DNA of 64,000 bases from Halobellus rarus (GCF_024494595.1 NZ_JANHDI010000002.1:248001-312000); one strand, 5' to 3'; positions 1-64,000 are shown, numbered from the stretch's first letter. Numbers and translations: made by a program. Notes: generated by a model not told the origin, from the sequence alone.

Positions 1-20
1 CGACGAACGACGCAGGACGG

Positions 21-588
21 GTGATCGCCGTGTCGTCGAGGCTCGCGGTGCTCCGACGCCTCCTCGAACGCGAGGACGTCCGCGCCATCTCCCGGCGATA
101 CTTCGTCTCGAACGGGTTCGACGGGACGCTGACGAGCATCGGCGTCATCGTCGGCGCGGTGCTGTCGGGGATCCCCGACGGGATGACGGTCGTCAAGATC
201 GGACTCGGGGCCGCCGTGGGGCTGGGAACTTCGGCCCTCTGGAGCGTCTGGGAGATCGAACGCGCCGAAACGCGGGCGGAGATCCTCCGCATCGAGCGCG
301 CGATGTTGATCGACCTCGACGACACGCGCGTCCATCGCGAACGGCGAGGCGCGCGGTTCGTCCACGCGGCGGCCAGCGGCCTCGGACCGCTCATCGGCGT
401 CCTGATCCCGCTCGTCCCGTTCCTGTTCGAGGGAGGGGTGCTGACGATGGCCGAGGCGGGCGTGATCGGCGTCGCCCTCGGTATCGGCGTCCTCGCGGTG
501 TTCGGCGCGTACATGAGCACCATCGCAGGGCAGCAGTGGTACGTCTCGGCGCTCCGGATGGCGCTCGCGGGGCTCGTCGTCGCCGTGA

Positions 589-611
<23 letters not shown>
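21..611 (+). CDS. VIT1/CCC1-like integral membrane protein (TIGR00267-like)
   Basis: A 196-residue hydrophobic protein. After a basic N-terminus comes a segment with an SNGFDGTLTS motif at about residues 30-40, which resembles the first membrane helix of VIT1/CCC1-type iron/manganese transporters and the archaeal TIGR00267 group. About four or five membrane segments follow, the last ending at the C-terminus, with a charged EIERAETRAEIL stretch near residues 75-90. The frame is open to the window edge, so the GTG at 21 is only the first start visible and the true start could lie upstream. It meets the P-type ATPase tail to tail with a 23-nt overlap. The family call comes from motif memory, and the substrate is unknown. 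Confidence 0.6.
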
Positions 612-3258
<2,647 letters not shown>

Positions 3259-3287
3259 CGGTTGTCAACACGTTCACAGCACTGACG

Positions 3288-3295
3288 TATATAAC
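3288..3295 (-). promoter_or_regulatory. TATA box of the P-type ATPase gene
   Basis: A TATATAAC stretch lies 30-37 nt upstream of the ATG at 3258. The spacing predicts a very short leader, as usual for haloarchaeal mRNAs. Confidence 0.5.
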
Positions 3296-3362
3296 ATCCC
3301 CGGCGACGCGATTTCAGCCGCCGTGAGGTGCCTTTTTGGTGGTACCACACGGGGGTCGTAGT

Positions 3363-3770
3363 ATGACGACGTACGTACTCGCGACGAACCACGTCGACAC
3401 GAGCGCGCGACTCTGTGATTACCTGGTCGACCGCGTCTCGACGAGCGACGAGATTCACGCCGTCAACTCACACCGCGGCGGCGACGAGACGGACAGCCAG
3501 GACATCCGGGACGGCGAGGAGTCGCTGACGGTCGTCTCCTCGCGTCTCGGCGGGTTCGCCACCGTCGAGACCCACCAGTACGTCCGCGACAACGCCCCCT
3601 ACGAGGACGTCCTCGCACAGGCCGAGGACGTCGACGCCGACGAGATCGTGATGGGGATCCGCAAGCGAAACCCGACCGCGAAGGTGGTCTTCGGCAGCAC
3701 CGCACAGCGGATTCTCCTCCACTCGAACCGACCGATCGCGGTCGTCCCGCTCGTCGAAGTCGACGAGTGA
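3363..3770 (+). CDS. Universal stress protein (UspA) family
   Basis: A 135-residue single-domain UspA-like protein starting MTTYVLATNHVD. The C-terminal part keeps the nucleotide-binding pattern: DEIVMGIRKR, then FGSTAQRILLHSNRPIAVVPL, matching the G-x2-G-x9-G(S/T) region of ATP-binding Usp proteins in degenerate form. I chose the ATG at 3363 instead of the upstream alternative at 3336 because the protein family begins directly with the first beta strand. It diverges from the P-type ATPase with about 100 bp between the starts. Its role (stress or ion response) is inferred from the family only. Confidence 0.85.
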   Translation: MTTYVLATNHVDTSARLCDYLVDRVSTSDEIHAVNSHRGGDETDSQDIRDGEESLTVVSSRLGGFATVETHQYVRDNAPYEDVLAQAEDVDADEIVMGIRKRNPTAKVVFGSTAQRILLHSNRPIAVVPLVEVDE

Positions 3771-3804
3771 CCGGCCGGCGAGAACGGACACCGCCGCCCG
3801 CGCG

Positions 3805-5097
3805 CTACTCGTCCGCCTCGATCACCGCGTCGGCGAGCATCGGGACGAACGTGCCGATGTCCGTCACCATCCCGATCGCCTGGGAACTCCCCCGATCGAG
3901 CAGTTGCGTCACCGTCGCCGGGTTGATGTCGACGCAGACGACCTTCGTCGTCGACGGCAGGCAGTTGCCGACGGCGACCGAGTGCAGCAGCGTCGACAGC
4001 ATCAGGACGAGGTCGGCCTCCCTGGCCTGCTCGCGGATCGCCTCCTGAGCCTCCACGGCGTCGGTGATCGTATCTGGCAGCGGCCCGTCGTCGCGGATCG
4101 ACCCCGCGAGCACGTAGGGGACGTCGTTCTCGACACACTCGTACATCACGCCCTCCGTGATCAGTCCGTCCTCGACGGCGGGTTCGATGCCGCCGGCGCG
4201 GATGACCTCGCTGATCGTGTAGATGTGGTGTTTGTGACCCTTTCGCGGGTGCTCCATCGTCTCCATATCCATCCCCAGCGACGTCCCGTAGAGGCCGCGT
4301 TCGATGTCGTGGGTCGCGAAGCCGTTGCCCGCCGAGAGCATATCGACGTATCCCTCCCGGACCAGTCGCGCGAGGTCGTCGCCGCCGCCCGCGTGGATGA
4401 CGGCCGGCCCGGCGACGACGAGGACTGACTCCCCCCGCGCTTTGGTCTCGACCAGCGCGTCGGCGACCTCCTCGATGAGCGATTCGGAGGGCCGCTCCGC
4501 GGAGACGCCGCCCTGCATAAATCCGAACGGGCCGGAGGAATCCCGCGGGCGGTCGGGCGGCTTGACGCGGATCCCGACCTCGTCGGTGACGACGAGGTCG
4601 CCCTCCCGGATGGCGTTGAGGACTTTCGTCCGCGCGCGGACGGAATCCTCGCCTCCGCCCTCCTCGACAACGTCACCAGAACTCTCCGAGTTCTGGTTGC
4701 TCGTCGAGCTTTGCTCGACGACGATCGCGCAGTCCATCTCGATGTGCTCGACGGGGATCCACTCCCCGTCGTATCTAATCTCGGTCGGGTGGTTCGTCGT
4801 CGAGTAGAAGCCCGCCGGGACGACCTGGTCGGCGGGCGCGGGTTCGACACGGGCGTCGACCGGGTCCGCCAGGTTCGCGCCGTTCTGGTGGAGCTCGTGG
4901 AGGATCTCCCGGAGGGTCTCCTCGTCGTCGGCACCGACCTCCATCCGGCAGTAGGAGGTCTCGTCTTTGTGTCTGCCGACGTCGAACGTCTCGATCTCGA
5001 AGGTGCCGCCGAGGTCCATCACGATCCCGAAGGCGCGCTGCATCGTCCCCGAGTCGATGATGTGACCGTCGAGTTCGACGGTTCGCGTGGCGTTCAT
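3805..5097 (-). CDS. TIGR00300 / archaeal ornithine cyclodeaminase-type protein
   Basis: A 430-residue protein whose N-terminal region (about residues 1-125) matches the LOR/SDH-type domain, with the signature RTVELDGHIIDSGTMQRAF. The C-terminal two thirds form a Rossmann-like domain with VVAGPAVIHAGGGDDLARL and the DINPATVTQLLDRGSSQA segment. Members of this family (TIGR00300) in methanogens have been shown to be ornithine cyclodeaminases, converting ornithine to proline and ammonia. An acidic, Ser/Asn-rich stretch around residues 130-150 interrupts the two domains. The ATG at 5097 begins the conserved first strand. The activity in haloarchaea is inferred from the family. Confidence 0.75.
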   Translation of the reverse strand: MNATRTVELDGHIIDSGTMQRAFGIVMDLGGTFEIETFDVGRHKDETSYCRMEVGADDEETLREILHELHQNGANLADPVDARVEPAPADQVVPAGFYSTTNHPTEIRYDGEWIPVEHIEMDCAIVVEQSSTSNQNSESSGDVVEEGGGEDSVRARTKVLNAIREGDLVVTDEVGIRVKPPDRPRDSSGPFGFMQGGVSAERPSESLIEEVADALVETKARGESVLVVAGPAVIHAGGGDDLARLVREGYVDMLSAGNGFATHDIERGLYGTSLGMDMETMEHPRKGHKHHIYTISEVIRAGGIEPAVEDGLITEGVMYECVENDVPYVLAGSIRDDGPLPDTITDAVEAQEAIREQAREADLVLMLSTLLHSVAVGNCLPSTTKVVCVDINPATVTQLLDRGSSQAIGMVTDIGTFVPMLADAVIEADE

Positions 5098-5204
5098 CGG
5101 CGAAAGTGCGTCCGGGAGCTAAAAGACGGTTGCGCCGGAGGCGCGTCCGGCGAAGAAGCGGCGACCGCGTCGGGCGATCAGCGAGGTCGACTCGATGGCG
5201 TCCG

Positions 5205-6185
5205 TCACTCCTCGACTGCGGCGTCGAGGAAGGCCAGTCCGTGCCCGACCGCCTGCTCGAAGCCGGTTCCGTCGTAGAGGTCGAAGTGCCCCGACGGGAG
5301 CCGAACGAGCGTCGCGTCGGCGATCTCCTCGCTTGCCTCCTCGATCGATTCGATCGGGACCACGTCGTCGCGGGTGCCGCCGACGAACAGGACAGGACGG
5401 GCGAGTCGCTCCCGGTCCGGGTCGCCGACGTGTCGGGCCAGCGCGAGCAGGGACCGAGCGGGGAGTCGTCCGTCCCAGTCGTCGCCGGCGACGTCGCGGT
5501 AGCCGCGGTGGGCGCTCGGCGTCGAGACGAGCGAGAGGCCGCGCCGGCCGCCGCCTCCGTCGTCGGCGACGGGGATCGAGTGGAACCCGAAGAGCCGCGA
5601 CTGCAACACGTCGCGGATGCCGGAGAGCACGCCGCGCGCGAGGAACCCGAGCCCGCGGTCGCGGAGGAACGCCCGCCCGGAGAGGATCGGAGTCTGGGAG
5701 ACGACCGCGCGAATCCGCGGATCGTCGGCGGCGACGTCGAGGACGGTGCCGCCGGCGAGGTCGACCCCCCAGAGGACGGTCCGGTCGGTCGCGACGTCGC
5801 TGCGTCCCCGCAGTCCCGAGAGCGCCGCCTCCCAGTCGGCGCGCTGCCGCGGCGGCGAGACGAGGTTCCGCGGTTCGCCGTCGCTGTCGCCCGTGTAGCG
5901 CTCGTCGAAGTGGAAGACCGCGTACCCGGCCGCAGCCAGGCGCTCGGCGTAGCGGTCGAGGCCGACGCCCGAGGCACCGATCGGGCCGCCGGCGAGGACG
6001 ACCAGCGCCGGGTCTGAGGGCTGGTCCGGTCGATAGAGCCGACCCACGCACCGCTCGTCGCCGCTGCGGAACGTCATCCTCACCGTCGAGAAGTCGTAGC
6101 GGGAGGGTCGACGCCGGCGAGCGGTATCGCGCCGCGCGTCGCGGCCCGTGTCGCTCCCGTCGGACTCGGGACGGCGGATCGTCAC
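5205..6185 (-). CDS. Alpha/beta hydrolase
   Basis: A 326-residue alpha/beta-hydrolase-fold protein. Visible are VVLAGGPIGASGVGLDRYAERLAAAGY (oxyanion region), a VFHFDERYTGDSDG strand-turn, LWGVDLAGGTVLD at the position of the nucleophile elbow, PVLFVGGTRDDVVP for the acid loop, and SGHFDLYDG near the end for the catalytic His. At the elbow the expected G-x-S-x-G reads G-V-D-L-A-G, so Asp replaces Ser, as in epoxide-hydrolase or dehalogenase relatives, or the site is inactive. I chose the GTG at 6185 because it overlaps the stop of the upstream gene (GTGA) and the family begins later; the frame is also open further upstream. The substrate is unknown. Confidence 0.7.
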   Translation of the reverse strand: MTIRRPESDGSDTGRDARRDTARRRRPSRYDFSTVRMTFRSGDERCVGRLYRPDQPSDPALVVLAGGPIGASGVGLDRYAERLAAAGYAVFHFDERYTGDSDGEPRNLVSPPRQRADWEAALSGLRGRSDVATDRTVLWGVDLAGGTVLDVAADDPRIRAVVSQTPILSGRAFLRDRGLGFLARGVLSGIRDVLQSRLFGFHSIPVADDGGGGRRGLSLVSTPSAHRGYRDVAGDDWDGRLPARSLLALARHVGDPDRERLARPVLFVGGTRDDVVPIESIEEASEEIADATLVRLPSGHFDLYDGTGFEQAVGHGLAFLDAAVEE

Positions 6186-6532
6186 TGTCCGTCCTCCGAG
6201 AGCGTCTCGATCACACGCGCGGAGAACTCCTCGCCGCTGATGTCGTACTCGAGGTACCCCCGGAACCACTCGGGCTCGGCGTACCAGGTTCCCTGGACGT
6301 CGTCCTCGTGGCGGATGACCGTCGCCTCCACCCGTTTCGGTTCCCACTCGTCGTGTTCGGCGGCGTCGATGAACGTCCGCAGCGCGCGTCCCATCTCCTG
6401 GTGGTTCACGGTGACGTCGGGAAACGCGGTCAGGTAGACCAGATCGACGGTCTCGCCGCCCCGGTCGATCGATTCGACGCTGATCCCGTTCGATCGGAGT
6501 TCGCCCTCGAGTCCGGAAATGACGTCGGTCAT
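6182..6532 (-). CDS. Conserved haloarchaeal protein of unknown function
   Basis: A 116-residue acidic protein beginning MTDVISGLEGELRSNGIS. It has no membrane segment or recognisable catalytic motif. The sequence alternates strands and helices (VDLVYLTAFPDVTVNHQEMGRALRTFID) and looks like a small alpha/beta fold. Its stop codon overlaps the GTG start of the alpha/beta hydrolase, so the two are probably translated together. The ATG at 6532 is preferred over upstream candidates because the extra N-terminal sequence is basic and unlike haloarchaeal coding sequence. I do not recognise the family. Confidence 0.7.
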   Translation of the reverse strand: MTDVISGLEGELRSNGISVESIDRGGETVDLVYLTAFPDVTVNHQEMGRALRTFIDAAEHDEWEPKRVEATVIRHEDDVQGTWYAEPEWFRGYLEYDISGEEFSARVIETLSEDGQ

Positions 6533-6735
6533 ACCAGTTCCTTCTGTCCGGAGCGAGTAAACAGTTGCCGCGTCGCGGAACGATCGCTGCGTCGGTGAAC
6601 GATCACCGCGTCGTGACCCGAACGGTGGGCTGTGGATCGAACGGCGCACTGCGGGACGAACGGCGTGTGGGTGCGTCGTGATCAGCACACCGAGCCGGCC
6701 GAAATATCCTTTTTTTCGGCGACCGTACGCCGATT

Positions 6736-7497
6736 GTGACCTCGACCGACGACCCCCTCTCGATCCTCCACGTCGACGACGACCCGGATCTGGGAGGACT
6801 CGTGAAGACGTTCCTAGAACGTGACTCGAACGACATCGACTGCACGGTCACGACAGAGACGTCGCCGGTCGACGCGCTGGATCGAATCCGGTCCGAGGAT
6901 TCCGCGTTCGACTGCGTGATCAGCGATTACAATATGCCAGAGATGAACGGGATCGAGTTCCTCGAAGCCGTCCGCGAGACGCATCCCGAACTCCCCCTCC
7001 TGCTCTTCTCGGGCGAGGAGACGAACGACGTCGCGGCCGAAATCATCCGCGCCGGTCTCACGGACTACCTCCGGAAGGGAAGGGGAACCGGCCAGTACAC
7101 GATGCTGATCCGGCGGGTCGAACACGCCGTCGAAGGCGGCGGGCAGTTCGATCCCGAGGCCGAGACCGAACTCGACGGCGTCGGCGTCGTCGGCAGCGAC
7201 GAACGCTTCGAGGCGGCCGACGACACCTACGCGTCGTTCTACGGCTACGATTCCGAGGACGTCGAGGGCAAACACTGGACAGAACTGCACCCCGAGGAGG
7301 AGGTCGAGCACATCCGCACGCACGTCCTGCCGATCGTCCGGCGCGGCGGGGAGTGGAGCGGTCGGAGTCGAGGGCTGCGATCCGACGGCAGTACGTTCAC
7401 CGAGTCGAAGATGGTGACGGCGCTCGACGACGGGAGGCTGCTGATCGCCGTCTCGGAACTCGACGACTCGAAACTGGGATCAGAACGGTCGAAATAG
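6736..7497 (+). CDS. Response regulator with receiver and PAS domains
   Basis: A 253-residue signalling protein. Residues 8-125 form a CheY-like receiver with the acidic pocket HVDDDPD, the phospho-acceptor Asp64 in ISDYNMPEMNG, a Ser in LLFSGEE and the conserved Lys in YLRKGRG. Residues 145-245 form a PAS-like domain (FYGYDSEDVEGKHWTELHPEEE). There is no DNA-binding domain, so it probably works through protein contacts or phosphorelay, as many haloarchaeal receiver-PAS proteins do. The start is a GTG. An AT-rich stretch at about 6702-6716 lies at promoter distance. No cognate kinase is adjacent. Confidence 0.88.
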   Translation: MTSTDDPLSILHVDDDPDLGGLVKTFLERDSNDIDCTVTTETSPVDALDRIRSEDSAFDCVISDYNMPEMNGIEFLEAVRETHPELPLLLFSGEETNDVAAEIIRAGLTDYLRKGRGTGQYTMLIRRVEHAVEGGGQFDPEAETELDGVGVVGSDERFEAADDTYASFYGYDSEDVEGKHWTELHPEEEVEHIRTHVLPIVRRGGEWSGRSRGLRSDGSTFTESKMVTALDDGRLLIAVSELDDSKLGSERSK

Positions 7498-7524
7498 CGA
7501 TTCCGACCGGTCGCGGCGGTCCGT

Positions 7525-8274
7525 TCACTCGACCCCGACGCGCAGGCCGTCGCGGGCGAACCGGACGTCGCCGTCGTAGCGCGCCCCGATCGAGTCGAGC
7601 ATCTCCTCGTGGCGGCCCTCGGTGTGGGGGTAGAGATGCGTCAGGTAGACGCGCCCGATATCGCGGCCCGCGAGCGCCTCGCCGAGTTGCGACGGCGTCG
7701 GGTGGTTCGAGACGTCGACGTCGTCCGGGAAGGAGCAGTCGTGCGCGAGGACGGCGGCGCCGTCGGCGAACCTCGCGAGACGCACCTCGGCCTCGCCGTC
7801 ACCCGAAACCACGACGTCGCCGTCGGAGCCCTCGGCGGAAAACCGGTAGGCCAGACAGTCCACCGAGTGGGTCGTCTCCGTCGCGGAGACGTCGAAGCCG
7901 GCGACCGAGAACTCGGTCGGGCCGACCTCGCGTACGCTCAGGTCGACGCGTCCGTCGAGGTACTCGTGGACGGAGAGCAGGTCGTCGACGAGCGATTTGG
8001 TCCCCGCGGGACCGACGACTTCGAGGTGTTCCTCGCCGGCCAGCCAGCGCGCCTTCAACAGCGGGAGCAGGTCGGCGACGTGGTCGAGGTGATGATGCGT
8101 CAGGAGCACCGTCGATACGCCCTCGTAGCCGACGTCCGTGCCGGCGAGCCGGTGGAGGACACCGCTGCCGCAGTCGACGAGGAGGGACCGGTCCTCCCGC
8201 TGGAGGAGCAGCCCCGCCTGCACTCGGTCGGGGAGGGGCATCGCGCTGCCGGTCCCGAGGAACGTCAATTGCAT
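7525..8274 (-). CDS. MBL-fold metallo-hydrolase, RNase Z-like
   Basis: A 249-residue metallo-beta-lactamase-fold enzyme starting MQLTFLGTGSAMPLPDR. The metal motif HxHxDH is at residues 60-65 (THHHLDHVADL), with further ligands at AHDCSFPDD (His/Asp) and in VYLTHLYPHTEG. This arrangement and the GTGSAMP start match the tRNase Z / arylsulfatase-like branch. The enzyme could be tRNase Z or a related phosphodiesterase; the extended exosite arm of true tRNase Z is not obvious. The ATG at 8274 begins the conserved first strand. A TATA-like box lies at 8339-8348 on this strand, implying a leader of about 40 nt. Confidence 0.8.
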   Translation of the reverse strand: MQLTFLGTGSAMPLPDRVQAGLLLQREDRSLLVDCGSGVLHRLAGTDVGYEGVSTVLLTHHHLDHVADLLPLLKARWLAGEEHLEVVGPAGTKSLVDDLLSVHEYLDGRVDLSVREVGPTEFSVAGFDVSATETTHSVDCLAYRFSAEGSDGDVVVSGDGEAEVRLARFADGAAVLAHDCSFPDDVDVSNHPTPSQLGEALAGRDIGRVYLTHLYPHTEGRHEEMLDSIGARYDGDVRFARDGLRVGVE

Positions 8275-8626
8275 ACCGTCGCGTACGGCGGGGCGGCCGA
8301 AAGTCGTTCGGAACGAGCGTCGACTCCCACCCGGCGTAGGTTTATACGCGAACGGGCGGCCAACGTCGCCGTGATCTGAACCTGACCCCGCGTCGGGCCG
8401 CGGTTGCTCGGCACGCCGGCGCGGGGACGAGAGCGACGACGCCGTGACGGGGGCGTCGTCGCCGGCGGTGTGCCGACTGTTCGCCACGCACTCCCCCCGG
8501 ACGGTGAACGTGCCAGCGACGCCGACGGATCGCCGTCTGGTCGATGGTCGTGGGCGGTCTGGCGGTATGAATCCTCTCGCGGGGTCGGGCAGAACCCACT
8601 TATTCGTTCGCTCCTACCTACGGACG
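8275..8626. other. Divergent intergenic region, 352 bp
   Basis: This stretch separates the leftward metallo-hydrolase from the rightward helicase. It holds a TATA-like TATAAA box for the metallo-hydrolase (8339-8348, minus strand) and a CTTATT box at 8599-8604, about 25 nt before the helicase ATG. Both flanking frames are open into it, but the sequence is Arg/Pro-rich when translated and I see no gene. Confidence 0.4.
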
Positions 8627-11518
8627 ATGCCGACGCCCGGGCGAGAACTACTCCGACGAGTCGCCGCCGAGGCAGAAGCGGGCGTCGACGACGTCGATAC
8701 CGGTGGTGGCGGCTCTGGAACCGGTGAAACGGACGATTCAGACGTCCCTGAAACGGGCGGCTCGGACGCCGAGGACGCGATCGGTTCGGACCGCGCCCTC
8801 GGGAACGGGCCGTTCGAGTTCGACCCCGAATCGGTCGAAATCGCCGACGAGGACGTCCTCGATAGACTCGAACCGGCGGTTCGAGAGTGGTGGGCCCAGG
8901 AGTTCGGCCGCTACGTCGGACAGAACGGCGGGTTCTTTACGCCGCCGCAACGGGAAGCCGTCCCGCTCGTCGACGAGGGAGAGAACGCGCTCGTCTGTGC
9001 GCCGACTGGTTCGGGAAAGACGTTGGCGTCCTTTACAGCGATCCTCAACGACCTGTTTCGTCGCGGACGAGAGCAGGAAGAGGGCCTCGATAACACGGTC
9101 TACTGCCTGTACGTGTCGCCGCTGAAGTCGCTCGCGAACGACATCCACCGCAACCTCACCGTGCCGCTCGAAGGAATCCGCGAGCGGATGGCGGACCGCG
9201 GAGAGGACGTCGAAGTGCGTCACGCGATTCGCCACGGCGACACCGACCCGGCGGCCCGACAGCGGATGCTGGAGGAGACGCCGCACGTCCTCAACACGAC
9301 GCCGGAGACGCTCGCGATCCTGCTGAACGCGCCGAAGTTCAGAGAGAAGCTTCGTTCCGTCGAGTACGTCGTCGTCGACGAAATCCACAGCCTCGCGGCG
9401 AACAAGCGCGGAACGCACCTGTCGGTCTCCTTAGAGCGCTTGGAGGACCTCGCCGACGCGTCGCCGACGCGGATCGGCTGTTCGGCGACCGTCGAACCGC
9501 TCTCGGAGATGGCGGAGTTCCTCGTCGGCTACGACGGCGAGGGGAATCCACGGGAACACGAGATCGTCGACACCCGGTTCGTCCGCGACTTCGACCTGCG
9601 GGTCGAGTGTCCGACCGACGACCTGATTCACACGCCCCGGACGGCGGTCCAGTCGGGGTTCTACGACCGGTTGCACGAACTCGTCGAGTCCCACGAGAAC
9701 ACGCTCGTGTTCACCAACTCCCGATCGGGCGCGGAGCGCGTCCTCGAGAACCTCCGCGGGCGCTTCGACGACTACGACGAGTCGAACTCGGGCTGTCACC
9801 ACGGCAGCCTCTCGAAGGAGCGTCGACAGGCCGTCGAGGAGGGGCTGAAAGACGGCTCGCTGGACGTCGTGACGACCTCGACGAGCCTGGAACTCGGGAT
9901 CGATATGCCGCACCTTGATCTGGTCGTCCAGGTCGGCTCGCCGAAGTCGGTCGCGTCGCTGCTCCAGCGCGTCGGCCGCGCGGGGCACAGCCTCGGACAG
10001 ACGGTCGAGGGTCGCGTGATCGCGCTCGACCGCGACGAACTCGTCGAGTGCGCGGTGATGGTTCGGAAGGCCGAAGCGGGATTCGTCGACCGGGTGTTCG
10101 TCCCGGAGAACGCCCACGACGTCGCCGCCCAGCACGTCTACGGGATGGCCATCAACGACGTCCGGCGAGAGGCCGACGTGCTGGGGACGCTCCGCCGGGC
10201 CTACCCCTACCGGAACTACACCGACGCCGACTGGGAGCGACTGCTCCGGTATCTCACCGCCGACTACGACGGCCTCGAATCGAAGAACGTCTACGCGAAG
10301 GTCTGGCGCGATACCAACGACGCGCCGGACGGCGAACACCACTACGAGGCGTTCGACGTCGGCGAACCGCTGCTCGGGAAGCGCGGGCGTCTCGCTCGCG
10401 TCATCTACATGACCAACCTCGGGACGATCCCCGACTCGTTCACCTGCGAGGTGGTGACTCGGCGGGGCGACGAGTGGGTCGGGACGCTCGACGAGGACTA
10501 CCTCGACACCTTAGAGAAGGGCGACGTGTTCGTCCTCGGCGGCAACCGCTTCGCCTACCGTTACCGCCGCGGCTCGAAGGTGTACGTCGACCCGACGAGC
10601 CAGCAGGCGACGGTTCCCTCGTGGTTCTCCGAACGCCTGCCGCTGTCGTACGACCTCGGCCGCGAGATCGCCGCGTTTCAGTCCGATCTGATCGACCGAC
10701 TCGAAGCCGGCGGTCCCCCCCAAGTCCGCGAGTGGCTCCGGTCGTTCCCGATCGACGAGAACGCGGTCCGGGCGATCACGCGCCTGTTCGACGAGCAGCG
10801 CCGCTACGCCGGCGCGGACAGCGTCGCCACCGACGAGCGGATCGTCGTCGAGGAGACGCTCGATCGCGAGGCGTACCGCAGACACTTCTACGTCCACTCG
10901 ACGTACGGCCGGCGGTTCAACGACGGCCTCTCCCGGCTGGTCGCCGCGCACTGTGCCAGCCGATCGAACGCGAACGTCCAGATCGCCGTCGCGGACAACG
11001 GCTTCTCGCTCTCGATGCCGCTGAACCGGAAGGTCGACGTCGGCGGGATCCTCGGTGACCTCGACCCCGAGACGGTGCGTTCGGATCTCCGGGACGCGCT
11101 CGAGGGGACCGACCTCCTCAAGCGCTACTTCCGGATCAACGCGACGCGTTCGCTGATGATCCTGAAGCGCTACAAGGGCTACGAGAAGTCCGCGGCCGAA
11201 CAGCAGGTGTCCGCGGAGATGCTGCTTTCGTTCGCCGAAGGCCTCGAGGAGTTCGCGGTGATGGAGGAGACCTACCGCGAGATCGTCGAGGACAAACTGA
11301 ACCTGGCGGCCGTCGAAGACGTCCTCGGAGCGGTCCGAGGAGGCGACGTCGACGTCGTCACGAAACGGGTAGACTCCCCCACGCCGCGGGCGTTCGGCCT
11401 CGCGACGCTGCTCGCCAGCGACGTCGTCCTCGCCGAAGACGAGAGCGCGGTGTTGCAGGAGTTCCACGAGCGGGTGCTGGAGTCGATCGGCGACGCCGAC
11501 GAGGATCGCGATCCGTGA
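8627..11518 (+). CDS. lhr: Lhr-type ATP-dependent DEAD/DEAH helicase
   Basis: A 963-residue superfamily 2 helicase of the Lhr (large helicase-related) group, a DNA repair/recombination 3'-5' helicase. It has Walker A APTGSGKT near residue 125, the Walker B motif VVVDEIHSLA near 248, motif III SATVEPL, motif IV-V features (NTLVFTNSRSGAERV, STSLELGIDMP) and motif VI QRVGRAGHSLG. A long C-terminal region carries the winged-helix and Lhr-specific domains (AINDVRREADVLGTLRRAYPYRNYT onward). The N-terminal 75 residues are acidic and low-complexity. The start at 8627 is supported by a TATA-like CTTATT about 25 nt upstream; the frame itself is open back to 8444. Confidence 0.93.
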   Translation: MPTPGRELLRRVAAEAEAGVDDVDTGGGGSGTGETDDSDVPETGGSDAEDAIGSDRALGNGPFEFDPESVEIADEDVLDRLEPAVREWWAQEFGRYVGQNGGFFTPPQREAVPLVDEGENALVCAPTGSGKTLASFTAILNDLFRRGREQEEGLDNTVYCLYVSPLKSLANDIHRNLTVPLEGIRERMADRGEDVEVRHAIRHGDTDPAARQRMLEETPHVLNTTPETLAILLNAPKFREKLRSVEYVVVDEIHSLAANKRGTHLSVSLERLEDLADASPTRIGCSATVEPLSEMAEFLVGYDGEGNPREHEIVDTRFVRDFDLRVECPTDDLIHTPRTAVQSGFYDRLHELVESHENTLVFTNSRSGAERVLENLRGRFDDYDESNSGCHHGSLSKERRQAVEEGLKDGSLDVVTTSTSLELGIDMPHLDLVVQVGSPKSVASLLQRVGRAGHSLGQTVEGRVIALDRDELVECAVMVRKAEAGFVDRVFVPENAHDVAAQHVYGMAINDVRREADVLGTLRRAYPYRNYTDADWERLLRYLTADYDGLESKNVYAKVWRDTNDAPDGEHHYEAFDVGEPLLGKRGRLARVIYMTNLGTIPDSFTCEVVTRRGDEWVGTLDEDYLDTLEKGDVFVLGGNRFAYRYRRGSKVYVDPTSQQATVPSWFSERLPLSYDLGREIAAFQSDLIDRLEAGGPPQVREWLRSFPIDENAVRAITRLFDEQRRYAGADSVATDERIVVEETLDREAYRRHFYVHSTYGRRFNDGLSRLVAAHCASRSNANVQIAVADNGFSLSMPLNRKVDVGGILGDLDPETVRSDLRDALEGTDLLKRYFRINATRSLMILKRYKGYEKSAAEQQVSAEMLLSFAEGLEEFAVMEETYREIVEDKLNLAAVEDVLGAVRGGDVDVVTKRVDSPTPRAFGLATLLASDVVLAEDESAVLQEFHERVLESIGDADEDRDP

Positions 11519-11591
11519 CCGCCTTCCCGTCTCGGACCCTCGAACTTTAGTCCAGTGGCGGTGTCACTCAGTTCACACGGTCGTTCTACTG

Positions 11592-13193
11592 ATGAGACCC
11601 CTCGGAAACTCCAGAAGCCAGCGTCGGGCGGTCCTGTTCGGCGTCGCCGTCATCGGTACGGGGTTCGTTGCCGCCGCTCCGTCGCCGAGCGGGCTCTCGA
11701 CCCCCGGGCAGTACGCGCTGGCGACGATGTTCTTCGCGGGCTTCCTGTGGGTGACCGCAACGCTGCCGCTGCCGGTGACGGCACTCTCGATCCCGTTCGT
11801 GCTGACCGCGTTCGGGGTGTACGCGGAACTCGACGTCGCGCTCGCCGGGTTCGCGGATCCCATCGTCTTCCTGTTTCTGGCCGGGTTTATGCTGGCGAAC
11901 GCGCTGCAGAAGTACGACATCGACCGTCGAATCGCGTTGTGGCTGCTGTCGAGGATGGGAACCTCGCCGCGTCGACTCGTCGCCGCCGTGATGCTCGCCA
12001 CCGCGTTCCTCTCGATGTGGGTGTCGAACACGGCGACGGCCGCGATGATGACCCCGATAGCCGTCGGCATCCTCGCGCAGGTGCTCGGCCGGGACGCCGT
12101 CGCGACTGTCCCGAAGCAGCACGTCGCGGGCGGCATCGGCGAGGAGGAACGCGACGAAACGCCGTTCGGCAACCTACAGGTCTCGATGCTGCTCGGCACG
12201 GCCTACGCCGCCAGCATCGGCGGCGTCGGCACGCTCATCGGAACGCCGCCGAACGCGATTCTCGCCGCGCAGTTGAACGGGATCCTCGGCTACGAGATCG
12301 GGTTCGCGCGGTGGCTGCTCGTCGGCGTTCCGATCGTCGCCGTCACCCTCCCGCTCGTCTGGTACCTGCTCACCTTTCACCTCTACCCGCCGCGGATGAC
12401 GTCCGTCGAGGCGGCCAGGACGGGAGCGAAGAACGTCCTCGAAGCGGAGGGCGAACTGAGTCCGCGCGGACGGCGCGTGGCGTACGTCTTCACCGCGACG
12501 GCGTCGCTGTGGGTCCTCGGCGGGCTCGGAGAGCTCTTCGCTCCCGCGCTGCCGACGGCGTGGGCGACGATGATCTTCGGCGGGGACGGAGCGACGGTCC
12601 TCGGCGTCGACGGACACCAAGGACTGCTCTACTACGTGATGGTCGGCCTCGCTGCGATCCCCGCGCTCGTGCTCGCGGACACGATGGAGTGGGAGGAGCT
12701 AGCCGACGTCGACTGGGGGACGATCCTCCTGTTCGGGGGCGGCATCTCGCTGGCCGAATCGCTCGCGGCCACCGACGCGACCGACTGGATCGCGAGTACG
12801 GTCTTCACCTCGCTCACCGGAACGCCGATCGTTCTCGTCGTGGGCGTGGTCGTGCTCCTCGTCGTCTTCCTGACGGAGATGACCTCGAACACCGCGACCG
12901 CGACGATCATCATCCCGATCCTGCTCAGTTTGGGGAGCGTCTTCGCGGTGCGGCTCGGCGTCACCGAGGTCTCGACGGCGGTCTTTCTCGCGGTTTCGGG
13001 CGCGATCGCGGCGAGCTTCGCGTTCGCGCTCCCCGTGGCGACGCCGCCGAACGCGATCGTCTTCGGATCCGGATACGTCGAGCAACGGCACATGCTGCGA
13101 GCTGGCGTCGTCCTGAATCTGGTGATGACAGTCGTTCTCACCGGGCTACTCTGGCTCCTGTTCCGGTTCGTCTGGCCCGCGTTCCTCTGGTAA
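11592..13193 (+). CDS. SLC13/DASS-family anion:Na+ symporter
   Basis: A 533-residue polytopic membrane protein with about 12 membrane segments arranged as two inverted repeats. Each half has the family's SNT signature: MWVSNTATAAMMTPIA in the first and MTSNTATATIIIPIL in the second, each followed by a GTPPNA/ATPPNA hairpin motif that helps bind Na+ and carboxylate. These features mark the divalent anion:sodium symporters that take up dicarboxylates, or less often sulfate. The central cytoplasmic loop (about residues 170-185) is charged and variable. The gene sits alone between the helicase and the convergent nuclease-helicase. The exact substrate cannot be read from the sequence. Confidence 0.88.
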   Translation: MRPLGNSRSQRRAVLFGVAVIGTGFVAAAPSPSGLSTPGQYALATMFFAGFLWVTATLPLPVTALSIPFVLTAFGVYAELDVALAGFADPIVFLFLAGFMLANALQKYDIDRRIALWLLSRMGTSPRRLVAAVMLATAFLSMWVSNTATAAMMTPIAVGILAQVLGRDAVATVPKQHVAGGIGEEERDETPFGNLQVSMLLGTAYAASIGGVGTLIGTPPNAILAAQLNGILGYEIGFARWLLVGVPIVAVTLPLVWYLLTFHLYPPRMTSVEAARTGAKNVLEAEGELSPRGRRVAYVFTATASLWVLGGLGELFAPALPTAWATMIFGGDGATVLGVDGHQGLLYYVMVGLAAIPALVLADTMEWEELADVDWGTILLFGGGISLAESLAATDATDWIASTVFTSLTGTPIVLVVGVVVLLVVFLTEMTSNTATATIIIPILLSLGSVFAVRLGVTEVSTAVFLAVSGAIAASFAFALPVATPPNAIVFGSGYVEQRHMLRAGVVLNLVMTVVLTGLLWLLFRFVWPAFLW

Positions 13194-13206
13194 CGGGAAG
13201 AGCGAG

Positions 13207-16086
13207 CTACCGCTGCGCCCAGTCGAGCAACCGCGCGTAGAACGGATCCGTGGAGAGCGCGTCGGCGTCGCCGACGAGCGCCAGCGCCTTCTTCGCCCGC
13301 GTGAGCGCGACGTTGATGCGTCGGTAGTCCTCGAATATCGGCCCGTCGAGCGCGCCGGCGGCGACGAAAGAGACGACAATCGCCTCCTTGGCCGACCCCT
13401 GGAACCGGTCGACCGTATCGACGGTCACGTCCGTCCGCCGGCCGATTTCGGCCACCTGCGCGCGGAACGGGGCGATGACGCCGATGTCGTCGGGATCGAC
13501 CCCCGCGGCGACGTACGCGTCGACGATCTCGGCCACGCGGTCGGCCTCCGTCGGATTCGTGTTACCGACGCGCTCGCCGTCGGGATCGACGAACGCGACG
13601 GGGTCGCGCAGTTCCGGCGGGAGCGCCGCCTCGTCGACGCCGAGATCCGAGAGCCGCTGGGCGGCGACCGCGCCGTTCGCCGGTCTGAGCGCGCCGTCGT
13701 AGAACTCCCGAGAGGAGAAGGCCTGGATCCGCTGGCTCATCCGGTACTGCCTGTCCAGGAGCACCGAGGCGTCCGGATACGTCTCGATCAGCCGCTCGAA
13801 CAGCGAGGTTCCCAGGTCGTTCTCCGCTCGCGGCTCCCCGCCGCTCGCTGACTCCGAGGCGCTCTGCGCCTCGCCGGCCCGCACGACCGGCGGCAGTTGC
13901 TCGTGGTCGCCGACGAGGACGAACCGGTCCGCGAGCTCGACGGCCGCGACCGTGCTCGGCTCCGTGAGCTGTGAGGCCTCGTCGACGAGCGCGACGTCGA
14001 AGGAGTCCTCGCGCATCACGCGCGATCCGCAGGTGGCGGTCGTGGCCGCGACGACCGAGGCGTTCCGAAGCGCCGCGGCGCGCTCGTTCGGGTCGCCGTC
14101 GCGTTCCAGCCGGACGTCCAGCATATCCTCGCGGACGCCGTTCTCGGTCCCGACGCGCGCGACGTCGTCGACGCCCTGTTCGCGGATCGCTTCCAGCGCG
14201 TTGTCGACCGCGCGGTTCGTGAACGCCGAGAGCAGCACGCGCTCGCCGCGGTCGACCAGTGCGTTGACGATCTGAGCGATGGTGTACGTCTTGCCCGTCC
14301 CCGGCGGCCCGTGGACGAGCGCGAGGTCCTCGGCGTCGATCGCCATCTGCACTGCTCGGTCCTGGGCCGCGTTGTTGTCGACGTAGGTCTCGCGGTCTCC
14401 CCCGTCGTCCCCCGGCGCGGCACCGTCGGCGAACTCGGGTTCCCGCCGTCCGAACAGCACGTCCTTTCGGTCGGGATCGCCCTTCAAAACGAAGTCGTGG
14501 AGCGCCGTGAGCATCCGATCGACGCCGATCTCCGAGGGATAGACGTCGAGCCGACGTACCGACACGGGTTCGTCGGCGGTGACGACCACCTCTTCGCCCA
14601 GTTCGACGATCCGGCACAGTTCGGCGTGCCCCGAGACCGGGTCGCCGTCGCTCGCCAAGGCGACGTCTCCCTGTCGGAGTTTCGAGACCGCATCGCCGGA
14701 CTTTCTCGCGCGCATCTCCCAGCGGCCGTCCTCGAGTTCCCGTCGATCGATCGGCTCCAGGTCGATCAGCGCCCGGTCGTCGGCGGCGCGCTCCTCGACG
14801 GACTGTTCCCAGAGCTTGCGGTACTCCGCGTGGACCTCCCGTCGCTCGGCTTCGATCGCGCGATAGAACCGATCGAAGTACTCCCGTTCGCCCTCGGGGA
14901 CGGCCTCGCCGATCCCTCCCGCCTTCGACTCCTGGTCCAGTCGCCCCGAGACGACCATACAGGTGTCCTGCTCGAAGCAGTACTCACAGCGGGCGTCGGC
15001 CTCGTAGCCCGTCGGAACCGAGGAGTCGAACTCCATCGCCGCGATTTCGTTTCGCGTCCGCACGACGAAGTCGAGCAGGCCGTCACCGATCGAGAACTCC
15101 TTGGCGGGCGAGAGGTCGCCCGTCTCCTCGTTCCGTTCCAGCGCCGTGTTCTTCGTGTACAGGAGCGTCCCCGTGTCGGCCGGAACGCCCCGCTCTGCGA
15201 GCACCAGGGCGTAGGCGGCCGCCTGGATCTTGTCCTGAAACCGCGGCTCGCGGTTGGTGTTCTTGCCCGTCTTGAGTTCGACCGGCATCCCGCGTCGGAG
15301 CGCGTCCGCCCGCCCTTTGATCCCGAACGTCGGCGAGATGAGCGTGTATTCGGAGCGCCAGGCGTCCTCCTCGGTGAGCGTCCCCTGTTGGAGCCACCCC
15401 TCGATCGCGGCGGCGTTACGCCGCACCTCGTCGCGCACCTCCCCGGCGTCGTGCCCGAGGAGGCCCAGTTCCAGCCCCGCCTCCCGGACGCGCTCGTCGA
15501 TCGAATCGGCCAGGTCGCGGTCGCGCAGCAGATCGCCGAACACCTCGTGGACGATCGTCCCCTTGACGACCGGGTAGTTCAGCGGAATCCCCGAGAGCTT
15601 GTTCAGGTAGTACATCCGCGGGCACTGTACCCACGAGCGGATGTCCGTCACGTCGACGAGGAACCCGGGTTCGAGGACGACGCGGGAGTCGCCGCTCGTC
15701 GCGTAGGTCGTCTCCCCGCGGTACTCGGACTCCTCGACGTCGATCGCGAGCAGCTCCATTCCCTCCTCGGCGTGTTCGACCGTGTGGGTCCACTTCCCCC
15801 AGAGCGTGAGTCGAAGCGTCCCCGGGTCGGCCTCGCACTGCGCCGTTTGGTCGTCGGTGTCGTCCAGCGTCGGTTGTTCGTCGGTGGCACCCAACGTCCG
15901 CTGTCCGGTGTCGTCATCTAACGTCCGCTGTCCGTGGTTAGGGCCGCCGGAGTCGGTCTGGCCGCCGTCGAGAGTCGTCCCGCCCCCATCGGGTCGGAGC
16001 GTCACCTCCGCGAGCGACCGCGACCCGTACTTCGTGTCCACCTCGCGCTCGTCGCCGACGTCGACGATGCGGCCGCGCAGTTTCAC
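13207..16086 (-). CDS. OB-fold / Cas4-like nuclease / SF1B helicase fusion (Dna2-like)
   Basis: A 959-residue protein with three parts. Residues 1-145 look like an OB fold (MKLRGRIVDVGDE, LRLTLWGKWTHTVEHAEEGM) interrupted by a Gly/Asp/Thr-rich loop with repeated QRTLD/QPTLD units. Residues about 145-390 form a PD-(D/E)xK nuclease of the Cas4/RecB type: Cys155 in VQCPRMYYL, the His180 region, VELKTGK, and a Cys cluster CEYCFEQDTC suited to an Fe-S cluster. The rest is a superfamily 1B helicase with GPPGTGKT, VDEASQLTEPS, LDRQYRMS and TVDRFQGSAKEAIV. The order matches Dna2, which processes flaps and ends in replication and repair. The start is a GTG. Confidence 0.9.
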   Translation of the reverse strand: MKLRGRIVDVGDEREVDTKYGSRSLAEVTLRPDGGGTTLDGGQTDSGGPNHGQRTLDDDTGQRTLGATDEQPTLDDTDDQTAQCEADPGTLRLTLWGKWTHTVEHAEEGMELLAIDVEESEYRGETTYATSGDSRVVLEPGFLVDVTDIRSWVQCPRMYYLNKLSGIPLNYPVVKGTIVHEVFGDLLRDRDLADSIDERVREAGLELGLLGHDAGEVRDEVRRNAAAIEGWLQQGTLTEEDAWRSEYTLISPTFGIKGRADALRRGMPVELKTGKNTNREPRFQDKIQAAAYALVLAERGVPADTGTLLYTKNTALERNEETGDLSPAKEFSIGDGLLDFVVRTRNEIAAMEFDSSVPTGYEADARCEYCFEQDTCMVVSGRLDQESKAGGIGEAVPEGEREYFDRFYRAIEAERREVHAEYRKLWEQSVEERAADDRALIDLEPIDRRELEDGRWEMRARKSGDAVSKLRQGDVALASDGDPVSGHAELCRIVELGEEVVVTADEPVSVRRLDVYPSEIGVDRMLTALHDFVLKGDPDRKDVLFGRREPEFADGAAPGDDGGDRETYVDNNAAQDRAVQMAIDAEDLALVHGPPGTGKTYTIAQIVNALVDRGERVLLSAFTNRAVDNALEAIREQGVDDVARVGTENGVREDMLDVRLERDGDPNERAAALRNASVVAATTATCGSRVMREDSFDVALVDEASQLTEPSTVAAVELADRFVLVGDHEQLPPVVRAGEAQSASESASGGEPRAENDLGTSLFERLIETYPDASVLLDRQYRMSQRIQAFSSREFYDGALRPANGAVAAQRLSDLGVDEAALPPELRDPVAFVDPDGERVGNTNPTEADRVAEIVDAYVAAGVDPDDIGVIAPFRAQVAEIGRRTDVTVDTVDRFQGSAKEAIVVSFVAAGALDGPIFEDYRRINVALTRAKKALALVGDADALSTDPFYARLLDWAQR

Positions 16087-16149
16087 GTGGCGTACCTGCG
16101 GGCGGCGAAATAAGACGCTATCGGTCGTCCCGACCTGACGCTGTCAAAA

Positions 16150-16383
16150 TCAGCGGTCGTTCCGGGGCGAGGGGAGAAACTCCGCCCACCAGCGTAGTAA
16201 AAACCACAGGAGGACGATCCCGAGTGCGAGGCCGGCGACGAACCCGGCGGTGATGATCGAGAGCGACCCGCCCGCTTGGACCGCGATGAGTGCCCCGGAA
16301 ATCCCGACGAGACCGACGAACCCCGCCTGCAGTCGTCTGCTGGCGACGTCTCGCTCCGACGGCGTGAGACTCGGTCCGACCAT
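16150..16383 (-). CDS. Small two-helix membrane protein
   Basis: A 77-residue protein beginning MVGPSLTPSERDVASRRLQ. A basic/acidic N-terminal helix is followed by two hydrophobic segments (about 20-39 and 42-64) and a short charged tail. It resembles many small haloarchaeal membrane proteins, but I do not recognise a family. It lies between the Dna2-like gene (63 bp away) and a convergently unlinked hypothetical gene, all on the same strand. Coding status is supported by the clean hydropathy pattern and an ATG start. Confidence 0.55.
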   Translation of the reverse strand: MVGPSLTPSERDVASRRLQAGFVGLVGISGALIAVQAGGSLSIITAGFVAGLALGIVLLWFLLRWWAEFLPSPRNDR

Positions 16384-16481
16384 TCAGCGTCCTCCACGGA
16401 TACCCGCCGCTCGGGGGCGGGCCCTCGCGACGCCGCCGGTGCGATCTGTCCCAGCCTCGAAGCGCGGCGAGCGATCGGCTG

Positions 16482-17039
16482 TCACTGGAACCCGCGGCCG
16501 ACGCCGTCCTCCTCGACGAGGTCGTCGAGGTCCTTCGAGAGCAATTCGTCGGCGTCGGCGAACTCCTCGCTCAGATCGTCGAGGCGGTCGGGCCGGCCGT
16601 CGAACTCGTACTCCATCGGGCCGAACGCGGGGCTTTCGAGGGCGTCCATCATATCCTCGAAGAAGTCCTCCGGCGTCGTCGGGGCCTCCGCGTGGACTTT
16701 CACCGTCTCTTCGAGTCGCGTCGCCATCGACTTCGCGTGCTCTTCGTCCTCCGGGGGCGACTGAACCGCGAAGCGTCCACCCTCGTCGCGCTCCTGGCTG
16801 GGCAGCAGCGGTTCGAGGTCGTCGTCGATCCGTCGGGCGACGCGACTCCCGACGCCGCGGAGTTCGGTCGGGTTCTTGGTGTACGTCTTCAGCGCGTACA
16901 CGCCGGCGTTGGGGTGGCCGAGAAAGAGGTCCTCTCCGAGGCCGCCGCGTCTGTCACCGGCGACGGCCCGCCACCCGTCGGGGTCGACGTCCGCTTCGGT
17001 CACGTCCGCGAGGATATCCTGCCAGTCTCTGACGCGCAT
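16482..17039 (-). CDS. Conserved haloarchaeal hypothetical protein
   Basis: A 185-residue soluble acidic protein starting MRVRDWQDILADVTEADVDPDGW. The middle contains GEDLFLGHPNAGVYALKTYTKNPTELRGVGSRVARRIDDDLEPLLP, and the C-terminal third is a strongly acidic helix-rich stretch (DDLSEEFADADELLSKDLDDLVEED). There are no cysteine clusters, membrane segments or nucleotide-binding motifs. A GTG five codons upstream (17054) is an alternative start; the ATG is preferred because it begins the structured part. Function unknown. Confidence 0.65.
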   Translation of the reverse strand: MRVRDWQDILADVTEADVDPDGWRAVAGDRRGGLGEDLFLGHPNAGVYALKTYTKNPTELRGVGSRVARRIDDDLEPLLPSQERDEGGRFAVQSPPEDEEHAKSMATRLEETVKVHAEAPTTPEDFFEDMMDALESPAFGPMEYEFDGRPDRLDDLSEEFADADELLSKDLDDLVEEDGVGRGFQ

Positions 17040-17111
17040 ACGCCCCGTTGTCACCCCGAGAGAAAGAGTATGACGGTCGCGATCCGCGGGTTGTCCGCTC
17101 GCACCCCCGAC

Positions 17112-18116
17112 CTAGGGATCGACCCGCTTCAACCACTGCGCGGGGTCGTCCAACTCGGCGCTCGTCGGGAGGTTCTCCGGGCGTTCCCAGACGGCCGCGG
17201 CCGCGGCGACGCCGCGCCGATCTGCGACCGTCCGGAAGAACTCCGCCCCGCGCTCGTACTGTCGGCGCTTCAGTCCCAGACCGAGCAGCCGACGCGCCAG
17301 GCGGGCGAGCGGACCGCCGCCGCGACGTCGCTCGTCGAGTTTCGCACGGAGGTCGGCGTACTCGTCGTCGAAGGCCCGGTCCATCAGCATCTCGGCGTAC
17401 CCCTCGACGGCCGTCATCGCGACGTCGAGGTCGTGGAACGCCTCGCGGTCGAACCCGCCCTTCGTGAGCGTCTCCAGGCCGTCTTCCATCCGCGACTCCA
17501 GGTGCTCAGACAGCCACGGGGCGGCGCCGAACTCCGCGGCGTGGGCGACCTCGTGGAAGGCGATCCACCGACGGAACCGGGGGTAGTCGACGTCGAGCGC
17601 GTCGGCGGCAGCGACGATGTTCGGGTGGACGAAGTAGAGGCTGTGGTCCGCCTCGTCGGGATTCGCTGGGCCATCCGACGCAGACGCGTCGCCGTCGGCC
17701 AACAGCAGCGGGTCGTACTGTCCGAGGACGTGCGAACCCAGAAACGAGAGGACGAAGGTCATCGACCCGGTGTTGATCACGCGGGTCGCGTTCGGGAACG
17801 CCACCTGCAGTTCGGATTCGACGGGGCGCATCACTCGGCGGAACGTGGAAACGTTGGCGTCGATCCAGTGGTGGCGGTTCTGCACCTCGATCGTCTCGGG
17901 GACCTCGAAGTCGAGACCGCCGACCGACCGCAACCGCTCGCGAGCGTCGCGGACGTCCGCGGCGTATCCACTGCGATCGTCGGGCGTCAGGTCGAGCCGT
18001 CCCGCGTCGGTCGCGCTCTTCGCGGCTGTCGCGACGGCGTCCCAGTCGATGCTCCCGGAACCGTCGCCCGTGCCCGACGCGCTCGCAATCGCGCGAACGC
18101 TCCGATAGAGGTTCAT
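17112..18116 (-). CDS. Zinc-dependent metalloprotease-like protein (DUF2342)
   Basis: A 334-residue protein with the zincin motif HEVAH at residues 188-192 in RWIAFHEVAHAAEFGAAPWLSEHL. Upstream are the segments NTGSMTFVLSFLGSHVLGQYDPLLL and LYFVHPNIVAAADALDVDYPRFRRW, which are typical of the DUF2342 family. In actinobacteria this family is annotated as zinc-dependent metalloprotease or 'coenzyme F420 biosynthesis-associated'. Haloarchaea also make F420, so the association is plausible but untested here. There is no signal peptide, so it should be cytoplasmic. The ATG at 18116 starts the conserved N-terminus; a longer frame to 18179 adds only unlikely sequence. Confidence 0.8.
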   Translation of the reverse strand: MNLYRSVRAIASASGTGDGSGSIDWDAVATAAKSATDAGRLDLTPDDRSGYAADVRDARERLRSVGGLDFEVPETIEVQNRHHWIDANVSTFRRVMRPVESELQVAFPNATRVINTGSMTFVLSFLGSHVLGQYDPLLLADGDASASDGPANPDEADHSLYFVHPNIVAAADALDVDYPRFRRWIAFHEVAHAAEFGAAPWLSEHLESRMEDGLETLTKGGFDREAFHDLDVAMTAVEGYAEMLMDRAFDDEYADLRAKLDERRRGGGPLARLARRLLGLGLKRRQYERGAEFFRTVADRRGVAAAAAVWERPENLPTSAELDDPAQWLKRVDP

Positions 18117-18175
18117 ACCGATACGTGGTGAGCCGGGCGCAAAACCCTTGTTCCGGTGCGGGATCCCGCGAGACG

Positions 18176-19327
18176 TCACGCCGCGCAGTTGTTCGGCCCC
18201 AACTCGACCTCGGTCGCCTCGTTCTCGTCGAGTTCGGCCGTCCCGCGGTTCACGTCGATGACCGTCTCGTAGTTCGGCGGCTTCTCCGTTCCCTCGCCGG
18301 TCAGGCGCTCGACGAACGCCGCCTCGTCGAGGGCGAACAGGTCGAGTTCGGATCGAAGGTCGCCGAGCGTCGCCGCGATCAGTTCGCCCGGCCCACCGAC
18401 GCCGAACCGGCCGTCGGCGTCGACGGAGACGTGTCCCGGGAGCACGACGACGTCGTCGCCGAGGGGATCGTACCGGTCGTGGATCGTCTCGTAGAGCAGC
18501 CTCGCGCCGTGTTCGGCCCCCTCCTCGCCGAACTCCAGTTCCGTTCGACCGACCGACTCCACGAACAGCGTGTCGGCCGACAGGAGGTAGGTGTCGTCGA
18601 CGAGGAGGTTCACGAGCTCGGTGGTGTGACCCGGCGCGGCGAGGACCTCGGCGTCGACGTCGCCGACCGAGAGCGCCTCCCCGTCGGCGAGCGGTTCGTA
18701 GTCGTAGGCGACGCCGCGTTCGTCCGCGTCGGCGCTCAGGTAGTAGGGGACCGAGAGCCGCTCGGCCAGCGCGCGCCCGCCGGAGACGTGGTCGGCGTGG
18801 ACGTGGGTGTCGAGGACGCCCGTGATCACCATCCCGTTGTCCGCGGCGACGAGCTCGAACTCGTGATGCTGGCGGGTGGCGTCGACGACCAGCGCTTCGC
18901 CCGCTTCGCGGTCGCCCACGACGTAACCGAGACAGCCCTTCGCGCGCCGCTGGATCTGTGCGAGGTACAGGTCGCCGTCGGTCTCGACCTCGACGACGTC
19001 GTAGAGCTTGCTCCAGTCTTCCATCCCGCCCTTGACGACCTGGACGTCGAAGCCGCGCGTGGAGAGCTCGAACCCGAACGACGTCGAGGACAGCCCCTTG
19101 CCGCAGATGACCGCGACCGAGCGCCCCTCGACGATTTCGGCGACGTCGTCCCAGTCGATTCCGTTCCCGAGGCCCTCGACCGGGTGGTACGGGACGTTCA
19201 CCGCGCCCGGCACGTGCCAGGCGTCGAAGCTCTCCGGCGGCCGGGTATCGACGACAGTGAGGTCATCGCCGGCGTCGATCGCCGCCGCGAGTTCGTCCAC
19301 AGTGAGCTGATCCAGGAGTTCCGGCAT
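18176..19327 (-). CDS. Rhodanese / metallo-beta-lactamase fusion (persulfide dioxygenase-like)
   Basis: A 383-residue two-domain protein. Residues 1-110 are a rhodanese domain with VVDTRPPESFDAWHVPGAVNVP and the active-site Cys75 in VICGKGLSS. Residues about 118-345 are an MBL domain with the metal motif THVHADH at 174-180, PGHTTELVNLLV and LPGHVSVD, close to ETHE1-type persulfide dioxygenases. It probably handles sulfane sulfur (thiosulfate, persulfides). Proteins of this family usually order the domains MBL then rhodanese; here rhodanese comes first. It lies 146 bp downstream of rpsB on the same strand and could be read from that operon. The ATG at 19327 begins the rhodanese domain. Confidence 0.85.
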   Translation of the reverse strand: MPELLDQLTVDELAAAIDAGDDLTVVDTRPPESFDAWHVPGAVNVPYHPVEGLGNGIDWDDVAEIVEGRSVAVICGKGLSSTSFGFELSTRGFDVQVVKGGMEDWSKLYDVVEVETDGDLYLAQIQRRAKGCLGYVVGDREAGEALVVDATRQHHEFELVAADNGMVITGVLDTHVHADHVSGGRALAERLSVPYYLSADADERGVAYDYEPLADGEALSVGDVDAEVLAAPGHTTELVNLLVDDTYLLSADTLFVESVGRTELEFGEEGAEHGARLLYETIHDRYDPLGDDVVVLPGHVSVDADGRFGVGGPGELIAATLGDLRSELDLFALDEAAFVERLTGEGTEKPPNYETVIDVNRGTAELDENEATEVELGPNNCAA

Positions 19328-19473
19328 AGGTGCGGATATGGGACACACGCGAATAATCGTTTCTGGCCGGCCGTCGCTACGCCCGGCGTGGCGAGCGCAG
19401 TCGCTCCGCGGTGGCGTCGCCAGCGATCGAGGAAACGCGAAAAGTCTCTGCGGGCGTCGAAAGTCGGACGGCG

Positions 19474-20292
19474 TTAGATCTCGTCCTCGAAGTCGTCGAG
19501 GCCGTAGACGGTGTCGCTGCCGCGGCGGTCGAGCGTCTCGTTGGCGAGCAGCCAGTAGACGACCGACAGCGCGCGTCGACCCTTGTTGTTCGTCGGGACG
19601 ACGAGGTCGACGTTGCTGGTCTGGTTGTTGGAGTCGCACATCGCGATGACGGGGATGCCGACCGTGATGGCCTCCTTCACCGCCTGCGCGTCGCCGATCG
19701 GGTCGGTGACGACGACCACGTCGGGTTCGATGTAGCCGGCGTAGTCGGGGTTCGTCAGCGTCCCCGGGATGAACCGGCCGGTGCGAGCGCGCGCGCCGAC
19801 CGCGTCGGCGAACTTCGTCGCCGGGAAGCGGCCGTACTGGCGCGAACTCGTGACCAGGATCTGCTCGGGGTCGTAGTTCGCGAGGAAGTCCGCGGCCGTC
19901 CGGATCCGCGAGTCGGTCTGGCTGACGTCCAGCACGTACAGGCCGTCGTCGCGGACGCGGTGGATGAACCGCTCCATGTCCTCGGTCTTCTGCTGGGTCC
20001 CGATGTGGACACCTGCGGAGAGGTAGTCCTCGACGGGGATGAGGAGGTCGGCCTCCTCGTCGGGCATCACGTCCTCGTCGAACGTCGGGCCCGATTCCTC
20101 GGGTGCTTCGGCCTCGGCAGCCTCGTCGGCGGCCGCGCCCTCGTCGGCGGCGACCTCGTCTTCGGCGGCCTCGGCGACCGGTTCGGTCGTCTCGGCGTCG
20201 GCCTCGGTCGCCTCGACGTCGTCTGCGGCCTCCTCGGCCACGTCGGACTCGTCGGCGGCGACTTCGACCGCGTCGTTGTCGTTCTCTGTCAT
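19474..20292 (-). CDS. rpsB: 30S ribosomal protein S2
   Basis: A 272-residue archaeal S2 (uS2). The core starts near residue 75 with [24 protein letters not shown] and includes [34 protein letters not shown] and [37 protein letters not shown]. About 70 residues of Glu/Asp/Ala-rich sequence precede the core, a long acidic extension even for a halophile. The ATG overlaps the TGA of the enolase gene as ATGA, so S2 is translationally coupled to enolase at the end of the ribosomal/RNA polymerase cluster. Confidence 0.97.
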
Positions 20293-21494
20293 ACTGCGTC
20301 GTCCGCGATGCGGATGAGTTCGTTGAGTTTGGCGGTGCGCTCGCCCTGGACCGTTCCGGTCTTGATGAAGCCGGCGTCGGTCGCCACAGCGAGGTGTGCG
20401 ATCGTCGTGTCCTCGGTCTCGCCCGAGCGGTGGGAGATGACCGTCTCGTAGCCGTTCTCGGTCGCCAGTTCGATCGCGTCGAAGGCGTCCGAGAGCGTGC
20501 CGATCTGGTTGGGCTTGATGAGGATCGAGTTCCCCGCGTCGGCGTCGATACCCGCCTGCAGGCGCTCGACGTTCGTCACGAAGAGGTCGTCGCCGCAGAC
20601 GAGCGTCTGCTCGCCGACGCGGTCGGTGAGCTCCGCGAAGCCCTCGTAGTCGTCCTCGTCGAGGGGGTCCTCGACGTAGACGAGACCGTACTCGTCGACC
20701 ATCTCGGCGACGTAGTCGACCTGTTCGGCGGTCGATTTGACCTCGTCGCCGTAGACGTAGCCGTCCTCGTCGGCGTCGTAGAGTTCGGCGGCGGCCATAT
20801 CCAGGCCGAAGCCGATCTCGAAGCCGAGGTCGTCGGCGACGTCGGCGACGGCCTCGTCGACGACCTCGAACGCCTCGGCGTCCGAGATGGGGGGTGCCCA
20901 CGCGCCCTCGTCGCCCTTCGCCGCGGGAACCCCACGGTCGTCGAGGATCTCGGAGATGCGCGCGTGGACGGCCGCGTTCGCGAAGACGGCCTCGGAGACG
21001 CTCGGCGCGCCGACCGGCGCGGCGAGGAACTCCTGGATGTGGGTCGCCTCCTTGGCGTGCTCGCCGCCGCCGACGACGTTGCCGAGGGGCGTCGGGAACG
21101 ACTCCCCGCGGAACGTCCCGCCGAGGTGCTGGTACAGCGGCGCGCCGAGCACGTCGGCACCGGCCTTCGCGGCCGCCATCGAGATGGCGACGGCGCTGTT
21201 CGCGCCGATCTCCGAGAAGTCGTCGGTGCCGTCCGCCGCGTGGAGCGCGGCGTCGACCTCGCGCTGGTTGCCGGCGTAGACCTCGCCGAGGAGTCGCGGG
21301 AGCGCGTGCTCTCGCGCCGCGGCGATGGCCTCGCTGGGCGGGAGTTCGAGGGCCTCGTATTCGCCCGTGCTCGCCCCGCTCGGGGCCGCCGCACGGCCGA
21401 AGCCGCCGGATTCGGTCAAGACGTCGGCCTCGACGGTGGGGTTGCCACGGGAGTCGAGGATTCGCCGGAGCGAGACGTTCGTGATCAGCGTCAT
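20289..21494 (-). CDS. eno: Enolase (2-phosphoglycerate dehydratase)
   Basis: A 401-residue enolase interconverting 2-phosphoglycerate and phosphoenolpyruvate. It begins with [22 protein letters not shown] and keeps [12 protein letters not shown], the Mg-binding Asp/Glu region [27 protein letters not shown], the catalytic Lys in [17 protein letters not shown] and the [18 protein letters not shown] loop. The gene is embedded in the ribosomal/RNA polymerase cluster, one base after the rpo6 stop and overlapping rpsB by ATGA. This placement is characteristic of haloarchaea and several other euryarchaea and links glycolysis expression to translation genes. Confidence 0.97.
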
Positions 21495-21495
21495 G

Positions 21496-21678
21496 TCAGT
21501 TGCCCTCGCGCTTGACCGTGAACGGGAGGACGCCGGCGTCGTACTCCTCGGCGGCGACCAGGATCGGTTCCGACTGGTCGGTGTCGACGAGCACGGGTGC
21601 CCCGTAGGACACCTGCAGCGCTCGCGCGCCGAGGATGCGGGCCTTCTCGTACCGGTTGTACTGCGTTTTCCCGCTCAT
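21496..21678 (-). CDS. rpoK: DNA-directed RNA polymerase subunit K (Rpo6)
   Basis: A 60-residue archaeal RpoK/Rpo6, the counterpart of eukaryotic RPB6 and bacterial omega, which helps assemble the largest subunit. The conserved core is [25 protein letters not shown] followed by [20 protein letters not shown]. The ATG overlaps the stop of rpoN (ATGA), and the stop is one base before the enolase start. Length and sequence are typical. Confidence 0.96.
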
Positions 21679-21869
21679 TGGTAGGGGGCGACGACGTCGA
21701 CGAGGTCCTTGTGCGAAACCATCATCCGTCGGCAGCAGTGCCGCTCGACGCCGAGTTCGTCCAGCACCTTCGCCGGGTCCTCGTCGCCCTCGCGGGCACG
21801 CTCTTTGAATTCGTCCCAGTGTTCACCCACGACGTTGCCGCACGTGAAACACCGAACTGGTATCATCAT
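21675..21869 (-). CDS. rpoN: DNA-directed RNA polymerase subunit N (Rpo10)
   Basis: A 64-residue zinc-binding RpoN/Rpo10 (eukaryotic RPB10). It has the invariant [15 protein letters not shown]-terminus (here with an extra Met), and the second metal pair in [17 protein letters not shown], giving the CX2C...CC zinc-bundle pattern. It contacts Rpo3 and Rpo11 in the polymerase platform. It lies 12 nt after rps9 and overlaps rpoK by four bases. Confidence 0.97.
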
Positions 21870-21881
21870 AGTTGGATCACC

Positions 21882-22280
21882 TCAGCGGTAGGACTTCTGG
21901 TAGCGCGCCCGCGCGCCCGGTCCGCCCCACTTCTTGGGTTCGGACTGGCGCACGTCGTTGACGAGCAGCGAGCGGTCGAAGTCCATATACGCGTCACGGA
22001 GTTCGGCGTCGTTGAGATGCTGCACCAGCCCGCGGGCGATGGCCGTCCGCGCGGCGTCGGCCTGCCCGGCGAAGCCGCCGCCGGAGAGACTGACGTCGAT
22101 GTCGACCTGCGAGCGGAGATCCTCGCCGGCGATGCGGAACGGTTCCAGCATCTTCAGGCGGGCCATCTCCGGCTCGACGAGTTCGACGGGCTGGGAGTCG
22201 ATTCGGACGCGACCCTCGCCGTCGCGCACCGTGGCGCGGGCGATGGCCGTCTTCTTCTTGCCAGAGGTATTCGTTACCAT
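21882..22280 (-). CDS. rpsI: 30S ribosomal protein S9
   Basis: A 132-residue archaeal S9 (uS9). It has [53 protein letters not shown] and the basic C-terminal tail [14 protein letters not shown] that reaches the P-site tRNA. The start overlaps the end of rplM by seven bases. Confidence 0.97.
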
Positions 22281-22711
22281 GTGACTTTCGCACCCAGGTT
22301 CTCGGAAATCTCTCCGAGCGTGAGGAACTTGATGTTCGAGAGTCGATCCAGCGTGGTGTCGTCGAGCGCCTCGCCGTCCTCGTCGAACGGGTTGCCCACG
22401 TAGACGCGGACGTTCGAGAGCGCTTCGCGACCGCGCTGTGTCTTGTAGGGGATCATTCCGCGCACGGCGCGCTTGAAGATCCCGTCCGGACGCGTCGGGT
22501 AGTGCGGTCCGCGGTCGGAGCCGACCTCCGCTCGCTTCTCGTAGGTCCCCATCACGTCCTCCTCGGAGCCGGTGATCACGGCGTCCTCGGCGTTGACGAT
22601 CGCGACCGTCTCGCCGTCGAGGGCGCGCTGGGCGACCTCGCTGGCGACGCGACCGACGATGCAGTTTCGCGCGTCGACGACGACGTCGGCGTCGAACTCT
22701 GCGAGGCTCAT
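22274..22711 (-). CDS. rplM: 50S ribosomal protein L13
   Basis: A 145-residue archaeal L13 (uL13). Landmarks are [78 protein letters not shown]. The ATG overlaps the stop of the L18e gene (ATGA), so the two are coupled, and it overlaps rpsI at its 3' end. Confidence 0.97.
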
Positions 22712-23058
22712 CGGATCACCCGCACGTTGCTTCCGTCGGGGTTCTCCTCGATGGCGCGTTCGAGCGCCACGGTCTCCCCGACCTGTTCGATCTTTGTTCG
22801 AGCGGACGACGAGAAGTCGACCGCCGCGACTGTAACGTTCTTTTGCAGCGCCCCACTCCCCAGCACCTTGCCGGGGACGACGACGGTCTCCTCTTCTTGA
22901 GCGTACCGTTCGATACGCCCGAGGTTGACCTCCGCGTGGGTGCGCCGCGGCTTCTCCAGACGGTCCGCGACGTCCTGCCAGATGTTGGCACCGGACTCGC
23001 GAGAGACCGCCTTCAGCTCGGCGATGAGACTGTTGAGTCTCGGATTCGTCTTACTCAT
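22708..23058 (-). CDS. rpl18e: 50S ribosomal protein L18e
   Basis: A 116-residue L18e (eL18), an archaeal/eukaryotic-specific large-subunit protein. Typical segments are [65 protein letters not shown] and [20 protein letters not shown]. It is the first protein gene after tRNA-Leu in this cluster, and its stop overlaps the L13 start. Confidence 0.96.
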
Positions 23059-23162
23059 TATCTATCTCCTGAGAGTGATACGGACGGCGTCTGCCGGCCG
23101 TACGAGAGAAAACGGAGCGGAAACAGGTAGCCACAGCTCTCCCATTCGGTCGAGCTGAGAAG

Positions 23163-23247
23163 TGCAGGGAGCAGGATTTGAACCTGCGGACCCCTATGGG
23201 ACAGCGCCCTGAACGCTGCGCCGTTGGCCAGACTTGGCTATCCCTGC
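23163..23247 (-). tRNA. tRNA-Leu (anticodon CAG)
   Basis: Read on the minus strand, the gene begins GCAGGGA and ends with the matching acceptor strand TCCCTGC plus discriminator A. The anticodon arm CAGCG-TTCAGGG-CGCTG gives anticodon CAG. The long variable arm marks it as a class II tRNA, and the T arm is GCAGG-TTCAAAT-CCTGC. The CCA end is not encoded. The gene lies inside the ribosomal/polymerase cluster, between rpo3 and rpl18e on the same strand, so it may be cut out of a common transcript. Confidence 0.95.
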
Positions 23248-23420
23248 TCGCACTCCGTTCTACTGCGTGCCCCTTCAAACTCCTTTCGATCTGGCAACGC
23301 CGACCGCGGCCGCGCCGTGCCGCGTCGATCGCGGCGCTACCGGCGGTCTGTGTCGTCTGAGACGACGCAGACGGCGCGGCGGGCGGGCGTCGGGATGGGA
23401 GTGAAGGGACAGACATGATA

Positions 23421-24203
23421 CTATACCGCGACCTTCTCTTCGAGTTCGGCTGCGCGGTCGCCGAGCGACCCGGCGGCGCGAAGCACCAGTTCCTCGACGG
23501 TGAACGACCCGTCCGTCTCCACGTGGAAGACGAACGCCTCGGGGACGTCGTGGACCTCGACCTCTTTCCCCGGATACCGGTTCGTGAGGTCGTTGTCGAA
23601 CGCGTCGGTGGGAACGAGATCGCCGTCTTCGGCGGTCTCGTCGGCGGCGTGTTCTGCGGCCGCCTCTTCGATCACGCCACGCAGGATGTTCGGTTCCTGT
23701 GAGGCGAACTCGCCGGCGTCGCCGACGACCTCCACGCGCTGGAGGTGCCGGTAGCCGACGGAGACGCCGCCCTGGTGTTTGGCGTGCGCCTTCCCGGTGT
23801 CGAGGACCGCGTCGGCCTCGAACTCGAGATGCTGGTCCTCTTTCAGTTCGACGATGGGGACGTTCTCGTCCGCCGGCTGCACGAGCACGTCCGACGACTC
23901 GATGTCGCCGGAGTACGCCGTCGCCGGTCCCTGCACGTCGAGCGCGAGGGTGACGGTGTCGCCGACCTCGAAGTCGTCGAGCGGCGTCGTCAACGGGACG
24001 AGCCCCAGTCGGAGCCCGATCATCTCGTCGAACATCACCGAGGAGTTCTCGACGAACCGGACGGTGTCGATACTGAACGTCGGCACGTCGGCCACCATCG
24101 CTCGGCGGATGCCGTTGGCGACGGCCGGCGACGCGCCGCGGACGAGGAACCGGGCCTTCCGGTCGCCGCGTTCGATGAACTCGACCTCGAAATCGTTCGT
24201 CAT
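23421..24203 (-). CDS. rpoD: DNA-directed RNA polymerase subunit D (Rpo3)
   Basis: A 260-residue archaeal Rpo3 (RPB3/alpha N-terminal type) that forms the assembly platform with Rpo11, Rpo10 and Rpo12. It opens with [44 protein letters not shown] and has the [20 protein letters not shown] dimerisation segment. The protein contains no cysteine at all, so the Fe-S cluster found in the D subunit of some archaea is absent. It starts 7 nt after rpsK. The name here follows archaeal use and is unrelated to bacterial sigma-70. Confidence 0.95.
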
Positions 24204-24210
24204 TGGTGTC

Positions 24211-24606
24211 TCAGAGGCGGCTGTTTTTCGGCGCGCGAGTCCCGTCGTGCGGGATCGGTGTGACGTCCTCGATGCGGCCGATCTCGAGTCCGGCGCGGGC
24301 CAGCGCGCGGATCGTCGCCTGCGCGCCGGGACCGGGGCTCTTGTTGTCGTTCCCGCCCGGGCCGCGGACGCGAACGTGCAGGCCCTCGATGCCCGCCGCT
24401 TTGATCTCCTCGGCGACGGACTCGGCCATCTGCATCGCCGCATAGGGCGAGGCCTCGTCGCGGTTCTGCTTCACCACGGCACCGCCGGACGACTTCACGA
24501 TCGTCTCGGCACCGGTCAGATCGGTGACCGTGATGAGCGTGTTGTTGAACGACGCGTGGACGTGGGCGATCCCCCACTTGTCTCGGGTTGTCTCGGATTC
24601 GCTCAT
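24211..24606 (-). CDS. rpsK: 30S ribosomal protein S11
   Basis: A 131-residue uS11. Signature segments are [52 protein letters not shown] and [43 protein letters not shown]. It lies 3 nt after rpsD and 7 nt before rpo3, inside the S13-S4-S11-Rpo3 group conserved in archaea. Confidence 0.97.
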
Positions 24607-24609
24607 GGG

Positions 24610-25137
24610 TTACTCCTGACCCTCCGCGCGCTCGGGGTGTAGCTCGTCCGCGAGCGGGCTCGTCTCGTCGAACGCGATGCTGTCCTCCTCTACGACCTCG
24701 ACGGTCTTCGACGGGCGCGTGACGCGCGCGTCGTCGACGACGACGTGGCCGTGGACGATGAACTGTCGCGCCTGCTCGGGCGTGCTCGCGAGGCCCTTCC
24801 GGTACGCGACGGTCTGCAGTCGGCGTTCGAGAATGTCGGTGACGTCGAGGCCGAGGACGCGACTGATGTCGTCGTCCTCCGAGAGGACGCCGTAGCGGCG
24901 GAGCCGGGCGAGGAACTCCTCGCCGGCCGCCTCGGCTGCCTCTAAGTCGCCCTGCGCCTCGCCGATGAGGCGTCGCGCCTCGCGTCGGTAGTTCCGGAGT
25001 TCGGACTGGGCGCGCCAGAGCTCCTCTTTGTTCTTCAGGCCGTAGCGGCCGAGAAGGTCACCCTCCTGGACGATTCGCTCGCCCTGGAACGGGTGATTCG
25101 GCGTCTCGTACCGCTTGGTGTTGTTTCCGGTCGCCAT
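24610..25137 (-). CDS. rpsD: 30S ribosomal protein S4
   Basis: A 175-residue archaeal S4 (uS4). It begins with the archaeal form KRYETPNHPFQGERIVQEGDLLGRYGLKNKEELWRAQSELRNYRREAR. The S4 RNA-binding domain follows: RRLQTVAYRKGLASTPEQARQFIVHGHVVVDDARVTRPS. The C-terminus is acidic. It is 3 nt after rpsM. Confidence 0.97.
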   Translation of the reverse strand: MATGNNTKRYETPNHPFQGERIVQEGDLLGRYGLKNKEELWRAQSELRNYRREARRLIGEAQGDLEAAEAAGEEFLARLRRYGVLSEDDDISRVLGLDVTDILERRLQTVAYRKGLASTPEQARQFIVHGHVVVDDARVTRPSKTVEVVEEDSIAFDETSPLADELHPERAEGQE

Positions 25138-25140
25138 TGG

Positions 25141-25680
25141 TTATAGTTCGTCGCCTTCCTCTTCTTCGCCGGCGGCCTCTTCGGCGGCCGCCTCCTCTTT
25201 GATCGCCTCGACGTTGACGCCGATCGTCCCCTCGGTGCGTCCGGTGGACTTCGTCCGCTGTCCGCGGACCTTCTGTCCGCGCTTGTGTCGGACGCCCCTG
25301 TAGGAGTTGATCATCTTCATGCGGTTGATGTCGTGGCGGCGCTTCTCTTCGAGGTCCGAGCCGGTCTCGTGGGTGGTCTCTCCGCTGAAGAAGTCGCTTC
25401 GGCGGTTGGCCATCCACTCGGGGATGTGTTCGTCGAAGTTCTCGACGACCTCGACGACGGAGTCGATCTCGTCGTCGTCGAGCAGACCGAACGTCGCGTG
25501 TCGGTCCACATCCGCGGCGTCGGCAACGATGCGCGCCGTGCGCTTGCCGATTCCTTTCATCTCGCTTAGACTTCGCTCTACCGTCTTCGTCCCGTCGAGA
25601 TCGGTCTGTCCGATCCGGACGAAGTAACGGAGGTCTTCCTCCTCCTCGGGAGCGTCGTCCTGTGGTTCTTCTGCACTCAT
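25141..25680 (-). CDS. rpsM: 30S ribosomal protein S13
   Basis: A 179-residue archaeal S13 (uS13). The core includes LRYFVRIGQTDLDGTKTVERSLSEMKGIGKRTARIVADAADVD and the C-terminal YRGVRHKRGQKVRGQRTKSTGRTEGTIGV. Both ends carry acidic extensions (EEPQDDAPEEEED and a Glu/Ala-rich tail). It is the first protein of the leftward ribosomal/polymerase cluster, 23 nt after tRNA-Ser(GCU). Confidence 0.97.
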   Translation of the reverse strand: MSAEEPQDDAPEEEEDLRYFVRIGQTDLDGTKTVERSLSEMKGIGKRTARIVADAADVDRHATFGLLDDDEIDSVVEVVENFDEHIPEWMANRRSDFFSGETTHETGSDLEEKRRHDINRMKMINSYRGVRHKRGQKVRGQRTKSTGRTEGTIGVNVEAIKEEAAAEEAAGEEEEGDEL

Positions 25681-25703
25681 GACTTTGTGGGCAGTCTGGT
25701 GAG

Positions 25704-25789
25704 CGTTGCGGCGGGGATTCGAACCCCGGAGGCATTAACGCCACAGAGTTAGCAACCCTGCGCCTTGGGCCAGGCTTGGCTACCGCAAC
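25704..25789 (-). tRNA. tRNA-Ser (anticodon GCU)
   Basis: On the minus strand the acceptor arm is GTTGCGG/CCGCAAC with discriminator G. The anticodon arm CAGGG-TTGCTAA-CTCTG gives anticodon GCT (GCU), and a long class II variable arm follows. The T arm is CGGGG-TTCGAAT-CCCCG. It heads the ribosomal/polymerase cluster; a TTTAAG box on the minus strand at about 25874-25879 could be the promoter for tRNA and operon together. Confidence 0.95.
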
Positions 25790-25873
25790 GCGCGGTCTCG
25801 TACTGTCGCCCTTGCGGACTCGGGAGCGGATCCCCCTACAGCGTATTGCAGGCTGAACAAGCCGCGGTCGCTA

Positions 25874-25879
25874 CTTAAA
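25874..25879 (-). promoter_or_regulatory. Candidate TATA box of the tRNA-Ser/ribosomal cluster
   Basis: A TTTAAG element on the minus strand lies about 85 nt upstream of the mature tRNA-Ser end, in an otherwise gene-free stretch. It is the only AT-rich box at a useful distance before the cluster. Confidence 0.35.
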
Positions 25880-25990
25880 CGTCACGATAGGGTCTGTGAG
25901 TGCGAGCGACCCACACGGCGGCGATTCGTGGGACGGACACCCACGACAGACCGTGGCGGGTGTGCGCCGCTCCGGACAGCGCGCCGATAG

Positions 25991-25996
25991 TATATC
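25991..25996 (+). promoter_or_regulatory. TATA box of the thioredoxin gene
   Basis: TATATC lies 25-30 nt before the ATG at 26021, the expected spacing for a leaderless haloarchaeal transcript. It favours the ATG over the GTG two codons upstream. Confidence 0.55.
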
Positions 25997-26020
25997 ACGG
26001 TCGGCGACCAACTGGTGGGT

Positions 26021-26386
26021 ATGAGCACTGACGCATCCACGGCCGGTTCGACACCGGAGCGACCGGTGGTCCTCGACAGCGAAGCCGACCTCGACGAGTT
26101 CCTCGCCGCGCACGACCGCGTCCTCGTCGACTTCTACACCGAGGGCTGCACGCTGTGTGCCAGCATCGAACCCGTCGTCGGCAACGTCGCGCGCGCACAC
26201 GACGATCTCGCCGTGGCGACGATCAACCCCCGAAACGACCCGCCGCTGATCGATCGGTTCCGAATCACGAGCGCGCCGACGCTCCTGCTCTTCGAGGACG
26301 GCGAGGTCGTGGGCCGCCTCGCCAGCGGCTTCCAGGGCGGCGACGCTATCGACGCGTTCCTCGAAAACCCGAGCGGCGACGAATAG
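26021..26386 (+). CDS. Thioredoxin-family protein
   Basis: A 121-residue thioredoxin-fold protein. The redox motif is CTLC at residues 43-46 in VLVDFYTEGCTLCASIEPVV, and the cis-proline loop appears in RITSAPTLLLFEDGEVVGRL. CTLC differs from the common CGPC, so the redox potential and partner are uncertain. A TATA box supports the ATG at 26021. It is probably a general cytoplasmic disulfide reductant. Confidence 0.88.
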   Translation: MSTDASTAGSTPERPVVLDSEADLDEFLAAHDRVLVDFYTEGCTLCASIEPVVGNVARAHDDLAVATINPRNDPPLIDRFRITSAPTLLLFEDGEVVGRLASGFQGGDAIDAFLENPSGDE

Positions 26387-26458
26387 GCGGTAATCGACGC
26401 CTGAATCGTCGTGTTCACGCGCTGTGGCACGAGGCGCGGCGCTCCGGACTCGCTGGCC

Positions 26459-26665
26459 TCACTCCTCCGCGTAGATGAGCGTTCGTCGACACGTCGGGCA
26501 GACGTACGGAACCGGCGCGAGAATCTCGTCCGCGCGTATGCCGCTCAAAAGCCCGTCGTCGTCAGCGGGAGAGACGATCGATAGAGATCCGAGCACGTCG
26601 GTCCCTTGTAACTCCATTCGTTCTAGCGGTTCCCCACAGTCCGGACAGACCTTCTCGGAGGACAT
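26459..26665 (-). CDS. Small zinc-ribbon protein
   Basis: A 68-residue protein with two CxxC knuckles: CPDCGEPLERMEL near the N-terminus and CPTCRRTLIYAEE at the C-terminus. The linker is acidic and hydrophobic (LSIVSPADDDGLLSGIRADEILAPVPYV). The pattern suggests a treble-clef or zinc-ribbon fold used for protein or nucleic acid contacts. I recognise the shape as one common in haloarchaea, but I cannot name a function. Confidence 0.75.
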   Translation of the reverse strand: MSSEKVCPDCGEPLERMELQGTDVLGSLSIVSPADDDGLLSGIRADEILAPVPYVCPTCRRTLIYAEE

Positions 26666-26778
26666 ACGCGTCGTCTCTCGTCTCCCGGCAAAAATTCGGC
26701 GTTCGCTCAGTCTGCGAAACGCGGTCGTTCGCGAACTCGGTCGTCACCGAGGCGGTCGCTGGACCGGCCGTCGCCGGA

Positions 26779-27501
26779 TCACTCGGCGGTCGTGACGACC
26801 GGCTCGCTCTCGACGACCGTCAAGAAATTCTCGAAGACCCGTTTCGCGGCCTCGGTCTCGGCGTGTCGCTCCGGCGTCGCCTCGGCCAGGACCGCGTCTA
26901 CCTGCTCCGCGGGCACGCCCTCCTCGCGCTTGCCCTCGACCACCTTTCGCACCGTCTCCAGGTCGTACTCCGGGTGGAACTGCACGCCGAACGTCGGTCC
27001 CAGCGAGAAGGCCTGACACGACGTCTCGTTGCCCGCGAGTTCGACCGCGCCCGGCGGGAGCCGAAGCACCTCGTCGGAGTGCGTCTCGAAGCCGACGAAC
27101 TCGCCGGGCATCGACGCGAAGAGCGGCGAGTCGTCGTACCGCTCGATGTTCCGGTAGCCGAGTTCGTACTCGCCCATATCGTCGACACAGCCGCCGAGTT
27201 CCTGCGCGAGGAACTGGTGGCCCCAGCAGATTCCGAGCATCGGGACGCCGAGTTCGTGGAGATCCCGAACCAGTTCGCCGAGCGTCTCCATCCACGGCTC
27301 GCCGTCGTAGACGGACGTCTGCGACCCGGAGATGACGACGCCGTCGTACGGCCACGACCCGTCCGCGCCGGGCCACTCAGGCAACTCGCCTTCGCTCACT
27401 TTGAACGCCGACACCGCCGCGTCGAGTTCGCGCCGGACGTTGCGCTCGGCCGGCGTCTCGCCCACCGAGGCGTCGAACAGGGCGATTTGGGGTACACTCA
27501 T
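26779..27501 (-). CDS. Class I glutamine amidotransferase
   Basis: A 240-residue class I (triad) glutamine amidotransferase domain protein that releases ammonia from glutamine. The nucleophile is Cys92 in GICWGHQFLAQELGG, and the His/Glu pair is His176/Glu178 in FGVQFHPEYDLE. It resembles stand-alone GMP synthase-like or gamma-glutamyl-peptidase-like GATases found next to many archaeal biosynthetic genes. There is no partner synthase beside it. A minus-strand TATTAAAG box at 27526-27533 supports the ATG at 27501. Confidence 0.88.
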   Translation of the reverse strand: MSVPQIALFDASVGETPAERNVRRELDAAVSAFKVSEGELPEWPGADGSWPYDGVVISGSQTSVYDGEPWMETLGELVRDLHELGVPMLGICWGHQFLAQELGGCVDDMGEYELGYRNIERYDDSPLFASMPGEFVGFETHSDEVLRLPPGAVELAGNETSCQAFSLGPTFGVQFHPEYDLETVRKVVEGKREEGVPAEQVDAVLAEATPERHAETEAAKRVFENFLTVVESEPVVTTAE

Positions 27502-27525
27502 ACGCGTCAGTACGGCCCGACTACG

Positions 27526-27533
27526 CTTTAATA
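27526..27533 (-). promoter_or_regulatory. TATA box of the glutamine amidotransferase gene
   Basis: TATTAAAG on the minus strand sits 25-32 nt upstream of the ATG at 27501, consistent with a leaderless transcript. The rest of the 286-bp gap up to moaA (27788) shows no gene. Confidence 0.5.
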
Positions 27534-27787
27534 TTGTTTAGAATGTCCAAATTCACGCACAACCGTTCATTCGACGTCGATGCGGGATCGAGCACGACGC
27601 GGTCAGCGGAACAGTCCGGGCGGGAGAGAAGCCGTAGTTCGGTAGAGGCGGGGATCCATCGCCACCGCATACAGCGGACACACGACGGGCGTCTCAAGAA
27701 TCGAAACGGCAGGCTGGGTGTCGAGCGTCTGCGAGGCGGACTGAGCGTCAGGTGTCCGGCAGGCGGGCAGTTGGCACGGGCCGAATG

Positions 27788-28798
27788 TCAGGACGGGGTG
27801 ACCGGCGCGTCGATGTAGTCGTCGTTGACGACCCACTCGCCGTCCTCCTGGATCATATATTCGCCGTAGTAGGGAACCCGGTTCGCGACCGTCTCGCGGA
27901 ACGTCTCTCGGATCTCTTCTTTCGACATCTCGCCCATCGAGCGGAGGTCGTCGTTGCGGTTGAGACAGCCTTTCAAATACCCCTCGTGGGTGACGCGCAC
28001 GCGGTGGCAGTTCGCACAGAAGTTTGGGTTCTCGACGGGGTCGACGATCTCGACCATTCCGGCCTCTGACCCGTCGGCTGCGCCGTCGCTTCCGGATTCC
28101 CCGCCGACGTAGTAGCGTCGGCGGTTGTGCATCTCTCTGATCTCGACCCGGTCGGCCTCCTCTTCGAGCCAGTTGTGCACGCGCTCGATGTCGATGTTCC
28201 ACTCGGGGCGACCCGTCAGCTCCGGCATGTACTCGATGAGCTGGAGCTGGAGTCCGGAGTTCTCCGCGACGTGGTCGACCATCCCCTCGACGTAGCCGGC
28301 GGTGTGCTCGAAGACGACCATATTCAGCTTCACCGGGTCGAGACCGGCGTCGAGGGCGGCCTCGACGCCCTCGATGACCTTCTCGTACGCCCCGGATTTC
28401 GTGATCTCCGCGAACGCGTCGGGGTCGATAGCGTCCTGTGAAACGTTGACCCGTTCGAGGCCGGCCTCTTTGAGGTCCTCGGCGCGGCCGGGGAGGAACG
28501 TCCCGTTGGTCGTCAGCGAGACTTCCATCGAGTCCGGCGTCCGTTCGATGATCTCTTCGAGGTCGCCCCGCAACATCGGTTCGCCCCCGGTGAACTTCAC
28601 CTTCCGGACGCCGAACTCCGAGACCACTTCGAGGAACCGCACGATCTCGTCGGCAGTCATCTCGTCGTCCTGTGGGTCCATCGGGCCGCGGGTGTCGCCG
28701 AGCCCCTCGTTGTGACAGTAGACGCAGTCGAAGTTGCATCGATCCGTCAGGGAAACGCGAACGCCGGACACCTCGCGCCCGAAGTCGTCTTCGAGCAT
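27788..28798 (-). CDS. moaA: GTP 3',8-cyclase MoaA (molybdenum cofactor)
   Basis: A 336-residue radical-SAM enzyme for the first step of molybdopterin synthesis (GTP to 3',8-cyclo-7,8-dihydro-GTP, the precursor of cPMP). The SAM cluster is Cys21/25/28 in RCNFDCVYC, followed by [17 protein letters not shown] and [10 protein letters not shown]. The second, substrate-binding cluster is in [21 protein letters not shown] at about residues 256-276. Between these is a Gly/Ser/Asp-rich insert near residue 235. The usual C-terminal Gly-Gly is missing; the protein ends in DAPVTPS. No other moa gene is in the window. Confidence 0.92.
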
Positions 28799-28947
28799 TA
28801 GGCGAGAGTTCGTCGCGACGCAGATAAATTCGCCGTCGTCCCCGGACGTTATGTAACCGTTTGTAATTACATTTGTCGGCGATTTCCCGGCAAAAGACGA
28901 CGGAACCGGTCAAAACCCTTATCCGCCGATCTCACCGACCTCGGTGT

Positions 28948-30021
28948 ATGAACGACGAAGCCGTCCGCGAGCGTCTCCGCTCGGTTTCGGACCCCGATCT
29001 CGGCGACGACATCGTCTCGCTCGGACTCGTCAACGCCGTCGACGTCGACGAGGACGCCGGAATCGTGCGGATATCGCTGGCACTCGGCGCGCCCTACTCC
29101 CCTTCGGAGACGGAGATCGCGAGCGACGTGCGCGAGGCGCTCGCAGACACCGGCTACGAGATCGATCTCACGGCGCGAATCCCATCCGAGGTCGACCCCG
29201 ACGAGGACGTGCTCCCGGGCGTCGAGAACGTGATCGCGGTCGCGAGCGGGAAGGGCGGCGTCGGCAAGTCGACCGTCGCGGTCAACCTCGCGGCGGGGCT
29301 CTCGGAGCTCGGCGCGCGCGTCGGGCTGTTCGACGCGGACGTCTACGGGCCGAACGTCCCGCGGATGGTCGGTGCAGACGAGGCCCCGCAGGCGACGGGT
29401 GAGGAGACGATTATTCCCCCCGAAAAGTACGGGGTGAAGCTGATGTCGATGGCCTTCCTCGTCGGCGAGGACGATCCGGTCATCTGGCGCGGCCCGATGG
29501 TCCACCAGCTGCTCACCCAACTCGTCGAGGACGTCGAGTGGGGCGACCTCGATTATCTCGTTCTGGACCTCCCGCCGGGGACCGGCGACACCCAGTTGAC
29601 CGTCCTGCAGACGCTGCCGCTCACGGGCGCGGTGATCGTCACGACGCCCCAGGACGTCGCCGTCGACGACGCGCGGAAGGGTCTGGAGATGTTCGGCAAG
29701 CACGACACGAACGTCCTCGGCATCGTCGAGAACATGGCGTCGTTCCGGTGTCCCGACTGCGGATCGACGCACGACATCTTCGGGGCGGGCGGCGGCGAGG
29801 CGTTCGCCGCCGAGAACGACCTCCCCTTCCTCGGATCCATCCCGCTCGACCCGTCGGTTCGCGACGGCGGCGACGGCGGCGAACCGATCGTCCTCGACGA
29901 CGGCGAGACGGCCGACGCGTTCCGCGTGATGACCGAGAGCGCGGCCGATATGGCCGGCGTGGTCCGACGCCGTGAGGCGTCGCGTCGGAACGCCTCGGCC
30001 GGCCGGTCGCCGCGGGAGTGA
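28948..30021 (+). CDS. Mrp/NBP35-family Fe-S cluster carrier ATPase
   Basis: A 357-residue protein. Residues 1-80 are a DUF59/MIP18 domain (VRERLRSVSDPDLGDDIVSLGLVNAV). The P-loop ATPase follows with the deviant Walker A GKGGVGKST, the DADVYGPNVPRM switch, LDLPPGTGDTQLT and a CxxC pair in FRCPDCGSTHDIFG that can hold a bridging Fe-S cluster between two subunits. It probably carries Fe-S clusters to apoproteins. A CTTAT box about 26 nt upstream supports the ATG at 28948. It is divergent from moaA, whose product is a two-cluster Fe-S enzyme, and close to a UDG that also needs a cluster. Confidence 0.92.
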   Translation: MNDEAVRERLRSVSDPDLGDDIVSLGLVNAVDVDEDAGIVRISLALGAPYSPSETEIASDVREALADTGYEIDLTARIPSEVDPDEDVLPGVENVIAVASGKGGVGKSTVAVNLAAGLSELGARVGLFDADVYGPNVPRMVGADEAPQATGEETIIPPEKYGVKLMSMAFLVGEDDPVIWRGPMVHQLLTQLVEDVEWGDLDYLVLDLPPGTGDTQLTVLQTLPLTGAVIVTTPQDVAVDDARKGLEMFGKHDTNVLGIVENMASFRCPDCGSTHDIFGAGGGEAFAAENDLPFLGSIPLDPSVRDGGDGGEPIVLDDGETADAFRVMTESAADMAGVVRRREASRRNASAGRSPRE

Positions 30022-30023
30022 GT

Positions 30024-30659
30024 ATGGACGCCGAACAGGACTCCCTGGCGAACCCGTTCAGTATGGACGAGGCGTGTCGGAACTGCGAGGGTCTCTGCGA
30101 CGTCCGGTCGAACGTCGTCCACGGCTACGGCGACGTCGGCGGAGAGTTCCTCTTCGTCGCCGAACGTCCCCACGTCGGGGCCGACGAGACGGGCGTCCCG
30201 TTCACCGGCGACCCGGCGGGCGAACGACTTCAGCGGATCCTGGGGGAACTCGGCTTCGCGCGCTCGCCGCCCGATGCCGACGACCCCGAGTTACAGAACG
30301 CCTTTCTCACCTATCTCACGCGGTGTCGACACCCCGAGCGGCCGCCGACCGACGAGGAGGTCCGGACCTGTGAACCGTACCTCAACGCGGAGATCCGGAT
30401 GATCAACCCCGAGATCATCGTCCCGATCGGCCAGCGGACGCTGGACGCGCTCGCGACGGACTACACGACGAACCGGCCGGGCGACGTCGAGGTCGCCGAG
30501 GCGCACGCGACGACCGTCAGGGGACGGGGTTTCGAACTCGTGCCGATGCTCGAACTGGAGTCTCAGACCGACGAGCAGACCGCGGCGTTCGTCGACCACC
30601 TGCTGGAGAACGTCTTCGCTCGCGACTACCGCCAGACGAAGGGTCGTCGCGGACGCTGA
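30024..30659 (+). CDS. Uracil-DNA glycosylase, Fe-S type family
   Basis: A 211-residue uracil-DNA glycosylase superfamily protein that removes uracil from DNA. Four cysteines suited to a 4Fe-4S cluster are Cys18 and Cys21 (CRNC) and Cys101 and Cys116. Motif A appears as AERPHVGADETGVPFTGDPAGERL and is less canonical than the usual GEAPG form, so the exact family (4 or 5) is uncertain. The gene follows the Mrp ATPase at once: a GTG at 30018 would overlap its stop, and the ATG at 30024 is the start I prefer. Confidence 0.82.
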   Translation: MDAEQDSLANPFSMDEACRNCEGLCDVRSNVVHGYGDVGGEFLFVAERPHVGADETGVPFTGDPAGERLQRILGELGFARSPPDADDPELQNAFLTYLTRCRHPERPPTDEEVRTCEPYLNAEIRMINPEIIVPIGQRTLDALATDYTTNRPGDVEVAEAHATTVRGRGFELVPMLELESQTDEQTAAFVDHLLENVFARDYRQTKGRRGR

Positions 30660-30788
30660 CAGTCGGTCCCGGCCGCGCGGCCCCGAGTCGACGAGAATCC
30701 GAGTCGACGAAGGTATCGCGTCCGCGACGGCGGGAGCTCCGGGGTCCGAAAACGTCGGGTTCAAGAGCGACGGCGGCCGAGAGGAAGT

Positions 30789-31553
30789 ATGACCGTCGTC
30801 GCCGTTTTGGCCGACCCGCCGCGTCCGGGACTCGCGCTGCCGCGACTCGCGGAGACGAGCCCGCTTTCGGAAGTCGCAGCCGCGGAGCTCTCGGAGGCGA
30901 TGCTCCGTGACACCCTCCGCGCAGTCGAGCGGTCCGGGGGCGACCTGCTCGTGAACTACCGCCCGGACGACCTGCTTCCCGAGTCCGCCGTCGATCCCGA
31001 GGAACCCTCCGAGGACGCGCTCAAATCGATCGCCGCTGACGTCCTCGACGATCCCGCGGCGGCGCGCTTCGAGGTCCAGGTCGGCTCGACGTTCTCCGCG
31101 CGCGCCGGCAACACGGTGAGTCACCTGCTCGGCGAGGAGGGCGTGCAGTCGGCCGCGGTGCTCCGCGGCGACGCGCCGTTCGTGCTCCGCTCGACGATCG
31201 ATTCCGCGGCGATGAAGCTCCGATCCCACGACGTTGTCCTCGGTCCCTCGACGGACGGCCGCGTCTACTACGCCGGGTTCAAAGCCCCGATCGACTTCGA
31301 GGGGGCCTTCGCCGCGCCCGAGGCGGAGACGCTCGTCGACCGCGCGAACGACGCCGACCGCGACGTCGGCTTCTTGGGGATGCAGCCGACGGTCCGGACG
31401 GGATCGGATCTCGCGACGCTGGTCTCGACGATCCGCGCGCGCTGGCAGGCCGGGCGCGTCGTCCCCGAGCGGACGGCGGAGTTCGTCGTCGACAACGGGC
31501 TCGCGGTCGTCGCCGACGACGCGGGCGACGGACTGCGACTCGTCCGGGAGTAA
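30789..31553 (+). CDS. DUF2064-like (GT-A fold) protein
   Basis: A 254-residue protein. The N-terminus TVVAVLADPPRPGLALPRLAETSPLSEVAAAELSEAMLRDTLRAVE, followed by DVVLGPSTDGRVYYAGFKAPIDF, resembles the DUF2064 / glycosyltransferase A branch, where the second segment would correspond to the GPSxDGGYYLIG loop. The DxD metal motif of active glycosyltransferases is not clear, so a non-catalytic or different nucleotidyl-transfer role is possible. It stands alone just upstream of tRNA-Ser(UGA). Confidence 0.6.
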   Translation: MTVVAVLADPPRPGLALPRLAETSPLSEVAAAELSEAMLRDTLRAVERSGGDLLVNYRPDDLLPESAVDPEEPSEDALKSIAADVLDDPAAARFEVQVGSTFSARAGNTVSHLLGEEGVQSAAVLRGDAPFVLRSTIDSAAMKLRSHDVVLGPSTDGRVYYAGFKAPIDFEGAFAAPEAETLVDRANDADRDVGFLGMQPTVRTGSDLATLVSTIRARWQAGRVVPERTAEFVVDNGLAVVADDAGDGLRLVRE

Positions 31554-31616
31554 TCCGGTAGTCGCGTCGGAAGCGACCGACAAGTCTTAGATGCCGGGTC
31601 GGAAACTACCGGGCGC

Positions 31617-31700
31617 GGTGGGATGGCAGAGCGGCCTATTGCGCCTGCCTTGAAAGCAGGTATCCTCACGGATTCCTGGGTTCAAATCCCAGTCCCACCG
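31617..31700 (+). tRNA. tRNA-Ser (anticodon UGA)
   Basis: The acceptor arm is GGTGGGA/TCCCACC with discriminator G. The anticodon arm CCTGC-CTTGAAA-GCAGG gives anticodon TGA (UGA). The long variable arm fits a class II tRNA, and the T arm is CTGGG-TTCAAAT-CCCAG. CCA is not encoded. Its last 22 nt are repeated 148 bp downstream. Confidence 0.95.
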
Positions 31701-31720
31701 CATATTGTCACGAACTTCCG

Positions 31721-31739
31721 CGAGCACCTCGTGTGCTCG
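31721..31739. repeat. Perfect hairpin behind tRNA-Ser(UGA)
   Basis: CGAGCAC and GTGCTCG are perfect inverted copies separated by five bases. The hairpin starts 21 nt after the tRNA and could act in 3' processing or termination, or belong to the T-arm repeat cluster. Confidence 0.5.
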
Positions 31740-31767
31740 CCACCCGTGAGTGACTCTCGCGGATACG

Positions 31768-31781
31768 CTGGGATTTGAGCC
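31768..31781 (-). repeat. Inverted partial copy of the tRNA-Ser T arm
   Basis: CTGGGATTTGAGCC reads on the minus strand as a T-arm fragment (TCAAATCCCAG), the same core as in the tRNA-Ser(UGA) gene 68 bp upstream but in opposite orientation. Confidence 0.5.
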
Positions 31782-31826
31782 CTGCCAGTCGCGCGCAGCG
31801 AGGAACGAGCGAGCACGTCTGGCTCC

Positions 31827-31848
31827 GGTTCAAATCCCAGTCCCACCG
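31827..31848 (+). repeat. Direct copy of the 3' end of tRNA-Ser(UGA)
   Basis: These 22 bases are identical to 31679-31700, the T loop through the discriminator of tRNA-Ser(UGA). Exact duplication of a tRNA 3' end is the usual trace of tyrosine-recombinase integration or excision. Only 148 bp separate the copies, so no element remains between them. Confidence 0.8.
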
Positions 31849-31890
31849 TCTCAAGTGCGCGAGCGACAGCGAGCGCGATTGTCGGTCCGA

Positions 31891-31902
31891 TGGGATTTGA
31901 AT
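31891..31902 (-). repeat. Second inverted partial T-arm copy
   Basis: TGGGATTTGAAT is a minus-strand fragment of the same T-arm core (TTCAAATCCCA). It lies 43 bp behind the direct copy and 62 bp before the next gene. Confidence 0.4.
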
Positions 31903-31963
31903 CAGGGAACGTCGCTGCCGACAGATGCGTAACGGCTTTGCCGTGGCTCCACAACACGCGGGT

Positions 31964-32284
31964 ATGGACTGGCCACACGACCCCGACAGCGAAGCGGGCT
32001 CCGAGGGCAGACGCAAGTACGGCCACGCGGTGATCGCAAAGAAGGTCGACGAGGAGGAGGACTTCCCGCTCTCTCGCGACGAGTTCGTCGAGGAGTACGG
32101 CGACCACCCCGTTCGACTGGACTACGAGCGCGTCGTCTCCGTCGCGGAGATCTTCGAGCACGTCGAGCCCGACGAGTTCGAGGACTTCGTCGCGTTCCAC
32201 CAGGCGGTCGGCCGAGCGATGCGCGAGAACGACTACTGGTTCTACGAGGGCGCAGCGCAGTTCGTCGACGCGAACGAGGCCTGA
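31964..32284 (+). CDS. Short conserved haloarchaeal protein (DUF5785-like)
   Basis: A 106-residue acidic soluble protein starting MDWPHDPDSEAGSEGRRKYGHAVIAKKVDEEEDFPLS. The central part is DEFVEEYGDHPVRLDYERVVSVAEIFEHVEPDEFEDFVAFHQAVGRAM. It matches my memory of a small haloarchaea-restricted family, probably DUF5785, with no known function. The ATG at 31964 begins the conserved MDWP motif. Confidence is good that it is a gene and low on the family number. Confidence 0.7.
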   Translation: MDWPHDPDSEAGSEGRRKYGHAVIAKKVDEEEDFPLSRDEFVEEYGDHPVRLDYERVVSVAEIFEHVEPDEFEDFVAFHQAVGRAMRENDYWFYEGAAQFVDANEA

Positions 32285-32332
32285 CCGGACACGTCCGTTC
32301 TGACGTCTATATAAACAAGTAGGCGATCCGTG

Positions 32333-34600
32333 TCAGCGACCGCTGCCGAACAGCCGCTCCCACAGCGAGCGTGCGGACGGCCGCTCGGTCAGTAGCACCG
32401 GCGTGTCGAGGGCCTGGATGGTGTCGTACACGAGCGAGCCGCGGATGATGCGCGACAGCAGTCCCCGTTCGGTTGCCCCGACGATCACCAGGCTGTACTC
32501 GGAGCCGATCTCGCCGATCAACGTCTCGACGTCGCCCGTCTCGACGCGGAGGTCCGCGTCCGCCAACCCGTGACCGCCCGCCCACTCGGTCAGGAACTCC
32601 CGTCCGGCGTCCTCTTCACCCGCGTCGACGATATGTAGCAGTGACACGTCGACCCCGAGAGTCTCCCGGAGCCCGCGGGCGACCTCCGCGGAGAGGTCCG
32701 ACGACGGACCGCCGGCGGTCGGAACGAGCACGTCCGAGAGGTCCAACCCCTCTCCGTCCAACACGAGGAAGTCACAGGGGAGGTCGTGGGTGAGTTCGTC
32801 GAGGGTCCCCTCGGCGCGTCCGCCCGCGAACTGCGTTCCGCCGTAGCCCATCACGACGGTGTCGGCGTCGTTCGACCGCGCGGCGTCGAACACCTCTTCG
32901 ACGCCGCGGTGTGAGAGGATCGTCTTCGTTTCGATGGGCACGTCGAACGTCTCGGCGTCCGCCTTCGCTGCCGCGAGGAGTTCCGAGGAGGACGCGTCGA
33001 TCCGATCCCTGTTCTCCGCGGCGGTGTCGAGCGCCGTTTGGTCCGGGACGGTGACGATGTGCGTCGCGAGCACGCGGCCGCCCTTGTGCTGGGCGAGCGC
33101 GCCGGCGAGCGTGATGAGGTCGCTCTCGGTTCGCGGATTCGCCACCGCGACCATGATCGTCGGTCCCTCGTTCCCGGTCGGCGCGACCGCGTTCGCGGCC
33201 TCGACGACCTGGTCCGGAAGCTCCTCCTCGCGCGTTCGAATGTAGTCCGAGAGCACGCCCTGATGCGGCGTTTTGTTCCGAGCGTACACGAAGTACCAGG
33301 CCACGGCGACGACGACGAATCCGCCGGAGAGCGCGATCTCCAGACTGTCCATGAACGCGACGAGTCCGAGCGACAGCACCGCTCCGAGTATCGGCGTGAG
33401 CGGGTACAGCGGCACCCTGAAGTCCGGATCGTACTCGGGGACGTCGGCCTCCCGGAAGACGATCAACCCGACGTTCATCAGCGCGTACACGATGAGGTGG
33501 AGCACGCTGGCCGCCTTCGCGAGCACTTCGATGTCGCGACCGAGGAACGCGATGAAGACGATGATGAGCGCTCCGGTCACGAGGATCGAGCGGTAGGGCG
33601 TCGCGTAGTTCGGGTGGATCTCGTTGAGCCAGTTCGTGACGATCTTGTCACGGCCCATCGCGAAGTTGATCCGGGCCGACGCGAGAATCGACGCGTTGGC
33701 CGAAGACGCCGTCGCCAGGAGCGCGCCGACGGTCATCACGGCCGCCGCGGCTCCAGCGACACCGCCGACCGGTCCGATCGAGGAGGGGAACGCGATCTCC
33801 GCCGCCTGCGCGACCGGCGCGTCCTGACTGAGTTCGGGCCACGGGATGATCCCGAGCATCGTCGTCACGAGGATGGCGTATATCACGGTGACGATGGCGA
33901 CGCTCCCGATGATGGCGATGGGGAGGTTTCGCCCCGGGTTCTTCAGTTCCTCGGCGACGGTCGCGATCTTCGCGTAGCCGAGGAACGAGACGAACACGAG
34001 CGCCGTCGCGGGCAGGATGACGCCGGAGCCCTGCGGGGTGAGGCCACCCGAACCGGCCAGCGTCTGATAGTCGAAGGAGAAGAAGCCCGCAAGCGCGAAC
34101 ACGGTGAGGATCGAGAGCAGCACGAAGACGATGACGGTTTGGATACCGCCGGTCTCCTTCGCTCCGATGTAGTTCACGGTCACGAAAATAAGGCCCGCGA
34201 TGAGTGCACCGAGCTGAATCGGGTTGAGGAACCCGATCTCGGGCAACCCGACGAACACGGCGAGATACTGGCCGAATCCGATACAGTAGAACGCGGACGC
34301 GAAAGCCAGCCCCATCCAGTCACCCATTCCGGCGATCGATCCGAACATCGGACCCAGCGACTTGTTGATGTAGTAGTAGCCGCCACCGGCCTTCGGCATC
34401 GCCGTGCCGAGTTCGGAGACCGAGAGCGCGTTCACCATCGCGATCACTCCGCCGACGACGAAGGAGACGACGACGATGGGCCCCGCCGCGTTCGCCGCGA
34501 CGCCCGGCAGAACGAAGATACCGGCCCCGATCATCGTCCCGATGCCGATCGTCATCGCCGAGACGAGACCGAGGTCCTTGGCGAGTTCGTCCTCGCTCAT
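32333..34600 (-). CDS. APC-family permease fused to two universal stress domains
   Basis: A 755-residue fusion. Residues about 8-450 are an amino acid/polyamine/cation (APC) transporter with about 12 membrane segments, including LGLVSAMTIGIGTMIGAGIFVLPG as the first. Residues about 475-600 and 610-735 are two UspA-like domains (TIMVAVANPRTESDLITLAGAL; VVMGYGGTQFAGGRAEGTLDELTHDLPCDFLVL). Such APC-Usp fusions are common in haloarchaea; the stress domains probably regulate the permease by nucleotide binding. The start codon overlaps the stop of a stand-alone Usp gene (ATGA), so all three stress domains are made together. Substrate unknown. Confidence 0.9.
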   Translation of the reverse strand: MSEDELAKDLGLVSAMTIGIGTMIGAGIFVLPGVAANAAGPIVVVSFVVGGVIAMVNALSVSELGTAMPKAGGGYYYINKSLGPMFGSIAGMGDWMGLAFASAFYCIGFGQYLAVFVGLPEIGFLNPIQLGALIAGLIFVTVNYIGAKETGGIQTVIVFVLLSILTVFALAGFFSFDYQTLAGSGGLTPQGSGVILPATALVFVSFLGYAKIATVAEELKNPGRNLPIAIIGSVAIVTVIYAILVTTMLGIIPWPELSQDAPVAQAAEIAFPSSIGPVGGVAGAAAAVMTVGALLATASSANASILASARINFAMGRDKIVTNWLNEIHPNYATPYRSILVTGALIIVFIAFLGRDIEVLAKAASVLHLIVYALMNVGLIVFREADVPEYDPDFRVPLYPLTPILGAVLSLGLVAFMDSLEIALSGGFVVVAVAWYFVYARNKTPHQGVLSDYIRTREEELPDQVVEAANAVAPTGNEGPTIMVAVANPRTESDLITLAGALAQHKGGRVLATHIVTVPDQTALDTAAENRDRIDASSSELLAAAKADAETFDVPIETKTILSHRGVEEVFDAARSNDADTVVMGYGGTQFAGGRAEGTLDELTHDLPCDFLVLDGEGLDLSDVLVPTAGGPSSDLSAEVARGLRETLGVDVSLLHIVDAGEEDAGREFLTEWAGGHGLADADLRVETGDVETLIGEIGSEYSLVIVGATERGLLSRIIRGSLVYDTIQALDTPVLLTERPSARSLWERLFGSGR

Positions 34601-35037
34601 TCGTCGGAATCCTCGCGCGGGAGCGCGATGACGGGGCACTCCGCATCCGAGACCAATTTGATAGAGAGATCGCCCGAGAGGAACCTCGTGAGTCGGTTCC
34701 CGCCCCGAGCGCGGTACGCGATAGCGGTTGCACCCACGTCGTCGGCCACGTCGAAGATCGCGCCGACGACGTCCCGGGCGTACGCGGTGTGGTCCTCGGC
34801 GTCGGGGAAGACCGTCCGAACCGCGGCATACGATTCCCTGGCCACCTCCTCGGACTGTTCGACGGGCGTCTTGTCGGGTGCTCCATCCGCCTTCTCGACG
34901 ACGTGAAGCGCCGTCACCCGATCCGGACCGTACGGTTCGAGCGCGGCCGCAGTCGCCAGCGCGTCCTCCTCGTGCGCCACCGGCAGGAGCACGTGGGCGA
35001 GCAACTCGCGTTGTTCGTCCGCTGGAGTACTATTCAT
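34597..35037 (-). CDS. Universal stress protein coupled to the APC permease
   Basis: A 146-residue UspA-like protein with VLLPVAHEEDALATAAALEPYGPDRVTALHVVEKADGAPDKT, DVVGAIFDVADDVGATAIAYRARGGNRLTRFLSGDLSIKLVSDAECPVIAL. The G-x2-G-x9-G(S/D) pattern is recognisable. A TTTTAA box at 35061-35066 on this strand sits 24-29 nt before the ATG at 35037, which I prefer to two upstream ATGs. It overlaps the APC-Usp gene by ATGA. Confidence 0.85.
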   Translation of the reverse strand: MNSTPADEQRELLAHVLLPVAHEEDALATAAALEPYGPDRVTALHVVEKADGAPDKTPVEQSEEVARESYAAVRTVFPDAEDHTAYARDVVGAIFDVADDVGATAIAYRARGGNRLTRFLSGDLSIKLVSDAECPVIALPREDSDE

Positions 35038-35060
35038 AACGGCCATTACCCAGGCCTCGG

Positions 35061-35066
35061 TTAAAA
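35061..35066 (-). promoter_or_regulatory. TATA box of the Usp/APC operon
   Basis: TTTTAA on the minus strand 24-29 nt upstream of the ATG at 35037 fits a leaderless transcript covering the Usp and APC-Usp genes. Confidence 0.5.
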
Positions 35067-35128
35067 CCAGTTTGATGTCCAATACCGACGGCTTCCGGAC
35101 AGCCCGGTCACCGGGACGTCCGGCGCGA

Positions 35129-35527
35129 TCAGATCGCCGCCACCCACGCCCGGTAGTCGTCCTCGCGACCGTACACGTCGCGGAACATCCGATCGGCGAA
35201 CGCCGCCAGTCGGTTGGCGTCCGAGCGCGCCGTGATCCGGACGTTCGTCGCCTCGGCCTCCTCGGGAGATTCTAACTGGTCGATCCGAAACGCGGGGAAG
35301 TCGTCGACGACGTCGTTCAGCCGATCCAGTTCGTCGTCAGTGACGTCGACGTTGAACGTGCTCTCGGCGAACTGCACCCACGGTGCGGGCGAGTCCTCGC
35401 CGTCGATTTCGGGGTCGTGTTCGGCTTCGAGGGTCAGGAAGGCGCTCGCGCGCGTCCGGTGGGCGGCGATGGCGTCCGCGAACAGCTTCTGCCGCTCACG
35501 AGGGTCGTCGGCGTCGAATCTGGTCAT
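35129..35527 (-). CDS. Conserved haloarchaeal hypothetical protein
   Basis: A 132-residue acidic protein starting MTRFDADDPRERQKLFADAIAAHRTRASAFLTLEAEH. It contains the strand-rich stretch PWVQFAESTFNVDVTDDELDRLNDVVDDFPAFRIDQLESPEEAEATNVRITARSDANRLAAFADRMFRDVYG. No membrane segment, metal site or nucleotide motif is visible. The frame is open far upstream, across adk and DUF106, but that part is an antisense artefact; the ATG at 35527 begins haloarchaeal-style acidic sequence. Function unknown. Confidence 0.65.
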   Translation of the reverse strand: MTRFDADDPRERQKLFADAIAAHRTRASAFLTLEAEHDPEIDGEDSPAPWVQFAESTFNVDVTDDELDRLNDVVDDFPAFRIDQLESPEEAEATNVRITARSDANRLAAFADRMFRDVYGREDDYRAWVAAI

Positions 35528-35678
35528 ACCGCCCGTTTCAGCCCGCACGGGTGAAAAGTCGCCGATTGCGAGGCAGAGACCGACCCGGACACGACGAGTA
35601 CGGGGAAGAGACTGACGCGGAGACGAGCGGCCGCGCGCGAACCGCGGATCCGGCGCGCGTAGACACATTTCTTCAACG

Positions 35679-35684
35679 TTATAC
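35679..35684 (+). promoter_or_regulatory. TATA box of adk
   Basis: TTATAC lies 24-29 nt before the adk ATG at 35708, the normal leaderless spacing. Confidence 0.5.
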
Positions 35685-35707
35685 GGGCGGACGCAGACTG
35701 GTGCGAT

Positions 35708-36346
35708 ATGGGCAAGCACATCCTGCTTCTGGGCCCGCCGGGCGCCGGGAAGGGAACGCAGTCGAAGCGACTCGCCGACGAGTTCGACCTCGAACACGTG
35801 ACGACCGGCGACGCGCTCCGCGCCAACAAGGAGATGGACATCAGCGAGATGGACACCGAATACGACACGCCGGGCGCGTACATGGACGCCGGCGAGCTCG
35901 TCCCCGACGAGGTCGTCAACGCCATCGTCGAGGAGGCGCTCTCCAGCGCCGACGGCTACGTCCTCGACGGCTACCCGCGCAACCTCGAACAGGCCGAGGA
36001 GCTCTCCGGCATGACCGACCTCGACGCCGTCGTCTACCTCTCGGTCGACAACGACGAACTCGTCGACCGGCTGACGGGCCGCCGCGTCTGTCCCGACTGC
36101 GGCGCGAGCTACCACGTCGAGTTCGAACCGCCGGAGGAGTCCGGCGTCTGCGACGAGTGCGGGGCCGAACTCGTCCAGCGCGACGACGACACCGAGGAGA
36201 CCGTCCGCGAGCGCCTCCGCGTCTACGAGGAGAACACCGCGCCGGTCGTCGAACACTACCGCGAGGAGGGGATCCTCGTCGAGGTCGACGGCGAGGGCAC
36301 GCCGGACGAGGTCTTCGAGGCCATCGCCGACGTCGTCGATCAATAG
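35708..36346 (+). CDS. adk: Adenylate kinase
   Basis: A 212-residue bacterial-type adenylate kinase (ATP + AMP to 2 ADP). The P-loop is [15 protein letters not shown] at residues 9-23, the NMP-binding region contains TTGDALRA, and [11 protein letters not shown] is the AMP-contacting segment. The LID domain carries four cysteines, CPDC and CDEC (about residues 128-155), for zinc. It starts the adk - DUF106 - cmk - cbf5 block that in many archaea continues from secY; secY is not in this window. Confidence 0.97.
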
Positions 36347-36490
36347 CGAACCACGGAGTAGACAGCCATCGAAACGCTGGGACCGCGCTGCAAACGGCCG
36401 AATCAGGTTTTTGGCTACTGCGCCGCGTAGCCCGTGCTGCCGCGGGGAGAGTAAAAGGTTCATTACCGATGGGGGGCTACCTCGGGGTAG

Positions 36491-37423
36491 ATGCCACGAA
36501 TCGAATCGAAGGTTCGCACCCTCGTCGACGACGACGGGATGCGTGAGGCCGTCGAGACGGTCCTCGACCGGACCGACGACGGCGAGGACGAGGTCAGGTG
36601 GCTCGACGTGAAGGGCGACATCACGTCCGGCCAGTGGGGTCGCCTCATCGAGAAAGAAGTGCTCGTCGAGGGCGAGGAAGGGTTCCGCGTCGCCGACGCC
36701 GAGGCGACGCGGGCGGGCCTCGAACCCGCATCGAGCGGGGGCACCGGCGCGACGGCGACGTCGGGGAGCGTCACCGAGGTTCCCGACGACGACGAGTCCT
36801 CGTGGTCGAAGTACGACAAGGGGGCGGCGCTCGTCACCGTCGGCCTCTTCGTGGGCTACTCGTGGAAGCCGCTCCGGGACCTCATCGGGACCGTGATGGA
36901 CGTCGCGCTCGGGCCGCTCGGAGAGATGCTTCCCTTCTACGCCGTCGTGATGATCCTCGCGCTCGCGACGGGGCTGTACTCGACGTTGTTGCAGGCGAAC
37001 CTGATGAATATGGACAAGATGTCCGCCTACCAGGAGCGAATGAAGGACATCCAGGAGCGCCGCAAGGAGGCCAAGGAGGCCGGCGACGACGACGCCCTCG
37101 ACGCGATCCAGGAAGAGCAGATGGACGCGATGGGCGACCAGCTCGGGATGTTCAAAGAGCAGTTCCGCCCGATGGTGTGGATTATGTTCCTCACCATTCC
37201 GGTGTTCCTGTGGATGTACTGGGCGATCGGAGTCGGTCAGAACGCGACCGCGCACGTCCCGCTCGACCCGCTGGTGCTCCCGCTCCGCGGCCAGGTCGGG
37301 TGGACCGATTCGGTCATCGGTCCGATCCAGGCGTGGATCGTCTGGTACTTCCTCTGCTCGATGGGGTTCACCCAGATCATCCGCAAGAGCCTGAACATCG
37401 ACATCTCGCCGACGACGAGCTGA
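36491..37423 (+). CDS. DUF106 (EMC3/TMCO1-type, YidC-superfamily) membrane protein
   Basis: A 310-residue membrane protein. Residues 1-95 are soluble and acidic ([50 protein letters not shown]). Then come a membrane segment, [31 protein letters not shown], a charged coiled coil ([35 protein letters not shown]) and two more segments ([18 protein letters not shown] and the C-terminal helix). This is the DUF106 layout, archaeal relatives of EMC3/TMCO1 and YidC/Oxa1 thought to help insert membrane proteins. Its place between adk and cmk, near where secY usually lies, fits that role. Confidence 0.9.
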
Positions 37424-37526
37424 TCGGCGAACCGTCCTCCAACCAGACTCCGATCCGGTCGGCGGATCGCTCTCGCCGACGGGGCGCAAAGACAACCTCT
37501 TTTACCCGCCTTCCCGCAGGGAGAGT

Positions 37527-38105
37527 ATGTTGTTGACCGTCTCTGGCCCGCCGGGGGCCGGCAAGAGTACCACCGTGAGTGCGCTCGCGGACGCCTTCGA
37601 CCTCGAACACGTCAGCGGCGGCGACATCTTCCGCGAACTCGCCGAGGAACGCGGGATGTCGGCCGTCGAGTTCAACAGGCTCGCCGAGGAGGACGACCAG
37701 ATCGACCGGGACCTGGATCGACGGCTCCGGTCGGTCGCCCTCGAACGCGACGACGTTCTCTTGGAGTCCCGACTCGCCGGGTGGCTCGCGGGCGACGCCG
37801 CCGACCTCCGACTGTGGCTGGACGCGCCGATCGAGGTGCGGGCCGCACGCATCGCAGAGCGGGAGGACAAGTCCGCCGAGACCGCGCTCGAAGAGACCCG
37901 CGCCCGCGAGGAGAGCGAAGCGCTCCGGTATCGGGAGTACTACAACATCGACATCGCCGACCTCTCGATCTACGACGTCGCGCTGAATACGGCCCGCTGG
38001 AGCGAGACGGACGTCCCGGACATCCTGACAGCCGCGGTCCGCGCGTACGATCCGATCGCAGACGAGGGGAAGTACCCCGTCGAGGGCGTCAGCTACGATT
38101 TCTAA
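37527..38105 (+). CDS. cmk: Cytidylate kinase
   Basis: A 192-residue archaeal (d)CMP kinase. The P-loop [18 protein letters not shown] is at residues 8-25, then [17 protein letters not shown], a CMP-contact region [12 protein letters not shown], and a LID-like [32 protein letters not shown]. It makes CDP for RNA, DNA and CDP-lipid synthesis. The position between DUF106 and cbf5 is conserved in archaea. Confidence 0.95.
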
Positions 38106-38172
38106 CGATGACCGGACCCCCGCCGACACGGAACGGCCCGCGGACGCCGGCAGTACTCGGAGGTGCCTGACG

Positions 38173-39057
38173 ATGCCGACGCTCCGTGCCCCGCCCGGGG
38201 AACGATCGATCGACGACCTGCTGTCGTTCGGTGTCGTCAACCTCGACAAGCCGCCGGGGCCGTCGGCCCACCAAGTGTCGGCGTGGGCCAGGGACAGAAC
38301 GGGCGTCGACCGCGCCGCCCACGCGGGGACGCTCGATCCGAAGGTGACGGGCTGTCTCCCGATCCTGCTCGGCGAGGCGACCCGACTCGCCCAGGTGTTC
38401 CTCGAAGGCACGAAGGAGTACGTCGCGGTTCTCGAACTGCACGGCCCCGCTCCGGCCGATCTCGACGGCGTGCTCGCCGAGTTCGAGGGCGAGATCTATC
38501 AGAAACCGCCTCGGAAGAGTGCCGTCGCGCGTCGCCTCCGCACGCGAGAGATCCACGAACTCGACCTCCTGGAAGTCCGCGAGCGACAGGCCCTCTTGCG
38601 GATTCGCTGTGAGAGCGGGACGTATATCCGAAAGCTCTGTCACGACCTCGGACTCGCGGCGGGAACCGGTGCGCATATGGGCGACCTCCGTCGGACCGCG
38701 ACCGACCCGTTCGACGACACGGATCTGGCCTCGACTGCGGATCTGACGGACGCGCTGGTTTTCGCCGAAGACGGCGACGAACGCGCGCTCCGGGAGGTCG
38801 TCTCTCCCGCCGAACGGACGCTGCGACACCTCCCGCGACTCACCGTCGCGTTCTCCGCGGCCGAACAGATCGCCGAGGGCGCACCGGTGTACGCGCCTGG
38901 CGTCGTCGACGTCGGGAACGCCGTCGAGACGGCAGACGAGAACGCGCTCGTCGCCTGTTTCACCCCCGACGGCGCGGCCGTCTGTCTCGGTCGGTTGGTC
39001 GGTGATCCGACGGCGTCGTCCGGTGAGACCGTCTCGCTCGAACGCGTCCTCGTTTGA
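38173..39057 (+). CDS. cbf5: RNA-guided tRNA/rRNA pseudouridine synthase Cbf5
   Basis: A 294-residue TruB-family enzyme that acts in H/ACA ribonucleoproteins with Nop10, Gar1 and L7Ae. It has VNLDKPPGPSAHQVSAWARD, the catalytic Asp in HAGTLDPKVTGCLPILLGEATRLAQ, YQKPPRKSAVARRLRTREIHEL, RCESGTYIRKLCHDLG, and a C-terminal PUA domain with FSAAEQIAEGAPVYAPGV. It starts 68 bp after cmk. It ends before tRNA-Pro on the same strand. Confidence 0.96.
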   Translation: MPTLRAPPGERSIDDLLSFGVVNLDKPPGPSAHQVSAWARDRTGVDRAAHAGTLDPKVTGCLPILLGEATRLAQVFLEGTKEYVAVLELHGPAPADLDGVLAEFEGEIYQKPPRKSAVARRLRTREIHELDLLEVRERQALLRIRCESGTYIRKLCHDLGLAAGTGAHMGDLRRTATDPFDDTDLASTADLTDALVFAEDGDERALREVVSPAERTLRHLPRLTVAFSAAEQIAEGAPVYAPGVVDVGNAVETADENALVACFTPDGAAVCLGRLVGDPTASSGETVSLERVLV

Positions 39058-39193
39058 GGAGTGCGAGCGTCCCCCGGACCAACGAACGTGTCGCGACCGA
39101 TCCCTCCGGCGACAGACTGTGAGACACTATCACCCGCCGCGTAGGGAAACGAAGGACTTAACGGTCCAACTCGCATCGTCTCGAATGCACAAC

Positions 39194-39264
39194 GGGACCG
39201 TGGGGTAGTGGTATCCTCTGCCGATGGGGTCGGTAGGACCTGAGTTCGACTCTCAGCGGTCCCA
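39194..39264 (+). tRNA. tRNA-Pro (anticodon GGG)
   Basis: The acceptor arm is GGGACCG/CGGTCCC with discriminator A. The anticodon arm TGCCG-ATGGGGT-CGGTA gives anticodon GGG with G37, and the T arm is CTGAG-TTCGACT-CTCAG. It follows cbf5 by 136 bp on the same strand. CCA is not encoded. Confidence 0.93.
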
Positions 39265-39824
39265 CTGTAGTCTTCTCCAACAACTCTCGAGAACAGCCGG
39301 TTTAGCCGTTAGTATCGGGGGTGCGTCGACGTTGATGATCGGCGGTACACGCAGTTCCGCGGTTGCCGCGTGAAACGCATCGAGCGGCGTCATCCCGCCT
39401 TCGTAGCTGACGATCGCGAGGGAGAAATCGGTCTGACGAACGCGGTCATTCGGTCGTATCCTCGGTGTCTCGGCTGTCGGGGTCGAGATCCGCTTCGGCC
39501 TCCCGTTTCGCTTTTCGAGGGCCGACTCGCGTCGTTCCGCTATAGCTTATTTCTGACGACGAGGAGGCAACACTGCGGGGAGCCACCGCTGAGTGTGTAG
39601 GCAGCATCGAGAGTACAGTCTGTCAAAGGGAGATTTGGGATGGAAGGTTCACCCCCCTTGTGCTGTCCGAGGCACATTCCCCCGAGTAAACGCTCGTCCC
39701 CACCACGCATTAATTCCCAAATTCACCCGGAAACAGAATGTGATAAATCAAGTTAATCACTGGCCGGGACCAAATTCAGACGGAGGGGGAGTCTGAACCG
39801 CACAGGCTGGTTACTGACGCCGTG
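39265..39824. other. Gene-free region behind tRNA-Pro, with a possible gene remnant
   Basis: This stretch is visibly less GC-rich than its surroundings, especially at 39600-39780. The only coding-like signal is on the minus strand ending at 39446, where about 30 codons read as an acidic haloarchaeal C-terminus (PRKAKREAEADLDPDSRD). No start, promoter or family was found. I read it as decayed DNA, and I see no second copy of the tRNA-Pro end. Confidence 0.35.
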
Positions 39825-39940
39825 TCAAACTCGCCTGTAGTCTTCGATGTCGATGTGGCCGGTGACCGGGGTGCTGGCGACGGTCGAGCAAGGCGACGTA
39901 GCGATCGTCGTCGAGAGGCCGGTCGGAAGAGCATCGCTGG
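39825..39940 (-). pseudogene. Possible 3' fragment of a decayed gene
   Basis: On the minus strand, about 20 codons with strong G/C third positions end in TPVTGHIDIEDYRRV and a TGA at 39825. Just upstream the coding-like signal shifts to another frame (DDDRYVALLDRRQ). The frame change and lack of a start suggest a truncated, frameshifted remnant. The parent family is not recognised. Confidence 0.25.
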
Positions 39941-39948
39941 GCACGAAC

Positions 39949-39963
39949 CTTTTACCACTGGTA
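39949..39963 (+). promoter_or_regulatory. Promoter with embedded palindrome, SDR gene
   Basis: CTTTTAC (39949-39955) is a TATA-like box 23-29 nt before the ATG at 39978. It overlaps a perfect palindrome TACCA-C-TGGTA at 39953-39963, a plausible repressor site. Confidence 0.4.
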
Positions 39964-39977
39964 CCCAAGCGTCGGAT

Positions 39978-40766
39978 ATGGACATCGATCTCGGACTGGA
40001 GGGCAACGTAGTGCTGGTCACCGGGAGTGCGACCGGACTCGGCCACTCCTGTGCGGAAGCGTTCTCGCGCCAGGGGGCGAACGTCGCCCTCGCTGCGCCG
40101 AACCTGGACGACCTCGCGCACGCCAGCGACAGGCTCCACGCCCTCGGCGAGGGGGAGATTTTCGGTCTCGAGGTCGACGTGCGCAACCGTGACCACCTGG
40201 CGGCACTCGTCGAGGAGACCGTCGACCAGTACGGCGGCATCGACCATCTCGTCACGGGACCCCGACCGCTCGAACCGGCGCGGTTTCTCGACGTCTCCGA
40301 CGAGGACTGGTTCCGAGGATTCGATCGGCTGTTTATGAGCGTCGTCTGGGCCATCCGCGAGTCCTACCCCCACCTCGAAGACTCCGATCAGGGGTCGGTC
40401 GTCACCGTGGCCGACCCCGTCATCCCTGCGCTCGCCGACGAACTGCCGATGGCGACCGCGTACGGGCGGGCGGTCCAGGGTCTCACCGAGAGCCAGGCCA
40501 CGACGTTCGCGCCCGATGTCCGCGTGAACGCGGTCGTACCGGGCCCTCACGAGACCGAAGACCTGGAGAAGTTCCTCGCCCGACGGGTCGAAGCCGGCGA
40601 GTTCACCGACATCGCGTTGGCCTGGGAGACCCTGCTCGCGGACTGTCCCTACGAGTCGCCGGGGGATCCGCTCGACCTGGGGAAAGTGGTCACCTTCCTG
40701 TCCAGCCAGCACGCGAGTTTCGTCAACGGCGCGACCGTCCCGGTCGACGGCGGGTCCGGGCTCTGA
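39978..40766 (+). CDS. Atypical short-chain dehydrogenase/reductase-like protein
   Basis: A 262-residue SDR-fold protein. The cofactor motif TGSATGLG is intact at residues 15-22, and the C-terminal FVNGATVPVDGGSGL is typical. The active site is not: the usual Ser region reads VVTVADPVIP, and after Tyr162 the motif is YGRAV, with Val in place of Lys. The NNAG structural motif reads VTGPRP. Either it binds NAD(P) without classical SDR catalysis or it uses another mechanism. The start is set by the TATA-like box upstream. It stands alone among decayed sequences. Confidence 0.82.
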   Translation: MDIDLGLEGNVVLVTGSATGLGHSCAEAFSRQGANVALAAPNLDDLAHASDRLHALGEGEIFGLEVDVRNRDHLAALVEETVDQYGGIDHLVTGPRPLEPARFLDVSDEDWFRGFDRLFMSVVWAIRESYPHLEDSDQGSVVTVADPVIPALADELPMATAYGRAVQGLTESQATTFAPDVRVNAVVPGPHETEDLEKFLARRVEAGEFTDIALAWETLLADCPYESPGDPLDLGKVVTFLSSQHASFVNGATVPVDGGSGL

Positions 40767-40796
40767 GGGTCGGGCTCGGAATCGGATCGCGTCTGC

Positions 40797-41160
40797 TCAC
40801 GACTCGGGCAGTTCGACCGTTGCGATCGTCGCGGTGCGTCTCTGTGACTCTCGGCGACCTCGGCGGCGTGAACCGCGGCCGCGTCGAGACTCTGAACGTG
40901 GTCGCTGACCCGCCAGTACATCCCCTCTCGCCGCGAAACGCAACGGCGACGCGCGACGGATGGCGTCGATTACGTCGATCAGGAGCGCTGCAATCAGCAG
41001 TGCGACGAGTCAAAGCCCGCGCGCATCCCTGCACGACCTCGAAGGCACTCGTCGTAAGCGATGGGGCCGTCAACGGGACGGCGATCGAAGCCTTCGACCG
41101 CGACAAGCACATTCTGTTGCGGAATGCTCGCGAGCGTCTCACCCTCGTGCAGGCGTGGTC
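40797..41160 (-). pseudogene. Frameshifted gene remnant, family unknown
   Basis: On the minus strand, coding-like sequence with G/C-rich third positions continues through different frames. It reads ETLASIPQQNVLVAVEGFD, then a hydrophobic helix LVALLIAALLIDVIDAIRR, then YWRVSDHVQSLDAAAVHAAE, and ends TATIATVELPES with TGA at 40797. No single frame is open across it. This pattern suggests a membrane-protein gene broken by several small indels. I cannot name the family. Confidence 0.4.
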
Positions 41161-41240
41161 AGAGATTTCGTGCAGAGATGGAACGCACTGTCGTGGGAGC
41201 ATCCCTGACAGCTATTGTGACGGCGGCCGACATTCGGGGT

Positions 41241-41429
41241 ATGAACGTACGAAGACAGCTTTATTTGGCGGCGATGATCGGTGGCTCGATCTCGTACATC
41301 TTCAACGTGTTAGCCTTCACTGGCGAATTCAACGTGATTCGATGGAGTGTGTTTATGATACTGTTTCTCCTCGTTTTCGTCGGGTTCGAGAAACTCATCG
41401 CGTGGACAGAACAATCAGCGTCCGAGTGA
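41241..41429 (+). CDS. Small two-helix membrane protein
   Basis: A 62-residue protein starting MNVRRQLYLAAMIGGSISYIFNVLAF. It has two hydrophobic segments (about 8-26 and 33-52) separated by a short loop, and a polar tail WTEQSASE. The clean hydropathy and positive-inside N-terminus support a real gene. The frame is open upstream to 41061, but that part looks non-coding. Function unknown. Confidence 0.5.
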   Translation: MNVRRQLYLAAMIGGSISYIFNVLAFTGEFNVIRWSVFMILFLLVFVGFEKLIAWTEQSASE

Positions 41430-41668
41430 AGTCTCCGGGCTCGGTTCAGCAACTCGTTTCGGGTAGATGCGGGGAGTCCGTTCGTCTACAAGTGCAGCGG
41501 TCGCGCCGACGCGCCCATTGGCAGAGCTACCGTACGTCTGATCGTCGTGTGGGTACCTGATGAGTCCAATATACGCAACCGAGGAAAGTCGCTTTCAGGC
41601 GAACTCTGCGCGTCGTGAGGGCGTCCTCGAATCGGATTACGGGCTCTTCCGGGGCGAGGAGCCGAGAT

Positions 41669-43207
41669 TTATGGCGTCATCTCGACGTCTTGGTCGTCTT
41701 CGTCGGTGGCTTCCTCATCCTCATCCTCATCCTCTTCCTCATCCTCGTCCCCCTCGTCAGTACCCGCCTCACCGTCTGAACCGTCGGTATTTTCCCCATC
41801 GTCGGCGTCGTCGCCATTCGCAGCGTCGTCACCGTTGTCTGCTTCGTCGCCATTCGCAGCGTCGTCGCTGTCATCGGGGGTTTCGAGCACGATCAGCGCG
41901 TTCTCACCGAAATCGGTGGAAAAGACGCTGTGGATGTACGTTCCGGGAGCTAGCGAACCGGTATCGATCTCAAATTCGACGGTAGCCGAATCTTCGCCGC
42001 TGAGATCGAGGTCTCGGGTATCCACGAGCATCCCGTCGAACCGGTATTCGATCGACTGCTCCATACCGAACGAGTTCGGGTTCGTCACGGTGGCGGTCAC
42101 CGCGACCGACTCTCCGAGAGTCGCATTCGCCGGTGCGGTCAGGTTCGAAACCTCGAACGACTGGATTTCATCGACCACGAGCAACTGTGCGGCCGCGCCC
42201 TGTTCGCGAGTGTACACGCCATAGAAGGACGTCCCGGTGTCTACGCCAGTCGTGTCGACGGTCGTGTTGAATTCGGTCGACGCACCCGGGTCGAGAGAGA
42301 CGTCTTCACGGACCAACACCTCGCCGTCGAACCGGAACGTCACTTCTTGGGTGTCGGCGACATCGTTGGGGTTCGTGATCGTCGCGGCGACCTCGACGGT
42401 CTCGTTGCGCTCAGCGACTTCAGGGCCCGTCAGGTTCGTCACGGTGAACGAGGCGTCGGTGGTGGGCTCCGGAACCGTGGTCGAGACGGTCACGTTCGCG
42501 CTGTCGACTACGGCACTGCCGTTCGCGAGGTAGGGCCCGTCTTCGGTGCCGTTCGTCGAGACGAAGTCGTACGTTTGGCTCTGATTCGTGTCTAGGTGCG
42601 GCATCGCGATGAGCGTCTCGTTCTCGGTCAGTTCCGACTGGTCGAACGTCGCTCCGGGCACGTCGTACAGCGTGACAGTCACGTTCTCGTGCGGTCCGGG
42701 TTCGAGGTACTCGGACACGCCGATAACACTCTCGATCACAGTCCCGTCGAGAAGGCGACTGTCGTGGATCACCACGAAGCCACCCTCCGGGACGTTCACC
42801 GCTTCCACGGTGACCGTCGTCCCGTCGGTCTGCTGATCAGCGAACGAGACTGTCGCCGTCGTTTGGTTATCCGGCGTCGTTGGCGTCTGGTTGTCCGGTG
42901 TCGTTGGTGTCGTCGGCGTCTGGTTGTCCGGTGTCGTTGGTGTCGCCGGCGTCTGGTTGTCCGGTGTCGTTGGTGTCGCCGGCGTCTGGTTGTCCGGCGT
43001 CGTCGGTGTCTCGTTGTCCGGCGTCGTTGGCGTCGTCGGCGTCTGGTTATCCGGTGTCGTTGGTGTCGTCGGTGTCTCGTTATCCGGCGTCGTCGGTGTC
43101 TCGGTTTCGCCCTCTTGGGCGCCAGCGATCCCGACCATACCCACGGCCGATACGATGAGTATCGCGGTCATCAACGTCGCAAACGACCGTTTGACTGAAT
43201 TGTCCAT
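41669..43207 (-). CDS. Secreted DUF7282/CARDB-type surface protein with TPTTPDNQ repeats
   Basis: A 512-residue exported protein. A signal peptide (SFATLMTAILIVSAVGMVGIAGAQ) is followed by about 80 residues of Thr/Pro/Asp/Asn/Gln repeats built on TPTTPDNQ. Residues about 110-230 match a DUF7282 domain (GGFVVIHDSRLLDGTVIESVIGVS, YDFVSTNGTEDGPYL). Two CARDB-like beta-sandwich domains follow (NLTGPEVAERNETVEVAATITNPND; NLTAPANATLGESVAVTATVTNPN). The C-terminal 80 residues are almost pure Asp/Glu/Gly/Ala. Many N-x-S/T sites suggest glycosylation. There is no C-terminal anchor helix, so it is probably secreted or loosely cell-wall bound. A TATA-like box at 43233-43240 supports the start. Confidence 0.82.
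   Translation of the reverse strand: MDNSVKRSFATLMTAILIVSAVGMVGIAGAQEGETETPTTPDNETPTTPTTPDNQTPTTPTTPDNETPTTPDNQTPATPTTPDNQTPATPTTPDNQTPTTPTTPDNQTPTTPDNQTTATVSFADQQTDGTTVTVEAVNVPEGGFVVIHDSRLLDGTVIESVIGVSEYLEPGPHENVTVTLYDVPGATFDQSELTENETLIAMPHLDTNQSQTYDFVSTNGTEDGPYLANGSAVVDSANVTVSTTVPEPTTDASFTVTNLTGPEVAERNETVEVAATITNPNDVADTQEVTFRFDGEVLVREDVSLDPGASTEFNTTVDTTGVDTGTSFYGVYTREQGAAAQLLVVDEIQSFEVSNLTAPANATLGESVAVTATVTNPNSFGMEQSIEYRFDGMLVDTRDLDLSGEDSATVEFEIDTGSLAPGTYIHSVFSTDFGENALIVLETPDDSDDAANGDEADNGDDAANGDDADDGENTDGSDGEAGTDEGDEDEEEDEDEDEEATDEDDQDVEMTP
42870..43106. repeat. Tandem coding repeats, 33-bp and 24-bp units
   Basis: Near-identical units of 33 bp (11 codons, TPTTPDNQTPT-type) alternate with 24-bp units (8 codons) inside the DUF7282 gene. 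Units differ mainly at synonymous positions. Repeats like this change length easily by replication slippage. Confidence 0.8.
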
Positions 43208-43232
43208 ATGGCGACACACCTTGCGTGATCAC

Positions 43233-43240
43233 AAAAGTAT
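43233..43240 (-). promoter_or_regulatory. TATA-like box of the DUF7282 gene
   Basis: ATACTTTT on the minus strand lies 26-33 nt upstream of the ATG at 43207. Confidence 0.4.
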
Positions 43241-43292
43241 GGCTTGAATGTCATTACTGTTTGATAGTCACACGTACCGATATGTGGGGTTT

Positions 43293-43682
43293 TCAGACGT
43301 CGTACGCGTGATATTCGAGCGTCTCCAGTTCCACCGATTCCAACACGGCCGCGTTCGTCGCCTCGAGAACGACGGGCGGGACGGTCGTCTCCGGACGGCG
43401 TTCGGTCCGCGTGACTTCGAGCGCTTCGAGCCACCGGCCGAGACAGACGCACCAGCGATCGCCCGGGTCGAGCCCGGGGAACTGGAACTCGGGTCGCGGC
43501 GTCACGAGGTCGTTGCCCCGTTCGCTGCTGAACGCCAGGAAGTCCTCGGTCATCACCGCACAGAGTTCGTGTCTCCCCCGATCGTCCGGGTGCGTCCGAC
43601 AGCAACCGTCCCGCGCGAACCCGGTCTCCGGATCGGCACTACAGGTGGCGAGTTCCCCGCCGAGAACGTTCCGTTCGGACAT
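43293..43682 (-). CDS. DUF2237 family protein
   Basis: A 129-residue protein matching DUF2237 closely: NVLGGELATCSADPETGFARDGCCRTHPDDRGRHELCAVMTEDFLAFSSERGNDLVTPRPEFQFPGLDPGDRWCVCLGRWLEA. Conserved cysteines at CS, GCC, LC and WCVC could bind metal or form a redox site. The family is widespread in bacteria and eukaryotes, but its biochemical role is unknown. The ATG at 43682 begins the family's usual N-terminus. Confidence 0.85.
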   Translation of the reverse strand: MSERNVLGGELATCSADPETGFARDGCCRTHPDDRGRHELCAVMTEDFLAFSSERGNDLVTPRPEFQFPGLDPGDRWCVCLGRWLEALEVTRTERRPETTVPPVVLEATNAAVLESVELETLEYHAYDV

Positions 43683-43822
43683 ACCGACTGATCGTGGTGT
43701 ATCGACAAAAGCCCCCGTGTCAGGGATCCACGAGAGACGTTGTGGCGTTTCGTCCCAGCGTCGGTCGAGCAGGCCGGTTTGGGGTGGAAATCCGAATCCC
43801 CTGCCCGAGGACGCGATCCAGG

Positions 43823-45223
43823 TTACACTCCCTCGAATCCGTCTTTGAACGAGTTGTATCCGGACGGCCCGCGCTCGGCGACGCGCCGGAGCGGGTCGAC
43901 GCTGCCCGTCCGGTGTCGCTCGGTCCAGAGGATCATCTCCTCTTCGAGCGAGTCGACGAGGTCGGGGCGGTCCGCCGCTAGATCCTCCTGTTCCCAGGGG
44001 TCTTCGTTCATCTCGTAGAGCTGGTACTCGGGGAGGACACCGTCCCACATCCCGGGGTGATACGTCCGGATGAGCTTCCACTCCGGCGTCCGGATCGCCC
44101 GCTGGGCGGTGTAGAGGCCGTGATCGAACACGATCGAGTCGCGTCCGTCAGCGTCCGAGGACTCGACGATCGGCCGGAGTGACGTGCCCTGCCAGCGCTC
44201 CGGCGGCGGCTCCCCGAGGTAGTCCGCGATGGTCGGCGCGAAGTCGACGTTCGTGATCAGGTGCTCGCGGGCCCCCTGCTCCATCGGCGTGTCCGCCGGC
44301 GGTTTGACGATCATCGGCACGCGCTGCGTTCCGTCGTGGGTGCTCCAGTGCTCTCGGTAGAGGCCGTGCTCGCCGAACTCCTCGCCGTGGTCGCCCGAGA
44401 GGACGATCAGCGTCTCGTCGTACTGGCCGGTCGATTTGAGATATTCGATGAGCCGGCCGACGTGCCGGTCGGTGTAACGGATCTCCGCGTCGTACGCGGA
44501 GATCATCTCGTTGAGATCCCCACGCGTCTCGATGCCTTCCTGGGTCGCACCGCGGAGCGTGTCCCACTCGCGGTGTTCCGCGAGCTGTTCCTCGGTGGGA
44601 TGCGGCGGGAGCGATACGTCGCGGAAGCGGTCGATCTCGTCCTCGGAGCGATTGTACGGCGCGTGGGGATCCCAGTACTGGGCGTACAGGAAGAACGAGT
44701 CGCCGTCGACGGATTCGAGCTCCTCAATCGCGGTGTCGGTGACGGTCTCGGCCCGCGGGGTCTGAAACGAGACGTGGCCCCACTCGACGGTCATCTCCTC
44801 GTCGGGCTCCTGCGGCTGTCTGAACGTGTGCCAGACGTGGTAGAACCACGGGGCGGGGTGTCGCGGGAACGACGAGACGCCGATCGTCGGGATGCGGTTC
44901 TGGAAGAACAGTTCCGGAAGCGTCCACCAGGGCCGATTCGGCTCGTTCTCGGTCCACGACCCGGCCCAATCGGTCCGGTTCTCGGGGCGGTCGATCTGCT
45001 GGGACTGTTGGCCGTGGGTCTCGACGCCGTTGGCGATTCCGAACCGCCCGGAGGTCAGCGCCGCCCGCGACGGCATACAGGGCGAGTTCGCGACGTACCC
45101 CCGTTCGAACGCGACGGCGTCGTCGATGAGATCGTCGATGTTCGGGGTGGTCGGCCCCTCGTAGCCGTAACCGCCGACGTGATCCGCTCGGAGGGAGTCG
45201 ATGTCGATGAAGAGGACGCGCAT
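43823..45223 (-). CDS. Sulfatase (alkaline phosphatase superfamily)
   Basis: A 466-residue type I sulfatase-like enzyme. It begins MRVLFIDIDSLRADHVGGYGY, giving the metal-binding Asp pair. The nucleophile motif is NSPCMPSRAALTSGRFG with Cys49 in C-x-P-S-R, the form normally matured to formylglycine. Downstream are VLSGDHGEEFGEHGLYREHWSTHDG (second metal site) and KPPADTP with a catalytic Lys. No formylglycine-generating enzyme or anSME is in the window, so maturation must be encoded elsewhere, or the Cys is used unmodified. There is no signal peptide. It is divergent from a flavoprotein gene. Confidence 0.88.
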   Translation of the reverse strand: MRVLFIDIDSLRADHVGGYGYEGPTTPNIDDLIDDAVAFERGYVANSPCMPSRAALTSGRFGIANGVETHGQQSQQIDRPENRTDWAGSWTENEPNRPWWTLPELFFQNRIPTIGVSSFPRHPAPWFYHVWHTFRQPQEPDEEMTVEWGHVSFQTPRAETVTDTAIEELESVDGDSFFLYAQYWDPHAPYNRSEDEIDRFRDVSLPPHPTEEQLAEHREWDTLRGATQEGIETRGDLNEMISAYDAEIRYTDRHVGRLIEYLKSTGQYDETLIVLSGDHGEEFGEHGLYREHWSTHDGTQRVPMIVKPPADTPMEQGAREHLITNVDFAPTIADYLGEPPPERWQGTSLRPIVESSDADGRDSIVFDHGLYTAQRAIRTPEWKLIRTYHPGMWDGVLPEYQLYEMNEDPWEQEDLAADRPDLVDSLEEEMILWTERHRTGSVDPLRRVAERGPSGYNSFKDGFEGV

Positions 45224-45373
45224 AACACGACCTGCCACTCGCCCGACGCAAATAGCCTTTCGGGAGCGTCGACGTTGGAGACGGAAATCCCGTCTGGGAT
45301 ACGGGGCACCGGATCGACGACGGGCGAGCGTGCTCGGCGACAGATGGACGCCGCTTCGACCGTCAGGCGACAG

Positions 45374-45380
45374 TATAATA
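45374..45380 (+). promoter_or_regulatory. TATA box of the flavoprotein gene
   Basis: TATAATA lies 25-31 nt before the ATG at 45405, matching a leaderless transcript and excluding the longer open frame back to 45201. Confidence 0.55.
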
Positions 45381-45404
45381 CCGGGTCGGGGTCGCTGTAG
45401 CCAT

Positions 45405-46790
45405 ATGGAGCGATTCGACGTAGCCATCGTCGGCGGCGGCCCCGCGGGGTCGTCGGCCGGACACGCCGCCGCGTCGGCCGGCGCGTCGGCGATCGTCCTC
45501 GAAAAGGGCGTCCCGCGGGCGGATCGGCCGGATCGACTGGGCCCGGACTCGACGGACGCCGCGGGGATCCTCGACTACTGGGTGGACATTATGGGAATCC
45601 ACCCCGACGAGATGCCCGACGACGTCGTGCTCGGCGAGTTGGACAGAGCGGAGTTCATCGGCCCGACGGAGTCGCTGACGCTGCGCTCGACGGGCATCGA
45701 GTCGTCGTACGACGAGTTCGGCTTCTGCATGCACCGGGCCCGCTTCGACGACTTCCTCCGCGACCGGGCGGAGGACGCGGGCGCGACGTACCGGGTCGGC
45801 ACGTCCGTTCGCGGCGTCGAGACGGATCTGGAGGCGACGGACGGGCCGCGCCATCGACTCGACCTCGCGGACGGCGAAACCGTCGGTGCCGACTACCTGA
45901 TCCTGGCGGACGGCCCGCAGCGACAGGTGACGTCGGGCGTCCTCGACGAGTACCTCCCCTTTGACGTCACCGAACGGCTCTCGACGCGGGAGACGAACCA
46001 CATCGCCTACCAGGAACACCGCCGCCTCCCCGAGGACGTCTTCGAGGAGGTCGCCGGCGCGATCAAGTTCTGGTGGGGCTATATGCCCGGCCACACCGCC
46101 TATCCGTGGATCTTCCCGAACGACGACAACGTCGCCCGAATCGGGCTGACGATGCCCATCGGGATGGACCTCGACGACGTCGAGAACCGCGAGGACTATC
46201 CCCTCCTCCGGCCCGACGACGAACGGATTCCTCAGGGGAAAGAGTACATCCGACGGCTCCTCGAGATGGAGTACGGCGACGAGTACGACGTCGAGACTGA
46301 CTTCCCGCTCGTCGAGGACCGCGGGAAATCCCGCGGCACCGAGACGTACGCCATCTCCTCGACGCGGCCGATCGATTCCCCGACCGCCGCCGGCATCGCC
46401 GTCGTCGGCGGCGCGATGGGCGCGACGTCGGCGTTCCACGAGGGCGGCGATCACACGGCCGTTCGGACGGGAGCCATCGCGGGCGAGCTGGCCGCGTCGG
46501 GTGACCTCTCGGGGTACAACGACCGCTGGAAGGACGCCATCGGCGACGAGGTGCTCCGGAACGTTGCGATGGCCGACGTCGTCCACGACTACGACCCCGA
46601 CGACTGGGACTGGGCGTTCTCGACGGCGCGGAAACTCAAGGAGAAGAGCGAGGGGTACGGCCTGTTCGACACGAGCAACGTCCGGGCCGGCTTCAGTGCC
46701 GCCCGCCTCGTCACCAGCTACAAGCGGGCGAAGTTCTCGTTCCGCAACGGCAAGTACGTCCAGTTGGCCGAGTCGGAGTACACGGTGTAA
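45405..46790 (+). CDS. Geranylgeranyl-reductase-family FAD oxidoreductase
   Basis: A 461-residue flavoprotein. The FAD-binding motif VAIVGGGPAGSSAGHAAASAGASAIVLEK is at residues 6-34. Other family features are ADYLILADGPQR, the substrate-pocket aromatic stretch KFWWGYMPGHTAYPWIFP (PxxYxWxFP-like), and GIAVVGGAMGATSAFHEGGDHTAVRTG for the second FAD contact. The layout matches geranylgeranyl reductases that saturate archaeal lipid chains, or related halogenase-like monooxygenases. The exact substrate is uncertain, as haloarchaea carry several paralogues. It is divergent from the sulfatase with 181 bp between the starts. Confidence 0.85.
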   Translation: MERFDVAIVGGGPAGSSAGHAAASAGASAIVLEKGVPRADRPDRLGPDSTDAAGILDYWVDIMGIHPDEMPDDVVLGELDRAEFIGPTESLTLRSTGIESSYDEFGFCMHRARFDDFLRDRAEDAGATYRVGTSVRGVETDLEATDGPRHRLDLADGETVGADYLILADGPQRQVTSGVLDEYLPFDVTERLSTRETNHIAYQEHRRLPEDVFEEVAGAIKFWWGYMPGHTAYPWIFPNDDNVARIGLTMPIGMDLDDVENREDYPLLRPDDERIPQGKEYIRRLLEMEYGDEYDVETDFPLVEDRGKSRGTETYAISSTRPIDSPTAAGIAVVGGAMGATSAFHEGGDHTAVRTGAIAGELAASGDLSGYNDRWKDAIGDEVLRNVAMADVVHDYDPDDWDWAFSTARKLKEKSEGYGLFDTSNVRAGFSAARLVTSYKRAKFSFRNGKYVQLAESEYTV

Positions 46791-47158
46791 CTGTCGCCGA
46801 TAGCGAGTCGGAACGGCCTTGAGCGTCGGACGCGTTGTCCCGAGTGCGCACCCTTAGTCCCCGCCCGAGTTCTCCCGTCACGGGAGCGATGAATCGGCGG
46901 CGAACCCGGGTGTGCGACATCCGTGGACCGTCCGCGCCCGAAAGACGGACCGCCCGACACGAGGGTTTCCCGGCCGACGCGGCACGCAGCCCCGGGATGA
47001 GGCCGGCCGTTAGTGTCTTGGGCGATATCTTCGACCGACCGTAGATGCGTCTCCGGCGAGTCGACGGCTCGGTCAACGAACACGCCCGTGACTCGTCCTT
47101 GCCACGCGACGAGTCGTCACTCCGAGGCGTGCGATGTCAGCGTTCAAGAGTAGTGCGG
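46791..47158. other. Intergenic region, 368 bp
   Basis: It lies between the 3' end of the flavoprotein gene and the 3' end of the leftward histidine kinase, so it should hold both terminators. Short open frames exist on both strands, but they have Arg-rich, non-haloarchaeal translations and no promoter. I see nothing else in it. Confidence 0.4.
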
Positions 47159-48202
47159 CTACGTCGGTCGCTCTTTGGGAGGGAGGTAAAAATGCACCAC
47201 ATTACCACGTGGCTCACGCCGCTCGACCTGGAGTTCCCCCCCGAGGGACTCGATGCACCACTTCATCACGAAGAGACCGACACCGGTGCCGTGGGAGGTG
47301 CTGGTCAACTCGGTGAACTCGTCGAGGACGTCGATCTCGACGTCCGGGATCGGCGGATTCGAGTCGACTATCCGTATTTCGACCCGGCCCGTGTTCGGCG
47401 ACGGACCGACGGTGACCCGGACGGCCGGCGTCGACTCCGTGCTGTGGACGACGGCGTTTTGGACCGCGTGGCGGCAGGCGTACTCGAAGGCGGCATCGAC
47501 GTGGATCCACATCGCCTCGCGCTCGTGGAGGCGGATCTCGGCGTCCGGGTACTCCGCTTCGACGGCTTCGACGACGTCCCGGAGCGGTTCGACCGCTCGT
47601 CGATACGAGCGGTTCGCTTCACACCGCGTCGCGGCGTGCTGGATCTGCTTCACCGACGTGGCGATGGTTCCCAGCTCGATCGCCGTCGACAGCGCCCGTT
47701 CCGCGGCTTCGGTCGCTTCCTCGTCGTCCGCTAGGTCCCGTACCCGTTCGACGTATCCCGCGATCTTGTTCGTCTCGTTGCGGAGGTTGTGGCGGAGGAT
47801 CCGCCAGAAGAGCGCCTCGCGTCGGCTGGCGACGTAGTAATCCGTGATGTCTCTGACCTCCGCGAGGACGTACTCTCGCTCGTCGTCGGGAAACCGCGAG
47901 AAGTGCACTCGAACCCAGGCGAGTTCCCCGTCCGATCGCTTGAGCCGCCAGACGAACTCCTGCGGTCCCGCTTCGACGGCGTCGCGGAGACGACCGACGA
48001 AGTCCGCCGCCGTGAACGTGTACGTGTTCGCGGTGTAGGTCTCGACGGACAGTTCGGACAGTTCTTCGGTCCGATAGCCGAATATCGACTCCAGACGGTC
48101 GTTCGCGCTCGCGACGGTCGCCTCGGTCGCGTCGTACACCGCGATCCCGACCTGAAGCGCGTCGTACGCCGGCGGCAACGCCGGATCGTTTTGTAGAGCC
48201 AT
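47159..48202 (-). CDS. PAS-domain sensor histidine kinase
   Basis: A 347-residue soluble histidine kinase. Residues 10-125 form a PAS domain (VGIAVYDATEATVASANDRLESIFGYRTEELSE, FVWRLKRSDGELAWVRVHFSRF). The H box is WRILRHNLRNETNKIAGYVERV with His138, the form typical of haloarchaeal kinases. The ATPase domain has an N-box HAVQNAVVHS and the G2 box GTGVGLFVMKWCIESLGGELQV. There are no membrane segments, so it senses a cytoplasmic signal. No response regulator is next to it. A TATA box sits about 52 nt upstream, sharing a 12-mer with the phosphatase promoter at 51.8 kb. Confidence 0.9.
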   Translation of the reverse strand: MALQNDPALPPAYDALQVGIAVYDATEATVASANDRLESIFGYRTEELSELSVETYTANTYTFTAADFVGRLRDAVEAGPQEFVWRLKRSDGELAWVRVHFSRFPDDEREYVLAEVRDITDYYVASRREALFWRILRHNLRNETNKIAGYVERVRDLADDEEATEAAERALSTAIELGTIATSVKQIQHAATRCEANRSYRRAVEPLRDVVEAVEAEYPDAEIRLHEREAMWIHVDAAFEYACRHAVQNAVVHSTESTPAVRVTVGPSPNTGRVEIRIVDSNPPIPDVEIDVLDEFTELTSTSHGTGVGLFVMKWCIESLGGELQVERREPRGNVVHFYLPPKERPT

Positions 48203-48253
48203 CGAGATACAGGAAACTCGGCCGGATCGGGGTATGGGTCTTGCTAAGAGAGC

Positions 48254-48265
48254 TATATACCGCTA
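48254..48265 (-). promoter_or_regulatory. TATA element of the histidine kinase gene, shared 12-mer
   Basis: TATATACCGCTA (plus-strand reading) occurs here and again at 51789-51800, upstream of the phosphatase-ppk genes. On the minus strand it reads TAGCGGTATATA, a BRE-plus-TATA arrangement. Confidence 0.45.
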
Positions 48266-48394
48266 CGTGATCCCCGCGCAGACAGCGCGCCCGCGCCGTC
48301 GGAACTCGCACAGACCCCACGGCGTTCGTCCGTCGTCGCGCGGGTGCTCCGACCGTCCCGAGTCCACCGTGACGCTCCGTGGCGTCGAACGCGG

Positions 48395-51013
48395 CTACCC
48401 GTAGAGGCGTTCGAGCGCCGCTGCCGCGCCTGATTCGGTCTTCAGATACCGACGGCCGCCGTCCGGCGTGCGGACCGCGTACTCGTAGGCGTCGCTCTCC
48501 GGACGGTACCAGTACCCGTCGAACCGGTCGAGGGCGTCGACGGAGGACTGGCCGTCGGTCTCTCCATCGCGCGGACCCGACTCGGCGTCGTTCGGCCCCA
48601 CGTCGGATTCCCCAGCGACCGGTCGGTCCTCGGTAGCGACGTCGGCTTCGACCGCATTCGTCCCGTCGACGCCGTCTGCGGCTTCCCCGGCGGTGTCGAC
48701 CCCTTCGTCGTCCCTACCCGATCCCTCGATGGTTCCGATCGATTCGTCGGTCGCGTCCGGGTTCTCACCGACGGCGCCTACGAAAATGTCGCTGTCGAAG
48801 TCGTAGTCCACGCTGGGGGTAAACCGAGGGTCCTCGTTCCGTGCAGCGTTCCGCGCCTCCTCCATCAGAACGGCCTGGGTCTCGATTACGGGCTCCCCGT
48901 CGGGCGGGTGTCGCTGCTCGTAACTGCCGTCGGCGTTCATCACCCATCGCTTTCGGTTGTCGGCGAGCAGGAGGTCGAGGTTGAACTTCAACATTCGCCG
49001 AACGTCCGGATCTTCGACCGGCGTGACGGCCTCGACGCGATGATCGAGGTTGCGGGTCATCCAGTCGGCGCTTCCGAGGTAGTACTCGGGGTGGCCGCCG
49101 TCCTGGGGGGTGTCGAACTCGGGCGAGCGTGCCGCCCGCGTCCCGTTCTCGAAGTAGAAGATTCGGGAGTGCTCGAGGAATCGCCCCACGATGGAGTGAA
49201 CGGAGACGTTCTCGCTGACGCCGTCGAGTCCCGGGCGGATCCGACAGATGTCTCTGACGACGAGGTCGATGTCGACTCCCGCCATCGACGCGCGGTACAG
49301 TTCCTCGACGAGAGCCGGATCCTCGAGGCCGTTCACCTTGACGACGATTCTGGCCGGCCGTCCCGCCCGCGCGTGCGCCGCCTCCCGACGGATGCTCCGG
49401 GTGAGTTCACGCCGCATCGTCACGGGCGCGACGAGCAGTTTCCGGAACTGTTCGTCCAGTTCCGGACCGGTGAACGAGTTGAACAGCGTGACCAGGTCCT
49501 GTCCGACGTCGCGGTCGGCGGTCAGCAGGCCGAGGTCGACGTACCCCTTCGCCGTCTCGGAGTGGTAGTTTCCCGTCCCGACGTGTGAGTAGAGGTTCAC
49601 TCCGCCCGCTTCCTCTCGGACCACCAGCGCCGTTTTCGTGTGCGTCTTCAGCCCGATCGTCCCGTAGGCGACGTGGATGCCGTTCTCCTCCAGTCGGTGG
49701 ACCCACTCGAGGTTGTTCTGCTCGTCGAAGCGCGCCTTGAGTTCGACCATCACCGCGACCTGTTTCCCGTTCTCGGCCGCCTCGATCAGTGACTGAATCA
49801 CCTGCGAGTCGCTCGCGGTGCGGTAGATGGCGGCCTTGACCGCCAAGACGTCCGGGTCGTTGGCCGCCTCGCCGAGAAATCGCTGGACGGTGTCGCCGAA
49901 GTCGTGATACGGGTGATGAAGCAGGATGTCGTCCTCGCGGATCGCCTCGAAGATCGTCTTCCCTCCCTCGGGACCGTCGTCGTCCAGGCGCGGCGAATCC
50001 AGGCTTCGCAGCCGCGGGTGGGGTTGAGGCGTCCAGGACGGCAGTTGAAGTTCTGAGCGATCGAGTTCCGTGAGCGATATGAATTTGCGATAATCGAGCG
50101 GGCCGTCGAGCTCGTATATCTCTCGCTCGTCGAGGTCGAGTTCCGTCTGCAGCGTCTCGCGGATGTGCGGATGCGCGTCCGACTCGATCTCCATCCGGAC
50201 GACGCTGGCAAACCGCCGCTGTTCCAGCACTTCCTCGATCATCTCGATGAGGTCCTCCGCGACTTCCTCGTTTCTGCGGACCTCGGCGTTGCGGGTGAGT
50301 CTGAACAGTGCCGTGTCGACGATGTCGACGTTCGGCAGTAGGAGATCCAGATTGTGCTTGATGATCTCCTCGACGAGAACGAAGCGGGAGGGCTCTTCGA
50401 CCAGGACCAGTCGCGGCCGGTTCGGTGGGATCTTGATCCGGGTGAACGTCAGCTCGTCGCCCGCAGTGCGCGTCAGTACCGCGAGCGACAACGAGCGGTT
50501 CGAGATGAACGGGAACGGATGGGCGGGATCGAACGCCAGCGGCGTCAGCGTCGGTAGCACCGACTCCTCGAAGTACTCGCGCATCTCGCGACGCTCCACA
50601 GACGTGAGTGCGTCGTACTCCAGAATCTCGATGTCCGCTTCGGCGAGTGCCGGACGCAGCGCCTCGTCGTAGCACTCGGCCTGTCGCTCCAGCATCGGTT
50701 CGAGTTCCGCGTGGATCTCCTCCCACTGCTCTCTGGGAGTCCGACCGTCTGCCGTCGTCTCGGTCACTCCCGCCTGTATCTGCTGTCTGAGCCCGCCAAT
50801 ACGCTTCATCACGAACTCGTCGATGTTCCGCGTGAAGATCGCAAGGAACCGGACGCGTTCGAGCAACGGGTTCCGGTCGTCGAGGGCCTCGTGGAGGACG
50901 CGACGCTGGAACGCCAGTTCGCTGAGCTCTCGGTTGAGATACAGGTCCGTATCGGACAGGTCCACGTCCCGCGGGTCGTACCGATGGAGGTCCGGGTCGT
51001 CCTCAGACGGCAT
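48395..51013 (-). CDS. ppk1: Polyphosphate kinase 1
   Basis: An 872-residue PPK1 that makes polyphosphate from ATP. It has the N-domain LNRELSELAFQRRVLHEALDDRNPLLERVRFLAIFTRNIDEFVMKRIGGL, the H-domain, and two PLD-like catalytic domains: VKAAIYRTASDSQVIQSLIEAAENGKQVAVMVELKARFDE and the SHVGTGNYHSETAKGYVDLGLLTADRDVGQD segment (near residue 475) carrying the phosphohistidine, plus SADWMTRNLDHRVEA. An acidic low-complexity insert fills about residues 745-835, followed by a short conserved tail (FDGYWYRPESDAYEYAVRTPDGG). It overlaps the upstream phosphatase gene by 11 bases. Confidence 0.95.
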   Translation of the reverse strand: MPSEDDPDLHRYDPRDVDLSDTDLYLNRELSELAFQRRVLHEALDDRNPLLERVRFLAIFTRNIDEFVMKRIGGLRQQIQAGVTETTADGRTPREQWEEIHAELEPMLERQAECYDEALRPALAEADIEILEYDALTSVERREMREYFEESVLPTLTPLAFDPAHPFPFISNRSLSLAVLTRTAGDELTFTRIKIPPNRPRLVLVEEPSRFVLVEEIIKHNLDLLLPNVDIVDTALFRLTRNAEVRRNEEVAEDLIEMIEEVLEQRRFASVVRMEIESDAHPHIRETLQTELDLDEREIYELDGPLDYRKFISLTELDRSELQLPSWTPQPHPRLRSLDSPRLDDDGPEGGKTIFEAIREDDILLHHPYHDFGDTVQRFLGEAANDPDVLAVKAAIYRTASDSQVIQSLIEAAENGKQVAVMVELKARFDEQNNLEWVHRLEENGIHVAYGTIGLKTHTKTALVVREEAGGVNLYSHVGTGNYHSETAKGYVDLGLLTADRDVGQDLVTLFNSFTGPELDEQFRKLLVAPVTMRRELTRSIRREAAHARAGRPARIVVKVNGLEDPALVEELYRASMAGVDIDLVVRDICRIRPGLDGVSENVSVHSIVGRFLEHSRIFYFENGTRAARSPEFDTPQDGGHPEYYLGSADWMTRNLDHRVEAVTPVEDPDVRRMLKFNLDLLLADNRKRWVMNADGSYEQRHPPDGEPVIETQAVLMEEARNAARNEDPRFTPSVDYDFDSDIFVGAVGENPDATDESIGTIEGSGRDDEGVDTAGEAADGVDGTNAVEADVATEDRPVAGESDVGPNDAESGPRDGETDGQSSVDALDRFDGYWYRPESDAYEYAVRTPDGGRRYLKTESGAAAALERLYG

Positions 51014-51722
51014 CGCAGCTGACCGGGTCCGCCAGTCGTGGATCGACGATGCTGTCGGCGTCCCGTGAGACGTGCGTCTCTCGCGGTTCGACCGCTATCA
51101 GTCCGTCCGCCCGGTAGTCGAACGCCGTCAGCGCTCCGCCGTACACGCATCCCGTGTCGAGTCCGACCGCGTGATCGGCGACGAACGGTTCCGAGAGGAC
51201 GGTGTGACCGAAGAACACCCGGGGACGTTCGCGTCTGGTCTCGAACCAGTAGGGACGGTCGTAGCTGCCGCCGGGAGCCAGAGAGCGGGTGTTCAGCAGG
51301 TCGGTCAGCGTGTGATCCTCGACCGGTTCCCGATGGTCGATCCCGCCGTGTACCACGAGGGTATCGTCCCACGAGAGTGCCACCGGCAGCGATTCGAGGA
51401 ACTCGTAATCCGCTGACGATAGCGAGTCGAGCGTCTTCCGTCCGTCGATGAGTTTCTGCTCGTTGTTTCCCCGTACGCTCAGGAAGTTCGGTCGCTCGGC
51501 GACCAGTTCGACGACTCCGGCGCTGTCGGGACCTTTGCGAACGAGGTCGCCGACGAACACCACGAGGTCCTCGTCCGAGGGGTCGATCCGATCGAGCAGC
51601 CGTTCCACGGCGTCCAGGCACCCGTGGACGTCGCCGACCACGTAGATGTCGTCCCATCGGGCGCTGTCGACGCGTCGATGCAATCTCTCGAGTTTCGGAC
51701 CGAATGTTGGTGTCGTTGCCAT
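51003..51722 (-). CDS. PPP-family metallophosphatase
   Basis: A 239-residue serine/threonine phosphatase-like or diadenosine tetraphosphatase-like enzyme. All PPP motifs are present: GDVHGCLD, GDLVRKGPDS (GDxVxxGPxS), RGNNEQK, HGG and GHTVLSEPF. Its 3' end overlaps the ppk1 start by 11 bases, so the two are made together. That pairing suggests a role in polyphosphate or nucleotide-polyphosphate balance, for example exopolyphosphatase-like or Ap4A hydrolysis; this is inference from context. The promoter box at 51789-51800 suggests a leader of about 40 nt. Confidence 0.88.
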   Translation of the reverse strand: MATTPTFGPKLERLHRRVDSARWDDIYVVGDVHGCLDAVERLLDRIDPSDEDLVVFVGDLVRKGPDSAGVVELVAERPNFLSVRGNNEQKLIDGRKTLDSLSSADYEFLESLPVALSWDDTLVVHGGIDHREPVEDHTLTDLLNTRSLAPGGSYDRPYWFETRRERPRVFFGHTVLSEPFVADHAVGLDTGCVYGGALTAFDYRADGLIAVEPRETHVSRDADSIVDPRLADPVSCDAV

Positions 51723-51788
51723 AATTCCGAGATGGATTACCGTACTGGATCTGGGCCGGGTAACGGGTACCTTTCTTTATATTTGCGA

Positions 51789-51800
51789 TATATACCGCTA
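51789..51800 (-). promoter_or_regulatory. TATA element of the phosphatase-ppk1 operon
   Basis: The 12-mer TATATACCGCTA is identical to the one before the histidine kinase gene. A second AT-rich block (TTTATATTTG) lies immediately 3' of it at 51776-51785. Confidence 0.45.
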
Positions 51801-51933
51801 TAGACGCTCCAGTACTGTCCGTAGTACGCTCAGTGAGGCCCGTGTCGTGCGGATCACCTCGGGCTTCAGACAGTGGCGGTGGCCGACGCACGGTACCAAC
51901 CGCGGGGATCCCTGAGAATCCCCTCCCGACGTG

Positions 51934-52224
51934 TTACCGCGAGATTCGGGGCGCCGCAGGGGAGACGTCGTCTCCGGAACGCGTCGAACTGCCGTCGCAC
52001 ACGCCTGTCACCCGCCAGACGTTGGACCGCAGTCCCACACGAGACATCGCCAGCGAGATCGTGGTTCCCCGAGGGAGCACTGCGAGGGTCCGACGGAGTT
52101 CCGTCGACGCGTACTCGGTGAGATGGCGTGTCTCGTTCGTCTCACACACCTCCACGGTCACCGTATCGTGACTGTTCATCGGTCTGCGGACGACGATGCG
52201 GGTGCGCGAGCCTTGTGAGGACAT
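51934..52224 (-). CDS. Small haloarchaeal protein, unknown function
   Basis: A 96-residue protein. The central part, DTVTVEVCETNETRHLTEYASTELRRTLAVLPRGTTISLAMSRVGLRSNVWRVTGV, looks like a compact beta-rich fold, followed by a polar tail. A minus-strand TTTTATCC box at 52247-52254 is placed 23-30 nt before the ATG at 52224, which argues strongly for a real leaderless gene. An internal ATG (codon 16) is an alternative start. No family recognised. Confidence 0.55.
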   Translation of the reverse strand: MSSQGSRTRIVVRRPMNSHDTVTVEVCETNETRHLTEYASTELRRTLAVLPRGTTISLAMSRVGLRSNVWRVTGVCDGSSTRSGDDVSPAAPRISR

Positions 52225-52246
52225 ACGGAACCCACGAGGAGTACCC

Positions 52247-52254
52247 GGATAAAA
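52247..52254 (-). promoter_or_regulatory. TATA box of the small gene at 51.9-52.2 kb
   Basis: TTTTATCC on the minus strand, 23-30 nt before the ATG at 52224. Confidence 0.45.
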
Positions 52255-52376
52255 TGTTATATTTCCAATACAAACTGCTACTGGGGACTACGTACTCTCG
52301 GTAGCGAACCCGACGTTCGGGCGGCGACGTCCGTCGTGGTACTCTGTCGGTCCGGCTCCCTCGAAAGCTCCCGGAC

Positions 52377-53594
52377 TCACTCGGTCGACTCGGCGTCACC
52401 CGTCGGTTCTGGCCCGTTGGCGTGAGAATCGGGGGCGTCTCCATCGCCGGAGTCGCCCGTTCGTGCGTCGGCACCGGACTCCGATGCGGGTCCGACTCCA
52501 TCGTCGGGAGCGCCGTTCGCGGGGGACGGCGGCTGGTACGTGTACAGGAGGTCACCCGTCACGGCGTAGAACGCACCCGACTGCGGATCTTCGACGACGC
52601 CGGTGTCGTTGTCGATCGCGAAGTCGACGAGGTCTCGGAGACTCGACGCCTCCGCTCGCGGGCGCTCGAACACCGAGTCGGGGAGCCGGATCTGCGTGAT
52701 CCACTCGGCGAACTCCGAGCGGTCGTCGCGGTAGGAGAGGTAGGCCTCTTCTTCGGGCGAAAGCGCGAGTCCGTCTTCGTTGCGCGCGTACAGCAGCGCG
52801 GCAGTTCCGGCTATCCCGAAGAGCAAGAGGACCGGGCCTCCGATCGACCGGAGCGGGCCGTAACTCCGTTCGGTGGTGACCTCTTCGGTCCGCTCGGGGC
52901 CCGACGACTGGAGCCCCGGTTCCGAGACGGAGTACGTGCCGTCGCCGTGATCGACGGTCATCTCGACTGTTCGCGTGTACGACGTCGACTCGCCGTCGAA
53001 CGTCCCGTTAACCGCGACGTCCGAGACGACGACCATCTCGGTCGTTCCGGGCGACGCGCCGAGTTCCTCCTCGATCGACGCCGCGGTCGCGTCGATCGCC
53101 GAACTGTTGATCACGAACGACGCCGCCACGGTCTCGCCGGATTCGACCCCCGAGAACTGCTCGCTCGCCAGCGGTTCGCGCTCGCTCCAGTAGACCACCT
53201 CGTCGTCCTCGCCCACGTTGCGGATGACGAGTTCGGACTCCACGACGACGTCGACGTCGCTGGCGGAGGCCGCAGTGTACCGCGTCTCGACGCCGACGTC
53301 GAGTTCCGGAGCGATCTGCGTGAAGTACGTGTTCCGGCCGTCCAGAACCGTCCCGGTCTCGAACACGGGGTTCGGTTCGGTCACCTCCGCGGCGTGGACG
53401 TACTCGGTTTCGACGGTGAGCGGAGAGACCGTCCGCGTCTGCGTCTCGGTCCCGGGATCGACGTGCGTCGTGTACACCAGCCCGGCACCGACCGCGGCGG
53501 CGAGGAGACACGCGACGACGATCACGGTGAACTGTGCGTGCAGTATCGCCCGAAGGCGAAGCCGGGTTTCGCTGGGTTGTGTCGTGGCGTTCAT
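52377..53594 (-). CDS. DUF5305-type membrane protein
   Basis: A 405-residue protein anchored at both ends of an exported domain. A membrane segment (FTVIVVACLLAAAVGAGLVYTT, about residues 22-43) leads into a beta-rich extracytoplasmic domain (VSPLTVETEYVHAAEVTEPNPVFETGTVLDGRNTYFTQIAPELDVGVET; then NVGEDDEVVYWSEREPLASEQFSG). A second segment (IGGPVLLLFGIAGTAALLYA) and a cytoplasmic tail with acidic low complexity follow. This matches my memory of DUF5305, often encoded next to SipW-like signal peptidases in haloarchaea. It begins 4 bp after the signal peptidase stop, so the pair is an operon. It may be a peptidase partner or scaffold. Confidence 0.75.
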   Translation of the reverse strand: MNATTQPSETRLRLRAILHAQFTVIVVACLLAAAVGAGLVYTTHVDPGTETQTRTVSPLTVETEYVHAAEVTEPNPVFETGTVLDGRNTYFTQIAPELDVGVETRYTAASASDVDVVVESELVIRNVGEDDEVVYWSEREPLASEQFSGVESGETVAASFVINSSAIDATAASIEEELGASPGTTEMVVVSDVAVNGTFDGESTSYTRTVEMTVDHGDGTYSVSEPGLQSSGPERTEEVTTERSYGPLRSIGGPVLLLFGIAGTAALLYARNEDGLALSPEEEAYLSYRDDRSEFAEWITQIRLPDSVFERPRAEASSLRDLVDFAIDNDTGVVEDPQSGAFYAVTGDLLYTYQPPSPANGAPDDGVGPASESGADARTGDSGDGDAPDSHANGPEPTGDAESTE

Positions 53595-53598
53595 TCAG

Positions 53599-54762
53599 TC
53601 ACCTGTAGAGTTCACGGAGGAGACGGCGGTGCAGCGAGGGTTTCGCGCGCGATTCGCGGGACCGGATTCGCGCGGGCTCGCCGCGGAAGAGGACCAACCC
53701 GAGCGCGACGATGCCGCCGCCCAGCAGTCCGTTGATCGCGAGCAGCGGCGCCCACGGGTGAACGCCGTAGAGTTCGTCGATCACGCTGAGCGGCAGGATC
53801 GCGAGATAGCGGTGCTCGGTGACGAACAGCCGGTAGTAGCCGGTCTCCTCGGGGGCCGACAGCGTCACCGTGGTCGTCGCCTCGCCGCGGCTCCCGACGG
53901 AGACCCGCTGGGGTTCGACGTCGACGCCCGGGCTCGACGGCGTGACGTACGCGTGCACCGGAACGAGCCCGGCGTTGGGGACGACGTACTCGATCTCTTG
54001 GCTCGTGCCGCGCTCGATGACCGTCGGGTTCTCCGACTCGAACTCGGCACTCACGATTCCGTACTCCTGTGTCCCCCCGGGGACGACCATCGCGGCGGTC
54101 GCCGTCGCCATCAGCACGAGCGCTAAGACGAGCACGATCGCGAACACCGACGTGCCGTCGTCGCGCGAGCGGTCGCGTTCGGGCCGATCGCGGCTCCCCT
54201 GGTCGAGGTACCAGTCGACCCCATCCGCGACCACCGAGAGGCCGAGGAGAATGTACGCGATCCCCTGCGTTCCCTGGAACGATCGAACGCCGAACGAGAC
54301 CGCGAGCCACGTCTGAAGCGATTCGAGCGCGGACTGAAAGCCCATCGCGAGGGTCCCCAGATGCGGGATGACGACGACGCTCCCGCCGACGCTGAGCGCC
54401 TTCGCGACGATTTCGGCGTCCTGGACGACCGGTTCCCCGCCGTCCTGATCGGTGAACGGGTTGTTGTCGCCCTGGGTGATGTACCCGCGTTCGGTCTCCT
54501 CGACGACGCGGTGGGTCGTCAGTCCGCCGCCCTGTATCTCCTGGGCCTCGAACGTCACCACGTCGCCGGGGGCGATGTCGCCCGCGATCGCCGTCGGGAT
54601 GGCGATGAACCCGTCGCCGGGGTCGAGTGTCGGTTGCATGCTTCCCGTCTCCACGAAACTGAGGAGTATCGGCTGCCCGAGGAACTGCCCGACGATCAAC
54701 GAGAGGATCACGACCACCGCGATCACCTGCAGCGTCACGGAGAGGGTTCGTTTGATAGACAT
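53599..54762 (-). CDS. SipW/ER-type signal peptidase I with C-terminal membrane and beta domains
   Basis: A 387-residue peptidase. A first membrane helix (8-34) leads into FVETGSMQPTLDPGD with catalytic Ser41. The general base is His84 in TTHRVV, which replaces the bacterial Lys, and Asp99 lies in TQGDNNPFTDQDGG. This Ser-His-Asp set is typical of SipW/archaeal/ER signal peptidases. After a second hydrophobic region (about 122-170), a third helix leads into a beta-sandwich-like domain (IVSAEFESENPTVIERGTSQEIEYVVPNAGLVPVHAYV) and a final helix. The long C-terminal half is unlike ordinary archaeal SPase and may bind substrates. It precedes DUF5305 by 4 bp. Confidence 0.9.
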   Translation of the reverse strand: MSIKRTLSVTLQVIAVVVILSLIVGQFLGQPILLSFVETGSMQPTLDPGDGFIAIPTAIAGDIAPGDVVTFEAQEIQGGGLTTHRVVEETERGYITQGDNNPFTDQDGGEPVVQDAEIVAKALSVGGSVVVIPHLGTLAMGFQSALESLQTWLAVSFGVRSFQGTQGIAYILLGLSVVADGVDWYLDQGSRDRPERDRSRDDGTSVFAIVLVLALVLMATATAAMVVPGGTQEYGIVSAEFESENPTVIERGTSQEIEYVVPNAGLVPVHAYVTPSSPGVDVEPQRVSVGSRGEATTTVTLSAPEETGYYRLFVTEHRYLAILPLSVIDELYGVHPWAPLLAINGLLGGGIVALGLVLFRGEPARIRSRESRAKPSLHRRLLRELYR

Positions 54763-54847
54763 ATCGTATCTTACCGCGTCACCGCGAGCGTCGGTCGGAA
54801 CGTACGGACCGGATCTGACGACTCCGCTCCGAGAATGTCATTGATAC

Positions 54848-54855
54848 GTTATAAA
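54848..54855 (-). promoter_or_regulatory. TATA box of the signal peptidase-DUF5305 operon
   Basis: TTTATAAC on the minus strand lies 86-93 nt upstream of the signal peptidase ATG. It implies a leader of about 60 nt, longer than usual here, containing a short open frame from 54841. Confidence 0.45.
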
Positions 54856-54932
54856 TTCGTGGTTCGACGAAGTCCGCGGGTCGGTCACCGATCGGTCTCG
54901 ACGACTCCCGTGAGACAGCGGTTCCCGGGTGC

Positions 54933-55829
54933 TCACTCGTCGATTACGTCGCTCACGAGGAGGATGAAGGTGGCGATGAAGGCGAGACAGAAGCCGAGCA
55001 GGTGGACGTACAGGTTCACGACGCTCCCGCTGCCGGTCGGATCGGTCGGGAAGCCGACGACGGGATACCCGACGAGCAGGACCGCGCCGATCACGAGCAG
55101 GTCACCGTATCCCTCCTGCGACGTTACGGTCCGGATTCGCTCACGGACTGGCCGTCGAAGCCAATTGCCGGTGCGCAGCGCGTAGGCGACTCCAGTGACC
55201 AGACCGGTAGCGGCCACCCCGAACCCCGCGAGGCCGAGGTCGTCGGTCGAAACCGGTAGTGCCAGGAGCGTGATCCAGCCCGCGAGCAGGAAGAAGACGG
55301 CGGGCAGGGACCGCGACGACACCGCCGGGAAGAACCGATCACGAGCGTAGGCCCAGAGCAGCAGCGGGAGGAGCCCGGCCAACGCCATATTGATCCCCGA
55401 GAAGCCGAATCCAACGGCATTCCGCGGCACGGCCAGGTTCAGAGCGGACAGGACGAACGGGAACGCGAGCAGAAACGTCGCCAGCGCCGTGAGGAAAAAC
55501 CGCCGTTGGCCGCTCAGGACGGCGAGCGCGTAGCCGACGCTCGCGAGTAGCCCGTACCCCACCAGGTTCCCCGCGAGGTGGCCGGTCCCCAGGTGAACGT
55601 AATGCGCGGTGAAGGCGGTCCACGGCGTGGGGTCGGTGTAGGCGAACGCGAGCGACCGGCGGGTCGCCTCCGGGAGCGCGAAGACGGCCACGAGAACGGC
55701 CGGCACCGCGCAGAGGACGAACAGGTCGACCGCTCGGACGCGGGCGAGTAGCTCCTGCCGGAAGCCGTCGAGAGGAGGCTGCGCTCCCTCGTCGAGGGGG
55801 TCGCCCTCGCCGGACGGTACTGGCGTCAC
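54933..55829 (-). CDS. Rhomboid-family intramembrane serine protease
   Basis: A 298-residue polytopic protein. It has the rhomboid H-x3-N pattern at His84/Asn88 (GHLAGNLVGYG), the catalytic GFSG with Ser144, and the catalytic His276 in LYVHLLGF, which follows the H-x2-G form in the last core helix. The N-terminal 30 residues are acidic and cytoplasmic; six or seven membrane segments follow. It should cut membrane-anchored substrates within or near the membrane. It starts with GTG and lies between a large surface protein and the signal peptidase, all on the same strand, which suggests a shared export/processing role. Confidence 0.88.
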   Translation of the reverse strand: MTPVPSGEGDPLDEGAQPPLDGFRQELLARVRAVDLFVLCAVPAVLVAVFALPEATRRSLAFAYTDPTPWTAFTAHYVHLGTGHLAGNLVGYGLLASVGYALAVLSGQRRFFLTALATFLLAFPFVLSALNLAVPRNAVGFGFSGINMALAGLLPLLLWAYARDRFFPAVSSRSLPAVFFLLAGWITLLALPVSTDDLGLAGFGVAATGLVTGVAYALRTGNWLRRPVRERIRTVTSQEGYGDLLVIGAVLLVGYPVVGFPTDPTGSGSVVNLYVHLLGFCLAFIATFILLVSDVIDE

Positions 55830-55932
55830 GACTCCACCATCTCGCGCCCGCGGCTAACACCTGTCGCTCCGGTTCTCGCGAGCGAGAATCCGCGCTCGCG
55901 CCGCGGTCGCCCGAGGCCGGACCCCGTCGCGT

Positions 55933-57567
55933 TCACGACCGGGGCATCCGTCGGGCGAGTGCGACAAAGGCGACGGCGATCGCGACGAACAGCACCAGCC
56001 CGCCGAGTTCCACGAGGTCGATCCCGCTGGGCTCTAAGAGTGCCCCGGCCGAGCCGGCGTTCCCCTCAACGTCCGCCGCGGTCCCGGAGAGATCGTCCGC
56101 CGCGCTCGGGTTACCGTCCGCCGCCGGCGTGCCCGTCGCGTCCGCCCCGCCGACCGCCGCCGAGTCGTCCGGCGTGCCCGGGTCATCTTCCGTCGCTTCC
56201 GAGTCGACATCCGTCGCCGGGTTCTCGACGACCAGCCTCCCCGCGGACACGCCGTCGACGGCGAGCGCGATCTCGCCGCCCGTCTCGAACCGCCCGGTGA
56301 GGTCGACGGTCGTCGAGCCGTTGGGTTCGAGCGCGACCCGCTCGGTCGCCACCGCGGCTCCGTCGGCCGTGAGCGTGATCGACCGTTCGCCGCCCGCGCC
56401 GCCGCCGTTCTGGACGGTCGCCCGGACGGTGACTGTCTCGTTCGGCGCGGCGGTCGTCGCGTCGAGCGACGCGTCGGTGACGGTCAGGTGGGGGACCTCC
56501 TCGGCCACCGCGAAGGTGGAGAAGTCGTCGGTCCGCGCCCGGAAGTGGACGCGGTCCGCGGGGAGCCCCCGCTCGCGGGCGGTCTCGTCGCCGACGACCT
56601 CGGTGGGCAGCGCCTCCCAGGCGCCCGCGTCGGTCTGTCGGTAGAGGACCACGTTCTCGGGATCGACGCCAGAGCGGTCGAAGTAGCCCGAATCGGCGCT
56701 GAACCGCAGCGTCATCCCGTCGATCTCGTCGGGGTCGAAGTCGTACCGCAGCGAGAGGTACGCCAGCGACCGGGGCTCCGTGGGGGTGTCGAGCGCGCTC
56801 GCCCCGTCGAACGGATCGGGACTGCCGGCGGCGTTCAGTTCGAGGCTCCCGCCCGGCACGCCAGTCAGTTCGAGTCGGTCCATCGTGACGTTCCCGCCGT
56901 CGAGCGCCATCCGGTCGGCGTCGAATTCGACCGACTCGCCCGATCGAGCGCCGCTCGCGACGAACCGCCGCTCGTCGACGGCCGGCGACCTGACGGTCGT
57001 CGACAGCCCGCCGCCTCCCCCGCCCCCACCGAGCGACGACGGCGACGAGTCGGACACGTCCTCGGGCTCGGCGACCTCCGCGCGGATCGAGAAGTCGTCG
57101 GCACCGAGTTGGGTGCCCGCGACCTCCCCGCGCGTGTCGATCCGCAAGCCGACCGCGACGGTCTCGTTCGGCGCGAGCGTGACGTTGTTGGCCTCGCCCT
57201 CGACGGAGTCGCCGCCGCTGACGAACGTGACGGCCTCGCCCTCGTGTTCGATCCAGACCCGCGCGTACTCGTCGGCCGTGTACGTGATCGTGAAGACGCC
57301 CTCCGCCGAGGCGAGCGTCTCGGGGTTGACGCCCCTGAAGTCGGGATCGAGGTTCGGGTTGGTGGGAGAAACGTCGACGACTATCTCGTCGTCGTCGTTC
57401 AGGTACGCGTAGTCGCCGTTCGGCCCCTCCGCCGGCTGGACCGCGAGGCGGTCCTCGGCGAAGGTGTCTGTGGGGCCGTTGACCACCGCCGCGCCTGTGG
57501 TGAAGACGAGCGATCCTGTCGCTACGAGGAGTAAGGCGAGGATCGCGGTGCGGCGGTGGGACAACAT
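55933..57567 (-). CDS. Large surface protein: DUF1102-like, PGF-pre-PGF and CARDB domains, C-terminal anchor
   Basis: A 544-residue exported protein. A signal peptide (TAILALLLVATGSLVFTTGAAVV) is followed by a DUF1102-like beta domain (about 35-170: TFAEDRLAVQPAEGPNGDYAYLND, NVTLAPNETVAVGLRID). A Gly-rich hinge (GGGGGGGG) follows. Residues about 200-355 look like a PGF-pre-PGF domain (VVLYRQTDAGAWEALPTEVV, VHFRARTDDFSTFAVAE). A CARDB-like sandwich (LTVTDASLDATTAAPNETVTVRATVQN), a Ser/Thr/Ala/Asp spacer and a C-terminal helix with a basic stop (LVLFVAIAVAFVALARRMPR) complete it. The single anchor makes it a possible rhomboid substrate. A TATA box at 57584-57590 supports the ATG. Confidence 0.82.
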   Translation of the reverse strand: MLSHRRTAILALLLVATGSLVFTTGAAVVNGPTDTFAEDRLAVQPAEGPNGDYAYLNDDDEIVVDVSPTNPNLDPDFRGVNPETLASAEGVFTITYTADEYARVWIEHEGEAVTFVSGGDSVEGEANNVTLAPNETVAVGLRIDTRGEVAGTQLGADDFSIRAEVAEPEDVSDSSPSSLGGGGGGGGLSTTVRSPAVDERRFVASGARSGESVEFDADRMALDGGNVTMDRLELTGVPGGSLELNAAGSPDPFDGASALDTPTEPRSLAYLSLRYDFDPDEIDGMTLRFSADSGYFDRSGVDPENVVLYRQTDAGAWEALPTEVVGDETARERGLPADRVHFRARTDDFSTFAVAEEVPHLTVTDASLDATTAAPNETVTVRATVQNGGGAGGERSITLTADGAAVATERVALEPNGSTTVDLTGRFETGGEIALAVDGVSAGRLVVENPATDVDSEATEDDPGTPDDSAAVGGADATGTPAADGNPSAADDLSGTAADVEGNAGSAGALLEPSGIDLVELGGLVLFVAIAVAFVALARRMPRS

Positions 57568-57583
57568 CCGTGGCTCTGGCGGA

Positions 57584-57590
57584 GTTTATA
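57584..57590 (-). promoter_or_regulatory. TATA box of the large surface-protein gene
   Basis: TATAAAC on the minus strand, 17-23 nt before the ATG at 57567, near the leaderless spacing. Confidence 0.45.
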
Positions 57591-57724
57591 CTGGACGGAG
57601 TTTGGTTATGGTGTGCTTGAAGTTCCTGAAGGGGTCGCTTGATAAGAGAAATCGGTCGGAAGCAGCGAATTTATCCACAATGTTTTGATTTCACATATCA
57701 TTCCTGTCCGACGTTGAATGTGGA

Positions 57725-58288
57725 TTAGTCGCTTGCCGCGACGGCGTTGATTGTGAGCGTCACATCATACTCTATTTCCTGGACAGGGACTCCGTGTGTG
57801 TCAATTTCCAGCCCGCAGGGGAGCTGATTTCCGGTCGAAAGCGGCAGTGATGGACTGTCCTCTGTGAGAGTGCTCCCCGTCTCTACATCGTACATCGTCA
57901 CGTCGGGAACTCCGCTCGTTTCCGTCTGCGTGTTGTAAATCTGAACGGGTTGTGTGCCTCGATTCTCGACACTGAAGAGTCCAGACGTCCCATTTCTAGC
58001 GTCCTTGCCGAAGCGGTAGACTGAATCTGTGCCGAGGCCTTCTGGATCTGTGTGGCTGTACTCGTTTTCACTTGATCCAGGCAAATTAAAGGCCAATTTG
58101 TCGTTCTTCAAGATTGATCGACCGCCATTCCCGATTTCTTTCAATGACAGAACCGCTTCAGAATCGTTAGAAGTTTGGACGATTACTGAGCGTCTAGCAC
58201 TAAGGCTGGTGAAGGCCCCTGTTCCAAATATAAACGAGGAACTGAGGACACCTCCTAGCCCGATAACGAGATTCCGGCGGTTGATCAT
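57725..58288 (-). CDS. Secreted protein with SipW-type signal peptide
   Basis: A 187-residue exported protein beginning MINRRNLVIGLGGVLSSSFIFGTGAFTSLSARR. The GTGAFTSLSA segment after a short hydrophobic stretch is the cleavage-region pattern of haloarchaeal SipW-dependent (DUF1102-like) proteins. The mature part is beta-rich (SVIVQTSNDSEAVLSLKEIGNGG, LFSVENRGTQPVQIYNTQTE, VQEIEYDVTLTINAVAASD). The codons are visibly AT-richer than in the surrounding genes. It follows the next similar gene by 16 bp and is probably its operon partner, perhaps a minor fibre subunit. Confidence 0.8.
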   Translation of the reverse strand: MINRRNLVIGLGGVLSSSFIFGTGAFTSLSARRSVIVQTSNDSEAVLSLKEIGNGGRSILKNDKLAFNLPGSSENEYSHTDPEGLGTDSVYRFGKDARNGTSGLFSVENRGTQPVQIYNTQTETSGVPDVTMYDVETGSTLTEDSPSLPLSTGNQLPCGLEIDTHGVPVQEIEYDVTLTINAVAASD

Positions 58289-58304
58289 ACAGAGTTATTT
58301 CAGA

Positions 58305-59063
58305 TTACTCAGATTCTTCAGGAACTTCCTCCCCATTGTCTTCTTCTGGGGGAAGGTGTGGATCATCGTAACCGTAAATATCAAACTTCTCATCGTTTTC
58401 CGGAACGGTATCCCCATCTTCATAGCTACTTACAGCTTCAGCGACAATCGTGATATCCATATCAAGTTCTGAAAGGTCTCCAAGGTAACCACCAAATATC
58501 GCGCCGACATCCGGCATTGTGTTACCAACATCAACCCGGATCGCAGCTGGAACTGGGTGGTTTGGCAGACCAGACTTTTCCTGAGTATTCATAAGTCCGG
58601 TTCCACCCATCTGCTCATTGTAATAATCGTTTGCGGAGCCAGCTGCAAATGAAATGCCGTTTTCGTTGCCACTTCCGAGTTCTTTAGTTCCATCTCCATC
58701 AGGATCTTGCAACATATAAACAAATACGTCCTGAGTTCCTCGATTCGTAATATTGAATAATTCACCAATTACAGTTTGTGCATCAACATTAAGCCCTCCA
58801 ACGTTGCCAGAGTAAACCTCACTCATACTTTCGGCATGAGACCCATCAAATTGGAGCGACAAGGCATTACCCTCAGTGTTCACATACTTCGAATTTGGAC
58901 TGTTAGTCGGTTCAAGCGAGAGGAAAGCTGAGGCGTCGCCAGCAACATCAACATTAATCCCACGATTCGCACTCACACTCGTAAACGCGCCCGTACCCAT
59001 TGCAGCTGCACTACCCGTAGCCAATGCACCCAGACCGGCGATGAACTTGCGTCGACTTGTCAT
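58305..59063 (-). CDS. DUF1102-like secreted protein with SipW-type signal peptide
   Basis: A 252-residue exported protein beginning with MTSRRKFIAGLGALATG, then MGTGAFTSVSANRGINVDVAGDASAFLSLEP, the classic SipW/DUF1102 opening. The mature part alternates strands (QTVIGELFNITNRGTQDVFVYML; LDMDITIVAEAVSSY) and ends in an acidic tail of about 35 residues. Both RR near the N-terminus and the SipW pattern are present, so Tat export with SipW cleavage is possible. The gene is strikingly AT-rich against the window and uses codons such as ATA and AAT, which suggests recent transfer or variable surface evolution. It leads the 57725 gene. Confidence 0.82.
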   Translation of the reverse strand: MTSRRKFIAGLGALATGSAAAMGTGAFTSVSANRGINVDVAGDASAFLSLEPTNSPNSKYVNTEGNALSLQFDGSHAESMSEVYSGNVGGLNVDAQTVIGELFNITNRGTQDVFVYMLQDPDGDGTKELGSGNENGISFAAGSANDYYNEQMGGTGLMNTQEKSGLPNHPVPAAIRVDVGNTMPDVGAIFGGYLGDLSELDMDITIVAEAVSSYEDGDTVPENDEKFDIYGYDDPHLPPEEDNGEEVPEESE

Positions 59064-59523
59064 AGTTGGTCTACCTCGTGTACCGCACGCGACCCGCGGC
59101 CGCCGACGCGGAGACGTCCCGCGTCACCCCGGGTCGCTCTACTTCACCCATTGGCCCATACCCATATCGTAATGATTCGCCAGAAGTGATTCCGGGCGGG
59201 GCTGAAGATTTTCCGTCGCCGTTCTGCCCCGGTCTGAACCCCTCGACAGGCGCTTCAAGCCCGGCCTGAATCCGCTCAGAAGCGTTCACGGGCGGCTCGA
59301 TGTGCGAATCGTCGCTGAAATCTTACGGAACCTGGTACGAATTTGCGGTTCGCCGGCTGAGAGCCTCGTGACGACGACCGCGGTTGCGTCCACCGGACTG
59401 CTGTATGCCGGATCTCGGGCGCAAATACCCGTCTAAAGTCGTGATTTTCACGGTTTAGAACCTCTCATATCGGTATCACGATCGCGGGATTTATGTTGAT
59501 TGACTCATACTTGTCTGACACGA
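59064..59523. other. Intergenic region of 460 bp between divergent genes
   Basis: It separates the leftward DUF1102 gene from the rightward winged-helix gene and should hold both promoters. A TTTATGT box at 59490-59496 fits the rightward gene. No clear TATA box precedes the leftward gene. A 72-codon frame on the minus strand (59071-59289) has mixed third positions and no promoter, so I do not call it. Confidence 0.4.
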
Positions 59524-60099
59524 ATGGCGTCGGCACAACAGGTGGACGGGGGTGGTGAACCGGCGACAGAGCTCTCCGAGGACGAACTGTTCGACGTGCT
59601 CTCCAATCGACGGCGGCGCTTCGCGGTGCATCTGCTGAAGCACGAGGAGGAGACGATGGAGATCGGCGACATGGCCGAGCAGATCGCGGCGTGGGAGAAC
59701 GGCATCGACACGGCGGAGATCACCGGCGACGAGCGCAAGCGGGTGTACACGGCGCTCCAGCAGTCGCATCTACCGATGATGGACCGCGCGGGCGTCGTGG
59801 AGTTCAACAAGAGCCGCGGCGTCATCGAGCCGACGCCCGCCCTGGAGGACGTCGACCTCTACCTCGACGTCGTCGAGGGCCGGGAGGTTCCCTGGAGCGA
59901 GTACTACCTGGGCCTCTCGGCGGTCTCGGCGGCGCTCGTCGCGGCCGTGTGGATGGGCGCGTGGCCGTTCGTGCTGCTCCCCGATCTGGCGTGGACGCTG
60001 GCGATCGTCGTGGCCTTCGCGTTCTCGGCGGTCACGCACAAGTACTACACCGCCGAGATGAAGGTCGGCGAGCCCGAAGCGCCGCCGGAACTGCAGTGA
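59524..60099 (+). CDS. Winged-helix protein with C-terminal membrane segments (DUF7344-type)
   Basis: A 191-residue protein. Residues about 18-100 form a winged helix of the haloarchaeal DUF7344 kind: LSEDELFDVLSNRRRRFAVHLLKHEEETMEIGDMAEQIAAWENG, then ERKRVYTALQQSHLPMMDRAGVVEFNKSRGVIEPT. Two hydrophobic segments follow (about 125-145 and 150-168). It is probably a membrane-tethered transcription factor. It lies between the SipW-substrate genes and diverges from one group, so it may control them; this is inferred from position. The start is supported by a TATA-like box at 59490-59496. Confidence 0.82.
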   Translation: MASAQQVDGGGEPATELSEDELFDVLSNRRRRFAVHLLKHEEETMEIGDMAEQIAAWENGIDTAEITGDERKRVYTALQQSHLPMMDRAGVVEFNKSRGVIEPTPALEDVDLYLDVVEGREVPWSEYYLGLSAVSAALVAAVWMGAWPFVLLPDLAWTLAIVVAFAFSAVTHKYYTAEMKVGEPEAPPELQ

Positions 60100-60261
60100 A
60101 TCGCACGACTGGAACGGGACTATGCCACCGACCGACGGCCGTTCAGGCCCTCCGATACGGTCTTCAAGGAGTGCCAGACGGTGATTCCAACGGAGCATAA
60201 CCATATGCGTTCGCGGCGTACGGTCTGACAGTGCGGGGCGGGTTCGGAGACTTCCATTGAG

Positions 60262-61032
60262 ATGAAACGACGACACTTCATCCTACTGCTCGGTGGGGCG
60301 AGCTCGGGGGCGCTGGGCGTCGGAACCGGCGCGTTCAGCAGCGTCGACGCCGAACGCGGCGTGGAAGTGAACGTCGTCGAGGACGAGAATGCGTATCTGG
60401 GGCTACGAAACCTGAAAAAAACAGAAGCCGGGGATGACGAGGTTGTCCCTGAGAAAACGAGAACGAAAGTGGCGAGAATCACGAATCAGTTCGCTCAGCC
60501 GCTGGAACTCACGGTAACGGAAGTCTCTCGGGACGAGGTTGTTCAAGACATCGAAATAGAAGATCCGCTTGAAATCAGTGAAGACAGCGCAAACACGCTC
60601 GGAGTCGGAGAAGACGCACTCGTGTTCGTCAAGTGCGAGACTGACGAAACAAAACAGACTGAGTTCACGCTCTCTTTCGACGGTGACTCGGGCGGAGCTA
60701 CAGTCAGTAAACAACGGACGTTCGAGTTCACCTGCGGGAGCACCGACACCACCTGCGAGACCTGCGAGAGTGGTGGTACAGAACTCACGGTCACTGATGT
60801 GGAGTTCCTCAACAACGGGCACGTGGAGATTCAAGCGGACGAAAGTGGTGAAGTCTGCGCGAAGGCCTCCATCAGTCAGGGTGAAGGCGGTGAATCCCAG
60901 TGGACCTCGTACACTTCTGTACCCGTCGGCGAGGAACTCAAATCAAAACAGTTCTGCTGGGGCAATAATGGAGGCAAGATCCACGAGGTCGAAATCGAGG
61001 ACGGAGATACCTTCACAAGAGACGACAGCTGA
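60262..61032 (+). CDS. Cysteine-containing secreted protein with SipW-type signal peptide
   Basis: A 256-residue exported protein beginning with MKRRHFILLLGGASSGALG, then VGTGAFSSVDAERGVEVNVVEDENAYLGL, the SipW pattern. The first mature domain resembles DUF1102 strands (ITNQFAQPLELTVTEVSRDEVV; EFTLSFDGDSGGATV). A Cys cluster (TCGSTDTTCETCESGG) links it to a second short domain with two more cysteines (EVCAKAS, FCWGNN). Haloarchaeal secreted proteins are usually Cys-poor, so disulfides or metal binding are likely. It lies 162 bp after the winged-helix gene, on the same strand. Confidence 0.78.
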   Translation: MKRRHFILLLGGASSGALGVGTGAFSSVDAERGVEVNVVEDENAYLGLRNLKKTEAGDDEVVPEKTRTKVARITNQFAQPLELTVTEVSRDEVVQDIEIEDPLEISEDSANTLGVGEDALVFVKCETDETKQTEFTLSFDGDSGGATVSKQRTFEFTCGSTDTTCETCESGGTELTVTDVEFLNNGHVEIQADESGEVCAKASISQGEGGESQWTSYTSVPVGEELKSKQFCWGNNGGKIHEVEIEDGDTFTRDDS

Positions 61033-61119
61033 ACTTCCGGGTCTTGGCCAGAATCGGTGAATTCTTAATAAATAATTCGTTGTGCGTTTCGAGCGCGGTA
61101 AAACTTCTTCGAGCCCTAC

Positions 61120-61476
61120 TCACCCCATCAGCAACCGCACGTTGTAGACCGTCGTGAACGTCCCCATCACCGTCAGCACGGCCGGCGGCAGGTAGTAAAA
61201 GATCGGGTCCTCGCGCTGGGCGGCGTCGACGCTCACGAGGATGAACGTCAGAAACACCGCCAGCTTGAGCCCGACGAGTCCCGCGTTGCCGAGGGTTTCA
61301 ACGGCGGCTCGGACCAGCGGGTTCGCCTCCCGAACGCGCTCGCTGAAGCCGATCAGCGCGATGGTCGTGACGATGTCCCCGACGCCGTACGTCGCCGTGG
61401 CGACGAACCAGAGCCGCGAGAACTCCCGACCGTCGAACGGCGTCCCCTCCAGACGAAGTCCCGATGGCAGTTTCAC
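61120..61476 (-). CDS. DUF5658-type small membrane protein
   Basis: A 118-residue protein with three or four membrane segments (WFVATATYGVGDIVTTIALIG; GLVGLKLAVFLTFILVSVD; YYLPPAVLTVMGTFTTVYNV) and the central motif EANPLVRAAVETLG, as in DUF5658 (compare the conserved E-x-NP-L). Function unknown. The start is a GTG, supported by a TTATTTAT box at 61501-61508 on this strand, 25-32 nt upstream. It is convergent with the Cys-containing secreted protein; AT-rich DNA at 61061-61080 between them probably holds the terminators. Confidence 0.75.
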   Translation of the reverse strand: MKLPSGLRLEGTPFDGREFSRLWFVATATYGVGDIVTTIALIGFSERVREANPLVRAAVETLGNAGLVGLKLAVFLTFILVSVDAAQREDPIFYYLPPAVLTVMGTFTTVYNVRLLMG

Positions 61477-61500
61477 GCTGGGTGAATTTACTGCACGTTG

Positions 61501-61508
61501 ATAAATAA
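61501..61508 (-). promoter_or_regulatory. TATA box of the DUF5658 gene
   Basis: TTATTTAT on the minus strand, 25-32 nt before the GTG start at 61476. Confidence 0.5.
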
Positions 61509-61595
61509 TAGTCGACTCTCCGACGTACCGGCGGAGAGACGTGGCTGGGTTGTTGTCGTCGTTCCGAACGGGGTCGACCGCCCATCCCGACAGCC

Positions 61596-61611
61596 TTTAC
61601 CGGGCGGTAAA
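61596..61611. promoter_or_regulatory. Palindromic operator before the pirin gene
   Basis: TTTACC-GGGC-GGTAAA is a perfect 6-bp inverted repeat with a 4-bp spacer. Its left arm covers the TATA position (about -28) of the pirin gene, so a bound regulator would block TBP. The same arms and spacing occur at 62431-62446. Confidence 0.65.
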
Positions 61612-61623
61612 CCAACGGTGGGT

Positions 61624-62412
61624 ATGTCCTCGAACGAGTCGAACGCGGCGGGGCGGGTGCGTGCCGGACAGCGCGTCCGACACGGGACGGGCGTGCACTC
61701 GAACCGGGCGTTTCCGACGGACGCGTATCCCTCGAACCTGGACCCGTTCGTCCTCTTCGAACGGTTCTACATCGACCCCGACCAGGGGTTCCCGATGCAT
61801 CCCCACCGCGGGTTCGAGATCGTCTCGTACATGCTCGACGGCGGGATGGAACACGAGGACTCCCTGGGCGTCGCGAACACCGCGGAGGCGGGCGAAGCGA
61901 TGCGGATCACCGCGGGCGAGGGGATCCGCCACTCGGAGTTTCCGGCTGGCGGAGCGGCCTGCACGGGCCTCCAGCTGTGGGTGAACCTCCCGCGGGAGAC
62001 CAAGGCCATCGAGCCCGACTACGCGGACGCGAGCGCCGCGGAGCTGCCGACCGAGCGCCTCGTCGGCGCGACCGTGACGACCGTCGTCGGCGAGGGTTCG
62101 CCGATCACCCTTCAGACGCCGATGGAGTATCTGGACGTCGAGGTCGCGGGCGCGGGTGCAGACGCGTGGACGTGGACCCGACCCGACGGGTGGTCGGGGT
62201 TCCTCTACGGCGTCTCCGGCTCGGGAACGGTCGACGGCGCGGGGTTCGATTCGGCGGAACCGCTCGTCGAGGGCGACGTATTGCCGATCACCGACGACGA
62301 ACCGATCGGACTCTACGACGGCGACGGGAACGACGGCGACTGGCGAGTGGTCGCCGTCGCGGGGGAACCGCACGGCGAGCCGATCCGGCAGCGCGGTCCG
62401 TTCGTGTTGTAA
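61624..62412 (+). CDS. Pirin-family (bicupin) protein
   Basis: A 262-residue bicupin. The first cupin has DPFVLFERFYIDPDQGFPMHPHRGFEIVSYMLDGGMEHEDSLG with the metal His residues (HPHRG) and then RITAGEGIRHSEFPAGG. It matches pirins, which are quercetin-dioxygenase-like or redox-sensing proteins. The start at 61624 follows the palindromic promoter; the longer frame back to 61498 has no support. Sharing the operator with the flavoprotein 66 bp downstream suggests a joint redox or quinone/aromatic-stress response. Confidence 0.9.
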   Translation: MSSNESNAAGRVRAGQRVRHGTGVHSNRAFPTDAYPSNLDPFVLFERFYIDPDQGFPMHPHRGFEIVSYMLDGGMEHEDSLGVANTAEAGEAMRITAGEGIRHSEFPAGGAACTGLQLWVNLPRETKAIEPDYADASAAELPTERLVGATVTTVVGEGSPITLQTPMEYLDVEVAGAGADAWTWTRPDGWSGFLYGVSGSGTVDGAGFDSAEPLVEGDVLPITDDEPIGLYDGDGNDGDWRVVAVAGEPHGEPIRQRGPFVL

Positions 62413-62429
62413 TCGAGCGTGAGGATCTG

Positions 62430-62447
62430 TTTTACCAAATGGTAAAA
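62430..62447. promoter_or_regulatory. Palindromic operator before the FAD oxidoreductase gene
   Basis: TTTTACCAAATGGTAAAA is a perfect 7-bp inverted repeat with a 4-bp spacer, directly upstream of the TATA-like GTATTTA (62450-62455 region). A weaker third copy, TTTACC-CGC-GGTGAG, follows at 62452-62466. Confidence 0.65.
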
Positions 62448-62477
62448 CGTATTTACCCGCGGTGAGTGCACCGATAT

Positions 62478-63038
62478 ATGGTAGACGTAGCTGTCGTCGG
62501 CGGTGGACCCGCCGGCCTGAGCGCTGCACTGTACGCCGCGAAGAACGGCCTCGAAACCGTCGTCTTCGACACCGACGAATCCTGGATGCACAAGGCGCAC
62601 CTGTTCAACTACCCCGCCGTGCGGAGCATCGGCGGCGACGAGTTCCTCACGGTCACCCGCGGGCAGGCCCGCGACCGCGGGGCGACGCTCGTCGACGAGG
62701 CGGTCACGGACGTCGAAGCGATCGACGGCGGGTTCGCTGTCTCGACGGCCGAAGACGAGTACGACGCCACGTACATCGTGCTCGCGACTGGCGGCGACCG
62801 GAGCCTCGCGGAGGACCTCGGCTGCGACTTCACCGACGAGGACGTCGTCGACGTGACCCTCGATATGGAGACGTCAGTCGAGGACGTGTACGCGACCGGG
62901 GCGATGGGTCGCGCCGAGAAGTGGCAGGCCGTCATCGCCGCCGGCGACGGCGCGGCCGCCGTCCTCGACATCCTCTCGAAGGAGAAGGGCGAGTACTACC
63001 ACGACTTCGATATGCCGTCGGACGTCCCCGAACTCTAG
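62478..63038 (+). CDS. Small FAD-dependent, thioredoxin-reductase-like oxidoreductase
   Basis: A 186-residue flavoprotein. It has the FAD motif VAVVGGGPAGLSAALYAAKNGLETVVFDTD at residues 4-33, the middle strand DATYIVLATGG and the closing FAD motif TSVEDVYATGAMGRAEKWQAVIAAGDGAAAV. This is the fold of thioredoxin reductase, but there is no CxxC redox pair and no separate NAD(P)H domain, and it is about half the usual length. It may act with a partner or as a ferredoxin-linked or quinone reductase. The ATG at 62478 matches the promoter spacing. It shares its operator with the pirin gene. Confidence 0.85.
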   Translation: MVDVAVVGGGPAGLSAALYAAKNGLETVVFDTDESWMHKAHLFNYPAVRSIGGDEFLTVTRGQARDRGATLVDEAVTDVEAIDGGFAVSTAEDEYDATYIVLATGGDRSLAEDLGCDFTDEDVVDVTLDMETSVEDVYATGAMGRAEKWQAVIAAGDGAAAVLDILSKEKGEYYHDFDMPSDVPEL

Positions 63039-63102
63039 AGAGAAGAACCGACCCTGTCAGGAATCGAAAACACGACTGGCCGGGACCGAACCGATCGGTC
63101 TG

Positions 63103-63771
63103 TTACGATTCTTCGGTCGTGTCGGGCGCGTCGACCTTGTCGGGCGCGTCGGACTCGCCTGACCCGTCGTACAGGGAGTCGAGGACGAACTCGTCGATCG
63201 CGCGCCGGGCCTCCGCCGGGGCGTCGTCGTGACCGAGCGCCAGCCGTCGCTCCCTCGCGACGTGGATCGTGTCGGTGAGGTGCTGTCCCATCAGATCGGC
63301 GTCGACGTCGCGAAACGCGCCCCGTTCGATCCCGCGCTGGATGACGTCGACGATCCCCGCCTTGAGCCGGTCGTAGTGTTCGACGAACAGTTCGCGGTGC
63401 GCCTCGTCGTGCTGCGCGGAGGCGTACAGTTCGTGGTACACCTCCATCCGCTCCCAGTGGGAGAACTCCGCGAGCTCCGGCCCGAACAGACAGCGATCGA
63501 TGCGCATCTCGAGTTCCTCGCGGGGAGTCGTCTCCTCGTCGACCTCGACGCTCCCCTCGTACTGCTCGATGACGTATTCCAGGAACGACGACAGCAGGTC
63601 GTACTTGCCGTCGAAGTGGTAGTGGATCACCTGCCGCGAGAGGTCCATCTCGGCCCCGATGTCGCGGACGCGAAGGTCGCTGTACCCGTGCTTTCGCAGC
63701 GCCCGGAAGGTGGCCTCCATAATGACCTCCCGGGTGTCCTGGGTCTCGACCGACCCGTCCGATTCGCTCAT
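63103..63771 (-). CDS. TetR/AcrR-family transcriptional regulator
   Basis: A 222-residue regulator. Residues about 12-60 are the TetR DNA-binding domain (TREVIMEATFRALRKHGYSDLRVRDIGAEMDLSRQVIHYHFDGKYDLLSSFLEYV). The ligand-binding helical domain follows, and the C-terminus is acidic. It is convergent with the small FAD oxidoreductase. It is a natural candidate to bind the TTTACC-N4-GGTAAA palindromes at the pirin and FAD genes, but its own promoter does not carry that motif, so the link is only suggested by position. Confidence 0.9.
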   Translation of the reverse strand: MSESDGSVETQDTREVIMEATFRALRKHGYSDLRVRDIGAEMDLSRQVIHYHFDGKYDLLSSFLEYVIEQYEGSVEVDEETTPREELEMRIDRCLFGPELAEFSHWERMEVYHELYASAQHDEAHRELFVEHYDRLKAGIVDVIQRGIERGAFRDVDADLMGQHLTDTIHVARERRLALGHDDAPAEARRAIDEFVLDSLYDGSGESDAPDKVDAPDTTEES

Positions 63772-63867
63772 AGGGTACCGTTGCGCTGCGGGTTACATAT
63801 CGGTTTCCTCGTGCGACCCAACGGTTCAGGCAGCCGTCGGAAATCGTCTCACTCGACGCGAGTCGTC

Positions 63868-64000
63868 TCACCCGTCGACGACTGTCCCGACCGACCGCCC
63901 CGCGAGAAAGCCCGCCAGCGCGTCGGGGCCGAACACGGACGCCGGCGCGCCGAGTTCGAGCAGAGCGCGGACCTTCGCGGCCATCCCGCCGGTCACGTCC
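63868..64000 (-). CDS. ipk: Isopentenyl phosphate kinase, 3' part (runs off the window)
   Basis: The last 43 codons of a leftward gene, truncated by the window edge. The peptide DVTGGMAAKVRALLELGAPASVFGPDALAGFLAG matches the C-terminus of isopentenyl phosphate kinase, an amino acid kinase family enzyme of the archaeal mevalonate pathway. In the family, the D-x-TGGM segment contacts nucleotide and substrate. It would feed isopentenyl diphosphate to isoprenoid ether lipids and carotenoids. The stop is TGA at 63868-63870. Confidence 0.75.
   Translation of the reverse strand, partial: DVTGGMAAKVRALLELGAPASVFGPDALAGFLAGRSVGTVVDG

Follow-up and report, generated by a model that had tools for sequence, protein, structure and literature searches.

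For the closest described system, the Tafi pilus, a solved structure is available (PDB 9P0A, titled 'Structure of Natrinema sp. J7-2 Tafi pilus', released 2025-07-23). The mature sequence of 9P0A is 100% identical to a protein encoded in one of the genomes searched. There, the genes for a TafF-like protein, a signal peptidase of the Taf type and a DUF5305 protein lie after the pilin gene, in this order and on its strand, and the genes for a DUF7344 protein and a protein in the TafC position are divergent from this run. A related system is represented by the NCBIfam models for Taf fimbriae; a locus passing the NCBI Taf cut-offs was found to hold DUF5305, TafF, TafE, TafA, DUF7344, TafC and the peptidase. 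In the limited literature searched, no relevant publication on Taf/Tafi, DUF5305 or 9P0A was identified.

In Bacillus, the tapA-sipW-tasA genes encode an archaeal-class signal peptidase beside the fibre protein which it presumably processes (PMC9674648). Strand donation between subunits has been shown for TasA and for thread fibres (PMC9674648, PMC9715654). Further solved structures which are of relevance here are the Pyrobaculum calidifontis bundling pilus (7UEG) and the Sulfolobus thread (7PNB).

This report focuses on positions 52377 to 61032 of a 64,000-nucleotide stretch of DNA from Halobellus rarus, which is referred to as the window. The host genome consists of 3.66 Mb on 25 contigs. 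An earlier reading, made without database searches (the sequence-only reading), had proposed that a production line dedicated to fibres outside the cell, or to a coat, is encoded at this position. The locus very probably builds a Tafi-type archaeal pilus, and the system belongs to a known, recently named kind of pilus. The fibre reading was right in substance, since the structure of a homologous pilus has been solved and its genes are arranged in the same order; the homology to 9P0A, the predicted fold and the gene order at the 9P0A-type locus all support it.

Organization of the locus in Halobellus and other haloarchaea

The following features were identified in the window:

52377..53594, minus strand: DUF5305 membrane protein (PF17231, E 1.5e-55)
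53599..54762, minus strand: Taf-type signal peptidase, 387 aa (TIGR02228 above cut-off; Sec11A by profile)
53758..54075, minus strand: additional outer domain within the peptidase, around aa 230-335 (alignment, E316-x-R318-Y319)
54933..55829, minus strand: rhomboid intramembrane protease, Ser144/His276 (PF01694; invariant motif in alignment)
55933..57567, minus strand: TafF-like anchored protein with DUF1102, PGF-pre-PGF, CARDB and a C-terminal membrane helix
55936..56034, minus strand: C-terminal tail of the TafF-like protein, consisting of EPSGIDLVELGG, a membrane helix and RRMPRS
57725..58288, minus strand: pilin-family protein E1, in the TafE position beside the TafF-like gene; mature from Phe26
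58305..59063, minus strand: pilin-family protein E2; mature from Phe27 (58305-58985)
59064..59523: divergent intergenic region of 460 bp, common to both gene runs
59524..60099, plus strand: DUF7344 winged-helix protein with a membrane segment (PF24035, E 1.1e-29)
60262..61032, plus strand: pilin-family protein C1, in the TafC position; mature from Phe25 (60334-61032)

For gene calling, an amino-acid model was added, as the codon-based caller alone missed the low-GC pilin genes. By domain and profile searches, every gene named in the sequence-only reading was confirmed in place, among them three secreted proteins with GTGAF-type signals (57725, 58305 and 60262), a large anchored PGF-pre-PGF/CARDB protein, and a membrane-tethered winged-helix protein, which was identified as DUF7344 (PF24035) with a predicted membrane helix and for which 59524 is the best start. 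The catalytic residues which it had assigned to the peptidase (Ser41, His84, Asp99) and to the rhomboid (Ser144, His276) are likewise in place and conserved in the respective families.

In the run of genes on the minus strand, the gap between the E2 and E1 genes is 16 bp, followed by gaps of 157, 103, 170 and 4 bp, so that few transcripts are likely. The 4-bp gap separates the peptidase gene from the DUF5305 gene, as had been read before. The genes for DUF7344 and C1 diverge from this run, and from its position the intergenic region 59064..59523 is expected to contain the promoters of both gene runs. The DUF7344 protein is proposed to be a regulator.

In comparison to the Natrinema Tafi system, the window encodes a homologous pilin family with neighbours in the same order. 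However, the Natrinema-type locus encodes a single pilin and a large DUF7289 protein and lacks a rhomboid, whereas the window contains a rhomboid and two pilins in the run. With the NCBIfam Taf fimbriae, the window has the set of parts in common, but their order is rearranged, the proteins remain under the equivalog cut-offs, and the TafF-like protein has another tail and PGF-pre-PGF/CARDB parts.

The sequence-only reading had proposed a survey of haloarchaea for pairing of the peptidase, DUF5305 and the rhomboid, and this pairing proved to be conserved. Among 52 loci with a window-type TafF-like gene, a count which takes in repeated genomes and related species and therefore does not represent independent events, the exact order TafF-rhomboid-peptidase-DUF5305 was present in 38, and DUF7344 was divergent from the TafF run in most. 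The peptidase, the TafF-like protein and the rhomboid were present in 10 of 10 named relatives from Halorubrum, Haloplanus and Halobellus. DUF5305 itself was found in 91 of the 116 haloarchaeal genomes sampled and in 0 of 14 control genomes. Of 20 loci of the genus centred on DUF5305, 17 contain the peptidase family, at a distance of at most about 10 kb from DUF5305, 16 contain pilin-like genes and 14 contain DUF7344. In the whole 3.66-Mb genome three TIGR02228 matches occur, and the clustering of DUF5305 with the peptidase is far above chance.

The rhomboid protease and the TafF-like protein

The rhomboid of the window scored just under the PF01694 cut-off when searched as an isolated protein and over it in the genome search. 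It contains the GxSG serine and the histidine of rhomboid proteases in membrane helices, with Ser144 being kept in 49 of 50 sequences and His276 in 48 of 50. For the TafF-like protein, the CARDB, DUF1102 and PGF-pre-PGF domains were all above cut-off, and the TafF model matched with E 2.2e-11, below its cut-off. The protein is proposed to be the base or anchor of the pilus.

At its C-terminus, the TafF-like protein bears a short conserved motif, then a membrane helix and arginine residues, and this tail would fit a substrate of the rhomboid. The tail motif was found in 37 of 40 loci with a rhomboid and in 1 of 10 without (p 8e-7); the motif was defined post hoc, after viewing the data, and the association is clade-structured, with a small effective sample because the rhomboid-less loci are confined to few clades. 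Between the presence of the rhomboid and that of any TafF tail helix, no simple link was identified. With the models of known C-terminal sorting tails, no tail reached a cut-off. The assignment of the rhomboid as a rhombosortase was considered and rejected, with TIGR03902 giving 23.5 bits (cut-off 84) and higher scores for the two other rhomboids of the genome (28.0 and 35.7).

The rhomboid might be a passenger, namely a housekeeping enzyme which is located in the operon without acting on the pilus. This would agree with its absence from the Natrinema Tafi locus and from other loci, and with the equally high scores of generic rhomboids of the genome on the rhombosortase model. However, the rhomboid gene lies directly after the TafF-like gene in 41 of the 52 loci, in several families, its catalytic residues are conserved, and the TafF-like tail is associated with it. 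A passenger role is a possibility to be taken seriously, albeit a somewhat unlikely one. The role as a release protease, which had been put forward in the sequence-only reading, is retained as a candidate role and is strengthened by the conserved position and by the post hoc association with the tail.

In a further-reaching version of the Tafi-type reading, the locus would encode a rhomboid-dependent pilus variant. Here, the rhomboid and the TafF-like tail would be a dedicated cutting pair which frees or fixes the base of the pilus, comparable to rhombosortase sorting in function but not in descent, and the outer domain of the peptidase together with DUF5305 would form a platform for donor-strand assembly without an usher. 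This version is tentative and has to be regarded as doubtful.

The pilin family and its predicted fold

The three secreted proteins E1 (57725), E2 (58305) and C1 (60262) belong to one pilin family, as judged from sequence comparisons. All three are matched by NCBIfam Taf fimbrial models below cut-off, the best Taf scores in the window being 68.4 of 155 bits for TafE, 43.5 of 420 for TafF and 36.6 of 410 for TafC. E1 matched the TafE model with E 2.3e-12, below cut-off, and 9P0A with E 5.7e-4; for E2, the match to 9P0A had an E of 1.6e-10; C1 matched TafC (E 2.7e-9) and TafE (E 4.3e-11), both below cut-off. Since no protein of the window reaches the equivalog cut-offs of TafA, TafC, TafE or TafF, the strict names TafA to TafF were not assigned. 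The solved Tafi pilin of 9P0A also remains under these cut-offs (77.3 of 155 bits), and the Taf equivalog cut-offs are therefore judged to be narrow.

A pilin profile was built from 43 mature relatives after removal of the signal peptides. This profile matched 9P0A along its entire length with E 2.3e-21, with profile positions 1-158 aligned to residues 28-214 of the chain. The family of C1 was linked to the pilin profile by profile-profile comparison, with a probability of 97% across 62 columns at the N-terminus of the mature protein. Among the three pilins of the window, E2 is the one nearest to the Tafi pilin when the signal is excluded.

For mature E2, an AlphaFold2 model of moderate confidence was obtained (mean pLDDT 69, pTM 0.65), in which residues 1-8 of the monomer are loose. 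In a fold search with this model, 9P0A ranked first (VIA Z 9.4, 131 residues, rmsd 2.9), followed by the Pyrobaculum bundling pilus 7UEG (Z 7.9), the Sulfolobus thread 7PNB (Z 6.7) and FimA (6.7), with values of Z < 8 possibly meaning merely a common arrangement. The sequence match to 9P0A stands independently of these Z values. The subunits of 7UEG and 7PNB would thus resemble the predicted E2 in fold, but no significant sequence match of either with the pilins of the window was found. The sequence-only reading had proposed a comparison with TasA/camelysin and archaeal bundling pilin folds; 9P0A was nearest and the bundling pilus next, and a direct match to TasA itself was absent among the matches listed. 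The matches listed for E2 include archaeal and Fim pilins, and the absence of TasA among them excludes nothing.

From position and weak similarity, E2 is the best candidate for the main pilin, E1 may be a second pilin or an adapter, and C1 is proposed to be a tip or minor subunit.

The number of pilin genes varies between loci. In the slot between the DUF7344 gene and the TafF-like gene, 0, 1, 2 or 3 pilin-like genes are present per locus, and in the loci measured the slot has a length of 0.38-0.85 kb or of 1.6-3.1 kb. In several relatives the slot is without pilin genes, and in some genomes a pilin-like gene is located past the TafC-position gene instead. The GC content of pilin genes is below that of their own locus (median -0.046; -0.17 for the E2 gene). 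This pattern would fit an exchange of pilin genes at one fixed slot. In other loci, proteins in the pilin position or in the TafC position bear LamG, ricin-B, beta-helix or bactofilin-like domains, which would fit an adhesive tip.

For some relatives, a fusion of pilin-position proteins to large LamG or beta-helix domains was observed, and polymerisation is not proven by sequence and fold. Both points would agree with a surface coat or with separate secreted or tethered proteins, in which pilin-like monomers or a layer of them would be tethered by the TafF-like protein. However, the family contains the subunit of 9P0A, which has been seen as a pilus and is encoded among like neighbours, and such a coat is considered very unlikely. 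For the Tafi-type pilus, neither an unrelated fold nor a lack of conserved co-occurrence of the genes was found.

The signal peptidase, DUF5305 and the proposed assembly

The peptidase of the window scored 61.6 bits with TIGR02228 (cut-off 51.85), which places it in the archaeal/Sec11 class. Sec11A was recovered by a search with the peptidase profile, and a PDB search with the single peptidase sequence gave no match. In 85 sequences of the family, Ser41 is conserved in 84 and His84, Asp99 and Asp105 in all 85. Past the catalytic part, further membrane helices and then a second outer domain follow, in which E316 is conserved in 80, R318 in 84 and Y319 in 84 of the 85 sequences. The enzyme is about twice as long as the SipW model (189 positions).

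As in Bacillus tapA-sipW-tasA, a dedicated archaeal-class signal peptidase is encoded beside fibre protein genes. However, the peptidase scored 32.5 bits with the Bacillus SipW model NF046067 (cut-off 190), no match of TIGR04088, the SipW-dependent signal, was found in the three secreted proteins at E 0.05, and the window additionally contains DUF5305, the TafF-like protein, the rhomboid and DUF7344. The label 'SipW-type', as used in the sequence-only reading, therefore holds for the broad class (TIGR02228) and not for SipW proper. A true SipW/TasA system, with the peptidase as SipW and secreted proteins TasA-like in the Bacillus sense, would share this broad class and the principle that a fibre protein has a peptidase of its own (PMC9674648), but is most improbable in view of these scores, of the contig C11 protein which does pass TIGR04088, and of an archaeal pilus as the closest solved structure.

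With the family profile of the peptidase, the enzyme of the window scored 640 bits, that of the Tafi locus 424 and that of the Taf locus 358. The remaining two signal peptidases encoded in the genome scored 40 and 19 bits, aligned in the catalytic part only, and the outer domain was not found in them. On contig C11, a classical SipW pair was identified, with the TIGR04088-passing protein beside a shorter peptidase. The peptidase of the window is thus a separate Taf-type enzyme, for which processing of the signal peptides of the pilins is proposed. Two other pilin-like groups of the genome, on contigs C21 and C18, have DUF7344 neighbours and no signal peptidase, so that they are probably served in trans by the peptidase of the window.

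A confident AlphaFold2 model of DUF5305 (pLDDT 86.8) shows a long beta-sandwich on the outer side, two helices in the membrane and a small domain in the cytoplasm. The fold matches are to generic beta-sandwiches (best Z 9.1, a glycosidase domain) and are uninformative on function; a PDB sequence search gave no match below E 0.7. A mutual relationship of DUF5305 and the peptidase was considered, and the comparison was negative. The constant pairing with the peptidase suggests that DUF5305 may be a platform for assembly or anchoring.

From these comparisons, we infer the following course of export, cleavage, polymerisation, anchoring, release and regulation in H. rarus. The pilins would be exported, probably via Tat, which is proposed because of RR motifs in the pilins (an RR-x-hydrophobic motif begins 59 of 87 pilin-family sequences). 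The dedicated peptidase encoded at 53599 would cleave them at the GTGAF site, and probably also serves the two other pilin-like groups. The subunits would then polymerise by lending the N-terminal strand to the next subunit, in the manner of the fibres of TasA, the thread and the bundling pilus, with E2 as the main pilin, E1 as a second pilin or adapter and C1 as a tip or minor subunit. DUF5305 and the outer domain of the peptidase might hold or pass on subunits at the membrane, the TafF-like protein would anchor the base of the pilus, and the rhomboid may cut its tail. Expression would be controlled by DUF7344 from the divergent region.

These results connect DUF5305, a signal peptidase of unusual length and a rhomboid with an experimentally solved type of archaeal pilus, and the form with a rhomboid is the common one among the TafF-like loci. 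The rhomboid-tail pairing, the outer domain of the peptidase and DUF5305 deserve new work. By gene deletion, pilus assembly by strand exchange without a chaperone-usher pair, and the anchoring or release of the fibre, would become testable.

Forms of the locus

The E-x-R-Y motif in the extra outer domain (53758-54075) of the window peptidase, a long Taf-type signal peptidase, was found to be nearly invariant, yet it is non-catalytic. The pilin genes of the window (57725-59063) have a GC content of 0.47-0.52, compared to about 0.67 in their surroundings, and the number of pilin genes in this slot differs among relatives, ranging from 0 to 3. Since a single genome, G022, carries both a window-type locus (L106) and a reference-type Taf locus (L076), the two forms coexist. 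In the Tafi-type locus, a large DUF7289 protein is encoded between the pilin and DUF7344, whereas a counterpart is absent from the window.

L145:10092-12686, large DUF7289 protein of the Tafi-type locus

Related gene groups in the same genome

Apart from the window, the same genome contains a classical SipW pair on contig C11: a 412-aa protein scores over the TIGR04088 cut-off and is followed by a 306-aa signal peptidase. On contigs C21 and C18 lie two further groups, in which pilin-like genes are accompanied by one gene for DUF7344 and another that is TafC-like or similar; neither group includes a signal peptidase.

L010:212-2367 (C11:35128-38529), classical SipW pair
L013:6649-8857 and L014:5784-9096 (C21 and C18), pilin-like gene groups

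Domain fusions in relatives

In relatives, proteins at the pilin or TafC position were identified as fusions to domains of the lectin-like (LamG, ricin-B) or beta-helix type.

L031:813-2072, fusion protein
L038:2932-4542, fusion protein
L072:12543-13682, fusion protein
L080:12219-13031, fusion protein

These fusions match what is expected for adhesive tips.
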